Positions 1 to 38,374 of a DNA stretch of 38,374 bases are shown piece after piece (position 1 is the stretch's first letter; every line of letters starts with the position of its first letter). The notes beneath the pieces were generated by a model. That model ran no database searches and was not told where the DNA came from. It was given only the letters and a program-made list of their open reading frames with translations. The stretch is from Paludibacteraceae bacterium. Its GTDB lineage: Bacteria; Bacteroidota; Bacteroidia; Bacteroidales; Paludibacteraceae. The position numbers and the translations under genes are program-made. The stretch covers positions 1 to 38,374 of the forward strand of contig JAFNUD010000031.1 of the NCBI GenBank assembly GCA_017384225.1, written 5' to 3'.

Positions 1-702
1 ATTGTCATACAGAATTGGATGCGAAGAAAAGATACCATTTCCTATCTGGGAGTTTGGGAGAATTTGCATAATCCTCATTTTAATTGCACCGAATTCGATG
101 CAATTAAAAGTGCTTCAGGGACCAATAGGTTTATTCTCACAGCTAAAGAGTGGATAGAGCGTACAGGTGCCTGTGGTATTATTTCTAAAGCAGGACGTTA
201 TGGCGGAACGTATGCGCATAAAGATATTGCCTATCATTTTGGCATGTGGCTCTCGCCAGAATTTAATTTGCTTGTTGTAAAGGAGTTCCAACGCCTTAAA
301 GAGGTAGAGCAAAAAGCACTCGGCTGGTCTGCAAAACGTGAGTTGGCTAAGATTAACTACCATATCCATACTGATGCCATTAAGGAGAACCTTATTCCGC
401 AGGAGATTGATGCTTACCATCGCTCTCTGATCTACGCAGAGGAGGCGGATGTGTTGAATGTAGCACTATTTGGTATGACTGCCAAAGAATGGCGAGAAGC
501 CAATCCCGAACTCAAAGGCAATATGCGTGACTATGCTACTATCAATCAGTTGATTTGCCTCAGCAATATGGAGAATATCAATGCGGTGTTCATCAACGAG
601 GGCATGGTACAATCTGAACGCCTGCACAAACTCAATCAAATTGCTATTCAACAAATGACCGTGTTGGAAAATGTAGAAAACAAAAAGATACTAACCAAAT
701 AA
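1..702 (+). CDS. KilA-N domain protein, 5' end outside the window
   Basis: The frame is open to base 1, and the codons before the first ATG (19) read I-V-I-Q-N-W, which joins naturally to the following MRRKDTISYLGVWE. ATG 19 is therefore probably not the start, and the gene begins upstream. The first 90 or so visible residues match the KilA-N domain, a DNA-binding fold of phage and chromosomal proteins: the NW...T..FLG.WE-like segment, then FNCTEFD, then TAKEWIERTGACGI and the GRYGGTYAHKDIAYHFGMW block. The C-terminal part (FGMTAKEWREANPELKGNMRDYA) is typical of Bacteroidetes KilA-N proteins. It ends 100 bp before a strong terminator (801-840). The domain suggests DNA binding. No phage genes are visible beside it, so I do not call a prophage. 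Confidence 0.85.
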   Translation: MVIQNWMRRKDTISYLGVWENLHNPHFNCTEFDAIKSASGTNRFILTAKEWIERTGACGIISKAGRYGGTYAHKDIAYHFGMWLSPEFNLLVVKEFQRLKEVEQKALGWSAKRELAKINYHIHTDAIKENLIPQEIDAYHRSLIYAEEADVLNVALFGMTAKEWREANPELKGNMRDYATINQLICLSNMENINAVFINEGMVQSERLHKLNQIAIQQMTVLENVENKKILTK

Positions 703-800
703 CCAACCCCCTAATTTACTTATCACTCATCACTTATAGTTTATAGTTAATCCGCAACGATACCGTTGCCCGACATATTTAATATAGCGTTATAAGCCCC

Positions 801-840
801 TGCCATTTATGCAAAATTAGCATAAATGGCATTTTTATTT
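801..840 (+). terminator. Rho-independent terminator after the KilA-N gene
   Basis: A perfect 12-bp stem (TGCCATTTATGC at 801-812 and its complement at 820-831) has a 7-nt loop and is followed by TTTTTATTT. Its T tract overlaps the -33 box of the next promoter (838-841), so the two units are packed with no spare sequence. A weaker quasi-palindrome, GCAACG/CGTTGC, lies at 754-769. Confidence 0.9.
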
Positions 841-869
841 GGTCATGTCAAAAAAATGTTGTATATTTG
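838..869 (+). promoter_or_regulatory. Bacteroidetes promoter, stable-RNA type
   Basis: The -33 box TTTG is at 838-841 and the -7 box TATATTTG at 862-869, with the standard 20-bp spacer. Transcription should start near 875-876. The bases after the -33 box (GGTCATGTCA then an A tract) are nearly identical to those in the promoters of tRNA-Ser (14681) and tRNA-Lys (22916, minus strand), and are not found in the protein-gene promoters of this window. Confidence 0.8.
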
Positions 870-875
870 CACCCG

Positions 876-1216
876 CAATTCCACGCCGGGGATGTCTGCG
901 CATCATCGGCTGGGGTAGCAGACATATTTAAAAGGCGTTTATTAGCGCTTTGTTCTGACTGATAGAAATCTCGCAAATTTCAACCTGATAAGAACTTAGC
1001 AACGATAGATGTCCTACGGGATATAGATTATCTCTCTTGTGCCTATTTTGGTACGCCATTTGCGTATATGCATGTGCGCACACGCGTACCTTAACTATGT
1101 AGCACGGAGAATGTTTATATTCGGCGTGGGCTTCGCGTTGTCGTTTTATCAGGAAAGGCAATGCGAGAGCCTCTATCAGTGGAACGGCAATAGTCGGACT
1201 CCACGCTTTTTATTTT
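876..1216 (+). ncRNA. Putative structured RNA of about 340 nt, family not identified
   Basis: No convincing reading frame fills this stretch. It has its own promoter (838-869) and ends in a stem GCGTGG (1124-1129) / CCACGC (1201-1206) followed by a T-rich tail from 1207. Inverted repeats inside include ATGTCTGC (892-899) / GCAGACAT (918-925), GGTACGC (1050-1056) / GCGTACC (1084-1090) around a self-complementary TGTGCGCACA (1073-1082), and a local GGC...GCC hairpin near 1158-1175. I see no tmRNA tag or tRNA-like ends, no RNase P core motif and no SRP Alu or GGAA domain. The Bacteroidales-1 RNA family, which is also bounded by a promoter and a terminator, and 6S RNA are possible, but I cannot confirm either. 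It could instead be a long structured leader of the lipoprotein gene at 1281, which has no promoter of its own that I can see. Confidence 0.55.
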
Positions 1217-1240
1217 ATGCCTTAACGATTAACTACAATC

Positions 1241-1277
1241 CGCATAGTTGGGAGTTCCTATGCGAAAATAGATTTTC
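1241..1277 (+). other. Two adjacent hairpins before the 1281 start codon
   Basis: CGCATAG (1241-1247) pairs with CTATGCG (1258-1264), and directly after it GAAAAT (1264-1269) pairs with ATTTTC (1272-1277). The second ends three bases before ATG 1281, so it could hide the ribosome-binding region. There is no T tract, so these are not ordinary terminators. They may be translational control elements or chance; I cannot tell which. Confidence 0.4.
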
Positions 1278-1280
1278 ATT

Positions 1281-1613
1281 ATGAATAAAGTGTTTTTTCT
1301 AAGTTTGGTAATGTTATTTTTAATGGGGGCTTGTGGTCCTGTCCACAAAAACGATGTAGTAGGAGAATGGAAAGAATATAGAGCCAACGGCGATAATTAT
1401 TTATTATCCTCATGGAAATTTAATAGTGATGGTAGTGGATTATTCATTGTACAAGGTTTCACAAATACTCAAAAAATAGCATTTATGTGGAGAAAAATCA
1501 ATTCTTCAGAAATAGAGGTCACTATGAGTGGTAAGACAGACATCTTAGAATTATCTAATGGTTTATTAATAGAAGATAGTGGGTATAATACTATTGTATA
1601 CAAAAAGCAATGA
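1281..1613 (+). CDS. Small lipoprotein, lipocalin-like fold possible
   Basis: This is a 110-residue protein. Its N-terminus (basic MNK, hydrophobic VFFLSLVMLFLM, then GAC at residues 16-18) is a lipoprotein signal, so it should be lipidated on Cys18 and held in an envelope membrane. The rest (VGEWKEY, SSWKFNSDGSGLFIV, IAFMWRKINSSEIEVTM) has the W-rich, alternating beta pattern seen in small Bacteroidetes lipocalin-like lipoproteins, where VGxW lies near the start and F..DG.G in the next strand. This is a resemblance, not an assignment. It is first in a run of plus-strand genes; the next start (1618) is 4 bp past its stop. Confidence 0.7.
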   Translation: MNKVFFLSLVMLFLMGACGPVHKNDVVGEWKEYRANGDNYLLSSWKFNSDGSGLFIVQGFTNTQKIAFMWRKINSSEIEVTMSGKTDILELSNGLLIEDSGYNTIVYKKQ

Positions 1614-1617
1614 TATT

Positions 1618-2007
1618 ATGAAGAAATTTTTAAGTTTAGTAATTGCGGCTGCCGTCTATGTTATTCTAGGTCTAATCAGTTGGAATATTGTTTGCTCTAT
1701 TATAGACTTGCCATCCAAAACACTCATAGAATTAGCAGATTATAGGCTATGGACATATTCTGGTATTACATTTGCTCTTATTTATCTTTTGCAATACATA
1801 TTAGAGGGTAGAGACCCATTTGATAATATTGGTAATGGATATTTTCTCTTTCTAATTCCACTGATTCTAAATGTAGTGATTGGTTTATTTGTAAATCATT
1901 GGGAAGGAGCTTGGCAAAGTGTTAATATCATTTTTACAATTATATACAATGTAATCAACATTGCTTATATCACAATATATGTTTACTTTATTCTTGATAA
2001 GAAATGA
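1618..2007 (+). CDS. Small integral membrane protein, unknown function
   Basis: This is a 129-residue protein read from ATG 1618. A longer reading from an alternative codon at 1579 would overlap the previous gene and lose the natural MKKF start. It has four hydrophobic stretches (about residues 4-24, 42-62, 73-90 and 100-126) with few charged residues, consistent with four membrane spans. I recognise no family. It starts 4 bp after the lipoprotein stop and its TGA overlaps the next ATG (ATGA at 2004-2007), so the three genes 1281-2426 are almost certainly cotranscribed and translationally coupled. Confidence 0.65.
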   Translation: MKKFLSLVIAAAVYVILGLISWNIVCSIIDLPSKTLIELADYRLWTYSGITFALIYLLQYILEGRDPFDNIGNGYFLFLIPLILNVVIGLFVNHWEGAWQSVNIIFTIIYNVINIAYITIYVYFILDKK

Positions 2008-2426
2008 AAGCTAATAAATTTTTATACGGTGTAGTGACACTATTATTAACAGTTTTTCCTATTCAATCGCAAACTTACAATCCTCCATTTGTATCATACA
2101 CACCAGTATATGATGTTACTCAACGGAATCTAAGACAAGTTGTATTGGATGATGGAGTTTATGAAGTACTTGTTGATTACAAAAGCAACACAACAAGTCG
2201 CGAGCAATATGTACTTGATGTACGTATTCAAAATGATAATATTACTCACATTTATTTTAACAATGGAGGATATGTGCATAATGGAGTAAATTATAGTGAC
2301 TACACATGGAAAGGAGGAGGAATAAGATGGAATGTTGATTATTCAGGTAATATAATTAGTGGTTATGCTGTCATCCAACTTACATATGATGGAGGTCGCT
2401 GGCAAGTATTTACAATCAACTTCTAA
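2004..2426 (+). CDS. Secreted protein of unknown function
   Basis: This is a 140-residue protein with a cleavable-type signal peptide (KANKFLYGVVTLLLTVFPIQSQ, cut probably after about residue 22) and no lipobox. The mature part is rich in Tyr, Asn and beta-forming residues (YNPPFVSYTPVYDV, YTWKGGGIRW, GYAVIQLTYDGGRW), like a small extracytoplasmic beta protein. No domain is recognised. It overlaps the preceding membrane-protein gene by 4 bp. Confidence 0.65.
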   Translation: MKANKFLYGVVTLLLTVFPIQSQTYNPPFVSYTPVYDVTQRNLRQVVLDDGVYEVLVDYKSNTTSREQYVLDVRIQNDNITHIYFNNGGYVHNGVNYSDYTWKGGGIRWNVDYSGNIISGYAVIQLTYDGGRWQVFTINF

Positions 2427-2528
2427 TTCATACTCTATATGTAATCTTTTCATAGATTTAGTTCCTATATTACACATTTGACATGCTTTCCCAAGGGACT
2501 ATGAAAGCAATAATTGAAAAAACATATT

Positions 2529-3125
2529 ATGAAACTAATGATGACATTTTTATACACAATGCTTTTCTTCTTATTTAGCAACTCAAAAGAAGTTTTCTTT
2601 GAAAATATTAATGTAGGGGACGACTTGGAAACATGTTTAGCAAATGGAAGTGTACAGTACCAGACTAATAGTAATGCTCTCGAATTGGCGAGTGATAATA
2701 TTGCCATGGATTACTTTACTTTTAATGAAGTACAGTTTGATGAAAATCATATTATCAAAGAAATTAAATTCACATTCCACCAAAACGACAAAACTAACAA
2801 GACAGCAAAAGAAGTTTCTAATTCTATGATAGAATATTTTTGTCAACACTATCAAGGCATGGAAATAAAGGAAATACATAAAGAAGAAAAAGTAGAGGAA
2901 TATAAAGCAAACGAAATAAAAGTTATAAAAAAAGGAAGAAAAAATAGTTGGCAAACTAATAAAATTAATATTACACTATTATCCTATAGTAGAAGTATAA
3001 TGGATAGGAATAAAGTTTATCAATTGCTAAATGGTGAACCGTTTGATCCTACAGCATGGCTTATGTGGTTGGGATTGGAATATGATGAAGGCGATTGGGT
3101 TGAGCTACAAATTCAAGCAAAATAA
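2529..3125 (+). CDS. Secreted or membrane-anchored protein, unknown
   Basis: This is a 198-residue protein. ATG 2529 is chosen over an upstream in-frame TTG (2514) because it gives a compact MKLMMTFLYTMLFFLFSNS leader. Residues 2-18 are a hydrophobic signal or anchor. The body begins with EVFFENINVGDDLETCLANG and is Lys/Glu rich in the middle (KEIHKEEKVEEYKANEIKVIKKGRK), probably helical. I do not recognise a family. A 7-bp inverted repeat TGCTTTC/GAAAGCA (2484-2509) lies just upstream; no clear promoter box was found. Confidence 0.6.
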   Translation: MKLMMTFLYTMLFFLFSNSKEVFFENINVGDDLETCLANGSVQYQTNSNALELASDNIAMDYFTFNEVQFDENHIIKEIKFTFHQNDKTNKTAKEVSNSMIEYFCQHYQGMEIKEIHKEEKVEEYKANEIKVIKKGRKNSWQTNKINITLLSYSRSIMDRNKVYQLLNGEPFDPTAWLMWLGLEYDEGDWVELQIQAK

Positions 3126-3185
3126 AAACACATATTGCTAGCGAACACGCAAAATATAATTAACAGTTTTAACATTTAATCAATT

Positions 3186-3338
3186 ATGCTTACAATTGCA
3201 ATCATTTTCTACATCATTATGTGTTTCATCAGTAACTGGGACTTTTTATGGCCTTTGACTATGTTATCCAATGGAGGTCTTGGAGATTGGGCTATTGTCA
3301 TAGTTTGGGCAATATTCCTAATTATTGGGCTATGTTAA
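3186..3338 (+). CDS. Small hydrophobic membrane peptide (50 aa)
   Basis: The 50-codon reading frame runs from ATG 3186 to TAA 3336-3338. It encodes two hydrophobic segments (LTIAIIFYIIMCFI, residues 2-15, and WAIVIVWAIFLIIGL, residues 35-49) joined by a short loop, SNWDFLWPLTMLSNGGLGD. This is the pattern of a small two-span membrane protein. The hydrophobic composition over two segments and its place in a run of same-strand genes support it; no homologue is known to me. It is too short for high certainty. Confidence 0.45.
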   Translation: MLTIAIIFYIIMCFISNWDFLWPLTMLSNGGLGDWAIVIVWAIFLIIGLC

Positions 3339-3391
3339 AGATTAGTAATATATCTAATGTAAAATTAGAGGATTTACAAAAATATTAATAT

Positions 3392-3910
3392 ATGGATGAA
3401 TCATTATTGCAAGAACTCAATAGGTATTACGATATGTATGATTTTCCTATTTGGGATAATAGTTCTCTTCTTGATGAGCAGGTAACCCATTACAGCGAAA
3501 TAATCAAACAACGTATATCACAATATGATAGTAAGGCGGATAATTTTCTATATAGATTATTCCGAATAGCTCCACAGCATCCATTTCGTAATATTCCACT
3601 AAGTTGGCTAGGGCGAGATCCACAAAATCAGACAGGTATGTATGTGAAATGTCCTAAAGGCATGACATGGTATCTGCTACTTGGCTTTCAGAAACAAGAC
3701 AATCAACTTTATGGAGTATCTATGATTTATCATTCAGCCCCACCTGAATGTATTTTAATTCCGATTGAATCTATACCAGAATCTGTTTTATCAATAGTAT
3801 TAACAGCATATCAGTTGTTTTATGAAAACGAAAGTAATAAACAACAACATATAATAGTAGGAACACTTCTGCTATATTCTCCAAAGTCTTTTTCTTCTAT
3901 AATGCAATAG
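3392..3910 (+). CDS. Hypothetical cytoplasmic protein
   Basis: This is a 172-residue protein without a signal peptide or membrane span, starting at ATG 3392 (MDESLLQELNRYYDMYDF). It has a charged helical N-terminus, then a hydrophobic, Pro-rich core (HPFRNIPLSWLGRDP, MTWYLLLGFQK, YHSAPPECILIPIESIPESVL). I do not recognise a family. It sits 53 bp after the 50-residue membrane peptide and 22 bp before the DUF805 gene on the same strand. Confidence 0.6.
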   Translation: MDESLLQELNRYYDMYDFPIWDNSSLLDEQVTHYSEIIKQRISQYDSKADNFLYRLFRIAPQHPFRNIPLSWLGRDPQNQTGMYVKCPKGMTWYLLLGFQKQDNQLYGVSMIYHSAPPECILIPIESIPESVLSIVLTAYQLFYENESNKQQHIIVGTLLLYSPKSFSSIMQ

Positions 3911-3932
3911 TTTAATTCAAAATTTTATAATT

Positions 3933-4361
3933 ATGGAACAAGAGAAACGAATAACAAAAGATAGTAGGAGTTCTTCCGAGAAGCCTATAATTGAAGAAAT
4001 GTACGTTACACAAAAAGACGAACCTGCAATAGAGCCAAAGCGCAAAAACAATATATTTTCATTCAAAGGACGAGCCACCCGAACGGAGTATTGGCTTGTA
4101 ACCTTTATCTGCAACTTTGTGGCTATTCCTGCCAATAAAGATATTGAAATGAGTACTCTTGTTACAATACTTTATTGCATAGTAATGCTCGCTGCGCTTT
4201 GGGTGTACATTGCTACAATGGTTAGAAGATGTCACGATAGAGGTAAATCATGGTGGTTCATATTAATCCCATTGTATTTCTGGCTTCTCTATGTTTTGCC
4301 AGCGCAACAAGAGGGGAACGAGTTCGGACCTAATCCAAGAGATAAAAAGACAGATGACTAA
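3933..4361 (+). CDS. DUF805 family membrane protein
   Basis: This is a 142-residue protein. After a charged 40-residue N-terminal tail it has the DUF805 signature: FSFKGRATRTEYWLV (about residues 44-58), membrane spans, VRRCHDRGKSWWFILIP (about 97-113, the conserved R.HD.G.SWW element), a last span, and the C-terminal EGNEFGPNPR motif. DUF805 proteins are small inner-membrane proteins of unknown biochemical role, common in bacteria and in some phage-linked loci. The first loop is short here compared with typical members. Family assignment is firm; function is not known. Confidence 0.9.
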   Translation: MEQEKRITKDSRSSSEKPIIEEMYVTQKDEPAIEPKRKNNIFSFKGRATRTEYWLVTFICNFVAIPANKDIEMSTLVTILYCIVMLAALWVYIATMVRRCHDRGKSWWFILIPLYFWLLYVLPAQQEGNEFGPNPRDKKTDD

Positions 4362-4386
4362 TACTTTGCCTAAAATACCTTGAAGA

Positions 4387-4418
4387 TTTGGTTATTTCAC
4401 AAAAAAGAATTATCTTTG
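4387..4418 (+). promoter_or_regulatory. Bacteroidetes promoter before the 4458 gene
   Basis: TTTG at 4387-4390 and TATCTTTG at 4411-4418 are separated by 20 bp. Transcription would start near 4425, leaving a leader of about 33 nt before ATG 4458. The promoter shows that the longer reading from 4380 cannot be the real start. Confidence 0.8.
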
Positions 4419-4457
4419 CAACGAATTTTAATAAATAAACATAAACTAATTACAACT

Positions 4458-5087
4458 ATGAAACTTTCTCTTAAAACTTCATCTCTTTTTGCAGCGGTGG
4501 CAATGTCCATCTATTGTTTATTTGCTATTTTAGCACGAACAGAGTTCTATTCTAATGTCATCATGGCTATAGATAAGTACTTCGTGCTTTCGTATGTTTG
4601 CAGTACATTGTTATTTTTAAGCATTGCTGTATTTGGGCTAACTCTATTCGTCAATCGCCAACAATTACCTAGATTATCTAAATCACTATTGTGGCAAGCA
4701 TGGATTATTGTTGGAATCTTACTCTTTGCTCTAATATTTAATATATTGGGGAATACCATTGTAATCCATGGTTTACCTTACTTTGCGTGGTATCGTTTTG
4801 AGTGGCTGCGTTACATAATGCTGTTACTTATTACCGCATGGTTATGGCAATATGCATATATCAAGCACCAAATATATATTTCTACCAAATATATCGGAAA
4901 GATAGGTTTAGCAGTCGCTATTATCATTGGTCTAATGTTTTTGCTTTGGCTAATTTCTTTAGCACATGTGTTCACAACTGGACATGTGTTTGGCTTTAAC
5001 ACCAATGTGCTTGCTAGTTGGATAATACCTATTTCAACAATATTATTGTTTGCTGCATATTTGTTAGAGTATCGTATAAAAAGCTAG
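4458..5087 (+). CDS. Polytopic membrane protein, unknown function
   Basis: This is a 209-residue protein read from ATG 4458, downstream of the promoter at 4387-4418. There are about six hydrophobic segments, near residues 8-27, 43-64, 77-97, 114-130, 146-166 and 183-203. The last loop ends LEYRIKS. No conserved catalytic residues stand out, and I do not recognise the family. ATG 5092 of the lipoprotein gene follows 4 bp after the stop, so the two are probably cotranscribed. Confidence 0.65.
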   Translation: MKLSLKTSSLFAAVAMSIYCLFAILARTEFYSNVIMAIDKYFVLSYVCSTLLFLSIAVFGLTLFVNRQQLPRLSKSLLWQAWIIVGILLFALIFNILGNTIVIHGLPYFAWYRFEWLRYIMLLLITAWLWQYAYIKHQIYISTKYIGKIGLAVAIIIGLMFLLWLISLAHVFTTGHVFGFNTNVLASWIIPISTILLFAAYLLEYRIKS

Positions 5088-5091
5088 ATTT

Positions 5092-6270
5092 ATGAAACGA
5101 TTCATTCCATTAGTACTGATTGCCTTTTCTTTTTTCTCCTGCCAGAAAACAGAGCAGCCCAAGTCTTCTGTATTGGACCTATTTACTAATGCTTATTACG
5201 GAGATATGCATTCGTTTTCCGAATGGGATAACCGTTTTTGGGAAGTCTTCCCCAATCACGGAAAAGTGGAAATCTCTGCATTGACATTCAATGTTTCTAT
5301 TGCCTATTTTGATTCATTAAGGCAAGTTATTGAAAACGAATTTGGTGCTTATGAGGACTGCAAGGCTACTGTGCCCAAAGAATTGATTGCTGACACTGGC
5401 ACTTATTGGCACCTTAGTAAAGCATGCTATGATGCATATTATTGGTCGAACGACACGCTTGCTATCGTATGGGCTTTGCATGATTTAACTGATAGTGTCG
5501 GTTATGCTTATTTAGATATTAAACGGCTCTCGTTGAATTGGGTATTAGATTTAGAAGAAAAGAATCCGCTCAAGGATGATTGGAGAACGATTAGTGTTTA
5601 TTTCAAATTCGATACAATTATCAATGACTTTGAAGTCAGTGGTATTCTATATCCTACCTATTCAAAGGAATATGGATGGAGTGCTTCTGAAAACGGAGGA
5701 AGATTATTTTTCTATAACCAGAAAACGGGAAAAGAATATATGTGGACTGATTGGTCAGAAAAAGCCAAAAGTTTTAAGAATATCTTTATGAGCAAGAATG
5801 TATCTGATATTGTATATTCTAAAGATTTCAATGGATTCAAGACCTGCGATTACTATATTTTCAAATATGATACCACTCGAAACAATTATTCTCACAATTC
5901 ACTTCTGCCCAATGCAGAATATCAATTCTACGATATTGATTTCGATGGGGAAGATGAATTACTCCTGAATTACTATCACGGAGGAGCTAAAGGTGGTTCT
6001 GCACATGAGATATATGAAATGACTGAGTCTGGACTGGTTCGAAAAGAAGTCATCGGTGAGGAAGGGTATTTTGCTTTAGATGGAAACACGATTATCAATC
6101 CCGAAGATAAAACTATCACATCATTCCTGTGGAGTAGCGTGTCCGAGTGCGGAATTTACGGATACCAAGTCCATGATAATGGTGACATATCTTCAGCATA
6201 TCATATCCATAATTATGTAAATCCCGCTAACGATTCTCTCATTTCAGATACAACATTCTTTATTCACTAA
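5092..6270 (+). CDS. Large lipoprotein with FG-GAP-like calcium motif
   Basis: This is a 392-residue protein. The N-terminus MKRFIPLVLIAFSFFSC is a lipoprotein signal, with lipidation expected at Cys17. The mature chain is acidic and Trp/Tyr rich. Near residues 280-295 it has DIDFDGEDELLLNYY, which resembles the D.D.DG..EL calcium-binding loop of FG-GAP/VCBS repeats, followed by GGAKGGSAHEIYEM. Only one such repeat is evident. Function unknown; surface binding or assembly is possible but only inferred. It is the last gene of the plus-strand accessory cluster. Confidence 0.65.
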   Translation: MKRFIPLVLIAFSFFSCQKTEQPKSSVLDLFTNAYYGDMHSFSEWDNRFWEVFPNHGKVEISALTFNVSIAYFDSLRQVIENEFGAYEDCKATVPKELIADTGTYWHLSKACYDAYYWSNDTLAIVWALHDLTDSVGYAYLDIKRLSLNWVLDLEEKNPLKDDWRTISVYFKFDTIINDFEVSGILYPTYSKEYGWSASENGGRLFFYNQKTGKEYMWTDWSEKAKSFKNIFMSKNVSDIVYSKDFNGFKTCDYYIFKYDTTRNNYSHNSLLPNAEYQFYDIDFDGEDELLLNYYHGGAKGGSAHEIYEMTESGLVRKEVIGEEGYFALDGNTIINPEDKTITSFLWSSVSECGIYGYQVHDNGDISSAYHIHNYVNPANDSLISDTTFFIH

Positions 6271-6338
6271 TGCTGCATAATTACTGTATAAGTACCGCAA
6301 ACTTTCGGCACAATCTTTAGCACTCAATAACTTTTTTC

Positions 6339-6387
6339 AAAAAAAACACACGCGGAAAACATAGTAAACACTGCACTTCCCGCGTGT
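6339..6387 (-). terminator. Terminator at the end of the long minus-strand operon
   Basis: ACACGCGG (6348-6355) pairs with CCGCGTGT (6380-6387) around a 24-nt loop. Read on the minus strand, the hairpin is followed by an uninterrupted U tract (complement of the A tract from 6339). It is about 600 bp beyond the last recognised minus-strand gene (6988). A perfect 12-bp palindrome GCGATTAATCGC lies at 6448-6459. Confidence 0.55.
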
Positions 6388-6987
6388 TGTATATACCATC
6401 TTACTCTCCAAAATATCCAATCTTCTTATCTCGACCAATGGGCTCGAGCGATTAATCGCAAGCGATTTTTCGGCACAACAACACTAAAATGCTGAAGATA
6501 CGGCATTACTATAATATATAGAAGCACATCTAAAAACGGGGAAATGAAAACAGAAAAGTGAGAACGGGAAACTGAATCTTGCCAAATAGCCACCCGTGAA
6601 CATCAGAGTGGTAACCGAGTGGTATGCGAAAATACCGCCCGCCAATGTTAGCCCACAAATAGGGCACATTTAGGCAACAGATATGCTTTTTTGTTCTATG
6701 CTCGTGTTTCATCCTCAGAGTGGGAACTCTTCGGACACATCGCTCGGAGTGCGTTCCGTAGACTCCTTCACGCATTATGTAGTCCATTTGCTAACAGATT
6801 TTACATAAAATAAATATTTCGTCCATTTGCTAGTAGTGGCTGTAGGCTTTATCATTGGCATAGTGCAAGACTCTGTAGAAACAGCACTCAACTCCAGCAG
6901 CGATATGCTCTTTACAGCTACCGCCGAACTCAAAGAATGCCAAAAAACGAGGCAATATAGATAAGAGATTAGTGAATCTATAACCTC
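6388..6987. other. Gene-poor spacer between convergent units
   Basis: No full gene is supported here. The stretch contains a 12-bp palindrome (6448-6459), an 85-codon minus-strand frame (6530-6787) with no recognisable domain and a poor protein pattern, a direct repeat GTCCATTTGCTA (6782-6793 and 6821-6832), and a plus-strand gene remnant (6809-6964). It looks like decayed sequence between two converging transcription units. Confidence 0.5.
6809..6964 (+). pseudogene. C-terminal remnant of a membrane protein gene
   Basis: A 51-codon open stretch between two stops has no ATG near its beginning. It reads like the end of a membrane protein: a hydrophobic segment ([14 protein letters not shown]), then an amphipathic tail ([20 protein letters not shown]) with a basic end. 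The protein-like composition and absence of a start suggest a truncated gene. A 12-bp direct repeat at its left edge (6782-6793 / 6821-6832) may mark the break. I do not recognise the parent family. Confidence 0.4.
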
Positions 6988-7566
6988 TTAATCACACAAT
7001 GAAAATAAGTCTGCTCTTGGATTGATAAGCATCACAGGTATAGGACTTTTGCGAATGACGTACTGCTCTGGAGGACCAAACAACCAGTCGTCTAATCCAT
7101 ACTCACGGCTTGCGGTCAGTATGATAAGAGAAGATTGAGTTGCCAAAGGGTAGGTGTGTAGTTCTTTGTAAATGTGAAAACTATCTCCCTTGGCAATACG
7201 TTCTTCGTAGGAGATAGATGTGCCTGTGCGTTCTGCAATGGATTGGATATGTGTGATGATACGTTGAGTATTGGTTTTAGCCTTTTGTCCGTAGTCGTTC
7301 GCACGTAATAGTATAAGGTGTGCTCCAGTTTTTCGAGCAAGGTAGGTGCATATTTCTGCCTTATACACTTCTTCTTCCAACATTGTTATGGGTACAAGAA
7401 TAGTGTCTAATGTCGCGTTGTGAATCTCTTGAGCATTCACATCCTTACGTATCAGATATGGTCTACGCTCCGTTCGGCAAAGGTCTAATACACGCTGAAT
7501 ATCACGGCGAGAATCTCCGCAATACTCTACGCGAATATCGTCAGTATGAAATAAGTTGTGCATCAT
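6988..7566 (-). CDS. Universal stress protein (UspA-like)
   Basis: This is a 192-residue protein. The first 40 or so residues resemble the end of another Usp-type unit (YCGDSRRDIQRVLDLCRTERRPYLIRK). The main domain then starts with DTILVPITMLEEEVYKAEICTYLARKTGAHLILLRA, the typical Usp first strand and helix, and ends with SSLIILTASREYGLDDWLFGPPEQ and IPVMLINPR, matching the last strands of the fold. The glycine-rich ATP loop (G-x2-G-x9-G-S/T) is not clearly present, so ATP binding is uncertain. It is the last gene of the eight-gene minus-strand unit, 24 bp after engB. Confidence 0.8.
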   Translation of the reverse strand: MMHNLFHTDDIRVEYCGDSRRDIQRVLDLCRTERRPYLIRKDVNAQEIHNATLDTILVPITMLEEEVYKAEICTYLARKTGAHLILLRANDYGQKAKTNTQRIITHIQSIAERTGTSISYEERIAKGDSFHIYKELHTYPLATQSSLIILTASREYGLDDWLFGPPEQYVIRKSPIPVMLINPRADLFSLCD

Positions 7567-7590
7567 CTAATATCTAATTACTTAGCAATT

Positions 7591-8208
7591 TTAGCCTTGG
7601 TTAGCAATATCACGGTTGATGCCCTCAATATATGCAATGAGTTCGCTTTCGCCCATGCTTTTTTCGGCAGATGTAATGAAAATCGGAGGTAATTCTACCC
7701 ATGTCTCAAGCAGTTTTTGTTTGTAATTTTCCACATTAGCAGTGAGTTTACTTTTATTTAGTTTGTCTGCTTTGGTAAAGACTATAGCAAAAGGAATCTC
7801 GTTTTCTCCCAACCATTCCATAAACTCTAAATCAATCTGTTGTGGTTCGTGGCGGCAATCCAGCAAGACGAATAAACTGACTAAAGCTTCACGCAGAAGA
7901 CAATAGCGCTCAATCATTGTTTTGAGTTTAGCTCGTTGTTTTTTTCCTGCTTGTGCAAAGCCATAACCAGGAAGATCTACCAAATGCCAATGTATATCTG
8001 TCCCCGCATTGATGAGGAAATGGTTGATAAGCAATGTCTTTCCTGGCTTTTGGCTCGTCTTCGCTAATTTAGGGTTGTGCGTGAGCATGTTGATAAGGCT
8101 GGACTTGCCGACATTACTTCGACCAATAAAAGCATATTCGGGAATAGTGCTTTGTGGGCATTGCATGACATCTGGACTTGATATTACAAAAGACGCGGAA
8201 GTGATCAT
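7591..8208 (-). CDS. engB: Ribosome biogenesis GTPase EngB/YsxC
   Basis: This is a 205-residue protein. Start ATG 8208 ([14 protein letters not shown]) is preferred over an in-frame TTG four codons upstream, because family members begin at this point. GTPase motifs are complete: G1 GRSNVGKSS (about residues 29-37), G2 in KPGKT, G3 DLPGYG, G4 TKAD and G5 SAEK. EngB is an essential GTPase acting in assembly of the large ribosomal subunit. It lies 24 bp after truA, consistent with a translation and ribosome theme in this part of the operon. Confidence 0.96.
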
Positions 8209-8232
8209 AATTGTAAACAATGGTTGGTTTAT

Positions 8233-8988
8233 CTATTCTTGAAAAATCTCTTTTGGGTATTCAATGTGTGTAAGAAACAATCCTTCGGCTGGAGCAGAGT
8301 CACCAGCTACGGTACGGTTGTGCTGCTCAATGACTTGGGTAAACTGGTCAATGGTCATTCTGCCTCGTCCTACTTCGAATAGTGTTCCTACTATGGCGCG
8401 CACCATGTTGCGCAGAAAGCGATCGGCGGCAATTGTAAATACCGCGTACCCATCATCCAATACTTTCCACTCGGCTTGCGTAAGGTTGCATATAGTAGTC
8501 TTGACATCCGTGTTGCTGCGGCAGAAAGAGGCAAAGTCTTGTTTGCCAATGAGATGCTTGGCTGCTTGGTTCATCGTGTTAAAGTTCAATCCTGGTCTTA
8601 CACGGGTTGCTAAAAGATGCAAGAAAGGGTCTTTGTGATCCACTATATGGTATTCATAGGTGCGACGCGTGGCAGTAAATCGAGCGTGCGCGTCATCCGT
8701 AACAGGCAGAATATCATGGATAGCTATGGAGTTAGGGAGGATGCCGTTGAGACGGAAAACAAGGTTAGGGGCTATTGGCAATTGACAATCGGCAAGGTCG
8801 AAGTGCGCATACATCTCACGAGCATGAACGCCTGCATCTGTGCGACCTGCGAAAGTCAATGGTACTTCCTCGCGAAAAATCATCTTGAGCGCTTGCTCTA
8901 TAGTTTCTTGCACCGTAATTCCATTAGGCTGGCGTTGCGATCCATGAAACTCCGTTCCTAAATATGAAAACTTAATAAAATAACGCAT
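8233..8988 (-). CDS. truA: tRNA pseudouridine synthase A
   Basis: This is a 251-residue protein of normal TruA length. The N-terminus MRYFIKFSYLGTEFHGSQRQP is typical, the catalytic aspartate is Asp51 in GRTDAGVHA, and further family blocks are RRTYEYHI, DFASFCRS, and FLRNMVRAIVGTLFEVGRGR near the end. TruA makes pseudouridine at positions 38-40 of the tRNA anticodon arm. The gene begins 20 bp after the flippase stop. Confidence 0.97.
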   Translation of the reverse strand: MRYFIKFSYLGTEFHGSQRQPNGITVQETIEQALKMIFREEVPLTFAGRTDAGVHAREMYAHFDLADCQLPIAPNLVFRLNGILPNSIAIHDILPVTDDAHARFTATRRTYEYHIVDHKDPFLHLLATRVRPGLNFNTMNQAAKHLIGKQDFASFCRSNTDVKTTICNLTQAEWKVLDDGYAVFTIAADRFLRNMVRAIVGTLFEVGRGRMTIDQFTQVIEQHNRTVAGDSAPAEGLFLTHIEYPKEIFQE

Positions 8989-9008
8989 TGTTTTCTTCTC
9001 CTTTAACC

Positions 9009-10586
9009 TTAAGCCTTTAACCTCTTACCTAAAGCACGCACTTGTTGGTTAATCTCTGGAGAGAGATTTTTGAACCATGCAATAGCGCAAGCACCGCCTA
9101 TAAGTACAGCTGTGCGGATGATACTACTAATCCAAATATTATTGATTGGCAAGTACTTGAGCCAAAGCGTGTTCGTGCTGAGTATCAACAATAGAAGAAA
9201 GAGAATCTTCGTGTGTTGACGGGTGAATGTAGGCGCTTGTACAGTCAAACGCACCGTTATTATAATGAGTATAAAGTATAAAGCGTAAGAGAGTAGGTTG
9301 CTCACTGCTGCACCATTCATTCCGAGTATAGGAATAAGAGTGTTGTTGAGCAAAATAGAGGATGCAGTCAAGATAAACGAAAACAACAATGAGAAAGCAT
9401 AAAAACGCGAATAGTTAAGGGTATTCAAGGTAAATGAGCCAGTGGCTATAATCAATTGACTCACGCCTAACATGAGTACCACCGAACGCGCTGCGGCATA
9501 GGTAACACCATTAGGTAAAATGTGGAAAATCAAGTCGATATTGAGCCAAATGGTACACAAGATTATACCGCCAATGAGCAACAGATTGCTACTGACTTGT
9601 TGCATGAGGTGGGTAATTTCGGTTTTGTTGTTGTTCTTGATGGCATTTGCCAATTGGGGCGCAGCAATAGCTGTCACCGAACGATAAGGAATACTAACCA
9701 TCACTGCAATATACGTGGCAATGGCAAAGATACCTGTATAATTCAATCCCATCTCTGCGGTAATGAAGAAAGAGGATAGGGTAGGAGCGAGTACCGAAGT
9801 GACTGCCGAAACGAGTAAGAAACCCGTGTAGAGAGCATATTGTTTGACTAGTTGAGGGTTGTTACGTATGAACTGCCAATCAGGACGCAACGATACTTCC
9901 CCTAGCGAGAAGAGATATATGATATTGCACAGCATTGCCACGGCATACACCGCACACAAAGCAATCACAAAACCATCGATATCCACCACGCGGAAGGAAT
10001 AGAGCAGATAGGTAGCCAATAGTCCAATGCGTGTGATAAGTTCGCGCACAGCACGCGGAATGACGATATGCAACCGCACATTGGCATTGGTCTCAAAAAT
10101 TGTTTGATAGAGCATGAAGAACGCCATTGGAAGCACCATGTAGTAGTATTCTACAAAAAGTGGTGACTTCTCGCCAAACCATTGGCTTATAGGTGCGTAG
10201 CAGGCGCAATAGATCGCAGTGAAAAGAGCGAAACCAACGAGTGGGATGAGTATTGTCCAGAAGAAGAATCCGTGCTCAGATGCACCGTTTGTACTGTTCA
10301 GATGTTCAGACGCGCTATGCGCTTGTTCAGAAGTAACTCTTGAACTCTTAACCTCCTGAACTCCTGAACTCTTAAAGTGCGGATAAAATCGAATAATGGA
10401 GGACGAAGTACCCAGTTGTGCTAGTCCGATAAAGAGTGTGGCAGCATCTACCAATACGCGTGCTAAACCAATCTCCTCAGCGGTGAGGAAACGAGTAAGC
10501 ACGAAGAAAGTAGTAACAAAGCCCACCGCCACCCCTAAATAGGTGACGATGGTACCCTGAATACTTTGTTTGGCAATGATGCCCAT
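9009..10586 (-). CDS. Polysaccharide flippase (Wzx/MurJ-like MOP superfamily) with in-frame insert
   Basis: This is a 525-residue polytopic protein with about 12-14 hydrophobic helices and the N-terminal pattern of MOP-superfamily lipid-linked oligosaccharide transporters (GTIVTYLGVAVGFVTTFFVL, LTAEEIGLARVLVDA, QLGTSSSIIRFYP). Such proteins flip lipid-linked saccharides across the inner membrane. Residues about 73-105 are an unusual hydrophilic insert (SGVQEVKSSRVTSEQAHSA and so on) encoded by a GAGTTCAGGAG-type repeat (10272-10370). It interrupts the short loop before the third helix without breaking the frame. The C-terminus (LGKRLKA) also runs into a related GAGGTTAAAGG repeat. The ATG is 3 bp past the FKBP gene stop. 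Confidence 0.88.
   Translation of the reverse strand: MGIIAKQSIQGTIVTYLGVAVGFVTTFFVLTRFLTAEEIGLARVLVDAATLFIGLAQLGTSSSIIRFYPHFKSSGVQEVKSSRVTSEQAHSASEHLNSTNGASEHGFFFWTILIPLVGFALFTAIYCACYAPISQWFGEKSPLFVEYYYMVLPMAFFMLYQTIFETNANVRLHIVIPRAVRELITRIGLLATYLLYSFRVVDIDGFVIALCAVYAVAMLCNIIYLFSLGEVSLRPDWQFIRNNPQLVKQYALYTGFLLVSAVTSVLAPTLSSFFITAEMGLNYTGIFAIATYIAVMVSIPYRSVTAIAAPQLANAIKNNNKTEITHLMQQVSSNLLLIGGIILCTIWLNIDLIFHILPNGVTYAAARSVVLMLGVSQLIIATGSFTLNTLNYSRFYAFSLLFSFILTASSILLNNTLIPILGMNGAAVSNLLSYALYFILIIITVRLTVQAPTFTRQHTKILFLLLLILSTNTLWLKYLPINNIWISSIIRTAVLIGGACAIAWFKNLSPEINQQVRALGKRLKA
10272..10370 (-). repeat. GVQE-type short repeat inserted in frame in the flippase
   Basis: Read on the minus strand this contains GAGTTCAGGAGTTCAGGAG, then ACTTCTGAACA, then GCGTCTGAAC. 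The same succession of motifs occurs in the insert inside ispG (23231-23323), and part of it in the rnfB tail. It is translated as Ser-Gly-Val-Gln-Glu followed by a Ser/Glu/His-rich stretch unlike the rest of the membrane protein. Confidence 0.65.
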
Positions 10587-10589
10587 GGT

Positions 10590-11843
10590 TTACTTTTCGA
10601 TGCCAAGCAACTCTACTTCAAAAATAAGAGTAGAATATGGTGGAATGTCACCAGCAGCTTGCGCACCATAGCCTAAATCTTGTGGGATATAGAAACGGAA
10701 CTTGCTACCTACTGGCATGAGTTGTACGCCTTCGGTCCAACCTTTGATTACTTGGTTCAAACCAAATACAATAGGCTCGCCACGATTGACACTACTATCA
10801 AACACTGTGCCGTCAATCAAAGTACCATGATAGTGTACTTTCACTTTGTCTGTAGCAGCAGGTTTCTTACCGCGACCCATCTTGATAACTTCGTATTGAA
10901 GACCACTTTCAGTGGTGATAATGCCCTCTTTGAGTGCGTTCTCAGCGAGGAATTTTTCGCCATCCTCTTTTACAGTGCCGTATTTGATGTTGTTCATCGT
11001 GTTTTGGATATACTCACCAGCTTGTGTACCATCCATTTGCTCTGTGAAACCAAGCAACCCATTGATGAAACCTTGCTTAATGAGTTCGAAATTGGTAGCC
11101 AAACTAGGTTCACCAATCAAGCCTTGTGCCTCTTGTGCCTTGATGTTTTTACCAATTTGTTCACCCATGTTCACGATTTGTGGGTTCTTGACATTGCTCT
11201 TCAAACCTTTGTTGATATTGCTAATGAAATCTTTGGTCAGTTGACCAGTAGAATCCATGAGCAGTACATAACGAGCTATCTCATCCCCATTTAGATAGCC
11301 GAATGCATAGTTGATGCTATCATTTTGGTTGTTAAGTGCGATAGTCTGTACTTTGTTGATGCACTTTGCTCTTACTACTTTGGCAGGCTCTATACTGTCG
11401 TTTATATCAGCAGCTTGGTATTGTGTTTGGAAATAGTTGCGTGCATCGTCCGTTTTCATGACAGTAGTGTCATGGTGCAAACCATTTACCAAACCTTGGA
11501 AGAAAATCTTTTGGTTGATAGCCCATGCTGGATTGTCAGCCAAACCATTTTTTTCTGCGCTTTTGATAGCTTGACCTATGCTGCGACCTACGCTACCAGC
11601 CTCGCTCAATTCCTCAACCTTGCCGTCATAACCGCGTTGGAGAGCGTCGATAAATTCATTTACAGTCTCAATAGAAGAGTCGTTGTGAAGTTGATACATC
11701 TTCATTTGCGCACCATTTACCATACCAAGAGCGTAGTTCATACTGTCGTTTTGATTGGTAAGTACTACAGTATTACCCTTGTAGTTAGTTCCGCAAGAAA
11801 TCATTGCAATAGCTGCAATGAGAATAATAGATACTTTTTTCAT
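10590..11843 (-). CDS. FKBP-type prolyl isomerase lipoprotein with duplicated N-domain
   Basis: This is a 417-residue protein. The leader [17 protein letters not shown] predicts lipidation at Cys17. Two related FKBP N-terminal (dimerisation-type) regions follow: [18 protein letters not shown] from about residue 30 and [18 protein letters not shown] from about residue 172. The catalytic FKBP domain fills the last 110 residues ([61 protein letters not shown]). FKBP enzymes catalyse cis-trans isomerisation before proline and often act as chaperones; this one should work in the envelope. It is longer than usual FkpA/Mip proteins because of the duplicated N-domain, and is paired with a soluble FKBP 32 bp upstream. 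Confidence 0.92.
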
Positions 11844-11875
11844 TGTTAATATTATATATAAGTTTTGATTATTGA

Positions 11876-12460
11876 TTATTCGATTCCGAGCAGCTCTACG
11901 GTGAAGATCAATGCTGCATATGGAGGAATATTTGCTCCTGCACCACGCTCGCCGTAGGCCAATTGATATGGGATGTAGAGTTTGTATTTGCTACCTACAG
12001 ACATGAGTTGCAAACCTTCTGTCCAACCTTTGATTACTTGGTTCAAACCGAAAGTGATACTTTCGCCACGCTTGTAGCTACTATCAAATACGGTACCATC
12101 AATGAGAGTACCCTCGTAGTGTACGCGTACTTTGTCAGTTGCTTTGGGTTTTTGACCGATAGTGCCATCGATGACTTCATATTGCAGACCACTCTCGGTT
12201 ACTTTTACACCTTCGCGCTTTGCGTTCTCCACGAGGAACGCTTCGCCTGCTGCTTTAGCCTCGCCAGCGATCTTTTGCTCTAACTCGCTAAAGAACTTAC
12301 CCAATACTTGTTGAGCTTCTTGATAAGAGATTTGTGGTTGGTTTTTCTCCAACACATCTTTGATACCTGCTGCCAAATCAGCATATTCCAAGGAAGTTAC
12401 ACCACTTCCCATCAAGTTTTGACCCATGCTAAGGCCAATTGCATAACTAATTTTATCCAT
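11876..12460 (-). CDS. FKBP-type prolyl isomerase (FklB-like), no signal peptide
   Basis: This is a 194-residue protein with a helical N-terminal dimerisation domain ([16 protein letters not shown] to about residue 85) and a C-terminal FKBP domain ([57 protein letters not shown]). It lacks a signal peptide, so it is probably cytoplasmic like FklB. It is the close relative of the adjacent lipoprotein, to which it shows near-identical segments in the catalytic domain, so the pair likely arose by duplication. It starts 5 bp after ribE. Confidence 0.92.
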
Positions 12461-12465
12461 TTCTT

Positions 12466-13083
12466 TTATTGTATTAATTGATTCATTCTTGTGATATATT
12501 TGCCGATAATATCGAACTCCAAGTTCACTTGTGTTCCCACCTCAATATACTTGAAATTCGTGTTTTCGTGGGTGTAAGGAATAATGCATACGCTCACATA
12601 ACCTTTTCCGTCCACCACATCGGGTTCGCATACGGTGAGACTTACGCCATTGATACTCACCGATCCTTTGTCCACGCAGAAATAGCCACGTTGTGCCATC
12701 TCTTTGGTGCTCTCATACTCAAAGCGGTAGTACCAACTACCCTCTGTTTCGCGTACCTCTATGCAGCGAGCTGTTTGATCTACATGTCCTTGCACGATGT
12801 GGCCATCTAATCGTTCGCCGAGTAGCATTGAGCGCTCCAGATTTACCCAATCACCCTCTTTGGCTTCGCCCAAATTGGTGCGGCAGAGAGTTTCCTGCAT
12901 AGCGGTTACGGTGTACAAATTCTCTTCCATTTTCACTACGGTGAGGCATACACCATTGTGTGCGATGGATTGGTCAATCTTCAAAGGCTCTCCATAAGGA
13001 TTGCGCAGGGTGAAGTGTTTATTGCTTTGTTCTTGCTCGATTTTTACAATCTGAGCCATTGTCTCTACAATTCCTGAAAACAT
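12466..13083 (-). CDS. ribE: Riboflavin synthase, alpha subunit
   Basis: This is a 205-residue protein made of two lumazine-binding barrels. It starts with the diagnostic MFSGIVE, has AHNGVCLTV in barrel one and the parallel SINGVSLTV in barrel two, and GHIVQGHVD between them. It joins two molecules of dimethyl-ribityllumazine to give riboflavin. No other rib genes are adjacent and no FMN riboswitch is seen nearby, so it appears to be expressed as part of the housekeeping operon. Only 1 bp separates it from the flippase upstream. Confidence 0.97.
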   Translation of the reverse strand: MFSGIVETMAQIVKIEQEQSNKHFTLRNPYGEPLKIDQSIAHNGVCLTVVKMEENLYTVTAMQETLCRTNLGEAKEGDWVNLERSMLLGERLDGHIVQGHVDQTARCIEVRETEGSWYYRFEYESTKEMAQRGYFCVDKGSVSINGVSLTVCEPDVVDGKGYVSVCIIPYTHENTNFKYIEVGTQVNLEFDIIGKYITRMNQLIQ

Positions 13084-13084
13084 A

Positions 13085-14581
13085 CTATTTCTTGATTAAT
13101 CTTTTTCCATCCATGCGATAGAAAATTCCACAATATATACATAGGAGTATAGTGCCTATACCCATTTTTATCCAATCATTCATTGGCAATAAGTATGCCA
13201 TAGCGTAATAACCTGCCAAAAGTGTCAGTACTATTAGTGTGTATGTGCCAATTCGGCGCAAATCGTAGGGGATAGTCAGGTATTTGCGTCCTACAAGATA
13301 CGACAACGACATGATAACCAGATAGCAAACCGTGCTACTCAGTGCCGACGCCATGTATCCAATCTTAGGCACGAAGGCTACCTGCAAACCGAAAGTGATC
13401 ACCACACCGATGATGGAGAAATACGCTCCCCACTGTGTCTTATCCGTGAGTTTATACCAAAAACTAAGGTTGAAATAGACACCTTGGAAAATGTATGTCC
13501 ATAGCACGATAGGTACAATCTTGAGTCCGCCCCAGTACGATGGAGCGATGATAAACTTCAGCAAGTCCATGTAGAAGATCATACCGAGTAGTATCATATA
13601 CGAAAATACTATGTAGTATTTCATAGCATCTGCGTAGGCTGCCACCGACTCGCGGTCTTTATGCTTGGCAAATACAAATGGTTCGTACGCGTAGCGGAAA
13701 GCTTGCGTAAACATCATCATCACCATCGCTACTTTAAAACAAGCTCCATAGATACCCAATTGCGTTTGGGCGTCTTCGCCTGTGTAGAAGAAAGGAAAGA
13801 GTATTCTGTCTAGTGTCTGATTCATGATACCGCATATACCCAATACCAATAGTGGCAGCGAATATTTTAGCATCTGTCCCAGCAAGTTGTACGAAAACAA
13901 ATCTTTGCCACTCTTTTTCCCTTTTCTTCCTTCTAAAATGGTAGGCAGCAGTGCTGCTGTTTGTACTCCCGTCGCTAAGATATTAGCTACAAACACATAT
14001 CCTACACCGTAGTCAGGATTGTACCACGAGGCGATGATGCTCCAATCTTGAATCTTTGGGCAGAGCACCAAAAAGAAGAGGTTGAGTACGATGTTGAGGA
14101 AGACGAATAGCAATTTCAGTACGGCGAATTGCAGTGGGCGCTTCTTGTATCTGAGATACGCAAATGGAATACTAGCAAATGCATCCATTGCAACCACAAT
14201 ACCGAGCATGGCAATAAACTCTGAATGAGCGGGATAGCCCAAAGCATGGGCTATCGGTACTTGCCATACTACACATGCTATGGCAAACAATAGCGAGGTT
14301 GTGAACAGTGCAATCAGCGAAGTGCTATACACAGTTTGTGCGTTCTCTCCTTCTTTGTTGGCAAAGCGAAAGAATCCTGTCTCCATGCCGTAGGTGAGTA
14401 TCACGAGCAGTAGGGCGGTCCATGCATAGAGGTTGGTCACGATACCATAGTCGGACTGCTGTTGCAGTACGTAGGTGTATAGCGGTACCAGCATCCAGTT
14501 TAGAAACTTGCCTACAATCGAAGACACGCCATAGATGGCGGTCTCCTTAGCCAATATTTTCATTTGTAAATTGCTACTCAT
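13085..14581 (-). CDS. Polysaccharide/lipid-linked saccharide flippase (MOP superfamily)
   Basis: This is a 498-residue polytopic protein with about 14 hydrophobic helices. The start at ATG 14581 (MSSNLQMKILAKETAIYGVSS) is chosen because the promoter -7 box lies at 14616-14623, so the longer frame from 14638 would begin upstream of its own transcript. A start at ATG 14563 (MKILAKET) is also possible. Motifs such as ETAIYGVSSIVGKFLNW, PLYTYVL, YGMETGFFRFA and YRYKKRPLQFA-like loops are typical of Bacteroidetes Wzx-type exporters. It is first in the eight-gene unit. It is a different paralogue from the flippase at 9009-10586. Confidence 0.9.
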   Translation of the reverse strand: MSSNLQMKILAKETAIYGVSSIVGKFLNWMLVPLYTYVLQQQSDYGIVTNLYAWTALLLVILTYGMETGFFRFANKEGENAQTVYSTSLIALFTTSLLFAIACVVWQVPIAHALGYPAHSEFIAMLGIVVAMDAFASIPFAYLRYKKRPLQFAVLKLLFVFLNIVLNLFFLVLCPKIQDWSIIASWYNPDYGVGYVFVANILATGVQTAALLPTILEGRKGKKSGKDLFSYNLLGQMLKYSLPLLVLGICGIMNQTLDRILFPFFYTGEDAQTQLGIYGACFKVAMVMMMFTQAFRYAYEPFVFAKHKDRESVAAYADAMKYYIVFSYMILLGMIFYMDLLKFIIAPSYWGGLKIVPIVLWTYIFQGVYFNLSFWYKLTDKTQWGAYFSIIGVVITFGLQVAFVPKIGYMASALSSTVCYLVIMSLSYLVGRKYLTIPYDLRRIGTYTLIVLTLLAGYYAMAYLLPMNDWIKMGIGTILLCIYCGIFYRMDGKRLIKK

Positions 14582-14615
14582 ATTGCTTGTGTTCACATAT
14601 GGACATAATCCGCTG

Positions 14616-14647
14616 CAAAGGTACGATTTTTTTTGCATATACGCAAA
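14616..14647 (-). promoter_or_regulatory. Promoter of the eight-gene minus-strand operon
   Basis: On the minus strand, TTTG (14647-14644), 20 bp, then TACCTTTG (14623-14616). The leader to ATG 14581 is about 30 nt. This is the only clear promoter I find upstream of the genes running down to 6988. It lies back to back with the tRNA-Ser promoter (14681-14712). Confidence 0.85.
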
Positions 14648-14680
14648 TTATTTAAATATTTGCATTTTTTTGTCAAAATA

Positions 14681-14712
14681 TTTGGTCATGTCAGAAAAAA
14701 GCAGTACCTTTG
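14681..14712 (+). promoter_or_regulatory. tRNA-Ser promoter, stable-RNA type
   Basis: TTTG at 14681-14684, 20 bp spacer, TACCTTTG at 14705-14712. The spacer begins GGTCATGTCA followed by an A tract, shared with the tRNA-Lys promoter and the promoter at 838-869. Start of transcription is expected near 14719, giving a 5' leader of about 56 nt before the tRNA. Confidence 0.85.
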
Positions 14713-14774
14713 CGGTCGCTTTTGTAAAAGAAAGCATTTCAGACAAAACAAGTCTTATTCGCACTAAAGTGTGA

Positions 14775-14861
<87 letters not shown>

Positions 14862-14870
14862 CAGAGAATA

Positions 14871-14906
14871 AGGATGCCACAGAATAAAGAATGGCATCCT
14901 TTTTTT
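14871..14906 (+). terminator. Terminator after tRNA-Ser
   Basis: AGGATGCCA (14871-14879) pairs with TGGCATCCT (14892-14900) around a 12-nt loop, followed by six T (14901-14906). The mltG ATG lies only 16 bp beyond, and no separate promoter is visible between them. Confidence 0.9.
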
Positions 14907-14922
14907 GTAGAAAAACTTGATT

Positions 14923-15957
14923 ATGAAAAGAGTAAAAAACATCTTCTTTGTTGCTGCAATAGCTCTGTTGATTGTCTTTGCAGGTTTTATTGAGCAGTAT
15001 TATCGTTTAGAGATTTGCAATTTTGTTAGCCGTGATGGAGAGAGTCATAGCTACTATGTATATCCTAACATGTCTGCTGATTCGTTGTTCTGTTTGATGT
15101 GTATGGACTATGACGTACTATCTAAAAATGCATGGTACACCCATAGCCAGCATATGCTATATCAACAACCTAAAGTGGGATACTATCGTTTCCCTGCAGA
15201 AATGGGTAATAAGCATCTGATTCGTCGTTTGCAATTGGGTGAGGAAACACCTATTCGTTTGTCGTTTACGCAAGCAGTACGAACCCCTGCGCAATTAGCA
15301 GGATTGATGGATAAGAAATTACTTCTGGATTCCGCGGAAGTTATGCTACGTTTGACCGACAAAGCATATATGGCGCAATATGGTTTGACACCAGAAACTG
15401 CAGTTTGTCTATTCATACCTAATACTTATGAGGTGTATTGGACTATGACACCCGACCAACTCTTTGCGCGTATGTATAAGGAATATCGACGCTTTTGGAA
15501 CGAAGAGCGTTTGACAAAAGCCAAGAAACTTGGCTTGACACCTGTAGAAGTGGCTACATTGGCGTCTATTGTAGCATCCGAAACCAATAGAACAGACGAA
15601 CATGCTACCATAGCATCGCTATATATCAATCGTCTTCGCAAAGGTATAGCATTGCAGGCGTGTCCAACTGTTATCTTCGCAGTAGGTGACTTTTCTATGC
15701 GTCGTGTACTGAAACGCCACCTGAAAATAGACTCTCCGTACAATACATACATCAATCGAGGTTTGCCTCCTGGTCCCATTCGATTGGCGCGTCCTGATGT
15801 GATAGATGCTGTGCTGAATGCACCTGAGACAGATTATCTCTATATGTGCGCTAATCCAGATTTCTCAGGTACACATATATTTTCTTCTCACTATAACAAG
15901 CATAGCTCAATAGCTAAACAATATCAACGCGAACTGAACAAACGAAAAGTGAAGTAA
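14923..15957 (+). CDS. mltG: Endolytic murein transglycosylase MltG
   Basis: This is a 344-residue protein read from ATG 14923; an upstream in-frame TTG (14917) is disregarded. One N-terminal membrane anchor (residues 7-24) places the YceG-like domain in the periplasm. The active-site block is LTPVEVATLASIVASETN, whose Glu in VASE corresponds to the catalytic glutamate. The conserved DSPYNTYINRGLPPGPI and the terminal HIFSSHYNKH segment complete the family pattern. MltG cuts nascent glycan strands and sets their length. The ...CPTVIFAV segment differs slightly from the usual SDPTV. uvrB starts 7 bp after its stop. Confidence 0.95.
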   Translation: MKRVKNIFFVAAIALLIVFAGFIEQYYRLEICNFVSRDGESHSYYVYPNMSADSLFCLMCMDYDVLSKNAWYTHSQHMLYQQPKVGYYRFPAEMGNKHLIRRLQLGEETPIRLSFTQAVRTPAQLAGLMDKKLLLDSAEVMLRLTDKAYMAQYGLTPETAVCLFIPNTYEVYWTMTPDQLFARMYKEYRRFWNEERLTKAKKLGLTPVEVATLASIVASETNRTDEHATIASLYINRLRKGIALQACPTVIFAVGDFSMRRVLKRHLKIDSPYNTYINRGLPPGPIRLARPDVIDAVLNAPETDYLYMCANPDFSGTHIFSSHYNKHSSIAKQYQRELNKRKVK

Positions 15958-15964
15958 CCTCCCA

Positions 15965-17980
15965 ATGTATCGTCTCACCTCACCATATAGCCCAATGGGC
16001 GATCAGCCCGAAGCTATCCGCCAACTCGTGGATGGACTACGTATGGGAGTTGATGCACAAACACTGTTGGGTGTTACGGGATCTGGAAAAACATTCACTA
16101 TTGCCAATGTGATAGCTCAGCTGAATCGTCCTACCCTGATTCTAAGTCACAACAAAACGCTTGCTGCGCAACTCTATAGTGAGATGCGTCAGTTCTTTCC
16201 GCATAATGCAGTAGAATATTTTGTTTCTTACTACGACTACTATCAACCTGAAGCCTATATTCCATCAACGGATACGTATATTGAAAAAGACCTGAGTATT
16301 AATGAGGAGATAGATCGCCTACGCTTGAGTGCGATAGCCGCATTATTAAGTGGTAGAAAAGACGTGGTAGTAGTCTCATCGGTTAGTTGTTTGTATGGTA
16401 TAGGTAACCCCCAAGATTTTAGTCAATCGTGTATCACTGTATCCAAAGACACACCGTTAGCAATGAATCGTTTGCTCAAAGATCTGGTGGATGCGCAGTA
16501 TATTCGCAACGATGTTGAGCTTTCGCGTGGTCGTTTTCGTGTGAAAGGCGACACGGTGGATATAGCCCTTGCTTATGCTGATTATATATTGCGTGTAGAG
16601 TTTTTTGGTAATGAGGTGGATGCAATTACTACCCTTGATCTTGTGACGCTTGACGTGATAGATGAGTTTGACTCCTATAATATTTATCCTGCCACTATTT
16701 TCTGTACGAATGCCGATAAAGTAGCTGATGCCATTGCTCAAATCAAATTGGATTTAGCTACGCAAGTAATGCATTTTCAAGATATTGGTGAGCCTCTCTA
16801 TGCCAAACGTATAGAGGAACGCGTGAAATATGATATGGAGATGATTCAAGAATTGGGCTATTGTTCGGGCATAGAGAATTATAGTCGCTATTTTGATGGT
16901 CGTGAAGCGGGTACACCGCCTTACTGCTTGCTAGATTATTTTCCAAAAGATATGCTCCTTGTAATAGATGAGAGCCATGTGACAGTACCGCAGATTCATG
17001 CTATGTTTGGCGGAGACAAAGCGCGCAAGACCAATCTGATTAATTACGGTTTTCGTCTGCCAGCAGCGCGCGACAATCGTCCGTTGACCTTTGAGGAGTT
17101 TGAGGCGAAAACGGGGCAGACTATTTATGTTTCTGCTACTCCTGCCGATTATGAACTCAAGCGTTCGGAGGGTGTCTGTGTGGATCAATTGATTCGTCCA
17201 ACAGGATTGCTTGACCCTGAAATTGAGGTGCGCCCATTGGAGCACCAGGTAGATGACTTGATGGAGGAGATTCGTCTGCGAATAGAGCGCGAGGAGCGTG
17301 TGCTGATTACTACTCTCACCAAGCGTATGGCAGAGGAGATGGATGAATATTTGCGTCGCTATGGCGTGCGTTCGGCATATATCCATTCCGATATAGATAC
17401 CTTAGAACGTGTACAAATCATGGAAGATTTGCGTAAAGGTTTGTATGATGTGTTGGTCGGTGTAAATCTCTTGCGTGAGGGATTAGATTTGCCAGAGGTG
17501 AGTCTGGTGGCTATCTTGGATGCCGACAAAGAAGGCTTCTTGCGCGACCACCGGTCGCTTACGCAGACGGCAGGGCGTGCTGCACGCCATGTGAATGGGC
17601 ATGTCATTATGTACGCTGACCGTATCACAGCATCCATGCAACGCACGATTGATGAGACTAATCGCCGTCGTGCAAAACAGATTGCTTATAACGAAGCCAA
17701 CAATATCACACCGACAGCTCTCAAAAAGAAGATTGAAAATAGCCCATTGATTGCTCTCATGCGTAAAGAGCAAGAAGAACAGCAAGTTCTTGAGCAAAAG
17801 ATTAAAGAGGGTTGGAAGACTGCTCCTTGGCAGCAATACGATGTCAAACAGTTAAGCAAAGCAATTAATCAGCAACGTAAAGCTATGTTGGCTGCGGCAA
17901 AAGAACTCAACTTTGATATTGCAGCGCGCCTACGTGATGAACTGCTGTTGATGGAAGATAAACTCCAAGCTATGGAATAA
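15965..17980 (+). CDS. uvrB: Excinuclease ABC subunit B
   Basis: This is a 671-residue, full-length UvrB. The Walker A motif GVTGSGKT is at about residues 38-45, the damage-probing beta-hairpin region YDYYQPEAYIPSTDTYIEKD at about 91-110, DEAD-like VIDESHV near residue 338, the helicase motifs TLTKRMAEEM, GVNLLREGLDLPEV and QTAGRAARH in the second half, and a C-terminal UVR motif (AAKELNFDIAARLRDEL) that contacts UvrC. UvrB is the central factor of nucleotide excision repair. It probably shares a transcript with mltG. Confidence 0.98.
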   Translation: MYRLTSPYSPMGDQPEAIRQLVDGLRMGVDAQTLLGVTGSGKTFTIANVIAQLNRPTLILSHNKTLAAQLYSEMRQFFPHNAVEYFVSYYDYYQPEAYIPSTDTYIEKDLSINEEIDRLRLSAIAALLSGRKDVVVVSSVSCLYGIGNPQDFSQSCITVSKDTPLAMNRLLKDLVDAQYIRNDVELSRGRFRVKGDTVDIALAYADYILRVEFFGNEVDAITTLDLVTLDVIDEFDSYNIYPATIFCTNADKVADAIAQIKLDLATQVMHFQDIGEPLYAKRIEERVKYDMEMIQELGYCSGIENYSRYFDGREAGTPPYCLLDYFPKDMLLVIDESHVTVPQIHAMFGGDKARKTNLINYGFRLPAARDNRPLTFEEFEAKTGQTIYVSATPADYELKRSEGVCVDQLIRPTGLLDPEIEVRPLEHQVDDLMEEIRLRIEREERVLITTLTKRMAEEMDEYLRRYGVRSAYIHSDIDTLERVQIMEDLRKGLYDVLVGVNLLREGLDLPEVSLVAILDADKEGFLRDHRSLTQTAGRAARHVNGHVIMYADRITASMQRTIDETNRRRAKQIAYNEANNITPTALKKKIENSPLIALMRKEQEEQQVLEQKIKEGWKTAPWQQYDVKQLSKAINQQRKAMLAAAKELNFDIAARLRDELLLMEDKLQAME

Positions 17981-18031
17981 TCAGTCGGTTGTCCCTCGTC
18001 GTCTTTGCTGTTTTTTTTTAAGTAAGACTCT

Positions 18032-20632
18032 TTATCCCTTACACAAAGCAAAGTATGGGCAGGATTGGCATCGTTGTTTCTTATCTGTAGGTATGAATGG
18101 CAGATCGGCGTTGTGTATTTCTTGTAGCAATTTGGATAATCTATTTATAAAATCCTGTTCAATGCTGTCGTCAAAGACAAACTCTTGATGACCTTTTGGG
18201 TGTATGAGCGTTTTTACCTCTTCCGCATGGCTCATTCCTCGTGAGGGGTAGATATGTGGTGTCAGTAGCGAACCATCTTGCAAGAGGTTAGGGAATTGAT
18301 GTTTGACTAACCAGCAGTAGAGCAATGTTTGCAATGCTTTGTCTTGATTCTCCGTGCGGTCAAACACATGATCCATGTCGCGGAACTCAATAGTAGCTTT
18401 GCCAGTTTTGTAATCCACAATACGTATTGTGTCAGCATGCTTGTCCATACGGTCAACAAATCCATAGAAAGGTATGCTGCCTATTTGTGGTATATCCAGT
18501 TTGCCGTGTACTTCCTGTTCGGTAGAAATGTATATAAATGGGGTCTGGGTAAGGTCGTATGCAAGGATATTTCGTACATAGTTTTTCACTATATATAGTG
18601 CTAAGTGGTCGTTTCGTACGTCATTGATAGGCAATTCTTCCCATCGTTGGTCTGTGAGAGAATCTATGATTTCTTGTATATCAGATGTAGTGACGTTCTT
18701 GTTTATATAAGGGGTGTAGAGTATTTGCATTACTTTATGCAATACTGTTCCTATGGTAGCATCAGAAGTTACAATATCATCTTCCTGTTGAGGTTCATGA
18801 ATACCTTTTACATAGCGGTAAAAGAATTTCTTTTGGCAGAATAGATAGCTATTCATGGCTGAAGCTGAGAAACCACGTTTGTGTGCTTTGTTGAGCAGCT
18901 CAAGAATAGCTGGGGTTTTGTGAATATGCTGTTCTTTTGCACTTGGAGTGCATAGCGCATGTATGACATTGATGTGGTCAATGTGCAGACCGTATTGCCA
19001 TTTCAGTTGATAGAAATAGCGCGATACTTCCCCCGAGTGTTGATCGTCCGCTACGGCGTTTGTGATGAACCAGACATGCTGCGCATGGGATAACATGCGA
19101 TAAAAATTGTAGGCGAAAATAGCATCTTGTCTTTCAGGTGTTGGCAAACTGAATCCGCGGCGTAATATATATGGAATAAAACTATTGTTATGTGCGCGAC
19201 CTGGATATAGGTCATCATTAAATCCAGTGATGATGAGATTGTCAAAATCTAAAGCACGTGTTTCCAACACACCCATTACCTGCAGACCGTTTAATGGTTC
19301 GCCTATATAGGGGATGGTATTTTGCATGGTGAGCATACGCATTATCTGTAATACAGACTCTGCGGAGAAAAATATATGTGGATTCTTAGAGATGCAATTT
19401 GCGATCTGATCCAGACTTTTGCTCAAGATATAGTGTGCTTCGTTATTGGCAGGAGTAAGCATTGTTTTCCATTGCTCTCTCAATAGGTTGATTGCCTCTT
19501 CTCCAGTGGCAGCAGAAGTTAATTTCTCGTCTGGATATGCAATGGGCATATACAAATCTGATGCGCGCAAAGGGTAACCCATGGTTACATTGATTTGCTG
19601 TATGCTGTCTGGGAAGCAATCTAATAATGGTATGAGCAATTGTTCGTCGGGTAATACAACAGCAGTTCGTGTGAAATCGGTTGTAGCTGGTGTACCTTGT
19701 GGGTAGATTTGATGTAGAATCTGGTAGACTTCGCGTGCTTCACCTATAGTGGAATCTACTGATATGTGGGTGATTGTTGGATGTGAGTCTTGTGTGGCAG
19801 GTGGCACTTTATAACGCGAGGAGAATGTGCTCAAATTATCGTGTTTAAAGAATGAAGCACGGTTTTCTGGATCAGAGAGATATGCATTTTCATAATCAAA
19901 ATAGAAATCTGCTATGTCTTGATCGCGTAGGCGAATCATCAGTTGGCGTTCGGAATTGGTTAGCGCATTAAATCCAATGAAAACATAGTGATTTTCAAAA
20001 GATTGTTTAGGAATGTTATCCCAATTATTTAGTACATGTCTATGCAGAAGCCCCTCGTAGGCTAAATTATCTTGTAGTAAGCTATCAGTTAGTCCCTTGT
20101 ATAATGGATATAGCAAGTCCCATGTGCGAATAAATCGCTTATGGAGTTCGTTCTTGTTCTTGTCGTTGGAAGCATAGAAATCTCCCCAAAATTTCTTGAT
20201 GGCATTGCGTTGAGTGTCCGATAGCGATTGATAATGTAGGTCAATATCGCGCATATCTTTGATAGCAGCATAGAGCGCTTCTACATTCTCCACCAGATGA
20301 TTATCAATCTCAGAAAAGTCAGCCAACATCATTTTTCCCCAATGCAAGAATTGCTCAATAGGTTCGCCTTTTGGACGTAACTTGCGATACTGAGTATATA
20401 ATCTAACCAACAATGTTAGTTGGTCTGCAATGCGCAACTGGCTAAGCGAACTAAAGCACTCGTTGATGGTCATTATTTTAGGCGAGAAGATGGGAGCCTG
20501 TAACGCTTGTCCTAAATAGCGGCGGAAGAATAAACCAGCACGGTGGTTGGGGAATACAAAGGTGTATTTGGATAAGTTGTTACCCACTTCTTGGGCAAAA
20601 ACTGTTGCTAATCGTTTTAGATAGGAAGACAT
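18032..20632 (-). CDS. AddB-like PD-(D/E)XK nuclease/helicase-fold protein
   Basis: This is an 866-residue protein. The N-terminus (YTFVFPNHRAGLFFRRYLGQ) and overall plan match the AddB/RexB class, with an inactivated helicase fold lacking a Walker A lysine. The C-terminal 270 residues hold a PD-(D/E)XK nuclease domain: SAMNSYLFCQKKFFYRYVKG, TVLHKVMQILY, FYGFVDRMD and IVDYKTGKA (Asp and Lys of the core). It is closed by the Fe-S staple CQSCPYFALC (C-x2-C-x5-C), with the earlier FCQKK cysteine as the fourth ligand. AddAB processes double-strand DNA ends for recombination. No addA is seen in this window. It starts 3 bp after the antiporter gene. Confidence 0.88.
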   Translation of the reverse strand: MSSYLKRLATVFAQEVGNNLSKYTFVFPNHRAGLFFRRYLGQALQAPIFSPKIMTINECFSSLSQLRIADQLTLLVRLYTQYRKLRPKGEPIEQFLHWGKMMLADFSEIDNHLVENVEALYAAIKDMRDIDLHYQSLSDTQRNAIKKFWGDFYASNDKNKNELHKRFIRTWDLLYPLYKGLTDSLLQDNLAYEGLLHRHVLNNWDNIPKQSFENHYVFIGFNALTNSERQLMIRLRDQDIADFYFDYENAYLSDPENRASFFKHDNLSTFSSRYKVPPATQDSHPTITHISVDSTIGEAREVYQILHQIYPQGTPATTDFTRTAVVLPDEQLLIPLLDCFPDSIQQINVTMGYPLRASDLYMPIAYPDEKLTSAATGEEAINLLREQWKTMLTPANNEAHYILSKSLDQIANCISKNPHIFFSAESVLQIMRMLTMQNTIPYIGEPLNGLQVMGVLETRALDFDNLIITGFNDDLYPGRAHNNSFIPYILRRGFSLPTPERQDAIFAYNFYRMLSHAQHVWFITNAVADDQHSGEVSRYFYQLKWQYGLHIDHINVIHALCTPSAKEQHIHKTPAILELLNKAHKRGFSASAMNSYLFCQKKFFYRYVKGIHEPQQEDDIVTSDATIGTVLHKVMQILYTPYINKNVTTSDIQEIIDSLTDQRWEELPINDVRNDHLALYIVKNYVRNILAYDLTQTPFIYISTEQEVHGKLDIPQIGSIPFYGFVDRMDKHADTIRIVDYKTGKATIEFRDMDHVFDRTENQDKALQTLLYCWLVKHQFPNLLQDGSLLTPHIYPSRGMSHAEEVKTLIHPKGHQEFVFDDSIEQDFINRLSKLLQEIHNADLPFIPTDKKQRCQSCPYFALCKG

Positions 20633-20635
20633 AGT

Positions 20636-22585
20636 TTATTCGTTCTTTTCCAACCTGAGAATATCTTTTACCGAGCGTTTGATGCGCGTAATCATAGACC
20701 AAGTCTTGCTGGCAGGTGGGATCTCCATAAGCAGGGTATCCATGTCTGGACCGCCTGTTAACTGTTCTGGATAAACGACCATCGAATTATAACGGGTAAA
20801 ATGCTCCATCAACATGGTAGGAATATCTTCAAATAATGGGTGATAGCTGGCTGTGGACTTACGAGATGATAGTAGAATGAGCATATCGTTTTCCATAATG
20901 GTCTGTGATAAAATGCCTATCTCTTCCCAACCCTCCATGTTTCTGAACGAAGCGCGCAAGTATTTTCCTGGACGGCGGCACATGGCTTGCAAGGCGACTT
21001 GTGTATCGGGGTGCGCATAGAACACTACTTTCGCACCCAATTCGCCTGCCAAACGGCGTACAAGACCAAAGCAAGTGATAAAGTCGCGCTCTTTTTCTGC
21101 ATAGCGTGGTACGGCTACTACAAGGCGGCTAATCGTATTGATAGGTTGTGCTTCGTGATACACAATCACCGATTTACTGGTGTGCTCTACCATATTGGAT
21201 ACATCTTGCCAGTCTGCAGATTGCTTAATCTCAATATTATCTAATGATGCTAATTCTGCGATCTCCTTGAGTGCCTCTCTCCGTTCTCCTATTGCTTTAG
21301 AAAATTCCCCTCCTTTTAATGGGGAGTTGAGGGTAGGTTTCTCCTCGTTTATCGATGTTAGTAGCCAGTAGTCATCTTCGTGATCAGCTTCCAATTTTGC
21401 ACTTTCCTGCAATGCAATTTCCTTGGCAGCGTGCTCTGAGATAAAACTGGCGGTAGTGCAGAGCAATAGAATCATCAACACGGAAGCATTGAGCACTTCT
21501 GCTGATAGTATGCCCATTTGATAAGCAATGGTTGCGATAGCCAATGTACCAGCAGCAGTGGCGTGAGATAGACCAAATACCAATTGTCGCTCATGTTTGG
21601 AGAAATGGAATACTGCCTGTGCGATCCAAGCGGAAATACTCTTGCCAATAAGCTTTGTCGTAATCATCGCCACGGCTATCAACAGCGTAGCCCAACCACT
21701 CCAGAAGGCATGAATATCAATCATTATTCCTACGCTTATCAAGAATAATGGAACAAAAATACTATTACCTACAAAAGTGATTCTATTCATGAGTGGCGAT
21801 CGGTTGGGCAATAAACGATTAAGTGAAACACCACAAACGAATGCACCCAATATACCTTCTAAACCTGCAAAATCAGCTAATAATGCGCTACCTACCATCA
21901 TTAGCATGATCACCATAAACTCTGAGATTGGATCGCGGTAGCGCTTGAAAAGCATACGCACAAAACGGGGGAAGAGCCATAATACGCTTACCAGAAATAT
22001 AGTCAATTTACCAATTGCCCATAGACAATCACTCATTGCTAACGTTTTGTCATCTATGGCCAAATGTTCCTCGCCGATGGTAGCCTCTGCTATAGCTAAT
22101 ACTATGAGGGATAGTGTGATTGCCCACAATGTTCCTCCAACGGTAATATTGACCGCTACATTCTTTTGTACTCCATAACGACTTACGATAGGATAGGTCA
22201 TAAGGGTGTGACTACCATACATTGCTCCCAATAGCAAACTGGATAGCCAACCGAAGCCTAATAAGTAGCGACTAGTGATAATGCCCAAACCGAATGGAAT
22301 AACAAAAGTGCACAAACCGAAGAAAAGCGAGCGGTATTTGTATTGCTTAAAATCGTTGATGTCTATTTCGCTTCCCGATTGAAACATGATGTATAACATG
22401 CCTAACGAACCGAGTAGTTTGATAGTTGAATTCTCGCCTACGATGTTGAGCACCGATGGACCGATAGCGATACCTGCCAAGATAAATCCCACAATACTGG
22501 GCACATGTATCTTGCGGCATACAAGTGGTACAAACCATATGATGCCAATTACAAGGGTGAGTATCAATAGGGGAGATAAAGTCAT
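20636..22585 (-). CDS. CPA2-family cation/proton antiporter with C-terminal Usp-like region
   Basis: This is a 649-residue protein read from ATG 22585 (MTLSPLLILTLVIGIIWFVP), since the promoter at 22645-22676 excludes the longer frame. About 12-13 membrane helices fill residues 1-385, with family blocks VPSIVGFILAGIAIGPSVL, LGMLYIMFQSGSEID and LEGILGAFVCGVSLNRLL, the KefB/Na-H exchanger pattern. The cytoplasmic part (about 400-649) resembles a universal-stress-like regulatory domain (RLVVAVPRYAEKERDFITCF). At residues about 418-432 there is NSPLKGGEF, encoded by a CTCCCC/GGGGA short repeat. It exchanges Na+ or K+ for H+; the ion is not deducible. Confidence 0.9.
   Translation of the reverse strand: MTLSPLLILTLVIGIIWFVPLVCRKIHVPSIVGFILAGIAIGPSVLNIVGENSTIKLLGSLGMLYIMFQSGSEIDINDFKQYKYRSLFFGLCTFVIPFGLGIITSRYLLGFGWLSSLLLGAMYGSHTLMTYPIVSRYGVQKNVAVNITVGGTLWAITLSLIVLAIAEATIGEEHLAIDDKTLAMSDCLWAIGKLTIFLVSVLWLFPRFVRMLFKRYRDPISEFMVIMLMMVGSALLADFAGLEGILGAFVCGVSLNRLLPNRSPLMNRITFVGNSIFVPLFLISVGIMIDIHAFWSGWATLLIAVAMITTKLIGKSISAWIAQAVFHFSKHERQLVFGLSHATAAGTLAIATIAYQMGILSAEVLNASVLMILLLCTTASFISEHAAKEIALQESAKLEADHEDDYWLLTSINEEKPTLNSPLKGGEFSKAIGERREALKEIAELASLDNIEIKQSADWQDVSNMVEHTSKSVIVYHEAQPINTISRLVVAVPRYAEKERDFITCFGLVRRLAGELGAKVVFYAHPDTQVALQAMCRRPGKYLRASFRNMEGWEEIGILSQTIMENDMLILLSSRKSTASYHPLFEDIPTMLMEHFTRYNSMVVYPEQLTGGPDMDTLLMEIPPASKTWSMITRIKRSVKDILRLEKNE
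21300..21328 (-). repeat. CTCCCC...GGGGA short repeat inside the antiporter
   Basis: Plus-strand CCCTCC-TTTTAAT-GGGGAG is an imperfect C-run/G-run hairpin, translated on the minus strand as part of NSPLKGGEF. Similar C-run/G-run elements occur in the ABC ATPase gene (24667-24700) and in the spacer at 26511-26528. It falls in the linker between the membrane and cytoplasmic domains, where an insert would be tolerated. Confidence 0.45.
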
Positions 22586-22644
22586 ATTTGGTAATAGATA
22601 TAAAGTAATGTCGTTTACGATATAGTATATCTTTAATTTTTCTG

Positions 22645-22676
22645 CAAAGGTACGACAAAAAATGCACATACGCAAA
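22645..22676 (-). promoter_or_regulatory. Promoter of the antiporter-addB unit
   Basis: Minus strand TTTG (22676-22673), 20 bp, TACCTTTG (22652-22645). Its spacer begins CGTATGTGC and lacks the GGTCATRTCA element of the tRNA promoters. The leader to ATG 22585 is about 54 nt. Confidence 0.85.
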
Positions 22677-22731
22677 TAAAGATACAAATATTTTGTAAAA
22701 TGATGGTTTGCCTATCTCTGTTTGAACGAAC

Positions 22732-22766
22732 AAAAAAGAGAGTCCTCATTTGAGAACTCTCTTTTT
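22732..22766 (-). terminator. Terminator after tRNA-Lys
   Basis: AAGAGAGT-C-CTC (22736-22747) pairs with GAG-A-ACTCTCTT (22752-22763) around a 4-nt ATTT loop with one internal mismatch. On the minus strand it is followed by six U (complement of 22732-22737). A T tract on the other side could make it work in both directions. Confidence 0.85.
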
Positions 22767-22767
22767 G

Positions 22768-22840
22768 TGATTCAGCTGGGGCTCGAACCCAGGACCCCAT
22801 CCTTAAAAGGGATGTGCTCTACCTGCTGAGCTACTGAATC
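22768..22840 (-). tRNA. tRNA-Lys(UUU)
   Basis: This is a 73-nt tRNA on the minus strand. The acceptor stem is GATTCAG (22840-22834) with CTGAATC, and discriminator A at 22768. The D-arm AGCTCAGCAGGTAGAGC is canonical, the anticodon loop is CTTTTAA with anticodon TTT, and the T-arm CTGGGTTCGAGCCCCAG is present. CCA is not encoded. Confidence 0.97.
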
Positions 22841-22884
22841 GCGCGTTAAGCGCATAAAAACACACTTCCATTCGAAAGCGGGTG

Positions 22885-22916
22885 CAAAGGTACTGCTTTT
22901 TTTTGATATGACCAAA
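22885..22916 (-). promoter_or_regulatory. tRNA-Lys promoter, stable-RNA type
   Basis: Minus strand TTTG (22916-22913), 20 bp, TACCTTTG (22892-22885). The spacer begins GGTCATATCA and an A tract, as in the tRNA-Ser promoter (GGTCATGTCA). The sequence from the A tract through GCAGTACCTTTG is also shared with tRNA-Ser. Confidence 0.85.
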
Positions 22917-22952
22917 TATTTTAATAAAAAAGTGCAAAAATAAGTGTTTTTT

Positions 22953-22984
22953 ATTGCTAATACCAAAATATTTGTGTAACTTTG
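22953..22984 (+). promoter_or_regulatory. ispG promoter
   Basis: The -7 box TAACTTTG is at 22977-22984, with a weak -33 box ATTG at 22953-22956. Transcription would begin near 22991, so the leader before ATG 23003 is only about 12 nt. Confidence 0.7.
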
Positions 22985-23002
22985 CACCAAATTCGGGTAT
23001 TT

Positions 23003-24454
23003 ATGGACATACAACTCACATACAATCGTCGTCATACTACGATGACTCAAGTAGGAAACCTATCCATTGGTAGCGAATATCCTATTCGCATTCAAACCAT
23101 GGCGAATACCTCCACCAACGACATCGAGGGGAGTGTAGCACAAGCCGAGCGTTGCTTTGCGGCTGGGTCAGAACTTTTGCGCTATACTACGCAAGGTTTG
23201 CGCGAAGTGGAATCGCTTGCGCAGATTCATAAAAGGGTTCAGGAGTTTAGGGGGGTAGGAGTTCAGGAGCTGCTTCTGAATAGTAGTTCTGCTGCGTCTG
23301 AACCTCAAAATTGCCTCTCCCGCCCTCTTGTGGCTGATGTGCATTTCCAATCCGATGTGGCAGACGCTGCAGCAAAGGTGGTGGAGAAAGTGCGTATCAA
23401 TCCTGGTAACTATATTGATCCTGCGCGCAAGTTCAAGCAGATTGAATATACCGATGAAGAATATCAGATGGAGTTGGAGCGTTTGCGCACACGATTTATT
23501 CAACTATTGGATATCTGCAAAGAGCACAAAACGGCTTTGCGTATTGGTGTGAATCACGGCAGTCTGAGCGATAGAATTATGTCGCGCTATGGCGATACAC
23601 CAGAGGGCATGGTAGAGAGTTGTATGGAGTTTTTGCGAGTAGCAGTTGCAGAAGATTTCAAGGATATAGTTCTCTCTATCAAGGCCAGCAATACGCGCGT
23701 GATGGTGACTACAGTTCGCCTGTTAGTATGGCAAATGGCAGAGGAGAATATGGCGTTTCCGTTGCATTTGGGTGTAACAGAGGCAGGCGAGGGTGAAGAT
23801 GGTCGTGTGAAATCGGCTGTGGGTATAGGTGCACTGCTCGCAGATGGTATAGGCGATACGATTCGTGTGAGTCTGAGTGAAGCACCTGAAAAGGAATTGC
23901 CTGTAGCTAAGGCATTGGTGGACTATTTTGCTGATGAACGGAGTATTCGCTACGCGGCTACTACCGAAGTAAAGATAGAGGATAAGACTGTCTATTTCTC
24001 AAATGCGGACACCAATTGGCAGCAGTTTCAATTGCATGCTGCTGCGGAATGTGGTCGTTTGTTGTGGGATTATAATTGTACGGAATTAGTGCTTCGTAAT
24101 GACCATTTCTCAGCTGACGATTTGATTCGCCTGAGCAAAGATATTCTGCAGGCTGCGCGCGTGCGTATGTATAAAACGGAGTATATCTCATGTCCAGGGT
24201 GTGGTCGTACTTTGTTTGACTTGGAACAGACTGTTGCCGAGGTGAAGGCCGCCACATCGCACTTGCAAGGATTGAAGATAGGCATTATGGGCTGTATTGT
24301 GAATGGTCCTGGTGAGATGGCAGATGCTGATTATGGTTATGTGGGTGCGGGTCGAGGCAAGGTGAGCTTGTATAAAGGCAAAGAGTGTGTGCTTAAGAAT
24401 ATCCCTCAAGAAGAGGCGGTAACTCGGTTGTTGGCATTGATAGAGCAGAAGTGA
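23003..24454 (+). CDS. ispG: 4-hydroxy-3-methylbut-2-enyl diphosphate synthase (IspG/GcpE) with in-frame insert
   Basis: This is a 483-residue protein from ATG 23003 (an in-frame TTG at 22982 overlaps the -7 box and is rejected). It catalyses the penultimate step of the MEP isoprenoid pathway with a [4Fe-4S] cluster. The TIM barrel is marked by SIGSEYPIRIQTMANTSTND, LVADVHFQ, VRINPGN, LRIGVNHGSL and HLGVTEAGEGEDG. The C-terminal cluster domain has CPGCGRTLFDL and GIMGCIVNGPGEMADADYGY. Residues about 77-107 are a foreign-looking insert (VQEFRGVGVQELLLNSSSA) where other IspG proteins pass directly to PLVADVHF. The region between barrel and cluster domain is about 100 residues, shorter than the extra domain in many Bacteroidetes and plant enzymes. 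Confidence 0.96.
   Translation: MDIQLTYNRRHTTMTQVGNLSIGSEYPIRIQTMANTSTNDIEGSVAQAERCFAAGSELLRYTTQGLREVESLAQIHKRVQEFRGVGVQELLLNSSSAASEPQNCLSRPLVADVHFQSDVADAAAKVVEKVRINPGNYIDPARKFKQIEYTDEEYQMELERLRTRFIQLLDICKEHKTALRIGVNHGSLSDRIMSRYGDTPEGMVESCMEFLRVAVAEDFKDIVLSIKASNTRVMVTTVRLLVWQMAEENMAFPLHLGVTEAGEGEDGRVKSAVGIGALLADGIGDTIRVSLSEAPEKELPVAKALVDYFADERSIRYAATTEVKIEDKTVYFSNADTNWQQFQLHAAAECGRLLWDYNCTELVLRNDHFSADDLIRLSKDILQAARVRMYKTEYISCPGCGRTLFDLEQTVAEVKAATSHLQGLKIGIMGCIVNGPGEMADADYGYVGAGRGKVSLYKGKECVLKNIPQEEAVTRLLALIEQK
23231..23323 (+). repeat. GVQE-type short repeat inserted in frame in ispG
   Basis: It contains GGTTCAGGAGTTTAGGGG, then GGAGTTCAGGAG, CTTCTGAATA and GCGTCTGAAC. The motif order matches the flippase insert (10272-10370, minus strand), including the CTTCTGAA and GCGTCTGAAC parts. 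It is translated as Gly-Val-Gln-Glu in the same phase as in the flippase. Confidence 0.7.
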
Positions 24455-24461
24455 TTAGATA

Positions 24462-24493
24462 TTTGCGTATGTGAGAAAATTGTAGTACCTTTG
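24462..24493 (+). promoter_or_regulatory. Promoter of the ABC ATPase-ruvB unit
   Basis: TTTG at 24462-24465, 20 bp, TACCTTTG at 24486-24493. Transcription would start near 24500, leaving essentially no leader before ATG 24503. The box lies right after the ispG stop (24454). Confidence 0.85.
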
Positions 24494-24502
24494 CAGGCGA
24501 TT

Positions 24503-25207
24503 ATGGCAGTAAAGATTTCCCATTTGAATAAGCATATAGGCAAACAGCATGTGCTTCGTGATATTAGCCTTTCTATCGGTGATGGTGAGGTGGTAGGTTT
24601 GTTGGGTCCTAATGGAGCAGGTAAATCTACTTTGATGAAGATTATGGTGGGTGTTTGGGATGCAGATCCTTCCCAATCTTCTCTACAAGGGGAGGAGAGT
24701 GTACTGAAAGTGCCTTCTACCATTGGTTACTTACCCGAACTTAATCCGCTATATGATGAGATGTACGTGAGGGAGTATCTTCGTTTTTTTGTCGGGCTTC
24801 GATGCAATAGCCAATCGTCAATAGCCAATCATCAACTAGTGGAATCTCTCATTGTTCGAGTGGGATTGACAGCAGAGGCTAACAAGCGGGTAGGGCAGTT
24901 GAGTAAGGGGTATAAGCAGCGTGTAGGGTTGGCGCAAGCGATGATAGGTGATCCTGAACTATTGATTTTAGACGAGCCAACAACGGGATTGGATCCTAAT
25001 CAGTTGGAGGATATACGTGCCCTGATTCGCGAGGTGGGCAAAAATAAAATGGTGATTCTCTCTACTCATATCATGCAGGAGGTGAAGCAGATGTGTAGTC
25101 GTGTGGTGATTATTGATCATGGAGAAATAAAAGTGGATAAACCGATTACAGAGATAGAAGACTTAGAGCAAACCTTCCGTGAAGCGACGGTAGAGCATAA
25201 GGAGTAA
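24503..25207 (+). CDS. ABC transporter ATP-binding protein, GldA-like
   Basis: This is a 234-residue ATPase. Walker A GPNGAGKST is at residues 35-43, the signature LSKGYKQR at 133-140, Walker B LLILDEPT at 153-160 and the H-loop STHIMQE near 190. The phrase IGYLPELNPLYDEMYVREYL is characteristic of the GldA-type subgroup of ABC-2 exporters in Bacteroidetes. No permease gene is adjacent, so the partner must lie elsewhere. Two segments look rebuilt from short repeats: residues 54-70 (DPSQSSLQGEESV) and 101-112 (CNSQSSIANHQL, from a 14-bp tandem repeat at 24805-24832). Both are in surface loops between conserved motifs. The start is ATG 24503; the TTG at 24491 lies in the promoter. Confidence 0.9.
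   Translation: MAVKISHLNKHIGKQHVLRDISLSIGDGEVVGLLGPNGAGKSTLMKIMVGVWDADPSQSSLQGEESVLKVPSTIGYLPELNPLYDEMYVREYLRFFVGLRCNSQSSIANHQLVESLIVRVGLTAEANKRVGQLSKGYKQRVGLAQAMIGDPELLILDEPTTGLDPNQLEDIRALIREVGKNKMVILSTHIMQEVKQMCSRVVIIDHGEIKVDKPITEIEDLEQTFREATVEHKE
24805..24832 (+). repeat. 14-bp tandem repeat within the ABC ATPase gene
   Basis: CAATAGCCAATCGT (24805-24818) is followed directly by CAATAGCCAATCAT (24819-24832). Because 14 is not a multiple of three, the two copies are read in different phases, yet the reading frame stays open. A C-run/G-run element (CCTTCCCAATC...GGGGAGGAG) lies about 130 bp upstream (24667-24700) in the same gene. Confidence 0.7.
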
Positions 25208-25226
25208 AGTGTAAAGAAAAGGATAG

Positions 25227-26249
25227 ATGAATAACGATTTTGATATAAGGGGACAAATGACGGAGAAGGAGCAGGACAATGCTTTGCGTCCGTTGTGCTT
25301 TGATGACTTTGCGGGTCAATCAAAGATAGTTAGCAATTTGCGTATTTTTGTGCAAGCGGCACGCATGCGTGGTGAGTCGCTTGATCATGTGCTCTTGTTT
25401 GGTCCTCCTGGATTGGGTAAAACGACGCTGAGCAATATTATTGCCAATGAATTAGGGGTGGGCTTTAAGGTGACTTCGGGTCCAGTATTAGATAAACCTG
25501 GTGATTTGGCAGGTCTGCTGACTTCGTTGGAAGATAATGATGTGCTATTTATAGATGAGATTCATCGTCTTTCGCCTATTGTGGAGGAGTATTTGTATTC
25601 TGCTATGGAGGATTATCGCATAGATATTATGATAGACAAAGGTCCTTCTGCTCGCACGATACAGATTGATCTTAATAAATTTACTCTGATTGGTGCTACC
25701 ACGCGTAGTGGTTTGCTTACCAGTCCGTTGCGTGCTCGTTTTGGAATCAATTGCCACTTGGAGTACTATGATTCGCATGTTCTTGCGGGTATTGTGGAGC
25801 GTAGTGCACGCCTATTGGGTATTCATATTGATAGCAAAGCAGCAGCTGAGATTTCGCGTCGTAGTCGTGGCACGCCTCGTATTGCCAATGCCTTGTTGCG
25901 TCGTGTGCGCGACTTCGCTCAGGTTAAGGGAACTGGTGCTATTGATTTGGAGATTGCCAAATATGCTCTTGAGGCGTTGAATATTGATACTTTTGGCTTG
26001 GATGAGATAGATAACAAGTTGTTGAGTACTATTATCGACAAGTTTAAGGGTGGTCCTGTAGGCTTGAATACTATAGCTACGGCTATGGGAGAAGATGCAG
26101 GTACGATAGAGGATGTATATGAGCCATATCTTATAAAAGAAGGCTTTATTAAGCGTACACCTCGTGGACGAGAAGCAACAGAATTGGCATATAAGCATTT
26201 GGGCAAAACGCCAATTATAAATGGACAAATTACGTTGGATTTTCAGTAG
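25227..26249 (+). CDS. ruvB: Holliday junction branch migration helicase RuvB
   Basis: This is a 340-residue full-length RuvB. Walker [10 protein letters not shown] is at about residues 57-65, Walker [10 protein letters not shown], sensor 1 and arginine finger region [21 protein letters not shown], and a C-terminal winged helix ending [21 protein letters not shown]. With RuvA it drives branch migration during recombination and repair. It follows the ABC ATPase by 19 bp and so probably shares its promoter at 24462. It is convergent with the 26332 peptide gene. Confidence 0.98.
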
Positions 26250-26280
26250 AAGTCTGAAACTTAAGAAAGATGATAAATAA

Positions 26281-26314
26281 AAATCGTGCTCCATACAAGG
26301 AGCACGATTTTTTA
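26281..26314. terminator. Bidirectional terminator between ruvB and the small peptide gene
   Basis: AAATCGTGCTCC (26281-26292) and GGAGCACGATTT (26299-26310) form a perfect 12-bp stem with a 6-nt loop. T runs follow on the plus strand (TTTTATTT), and the minus strand ends in TTTATTTATC, so it can end both converging units. Confidence 0.9.
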
Positions 26315-26331
26315 TTTGTATTGATGTGCGG

Positions 26332-26481
26332 TTATTCGCCTCCAATTCCGGTGGTTGTTGTACCACCATATAGCAAGTCTGCCATTGGGTTTGTACTACC
26401 GCCTGGGCTTGTACAGATGATTGATTGTGGCGCGATTGCTACTGTGAGTGTGTTGGGTTGTTGATATACTTTTTTATTCAT
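26332..26481 (-). CDS. Small Bacteroidales SPGG-type peptide (49 aa)
   Basis: The 49-residue reading frame from ATG 26481 reads MNKKVYQQPNTLTVAIAPQS, then IICTSPGGSTNPMADLLYG and a Thr/Gly-rich tail ending GGE. The plan of a basic K-x-Y-x-x-P start, a hydrophobic centre and an SPGG segment resembles small Bacteroidales peptides that begin MKK.Y.KP and carry a GSPGG-like motif, often seen near T9SS or InlB-type genes. The function of such peptides is unknown to me. It follows the giant secreted-protein locus by 65 bp and precedes the shared terminator, which supports its being a real gene. Confidence 0.6.
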   Translation of the reverse strand: MNKKVYQQPNTLTVAIAPQSIICTSPGGSTNPMADLLYGGTTTTGIGGE

Positions 26482-26510
26482 AATGTATTATTTTTTTGCC
26501 AATTCTTATT

Positions 26511-26528
26511 CCCTCCCCGAAGGGAGGG
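26511..26528. repeat. C-run/G-run hairpin repeat
   Basis: CCCTCCC (26511-26517) pairs with GGGAGGG (26522-26528) around a 4-nt loop. This short GC hairpin in an AT-rich spacer separates the giant secreted-protein locus from the 49-residue peptide gene. Related C-run/G-run elements occur inside two genes (21300-21328 and 24667-24700). Confidence 0.6.
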
Positions 26529-26546
26529 GAGAAGGAGTTGGGTTTA

Positions 26547-29500
26547 TTATTTTACGATAACTACTTTCTTTCCATCAATAATATAGAATCCTGTTGCTGT
26601 TGGTTCCGTCATTTTGCGACCGAGCACATCGTAGGTTCCTTCCATGGTAGGAGTGATGGTGCCATTTTCTGTGAGGTGGTCTATTCCAGTGGCTTGGTTG
26701 GTTCCTGCAGCACCCATCATCACGCGACGGCGACCAGGAAGAGGGCTAACTGGAGTTGTATTTGCATGGAGTGCGTCGTGTTCGATATATGCGCGATTAG
26801 CGTCCAACCAGCAACCTGTACCGCAGAGCCAGAACATGTTTTGAGCAATCATGTAGTTGCCTTCCAAAATGTCGTTGGTAGTAGGAATAGCCTCAAATAT
26901 ACCTGTCAAACCAGCTTTTCCAGCTACAGGATTCAGTTCTGCATCTCCTTCGTAATTTACGATGAGCAGCGTGCTTGTAGCCTTGAAGATGTATGGTTTA
27001 CCTGCTTCGAGTGCGCCAATAACTTCATCGAGCCAGATGACCTTAGGAGTTACGCCATCGGCTTGAAGCTCTAAATAAGCAATCTCATAGAACTCTGCGC
27101 CGTTGTAGCTGCTTGATCCGTATGGTAAGCAGATAGTACCATAGTTGCCATTGGTAACAGTGCGGGTATATCTATGCTCGAGCCATTTAGCGTAGAGTGT
27201 ACCGTTGGTATTTTCATCCACCACAGTAACTTTTGCACCTGAGAAATCAGAATTTGCATACCAACCATCAAAGAGATAGCCCTCTTTGTAAGGATCATTG
27301 AGTGTTACTTCTTCTGTAGGTTGCGTTGGCATAGGGAATGTTTGACCCCAGTAAGGTGCGAATGCAGTAATGTGTGCTTCTTCTCCAGTAAAGTCAACAG
27401 CATCAATATAATCTGTGGTGTGTGCTTTGTCTTCGCCAAAGAAGTTACCAATAGTGAATGTAAATACTCCCGCAGCAGATGTAGGTTGTGTCTTTACACC
27501 TTGAGCAACATCCATCTTCTTGTATTGGGTAGCAGCTACTGCATCAACATAAGTCGCCAACCATCCCCATTTAGGAGCATAGGTTGCATCAGCAAAAAGA
27601 TTCCAGAATGCAACTCGATCATCTACGCTGGTAATCGTAGTAGGAATACCTTTTGAAGAGTTGCCTACACCCAATTGAGCGTCGTATGAGACATTGGTTC
27701 GAGCAGAACCTGAGTATGCTCTCCAATCATCCAAAAGGGCGTTATACATATCCTTCTTGCTTGTCCAGCCATACTTATTCCATACACCACCATTGAGTTC
27801 GTAGGTGATTTCTGGTAGAGGTTCAAAGTTAGCAACGAGTTCTACATCTTCAGTAACGGTAAAGGTGTAAGTAGCATCAGTTGAAACTTCTACACCAGCT
27901 TCAGTCCAATTTACGAAGCGATAACCTGCGTTAGCAATTGCAGTCAAAGTTGCCGTTGCATTTTCGTAATATGTATCACTACCAATTACAGTACCCATAG
28001 CAGGGTCATTAGTTGTGGCTGTAACTGTGAATTTTTGGAGGTCATCTCTCTCGAGTGTCACTTTCCAGACAGCCATTGCTTTTAGTGGGCAGAATTGATA
28101 GATATAAGCGGTATTTTCATCTACTACTTGTACATTGAGCCAGTTACATGCATAGTTTGTTGTGCCATTCTTGTCAACAGCGTAGAAGTCGTCGTCCGAC
28201 AAGAACTTGCTATCGGTCATGTTGTAGATGTTCCACTCACTACTATAGTTGTTCGCACCTGCATGATATGCCCACAACTCTTTGCCACCTAACTCAAATG
28301 AGCAACCACCAAGAGTACCGAATTTAATGCTTGGTAATGTGAATGTCTTACATTCATTGGTATATACATTAATCCAGTTTACACTATTTGAACGGGCATG
28401 TGTAACCAAGTTACCAAAGATATCCACCATTACATGGTTTTGAGTACCACCCGCGTAAATAGAACCACCAACAATATCAGTAGTTACATCAGCTATAGTG
28501 GCTGCGCCATTTGTGATTTTTAGACGATTGATAGCGGTTTTTCCATTGCAATAGAAATATACATAGCCACCTTCTGCACTATAGATGTCACCAGAAGCAG
28601 AGAAGAAGTGACATGCCGCTGGATCTTTTAGTGTAAAGCTAACAGCCTTGCCTTCTGTACTACCTTTTTGGTAGATGAGGATAGCGTTAGGATTAGTAGT
28701 GGAGAAAGTAGCATTAAATACAATCAAGTTACCTGCTTCGTCCACTGCGATTTGTTGACCTGAACCGCTGGTTGCATAGTCTGTACCAGTATCTCCTGCA
28801 CTAGAATAAGTTATAATTTTTCCAGCTGTTCTATTTTGCATATAAATCTTGCCATCCCAACCTACTGCTTGGTAACCATTGGTTGTAGAAGCAGGTACAT
28901 GAGCATTCTCCCAAACTTTTGTAATTGTGAAGGTTGGCTCTTCGGCGTAGTCCTTCACGAAGTATGCAGAAATAGCCTCGTTCTTGGTCATTGTGATGGT
29001 GCGTGGGTTCTCTGTAGAGCGGTCGCTCCAATAGAGGAGTTTGTAGCCTGCTGCAGGATTTGCGGTGAGTGTTACCTCTGTGCCATGGGCGTATGTGCCA
29101 GCGCCTGTGACCGTACCCTTGTTCTCATCGTTGGTTGGAGCAATGAGGGTGTACTGAATTGCCTCAAAGTTAGCCACAAGCTCTACATCTTCGGTAACGG
29201 TGAAGGAATAAGTAGCATCAGTAGAAACTTCCACACCAGCTTTGGTCCAATTTACAAAGCGATAGCCAGCGTGTGGAGTTGCAGTCAAAGTTGCAGTTGC
29301 ATCTTCGTAATATGTGTCACCACCTGTTACAGTACCCATAGTAGGGTCATTTGCTGTGGCTGTCACAGTGAATTCTTGTAGGTCGGTTCTGTTAATAGAT
29401 ACTTTCCACATCGCTACAGCTTTCTTAGGACAGAATTGATAGATATAAGCGGTATTTTCATCTACTACTTGTACATTGAGCCAGTTAGCTGCGTTGTTGG

Positions 29501-30866
29501 TTGAGTTTGTTTTATCAACAGCATAAAGTATAGTATCAGAAAGGAACTCACCATCAGTCATGTTGTAGAGATTCCATTCGCTACTATAATTAGTAGCTCC
29601 AGCATGATATGCCCATAACTCTTTACCGCCCAACTCAAATGAGCAACCTCCAAGCGTACCCATTTTGATATTTGGCAGTGTAAATGCCTTAGACTCGTTG
29701 GTGTGAACATTGATGACATTAACCGCATTGGAACGCGCATGAGCAACTAAGTTGCCAAAGATATCTACTATTACATGGTTTTGAGTACCACCTGCGTAAA
29801 TAGAACCACCTACAAGATCAGTTGTCACATCAGATGCAGTGGCAGCACCATTTGTAATTTTTAGACGATTGATAGCGGTTTTTCCATTGCAATAGAAATA
29901 TACATAGCCACCTTCTGCACTATAGATGTCGCCAGAAGCAGAGAAGAAGTGACATGCTGCAGGATCTTTAAGAGTGAAGGTAACTGCTTTGCCTGTTGTA
30001 CTGCCGTTTTGATAAATCAAAATTGCACTCGGTGTTGAATTTGCAAAATATGCATTGAAGACAATCAAGTTACCCGCTTCGTCCACTGCTATTTGTTGAC
30101 CTGTTCCAGAAGTAGCATAATCAACAGTTGCATCTGTGCCATTGGAGAATACTTGGATTTTTCCAGCAGTTTTATTTTGCATATAAATCTTTTGATCCCA
30201 ACCTACTGCTTGATAGCCATCGCCGGTTGCTGCAGGCACTTGGGCATTCTCCCAAATTTTTGTAATTGTGAAGGTTGGCTCTTCGGCGTAGTCCTTCACG
30301 AAGTATGCAGAAATAGCCTCATTCTTGGTCATTGTGATGGTGCGTGGGTTATCGGTAGAGCGGTCGCTCCAATAGAGGAGTTTGTAACCTGCTTTCGGAG
30401 TTGCTTCTAACGTTACCTCTGTGCCATGGGCGTATGTACCAGCACCAGTAACTGTACCCTTATCCTCGTCGTTGGTTGGAGCGATGAGGGTGTATTGAAC
30501 AGGTGCGAAATTAGCAGTAACGGTAATGTCGCTATTAACAACGAGTGACAATGGGTTATCAGTAGAAGTCTCACTATCGTATGTCCAATTTACAAACTGG
30601 TGATTAGCAGCAGGAGATGCTTCAAGGGTTGCTGTTTCGCCTACAACGTATTCGCCAGCACCAGTTGCGGAACCATTACCTTCTGTATTAACAGTAATGG
30701 TATATCTAACTTCTTTGATAATCGCTTGTGACTCAGGAGCAGGAACTGTGCAAATGTTTTCGTCTGTAGGAAGAGTATATTTGTAGAACTTTTCTGTACC
30801 AGAGTTTGCTACATAAAGGTCACCCGCATAGTCAAACGCTAATGCATCAATATTGGCTTTATTAAC
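26547..30866 (-). pseudogene. C-terminal part of a giant InlB-repeat T9SS protein, cut off by a TAA stop
   Basis: This is the same reading frame as the 30867-33731 gene, separated only by one TAA (30867-30869). The codons after the stop read VNKANIDALAFDYAGDLYVA, an exact continuation of a propeller blade (compare WDYAGNLYVANRSAET in the upstream part). There is no ATG for about 170 codons and no signal peptide, so it is unlikely to be made alone. It holds divergent InlB B-like repeats (YTLIAPTND...GTVTGAGTY, GYKLLYW), two tandem 447-residue propeller units, an ELNGGVWNKYGW segment, a Listeria-Bacteroides repeat (GYLFDGWYANSDFSGAKVT) and a T9SS sorting domain at the end (YDVLGRKM...GFYIIDGKKVVIVK). 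Alternatives to a true nonsense mutation are an assembly error or a strain variant. Confidence 0.75.
27813..30494 (-). repeat. Tandem duplication with a 1341-bp unit inside the giant gene
   Basis: Unit 1 spans 30494-29154 and unit 2 spans 29153-27813; both begin YTLIAPTND and end in VANFE. The period is 1341 bp (447 codons) in frame. Long blocks are nearly identical, such as FSASGDIYSAEGGYVYFYCN and GGCSFELGGKELWAYHAG. Differences are mostly synonymous or conservative, indicating a fairly recent duplication followed by drift. Confidence 0.9.
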
Positions 30867-33731
30867 TTAAGGAGTAGTAGCAATCTTAGTTAATGTAGGC
30901 ACACCAGTTGTAGCATCATATGCTACTTGGAATACTTCCACTGTGCTATTACGTCCTTGTGCTAAGATATGACGCTCAGCATCGTATGCCAATGCACCAC
31001 GCACTGCACCACCAGTAAAGCCGTGTGTAGAGGTTTGATCAACATACCAATCTATTCTTCCATTACTTGCTACGTGTGCAAGTTGGTAGTATGTATCCAA
31101 CTGCCCGCGGTTGTGACTTACCCAAAGTCCGCCACGACCATCAGATGTCATTGACATATATGAATTAACAAATTTACTTGTTGCTGGAACAAAGACTGTT
31201 TTTACACCATCTTTTATTTTATAGATAGTACCCTTGCTACTTGCAAGATCCATAACATACAATGTACCTTCTGCATCAAAGCAGTGTGCAACAATGCGAG
31301 TAAAACCATCAATACCTGCAATCAAATTAGTAGGTGTGCCTGTAAGATTAGCACGATCCATTGAGAATACTGCTGGTTTGCTTGCAATAGCATAACTATA
31401 AACAAAATTACTTGTCTTAGGATCTACTGCGAGGCGATGGAATTGGTATGCTGCACCCCATTCGTATCCAGAAGGAACTGTAGGTGCAATACCTATGTTG
31501 GAAGTTGGGTTCAACTCGTTCAATCCTTGATCATAGATAAAGAGACCTGCTTTTTGAGCATCAGAACGGGCAGTTGCGCCATCTGAAGCGCCATTGATTG
31601 AAGCTTGGATGTAGATTTTACCAAATTCATTAGAGTTAGGATCATTGTCCACTAAAACACCCATCATGTTGTAGAAGTCATAGATTCCGCGTGTTTGGTC
31701 GGTAATCTCTGCGACATGAGAAATCGACTCACCATCCATTTTAACCGCCCAATAAACATCTTTTACTTGTGTAAAATATGCTTTTTCTATGCTGACTGTA
31801 TTTGCACCTGCTGCTACTGCACCCATGTCATGGGCAGCATAGAGTTCGTTGCCTTCTTTGTCCAAGAATAGCAAAGTAGCATTAGCTGCTGTAGTAGCAT
31901 TGAATGAGAACTTGTAGTTATCTCCGTCCTCTACCATTTTAAGGTCGTATGCCCAAGCGCGAGGAGATGCTTTTGCAAAATTAGCTGTAAGCGTTACGTC
32001 TGCTGTAGCAGTGAATGTGCGAGTAGCATCGGTATTACCATCACTCCAATTAACGAAACAGTATGTGCTATTTGCAACTGCCTTCAGTGTCACTGTCTCG
32101 CCTGCGTAGTATGTGCCATCACCAGTTACATAACCCATGGTGTTGTCCGCAGCATGAGCAGTGATAGTATATTTAGTATGCTCTTGGAAGTTAGCAGTTA
32201 CAGTCAAATCACTATTGACAGTAATGGTCAATGGGTTGTCGGTAGAGGTTACATCACCTGTCCAATTCACAAAGTCATAGTGATCTGCAGGGCTTGCAGT
32301 CAGGGTAGCCGTTGTGCCCTCTACGTAAGAACCAGCATTGCCTTCAATAGTACCTTCGCCTACTACATTAGTAGTTAGAGTATAAACATTAGCCACCACT
32401 TCTTCCAACTCAAATGCATATTTTGATGCACAAGGGGTGGCTACTGTGCCGCTATAAGGCATTGCGAAGAAGCGAATAGTCTCCGCAGAACGGTTTGCAA
32501 CGTATAAGTTACCTGCATAGTCCCATGAAAGAGCTGTGTGGTTACTACCACTTGGCACGGTAATAGTATGTGCTTTCGTTAGTTTAATCTGACCATCCGT
32601 TTTAGAAATATCATAGATAGTAAGTTTTTGTGTTCCCGCTCCTACTACTGCCAATTGTTTTCCATCAGGACTAACTGCGATACCACTATTGTTGGTATTA
32701 TTATGAGCGATATCTCCATCTATATTGTTGTAGTCAAATCCATTTTCTGCAGAAATATGAGCAATTGTTGGACATGTCGCTGTTGCTGTTCCACGATGCT
32801 GATTCAACCAAATACCTCCTTCGCTATCATAAGCGATAGAGGCATCATTACGAACAATACTTAAATTACCTTTATTAAATGTACGAGTAGCAGCAGCAAT
32901 ACTTTTTTCGTTACCGAGATCATATTCTGTTATTGAATAGTCTGTGTCTAACATTATTAGTTGAAGTTTTTCTCCTCTACCTCGAGCATCGATTGAGGTA
33001 ACTCTTTTTCCCGCAGCAAGAACTTCTGTGAAATCAGCATCTAAATCTGCTGGATTAACCTCAACAATAGGAGCATAATTAGGCTCAAATCTTCCTATAA
33101 ACACACGTCCGCCACTTGTAACAACACGATAAAGATTAACAATAGAAGTTGATCCTGAACTAGTGGCTTGACTTGCACCTAAATATACACCTCCAGTAAA
33201 ACCATACTGACCATTTTTGTTTTTCTTAGGTTGTAACGCAGCATCAAAAGCATACAAAGCACGACCAACATGATAAGATTGATAGTGCTCTTTACCTGCT
33301 TTACCTTTCGCATCATTTCTTGCTTCAATTACATACCAGTTTCCAAAGTGATCACTTTCTGGGTCAATATCACAATCCATTCCATACGGAAGATAAAAAT
33401 TAAAAACATCATCTTGAACCGTCGGACTTCCCACCGAAGTACCCTTTACCACCACTTTCCAAGTCAATGACTTACCTGTAGGGAGGTCAAGGGTGGAAAT
33501 CTCTACAGAGTGGCTACCTTTGGTTATGCCATCACAAGTAACGGTCTTAACCTCTTCTGCGCCATCCATAATAACCACATTAACGGTATTGGCTGGCGCA
33601 TTGAGTGAATAATTAACGGTTAAAGTGGTGCCATCTAACGTGGACGACAACCCATACGCATACGGATTCAACGCTGCAAACGATAGCGCGCTGAATAGCA
33701 TTGCAACTAAAAATAATGTAAGTTTTTTCAT
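30867..33731 (-). CDS. N-terminal part of a giant secreted InlB-repeat/propeller protein
   Basis: This gives 954 residues from ATG 33731 to TAA 30867. The longer frame from 33830 is rejected because the -7 box is at 33820-33827. A signal peptide (MKKLTLFLVAMLFSALSFA) leads into a beta-sandwich (about 20-120) and a propeller-like region (about 120-440, with blades such as GGRVFIGRFEPNY and DYAGNLYVANRSAET). Two InlB-like repeats follow (YTLTTNVVGEGTIEGNAGSY and YTITAHAADNTMGYVTGDG, about 448-600) and then a second propeller-like part (about 605-954). The stop falls within a blade. Without the downstream part, the product lacks the T9SS sorting signal and would not be delivered to the cell surface by that route. 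The intact ancestor would be about 2,390 residues. Confidence 0.88.
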   Translation of the reverse strand: MKKLTLFLVAMLFSALSFAALNPYAYGLSSTLDGTTLTVNYSLNAPANTVNVVIMDGAEEVKTVTCDGITKGSHSVEISTLDLPTGKSLTWKVVVKGTSVGSPTVQDDVFNFYLPYGMDCDIDPESDHFGNWYVIEARNDAKGKAGKEHYQSYHVGRALYAFDAALQPKKNKNGQYGFTGGVYLGASQATSSGSTSIVNLYRVVTSGGRVFIGRFEPNYAPIVEVNPADLDADFTEVLAAGKRVTSIDARGRGEKLQLIMLDTDYSITEYDLGNEKSIAAATRTFNKGNLSIVRNDASIAYDSEGGIWLNQHRGTATATCPTIAHISAENGFDYNNIDGDIAHNNTNNSGIAVSPDGKQLAVVGAGTQKLTIYDISKTDGQIKLTKAHTITVPSGSNHTALSWDYAGNLYVANRSAETIRFFAMPYSGTVATPCASKYAFELEEVVANVYTLTTNVVGEGTIEGNAGSYVEGTTATLTASPADHYDFVNWTGDVTSTDNPLTITVNSDLTVTANFQEHTKYTITAHAADNTMGYVTGDGTYYAGETVTLKAVANSTYCFVNWSDGNTDATRTFTATADVTLTANFAKASPRAWAYDLKMVEDGDNYKFSFNATTAANATLLFLDKEGNELYAAHDMGAVAAGANTVSIEKAYFTQVKDVYWAVKMDGESISHVAEITDQTRGIYDFYNMMGVLVDNDPNSNEFGKIYIQASINGASDGATARSDAQKAGLFIYDQGLNELNPTSNIGIAPTVPSGYEWGAAYQFHRLAVDPKTSNFVYSYAIASKPAVFSMDRANLTGTPTNLIAGIDGFTRIVAHCFDAEGTLYVMDLASSKGTIYKIKDGVKTVFVPATSKFVNSYMSMTSDGRGGLWVSHNRGQLDTYYQLAHVASNGRIDWYVDQTSTHGFTGGAVRGALAYDAERHILAQGRNSTVEVFQVAYDATTGVPTLTKIATTP

Positions 33732-33819
33732 AAATATGGTATTTTGATTTATTATCCTAATTGCGTGTTTCTCATACATGCATAATGTGCAGAATAATAT
33801 GCATCCAATCAAAAACGTG

Positions 33820-33851
33820 CAAAGATACAAAAAAGATTTGGAACTCGCAAA
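33820..33851 (-). promoter_or_regulatory. Promoter of the giant secreted-protein gene
   Basis: Minus strand TTTG (33851-33848), 20 bp, TATCTTTG (33827-33820). The leader to ATG 33731 is about 80 nt, longer than others here. It is divergent from the 33952 promoter; the 33732-34054 spacer contains these two promoters and no other feature that I see. Confidence 0.85.
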
Positions 33852-33951
33852 TTTTTTATAATTATTTTGTTTTTTTAACCGAAAAAGAGTGAAATTATAT
33901 TGTATAGTGCCATTGTAATATTTCGAAATTTAATAGAATGTTATTTGATTT

Positions 33952-33983
33952 TTTGGAAATATCGTATTCTTTTTGTACCTTTG
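33952..33983 (+). promoter_or_regulatory. Promoter of the 34055 gene
   Basis: TTTG at 33952-33955, 20 bp, TACCTTTG at 33976-33983. Transcription would start near 33990, giving a leader of about 65 nt before ATG 34055. Confidence 0.85.
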
Positions 33984-34054
33984 CAGTCGTATTTGGGGTG
34001 GGGTGCAGTATCCCACGATGCGTAAAAACAAAATAATCTCAAAATCAAGAAACT

Positions 34055-34417
34055 ATGATCGTACATGTTGCATCGTTTTTAGAAAGTTTGGGCGGCTCGA
34101 TAGACAAGGAATATTATCTGCGTCCTATCCCTGGCAGACCAGGTTACGCTGCCTATTGTCACAAACCCGAGTATTCGAAGAAGAAACAAAAAGAAATGGC
34201 TGAGCGAGAGGCGGTAAAGAAATTGAGCAGAGTGAGTGCAGAGGCTAGTGCTATATTACGCGATCCCGAGCGTCGCGCTGAGTGGCAAGCAAAATATAGT
34301 GCCGCGCTACGAGAGGCGAGTAAGCATCAACGAATGCCCGATGCAAAGGGAAAACCTTATGTGCCAGGGAGATTGTGCGACTATGTGAGAAGAGAGTTAC
34401 ATAAAGAGGAGTCTTGA
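34055..34417 (+). CDS. Small basic protein of unknown function
   Basis: This is a 120-residue protein with its own good promoter. The N-terminus (MIVHVASFLESLGGSIDKEYYLRPIPG) is followed by a highly charged helical part rich in Lys, Arg, Glu and Ala (SKKKQKEMAEREAVKKLSRV, ILRDPERRAEWQAKYSAAL) and a short C-terminal motif PGRLCDYVRREL. No signal or membrane segment. The pattern is like small Bacteroidetes hypothetical proteins with nucleic-acid-binding composition, but I recognise no defined family. It stands alone: no gene lies between it and rnfB, 316 bp away. Confidence 0.65.
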   Translation: MIVHVASFLESLGGSIDKEYYLRPIPGRPGYAAYCHKPEYSKKKQKEMAEREAVKKLSRVSAEASAILRDPERRAEWQAKYSAALREASKHQRMPDAKGKPYVPGRLCDYVRRELHKEES

Positions 34418-34491
34418 GTCCTGCGGATGGCACGGATGAACACTATGAAGGATATAGAAGGCGCATAGCAGATAGGGCGATGCTTTAATGA

Positions 34492-34562
34492 GGTTCCAAT
34501 CAGGTTCCAATCAGATTCCAATGAGATACCAATGAAGATAGGTGGCGATTAGGTGGCGATAA
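34492..34562 (+). repeat. 11-bp tandem repeat array in two families
   Basis: GGTTCCAATCA occurs twice (34492-34513), then GATTCCAATGA (34514-34524) and GATACCAATGA (34525-34535), a 5-bp spacer, then GGTGGCGATTA (34541-34551) and GGTGGCGATAA (34552-34562). The 11-bp period is close to one DNA turn, so any bound protein would sit on one face of the helix. Confidence 0.85.
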
Positions 34563-34650
34563 AGGGGTGTGAATTAAGAATTAAGAAAATTATGAATTAT
34601 GAACGAACGAGATAGATATCTATCTTTTTATGAAAATAATTATTGCTTTG

Positions 34651-34682
34651 CTTGCATATGTGCAAAATTTTCACTACTTTTG
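34651..34682 (+). promoter_or_regulatory. rnf operon promoter
   Basis: A weak -33 CTTG (34651-34654), 20 bp, and TACTTTTG at 34675-34682. Transcription would start near 34689, with a 45-nt A-rich leader to ATG 34734. Confidence 0.75.
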
Positions 34683-34733
34683 CAGGCTAATTTGGATAAA
34701 AGTGTAAAATAACAAACTAAAAACATAAAAATC

Positions 34734-35708
34734 ATGAATTTAATTGTAATCTCTTTGCTTGTTTTGGGCGTGACGGGATTAGTAGCAGCGGTGCTACTCT
34801 ACCTGGTTGCCCAAAAGTTCAAGGTAGAAGAAGATCCACGCATCGATGAGGTGCAAGAGGCATTGCCTGGCGCTAACTGCGGTGGTTGCGGTTTTGCTGG
34901 CTGTCGTGCGTTTGCCGAAGGCTGCGTCAAAGCAGACTCACTTGATGGACTTCTCTGCCCTGTAGGCGGTGCACCTACGATGAAGAAAGTAGGTGAGATT
35001 CTGGGAATGGCGGTCGGAAACATCGACCCCAAAGTAGCAGTAGTTCGCTGCAACGGTACGTGTGAAGCACGACCAAAAACAAGCATTTATGACGGTGCTA
35101 AGAGTTGCCAAATCCTGCATAACTGCTATGTGGGTGAGTCGGCTTGTCCGTTTGGCTGTTTGGGTTGTGGCGACTGTGTAGCAGCCTGCGAGTTTGACGC
35201 TATCCACATGAACCCTGAGACAGGTTTGCCAGAGGTGGATGACGAGAAGTGTACCAGCTGCGGCAAGTGCGTTAGTGCATGTCCACGCAACATCATTGAG
35301 CTACGCAAGAAAGGTCCTAAGAGCCGTCGCATGGTAGTGATGTGCGTGAACAAAGACAAAGGTGCTGTAGCACGTAAGGCATGTACGAATGCTTGTATCG
35401 GTTGTAGCAAGTGCCAAAAAGTGTGCGAGTTTGATGCAATCACCATCGAGAACAACTTGGCATACATCGACTACAACAAGTGCCGTCTGTGCCGTAAGTG
35501 CGAGGACGCATGCCCAACAGGTGCCATCCACGCAGTGAACTTCCCACCACGAAAGGCGAAGCCAGAGGCGCCAGCAGTTCAGAAGGTTCAGGCAGCACCA
35601 AAGGTGCCTGTTCAGGAGGGTTCTGGAGTTCAAGAGAATGCTGAGGTTAAAGGTGAAAGGTTAGAGGTTAAAGGCGTAGAAACTAAACAAGAGGAGGCAA
35701 AGGCATGA
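34734..35708 (+). CDS. rnfB: RNF complex subunit B (ferredoxin-type)
   Basis: This is a 324-residue protein. An N-terminal membrane helix (residues 3-25) is followed by the four-cysteine domain ANCGGCGFAGCRAFAEGC (about 48-65), then four ferredoxin CxxCxxCxxxC motifs (CLGCGDCVAAC, CTSCGKCVSAC, CIGCSKCQKVC, CRLCRKCEDAC), so several [4Fe-4S] clusters. RnfB takes electrons from reduced ferredoxin and passes them into the membrane complex that reduces NAD+ while pumping Na+ or H+. The last 43 residues (from about 282) are a low-complexity Val-Gln-Glu-rich tail that includes SGVQE, coded by the same type of repeat found in ispG and a flippase. Its TGA overlaps the rnfC ATG. Confidence 0.96.
   Translation: MNLIVISLLVLGVTGLVAAVLLYLVAQKFKVEEDPRIDEVQEALPGANCGGCGFAGCRAFAEGCVKADSLDGLLCPVGGAPTMKKVGEILGMAVGNIDPKVAVVRCNGTCEARPKTSIYDGAKSCQILHNCYVGESACPFGCLGCGDCVAACEFDAIHMNPETGLPEVDDEKCTSCGKCVSACPRNIIELRKKGPKSRRMVVMCVNKDKGAVARKACTNACIGCSKCQKVCEFDAITIENNLAYIDYNKCRLCRKCEDACPTGAIHAVNFPPRKAKPEAPAVQKVQAAPKVPVQEGSGVQENAEVKGERLEVKGVETKQEEAKA
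35577..35690 (+). repeat. GVQE-type repeat forming the rnfB C-terminal tail
   Basis: It contains GTTCAGAAGGTTCAGG, then GTTCAGGAGGGTTCTGGAG and TTCAAGAG, followed by GGTTAAAGG-type motifs (GGTTAGAGGTTAAAGG). Related to the ispG and flippase inserts and to the GAGGTTAAAGG at the truA-flippase junction (9003-9030). It codes for VQ/KV/EG-rich residues in the same phase (GVQE). Confidence 0.55.
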
Positions 35709-37048
35709 AAAGTACATTTAGAATAGGTGGAGTACATCCACATGATAATAAGCAATATTCTGTTCATCAACCGATTACCGAGTGCCCATTGCCAGCAAAG
35801 GCAATCATTCCATTGGTGCAACATATTGGTGCGCCAGCGCAAGCCGTAGTGGAGAAAGGACAGAAAGTGAAAGTAGGCGAACTCATCGCAAAAGCAGGTG
35901 GCTTCGTGAGTGCTAACATCCACGCACCTTTCAGCGGTACCATCACCAAGATTGATACCACCATCGACGCATGGGGCATGAAAATGCCAGCCATCTTCAT
36001 GGATGTGGAAGGCGACGAGTGGCTCGAGACTATCGACCGCAGCACTGACATCGTTCGCAAATTAGACTACGAACCAAAAGCCATCATTGACAAGGTGCAA
36101 GAGGCCGGTATCGTAGGTTTGGGTGGCGCATGTTTCCCAACCCATGTGAAACTCATGCCTCCTCCAGGCAAAACCGCTGAGGTGCTGATCGTGAATGGTG
36201 TAGAGTGCGAGCCATATTTGACTTGCGACCACCAACTCATGCTGGAGAAGGGCGAGGAGATCATCATCGGTATTCAACTGCTCATGCGTGCGCTCAATAT
36301 CCAAAAAGCCATCATCGGTATCGAGGCGAACAAGCCAGATGCTATCCAACACATGACTGCACTCGCAAGCAAGGTGCTCGGCATTGAGGTGAAGGCATTG
36401 AAGCTGAAATACCCACAAGGTGGTGAGAAACAGCTTATCGACGCATGTATCCGTCGCCAAGTGCCAAGTGGTGCACTGCCAATCGAGGTAGGCGCTGTGG
36501 TGGATAACGTAGCTACCATTTATGCTGTATATGAGGCGGTACAAAAGAACAAACCACTCATTTCTCGCGTGATGACCGTCACAGGTAAGAGTCTTGCTAA
36601 GCCAGGCAACTACGATGTGCGTTTCGGTACACCATTGACCGAGGTGGTAGCGCTTGCAGGCGGCGTGCCTGAGGATACAGGTAAAGTCATTGGCGGTGGC
36701 CCTATGATGGGTCGCGCGATGAGCAATATCGATATGCCAAGCAACAAACGCGTGAGCGGTCTGCTGTTCTTGCCAGAGGCAGAGAGTATGCGCGAGGAGA
36801 TTACCAACTGCGTTCGCTGCGGTAAGTGCGTAGGTGCTTGTCCAATGGGCCTCGAACCATGGCTCCTCAGCAAACAAGCATGGCACAGCATGTGGGACGA
36901 GATGGAGGATCACAACATCATGGACTGCATCGAGTGCGGTTGCTGCCAATTCACCTGCCCAAGTCATTTGCCATTGCTCGACTATGTACGCATGGGTAAA
37001 GCGAAAGTGGGAGGACTTATTCGCGCTCGTCAAGCGGCGAATAAGTAG
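35705..37048 (+). CDS. rnfC: RNF complex subunit C (NADH/FMN-binding)
   Basis: This is a 447-residue protein starting in the ATGA overlap with rnfB. An N-terminal biotinyl-like part (GGVHPHDNKQYS, KVKVGELIAKAGGFVSANIH) is followed by the NAD(H)/FMN region (GGACFPTHVKL near residue 140, VNGVECEPYLTCD) and two cluster motifs, CVRCGKCVGACP (about 367-378) and CIECGCCQFTCP (about 406-417). It lacks the long Ala/Lys-rich C-terminal extension of the gammaproteobacterial RnfC, as in other Bacteroidetes. It forms the NAD+-reducing site of the complex. Confidence 0.97.
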   Translation: MKSTFRIGGVHPHDNKQYSVHQPITECPLPAKAIIPLVQHIGAPAQAVVEKGQKVKVGELIAKAGGFVSANIHAPFSGTITKIDTTIDAWGMKMPAIFMDVEGDEWLETIDRSTDIVRKLDYEPKAIIDKVQEAGIVGLGGACFPTHVKLMPPPGKTAEVLIVNGVECEPYLTCDHQLMLEKGEEIIIGIQLLMRALNIQKAIIGIEANKPDAIQHMTALASKVLGIEVKALKLKYPQGGEKQLIDACIRRQVPSGALPIEVGAVVDNVATIYAVYEAVQKNKPLISRVMTVTGKSLAKPGNYDVRFGTPLTEVVALAGGVPEDTGKVIGGGPMMGRAMSNIDMPSNKRVSGLLFLPEAESMREEITNCVRCGKCVGACPMGLEPWLLSKQAWHSMWDEMEDHNIMDCIECGCCQFTCPSHLPLLDYVRMGKAKVGGLIRARQAANK

Positions 37049-37076
37049 TTTAGAGTTTAAAGTTTAGAGTTTAAAG
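37049..37076 (+). repeat. 14-bp tandem repeat between rnfC and rnfD
   Basis: TTTAGAGTTTAAAG is present twice, perfectly, directly after the rnfC TAG (37046-37048). It resembles the GGTTAGAGGTTAAAGG motif at the rnfB tail. Confidence 0.9.
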
Positions 37077-37086
37077 GCTAGAAAAT

Positions 37087-38082
37087 ATGAAACCATTTAT
37101 AGTATCTCCCGCACCACACTTCCATAGCGGTGATAGCGTGCGGAAAAATATGCTGTTGGTGATTATCGCCCTGTTGCCAGCTTACGCAGTCAGCGTATGG
37201 CAATTTGGTTGGGGTGCCCTTATCACCACCGCCATCAGCGTGGCAGCATGCGTGCTGTTCGAGTGGCTGATTGCTAAATATCTATTGAAACAAAAATCTA
37301 CTATCGGCGACCTCTCTGCTGTATTGACAGGTCTGTTGTTGGCATTCAACTTGCCAAGCAACTTGCCTTGGTGGATTGTTATTATCGGTGCCTTGGTGGC
37401 TATCGGCGTAGCGAAAATGAGCTTCGGCGGCTTGGGACAAAACATCTTTAACCCTGCTCTTGTGGGTCGTGTGTTCCTGCTCATCTCTTTCCCTGCACAG
37501 ATGACCACTTGGCCAGTGCCACAAGGTTTTGCTACCTCTTATGTGGATGCTACTACTGGTGCTACTCCTTTGGCAGCCATGAAAGTGGCTCTTACTGGCA
37601 GCGATAGCATGATGAGCGCTGTGCCAGAGATGTGGGATATCCTTATCGGTAAGATGGGTGGTAGTCTTGGCGAGGTAAGCGCATTGCTCTTGCTCGCAGG
37701 CGGTATATTCCTCATTGCTACTCGCGTTATCACATGGCATATCCCTGTGAGCATCATGGCTACTGTGGCATTGTTTGCTGCGGTGACTGGTTGGGCAGGT
37801 CTATTGCCTGAGAGCGTTTGCACAGGCGAGTATGTGATGCTCAGCCTCTGCACTGGTGGTATGATGCTGGGTGCATGGTTCATGGCTACAGACTATGTGA
37901 CCTCACCTATGAGCAACTGCGGTAAACTGATCTTCGGTGTGGGTATTGGTGTGATTGTGATGGTGATTCGTACTTGGGGTGCTTACCCAGAAGGAATGTC
38001 ATTCGCTATCCTTATCATGAATGCCTGCGCACCATTGTTGAACCTCATTCGTCCAAAACGCTTTGGCGAGAAAAAGAAATAA
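37087..38082 (+). CDS. rnfD: RNF complex subunit D (membrane, FMN-carrying)
   Basis: This is a 331-residue membrane protein with about 8-10 helices. The start MKPFIVSPAPHFHSGDSVRKNM is typical. The block GGLGQNIFNPALVGRVFLLISFP is diagnostic, and the flavinylation motif is TTGATPLA (about residues 157-164), whose Thr in GAT carries covalently bound FMN in family members. YVTSPMSNCGKLIFGVGIG and the C-terminal IRPKRFGEKKK complete it. It starts 38 bp after rnfC, separated by the 14-bp tandem repeat. Confidence 0.97.
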   Translation: MKPFIVSPAPHFHSGDSVRKNMLLVIIALLPAYAVSVWQFGWGALITTAISVAACVLFEWLIAKYLLKQKSTIGDLSAVLTGLLLAFNLPSNLPWWIVIIGALVAIGVAKMSFGGLGQNIFNPALVGRVFLLISFPAQMTTWPVPQGFATSYVDATTGATPLAAMKVALTGSDSMMSAVPEMWDILIGKMGGSLGEVSALLLLAGGIFLIATRVITWHIPVSIMATVALFAAVTGWAGLLPESVCTGEYVMLSLCTGGMMLGAWFMATDYVTSPMSNCGKLIFGVGIGVIVMVIRTWGAYPEGMSFAILIMNACAPLLNLIRPKRFGEKKK

Positions 38083-38086
38083 TTAG

Positions 38087-38215
38087 ATCGGGCAAAAGCC
38101 CTGTAGATCGGCGCAAAGCGCCTGTAGATGGTAGATCGTCCTTCGGACTGTAGAAAATAGTACTACAGCGAGTTAAACGAGCGATCTACAGTGAGCAAAG
38201 CGAACGATCTATAGT
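38087..38215 (+). repeat. Hairpin array between rnfD and rnfG
   Basis: Three small hairpins in a row, each preceded by AGATCG or a close variant: GGGC-AAAA-GCCC (38090-38101), GGCGC-AAA-GCGCC (38110-38122) and GTCC-TTC-GGAC (38138-38148). The right half carries the inverted form CGATCTACAG/CGATCTATAG twice (near 38181-38214), so CTGTAGATCG on the left can also pair with it over a distance. There is no poly-T tract, so it is not a simple terminator. Confidence 0.75.
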
Positions 38216-38239
38216 GAAACGAACTAAAACAATAGTATT

Positions 38240-38374
38240 ATGGCAAAATTACAAAGTTCATTTAAGAATATGTTGCTATCGCTGACGCTCATCGCGTTGG
38301 TGGCTGCGGCTGCTTTGGCTGGCGTATATATGCTGACCAAAGACCCTATCGCTGCGGCAATGACTGAGAAGCAA
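38240..38374 (+). CDS. rnfG: RNF complex subunit G, 5' part only
   Basis: The first 45 codons are visible and the frame is open to the window end. MAKLQSSFKNMLLSLTLIALVAAAALAGVYMLTKDPIAAA gives one membrane helix (about residues 11-33), as in RnfG, whose periplasmic domain carries covalently bound FMN. Position after rnfD in the known order B-C-D-G-E-A supports the call. rnfE and rnfA should follow outside the window. Confidence 0.88.
   Translation, partial: MAKLQSSFKNMLLSLTLIALVAAAALAGVYMLTKDPIAAAMTEKQ

Follow-up and report, generated by a model that had tools for sequence, protein, structure and literature searches.

The window, the whole stretch of 38,374 nucleotides analyzed here, corresponds to contig C129 in the 2.17-Mb genome G000 (140 contigs, 88% complete) from a clade of gut bacteria, probably Paludibacteraceae. 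An earlier note on this DNA had placed a repeat insert, in frame, in each of two genes, ispG and a gene for a flippase-like protein, and both inserts are present in the sequence as it described them. These and the other repeat-bearing segments of the window are listed in Table 1.

Table 1. Repeat-bearing genes and segments in the window
Feature	Position	Strand	Description
TruA-like (tRNA pseudouridine synthase) loop	8758-8796	-	CAATTGCCAAT words; window allele p=0.022
Flippase-like gene	9009-10586	-	Membrane protein with a 33-codon repeat insert
Flippase insert, in-frame composite	10272-10370 (residues 73-105)	-	GAGTTCAG words, CTTCTGAAC, AAGCGCATAGCGC hairpin, CTGAAC words
Second flippase-like gene, loop	13886-13927	-	Window allele not periodic (p=0.234)
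ispG gene	23003-24454	+	Repeat segment of about 26-30 codons between VESLAQIH and PLVADVHF
ispG in-frame repeat segment	23231-23323; core 23234-23311 (IspG residues 78-103)	+	Degenerate member of the GTTCAGGA palindromic family
ispG segment, left arm	23237-23269	+	GTTCAGGAG at 23237-23245 and 23261-23269
ispG segment, right arm	23273-23303	+	CTTCTGAA(T) at 23273-23281, GTAGTTCTGCTGC stretch, GCGTCTGAAC at 23294-23303
ABC-type ATPase gene downstream of ispG, repeat-built loop	24800-24847; array 24805-24835	+	Unit CAATAGCCAATCAT
RnfB C-terminal tail	35577-35636	+	Weak third family member (GTTCAG words); profile match 35574-35633, E=0.0055
RnfB heptamer array	35644-35674	+	AGGTTAA array directly behind the GTTCAG words; reads within EVKGERLEVKG

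The claim that IspG proteins of other organisms lack these residues is borne out by two solved structures, neither of which has a counterpart of the segment. Query residues 78 to 107 align with residues 82 to 85 of 3noy and residues 79 to 106 with residues 80 to 81 of 4mwa, i.e., the solved proteins have at most two residues where the window IspG runs from 78-79 to 106-107. The same residues in close relatives would have marked the segment as ordinary protein variation; none of the eight species compared has them at this site. In the predicted model of the flippase-like protein (mean pLDDT of 73.7), residues 75 to 101, located between two helices, form the only internal segment with values below 50, and the insert position is, according to this model, a disordered loop. 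The name “flippase” for this protein is weakly supported: it had no match in NCBIfam, and its score against the Pfam family Polysacc_synt, 27.3 bits, is just under the cut-off of 28.2.

The motif order GTTCAGGAG, CTTCTGAA, GCGTCTGAAC (left, middle, and right, respectively) is common to both inserts, and both genes read the key motif as Gly-Val-Gln-Glu, as originally reported. A profile of the composite family, built from seven copies outside the window (three intergenic ones and a GlgB-like one from G000, the latter label coming from matches under the NCBIfam cut-offs, and three genic ones from the 90% complete comparison genome G057), matched the ispG copy (23231-23313) with E=1.7e-12 and the flippase copy with E=2.9e-26; 20 windows shuffled in two-base blocks gave no matches. 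The repeat unit of this family, GAGTTCAG, is 8 bp long. In its composite form, [GGAGTTCA]n and CTTCTGAA are followed, in this order, by a short GC hairpin (AAGCGC...GCGC or AGCAGC...GCTGC) and CTGAAC words. With [GGAGTTCA]n at one end and the CTGAAC words at the other, the ends can pair, so the composite is a palindrome with a nested hairpin, and it recurs in two species, G000 and G057. Folding of six composite copies, from a total of nine, and comparison with dinucleotide shuffles gave z values from -1.9 to -3.6, the value for the flippase composite being -2.53. For positions 23225-23325 around the ispG copy, z was -2.07, with an equally good fold in 4 of 200 shuffles, and the rnfB stretch had no fold signal (z=-0.37). 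With at most one mismatch, GTTCAGGAG occurs 15 times in the window (6.05 expected) and CTTCTGAAC 18 times (7.56 expected), counts that were reached in 0 of 100 shuffles in either case. With up to two mismatches, GCGTCTGAAC is not enriched in the window (22 occurrences versus 22.85 expected), and the weight of this motif rests only on its two exact copies.

The earlier note also considered these segments a possible class of mini-elements with a shared phase, a view that the data do not support. About a dozen different words share such loops (see below), and the constant reading phase follows from stop codons: in five of the six in-gene composite copies (in the flippase-like gene, the GlgB-like gene, and three G057 genes, short flanks included), only a single frame of six is open. 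In the ispG copy, two frames are open, the second one on the other strand. Selection for the peptide is thus unnecessary as the cause of the common phase. An uptake sequence of the Neisseria kind, suggested by GCGTCTGAA, was rejected as well, because the motif with two mismatches occurs at chance level.

Repeat words also occur at several other loops, either in the window or at the corresponding loop in sister species. In the ABC-type ATPase, the periodicity test described below gave p=0.141 for the window allele, and G071 has AGGCGATA-like words at this loop (p=0.002). The TruA-like loop contains GCCAATT/GCCAATC, AGGCGA, or AATTCTTAATTC words in sister species. The loop in the second flippase-like gene carries arrays of the GTTCAG family in G057 and G122, GACTCCC arrays in G120 and G039, and GGTTCTAAA in G121. 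The ispG allele itself is not a tandem array by this ungapped test (p=0.51 and 0.53). Outside these loci, three short tandem arrays (AATGAGATTCC, TAGGTGGCGAT, and TGAATTA) are found at 34487-34603, between the open reading frame that ends at 34417 and rnfB. A further segment, at 21263-21334 on the minus strand, lies in a gene assigned by Pfam to the sodium/hydrogen exchanger type; it reads TLNSPLKGGEFSKAIGERREALKE, and its DNA holds the palindromic word CTCCCCATTAAAAGGAGGGG, which resembles the CCCCTCCC...GGGAAGGG palindromic word in the valyl-tRNA synthetase (ValRS) gene of G122.

The family is dispersed through the genome. Searches of G000 with the 19-mer GAGTTCAGGAGTTCAGGAG (up to two mismatches) revealed 22 matches in 12 places and none for the reversed word, which served as the control for word counts in genomes. 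In agreement with the proposal of a dispersed repeat inside conserved genes, 8 of the 12 places are in genes, namely, those for the flippase-like protein, a CinA-type protein, a DUF5715 protein, CysRS, the GlgB-like protein, RsgA, IleRS, and ValRS. The remaining four places are outside genes, as are the longest copies. Because of its degeneracy, the ispG copy is not one of the 22 matches, and the arrays in the CinA-type, RsgA, IleRS, and ValRS genes comprise only a few units and lack the right arm. Shorter clusters were found in RnfB, a PepO-like peptidase, a second place in CysRS, and two further places in ValRS of G000 and, in G057, in a RecQ-like helicase, a DnaX-like protein, two VapE-like proteins, and an alpha/beta hydrolase, among others. 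In both VapE-like proteins (L166 and L167), the composite element comes soon after a VASQVR motif. No GTTCAG-pair clusters were detected in 20 stretches of G000 sampled across contig numbers (149,089 bases, of which 19,042 were N), and allowing one mismatch gave 0 clusters for the real word versus 6 for the reversed control; the GTTCAG family is therefore sparse, patchy, and clustered notably on contig C113. A 17.7-kb stretch of that contig (L172, G000:C113:36000-53708) contains 7 GTTCAG clusters with at least three exact cores, the control giving 0.

Among relatives, the 19-mer with one mismatch was present in 5 of the 73 genomes of a genus sample (G000 included) and in none of 47 genomes from other families of the order; with two mismatches, it was present in 6 of 12 close relatives, again including G000. 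The AATTCAAAATTC heptamer, with at most one mismatch over 19 bases, has 35 matches in G000 and 108 in G122 (control, 0) and is present in 8 of 11 genomes. The GGGNATC word has 22 matches in G000, including one array inside IleRS, and is present in 9 of 12 genomes, its control giving 7 matches over the 12 genomes, none of them in G000. A palindrome of 34 to 37 bp, GCACCCC-stem-TCGGGGACCCCG, was found 112 times, with copies in each of 12 genomes (control, 0). Its outer part is constant and its inner stem varies yet stays largely self-complementary, with 150 matching and 28 nonmatching position pairs among 23 distinct stems from 33 copies in the fetched loci.

Different words occupy the same loops in close sister species (the nine closest species, with ValRS proteins 92 to 96% identical to that of G000). 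The flippase site contains five or six different in-frame words among eight species, no two alleles being identical: GTTCAGGA in G000, GTGTAGAAT in G125, AATTCAA in G120, GTGAAAG in G122, AAGAGCCAAGA-like words in G014, G121, and G057, and a GCGAAAGA-like stretch in G039. At this site, a plain, short linker is present in relatives that are more distant. There are four words among ten species at ValRS site 3 and about four at site 1, and similar swaps are seen in the loops of IspG, the TruA-like protein, the second flippase-like protein, and IleRS; the sister-species comparison revealed no repeat-swap block in the gene for riboflavin synthase or in either of the two FKBP genes. By our reading of the alignments, about a dozen short-unit words, mostly of 7 to 10 bp, occupy these loops.

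At ValRS site 2, GAAGTTCAGGAGTTCAGTAGTTCAGAAGTA of G000 stands in place of a native sequence of the same length that is found in G057 and other close species. This swap covers 24 nt, or three units, and corresponds to WEVQEFSSSEV in G000 versus WEVADIAMPET in G057. At the left edge of the site, GAAGTT is present in both G000 and G057, and the other species are off by a base or two. The term “insertion” used in the earlier note thus does not fit every case. In the alignment with the ValRS structure 1gax, site 1 is a gap, and sites 2 and 3 are not clearly so.

ValRS sites 1 and 3 also have identical alleles in species that are not joined in the gene tree, such as G000 and G122, the latter being the sister of G121. 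Such an allele across site 1 or 3 is shared by 7 of 45 species pairs. In four of these pairs, as expected from short-tract recombination, the identical run that spans the site is the longest one in the ValRS gene: 134 nt for G057-G025 (the next longest run is 72 nt), 95 for G057-G125 (next, 53), 89 for G125-G025 (next, 74), and 75 for G000-G122 (next, 53). In the other three, G000-G057 (59 nt), G057-G122 (51 nt), and G125-G039 (38 nt), it is not the longest.

The loops differ from ordinary variable regions in their periodicity. In 27 ortholog clusters from 448 open reading frames of the fetched stretches, with windows of the same genes as the null, 30 of 94 alleles in length-variable blocks were tandemly periodic at p<=0.01 versus 4 of 153 in equal-length divergent blocks; at least one periodic allele was present in 10 of the 18 length-variable blocks, which were compared with 38 equal-length ones. 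Among the 9 loops in 11 genes that we picked ourselves, 41 of 63 alleles were periodic at p<=0.05. In the FKBP neighborhood, the one neighborhood analyzed outside the clade as well, such alleles were nearly restricted to the clade: a similar method, with blocks containing alleles of >60 residues left out, yielded 13 of 24 in the clade, 1 of 96 in other Paludibacteraceae, 3 of 46 in Bacteroides and kin, and 4 of 112 in Prevotella and kin, the control groups being more divergent, which possibly lowers their figures. Tandem repeats as such are not clade specific. Their density per 100 kb was 42 in the genome sample, 29 in the window, and 72 in six clade loci and, outside the clade, 38 in other Paludibacteraceae, 28 in Bacteroides and kin, and 48 in Prevotella and kin. 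The respective numbers of arrays in real and shuffled sequences were 55 and 10, 11 and 1, and 42 and 2 and, outside the clade, 43 and 9, 55 and 11, and 102 and 13. It is the residence of the repeats in protein loops that looks special. Recurrence of loop 12-mers in the genome sample of the same species (281 of 3,825 for variable loops and 94 of 4,377 for equal-length blocks, with random windows in between at 897 of 19,610) is a weak and confounded signal.

The explanation proposed here, in which we have slightly better than even confidence, is that dispersed repeats are copied ectopically, kept in frame in expendable loops, partly exchanged between species, and functionless for the protein. 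The ispG and flippase segments would be copies of a dispersed family with an 8-bp unit, one of about a dozen words of the clade. New copies would arise by ectopic copying of part of an array that is already present into another place. The most likely route is template switching or short-patch conversion, with a few matching bases as the primer, and slippage would then lengthen or shorten the copied arrays. Genic copies could persist only in an expendable loop, and only if the frame stays open and the strand and phase are free of stop codons; the loops of conserved enzymes would fill with repeats as a result. Sister species may swap loop alleles by short-tract homologous recombination, later copies of other words may overwrite earlier ones at the same loop, and the repeats would serve no function for the host protein. 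The dispersal of the repeats, their in-frame residence, the loop position in the cases examined, the different words per site, the near absence from the FKBP neighborhood outside the clade, the single equal-length replacement, and the long identical runs around some shared alleles are seen directly in the data; we infer how the copying works, which way it proceeds, and that it is neutral. The equal-length replacement at ValRS site 2 favors, as one case, copying-over from a short priming match over the action of a transposase, and microhomology priming rests on this one clean replacement. Several observations count against ectopic copying: the three of seven ValRS pairs in which the run over the site is not the longest, the sparseness of the GTTCAG family, the nonperiodic ispG copy, the weak 12-mer recurrence, the nongenic location of 4 of the 12 places and of the longest copies, and ValRS sites 2 and 3, which are without clear gaps relative to 1gax.

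Some features of the repeats would also be expected of nonautonomous mobile elements that depend on an enzyme dedicated to their movement, either REP/REPIN-like sequences moved by a RAYT (Y1) transposase or MITEs mobilized in trans by the transposase of an IS. The composite is palindromic, with a nested hairpin, its six folded copies score better than shuffles, and it is present in two species. Moreover, the abundant GCACCCC-stem-TCGGGGACCCCG palindrome also occurs inside ValRS repeat loops: a nested 36-bp palindrome is located in these loops in G120 and G014 (L251 and L252), and the 61 identical nucleotides shared by the ValRS genes of these two species coincide with this element together with the repeats around it. 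However, Y1_Tnp, the only transposase family searched for, had no match in G000 (88% complete) or G057 (90% complete), for which RAYT/IS200 movement was rejected. It was detected in 3 of 17 genome handles (14 distinct genomes), twice over the cut-off, in G009 and G010, both of which have some copies of the 19-mer. Inspection by eye revealed no target-site duplication or fixed ends in the composite copies, for which there is no clean empty site, and many of the words are plain tandem repeats without a palindrome. Movement by a dedicated enzyme is considered unlikely.

In-place slippage, whereby the loops are of low complexity by nature and the repeat of each species has grown from local sequence, appears less likely still. 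The number of units in the loop arrays does vary, and tolerant loops are where slippage survives. Nevertheless, the same words turn up repeatedly within a genome as well as in those of sister species, the order of the composite parts is common to the ispG, flippase, and intergenic copies, ValRS site 2 was replaced at equal length, and there is little periodicity in the FKBP neighborhood of other Bacteroidales. For the GTTCAG family, slippage is disfavored by the homology of genic and intergenic copies; for single simple words, it could hold.

It is quite improbable that the variation mainly reflects exchange of alleles between species by homologous recombination, with the repeats being old residents. 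The identical ValRS runs of 75 to 134 nt around shared alleles do point to exchange, but exchange only moves alleles and does not create them, the 30 codons flanking site 1 or 3 in word-sharing pairs are 0.74 to 0.96 identical, much like the whole gene, and the eight flippase-site alleles include no identical pair. An adaptive role, with selection diversifying the loops (e.g., for evading a binding protein) or with the repeats being regulatory sites within genes, would agree with their spread across several species and with the regulatory function proposed for heptamer repeats of other organisms (PMC4679880) but is very improbable, as the host enzymes have no common function (IspG, ValRS, IleRS, CysRS, RsgA, TruA-like, RecQ-like, and DnaX-like proteins) and what their genes share is the DNA word.

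Loss of mismatch repair, as judged by MutS1 in seven clade genomes, was rejected as a cause, since MutS1 scored over the cut-off in G000, G014, G025, G039, G057, G061, and G071 (and in 67 of the 73 genomes of the genus sample). The palindrome nuclease SbcD was over the cut-off in 11 of the 73 genomes; it is present in G000 and not, over the cut-off, in six clade mates, G014, G025, G039, G057, G061, and G071, so its loss as a cause of the repeats is neither favored nor excluded.

Ectopic copying into expendable loops can be extended to a bolder, tentative reading, to which we give somewhat less than even confidence: the shared pool of words may act as a standing engine that overwrites expendable loops genome-wide, by copying-over as well as by insertion and with a copying mechanism of its own, at a pace that leaves sister species with different words at many of these loops. 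The findings suggest that, in a group of gut bacteria, the variation of loop length in essential proteins stems mainly from repetitive DNA. Sister species with different words at the same loop provide replicate natural experiments on the origin and tolerance of protein-coding repeats. There is also a warning for the annotation of proteins from metagenome-derived genomes, in which hypervariable loops and repeat-derived peptides need not be functional.

Several known repeat systems resemble the one described here in part. The BrickBuilt MITE of Porphyromonas gingivalis is described as an always intergenic element that carries a 23-nt minisatellite and has a leader and a tail with inverted ends (PMC4596501). 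It likewise represents a tandem repeat within a dispersed element of a Bacteroidales species; in contrast to it, the repeats in G000 also occur in genes, and their units are mostly of 7 to 10 bp. The REP/REPIN sequences are short palindromes in many copies, some of them inside genes (PMC3733652). The repeats analyzed here are similar in both respects, but no Y1 transposase was found in G000 or G057, and the hairpin feet of the composite copies, compared by eye, have GCGTC in some and GCGCTAC or GCGCAGC in others, without an evident constant GTAG/CGTC tag.

Heptamer repeats are another such system. The GGGNATC heptamers of Xanthomonas and Nostoc are reported to be underrepresented in coding regions (PMC4692102), and TAACTGA heptamers have been described from Beggiatoaceae, Cyanobacteria, and five Bacteroidetes, including arrays in Paludibacter propionicigenes, and, in the main genome studied, mostly just upstream of start codons (PMC4679880). 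The distribution of such heptamers is patchy over distant phyla. In G000, there are dispersed arrays of 7-bp words as well, and GGGNATC itself is among them, but the in-frame arrays fill the loops of conserved proteins. Array numbers exceed the control, as in short-unit dispersed repeats elsewhere, and yet the one word examined for location, the 19-mer, is not mainly nongenic (genes hold 8 of its 12 places). Heterocystous cyanobacteria have heptamer arrays with nested small palindromic elements, and the nested palindromes in the arrays described here resemble these.

In-frame repeat loops in Bacteroidales were not described in the open-license literature, among the matches listed. The closest precedent is provided by the Rickettsia palindromic elements (RPE), a likeness that the earlier note had pointed out and that the in-frame dispersed repeats in conserved open reading frames support. 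The RPE are described as elements of 100 to 150 bp that reside in frame in solvent-exposed parts of proteins (PMC3767692 and PMC10969869). Different groups (RPE-4, -6, and -7) are reported at near sites of orthologs, and the authors weighed insertion hotspots against a common origin (PMC3767692). Similarly to RPE and the Wolbachia palindromic elements (WPE), the repeats of G000 are dispersed and palindromic and lie within preexisting open reading frames whose frame is kept. Residence in conserved frames was seen for ispG and for the eight genes with the 19-mer, save the one for the DUF5715 protein, and the predicted disordered loop of the flippase-like protein, together with the alignment gaps at IspG and ValRS site 1, suggests tolerated positions. 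The composite copies, of roughly 100 to 150 bp, are palindromic and homologous to each other, but several of the in-gene arrays comprise a few units only and lack the right arm. Unlike RPE, which are compared here by their description, the building block is mostly a word of 7 to 10 bp, array length varies, several words have no palindrome, the phylum is a different one, sister species have different words at one site, and one replacement is of equal length. Thus, the loop repeats of G000 are a variant of protein-inserted dispersed repeats, their nearest kind being the Rickettsia elements, and their unusual feature is turnover, as closely related species carry different short-unit words at the same loop.
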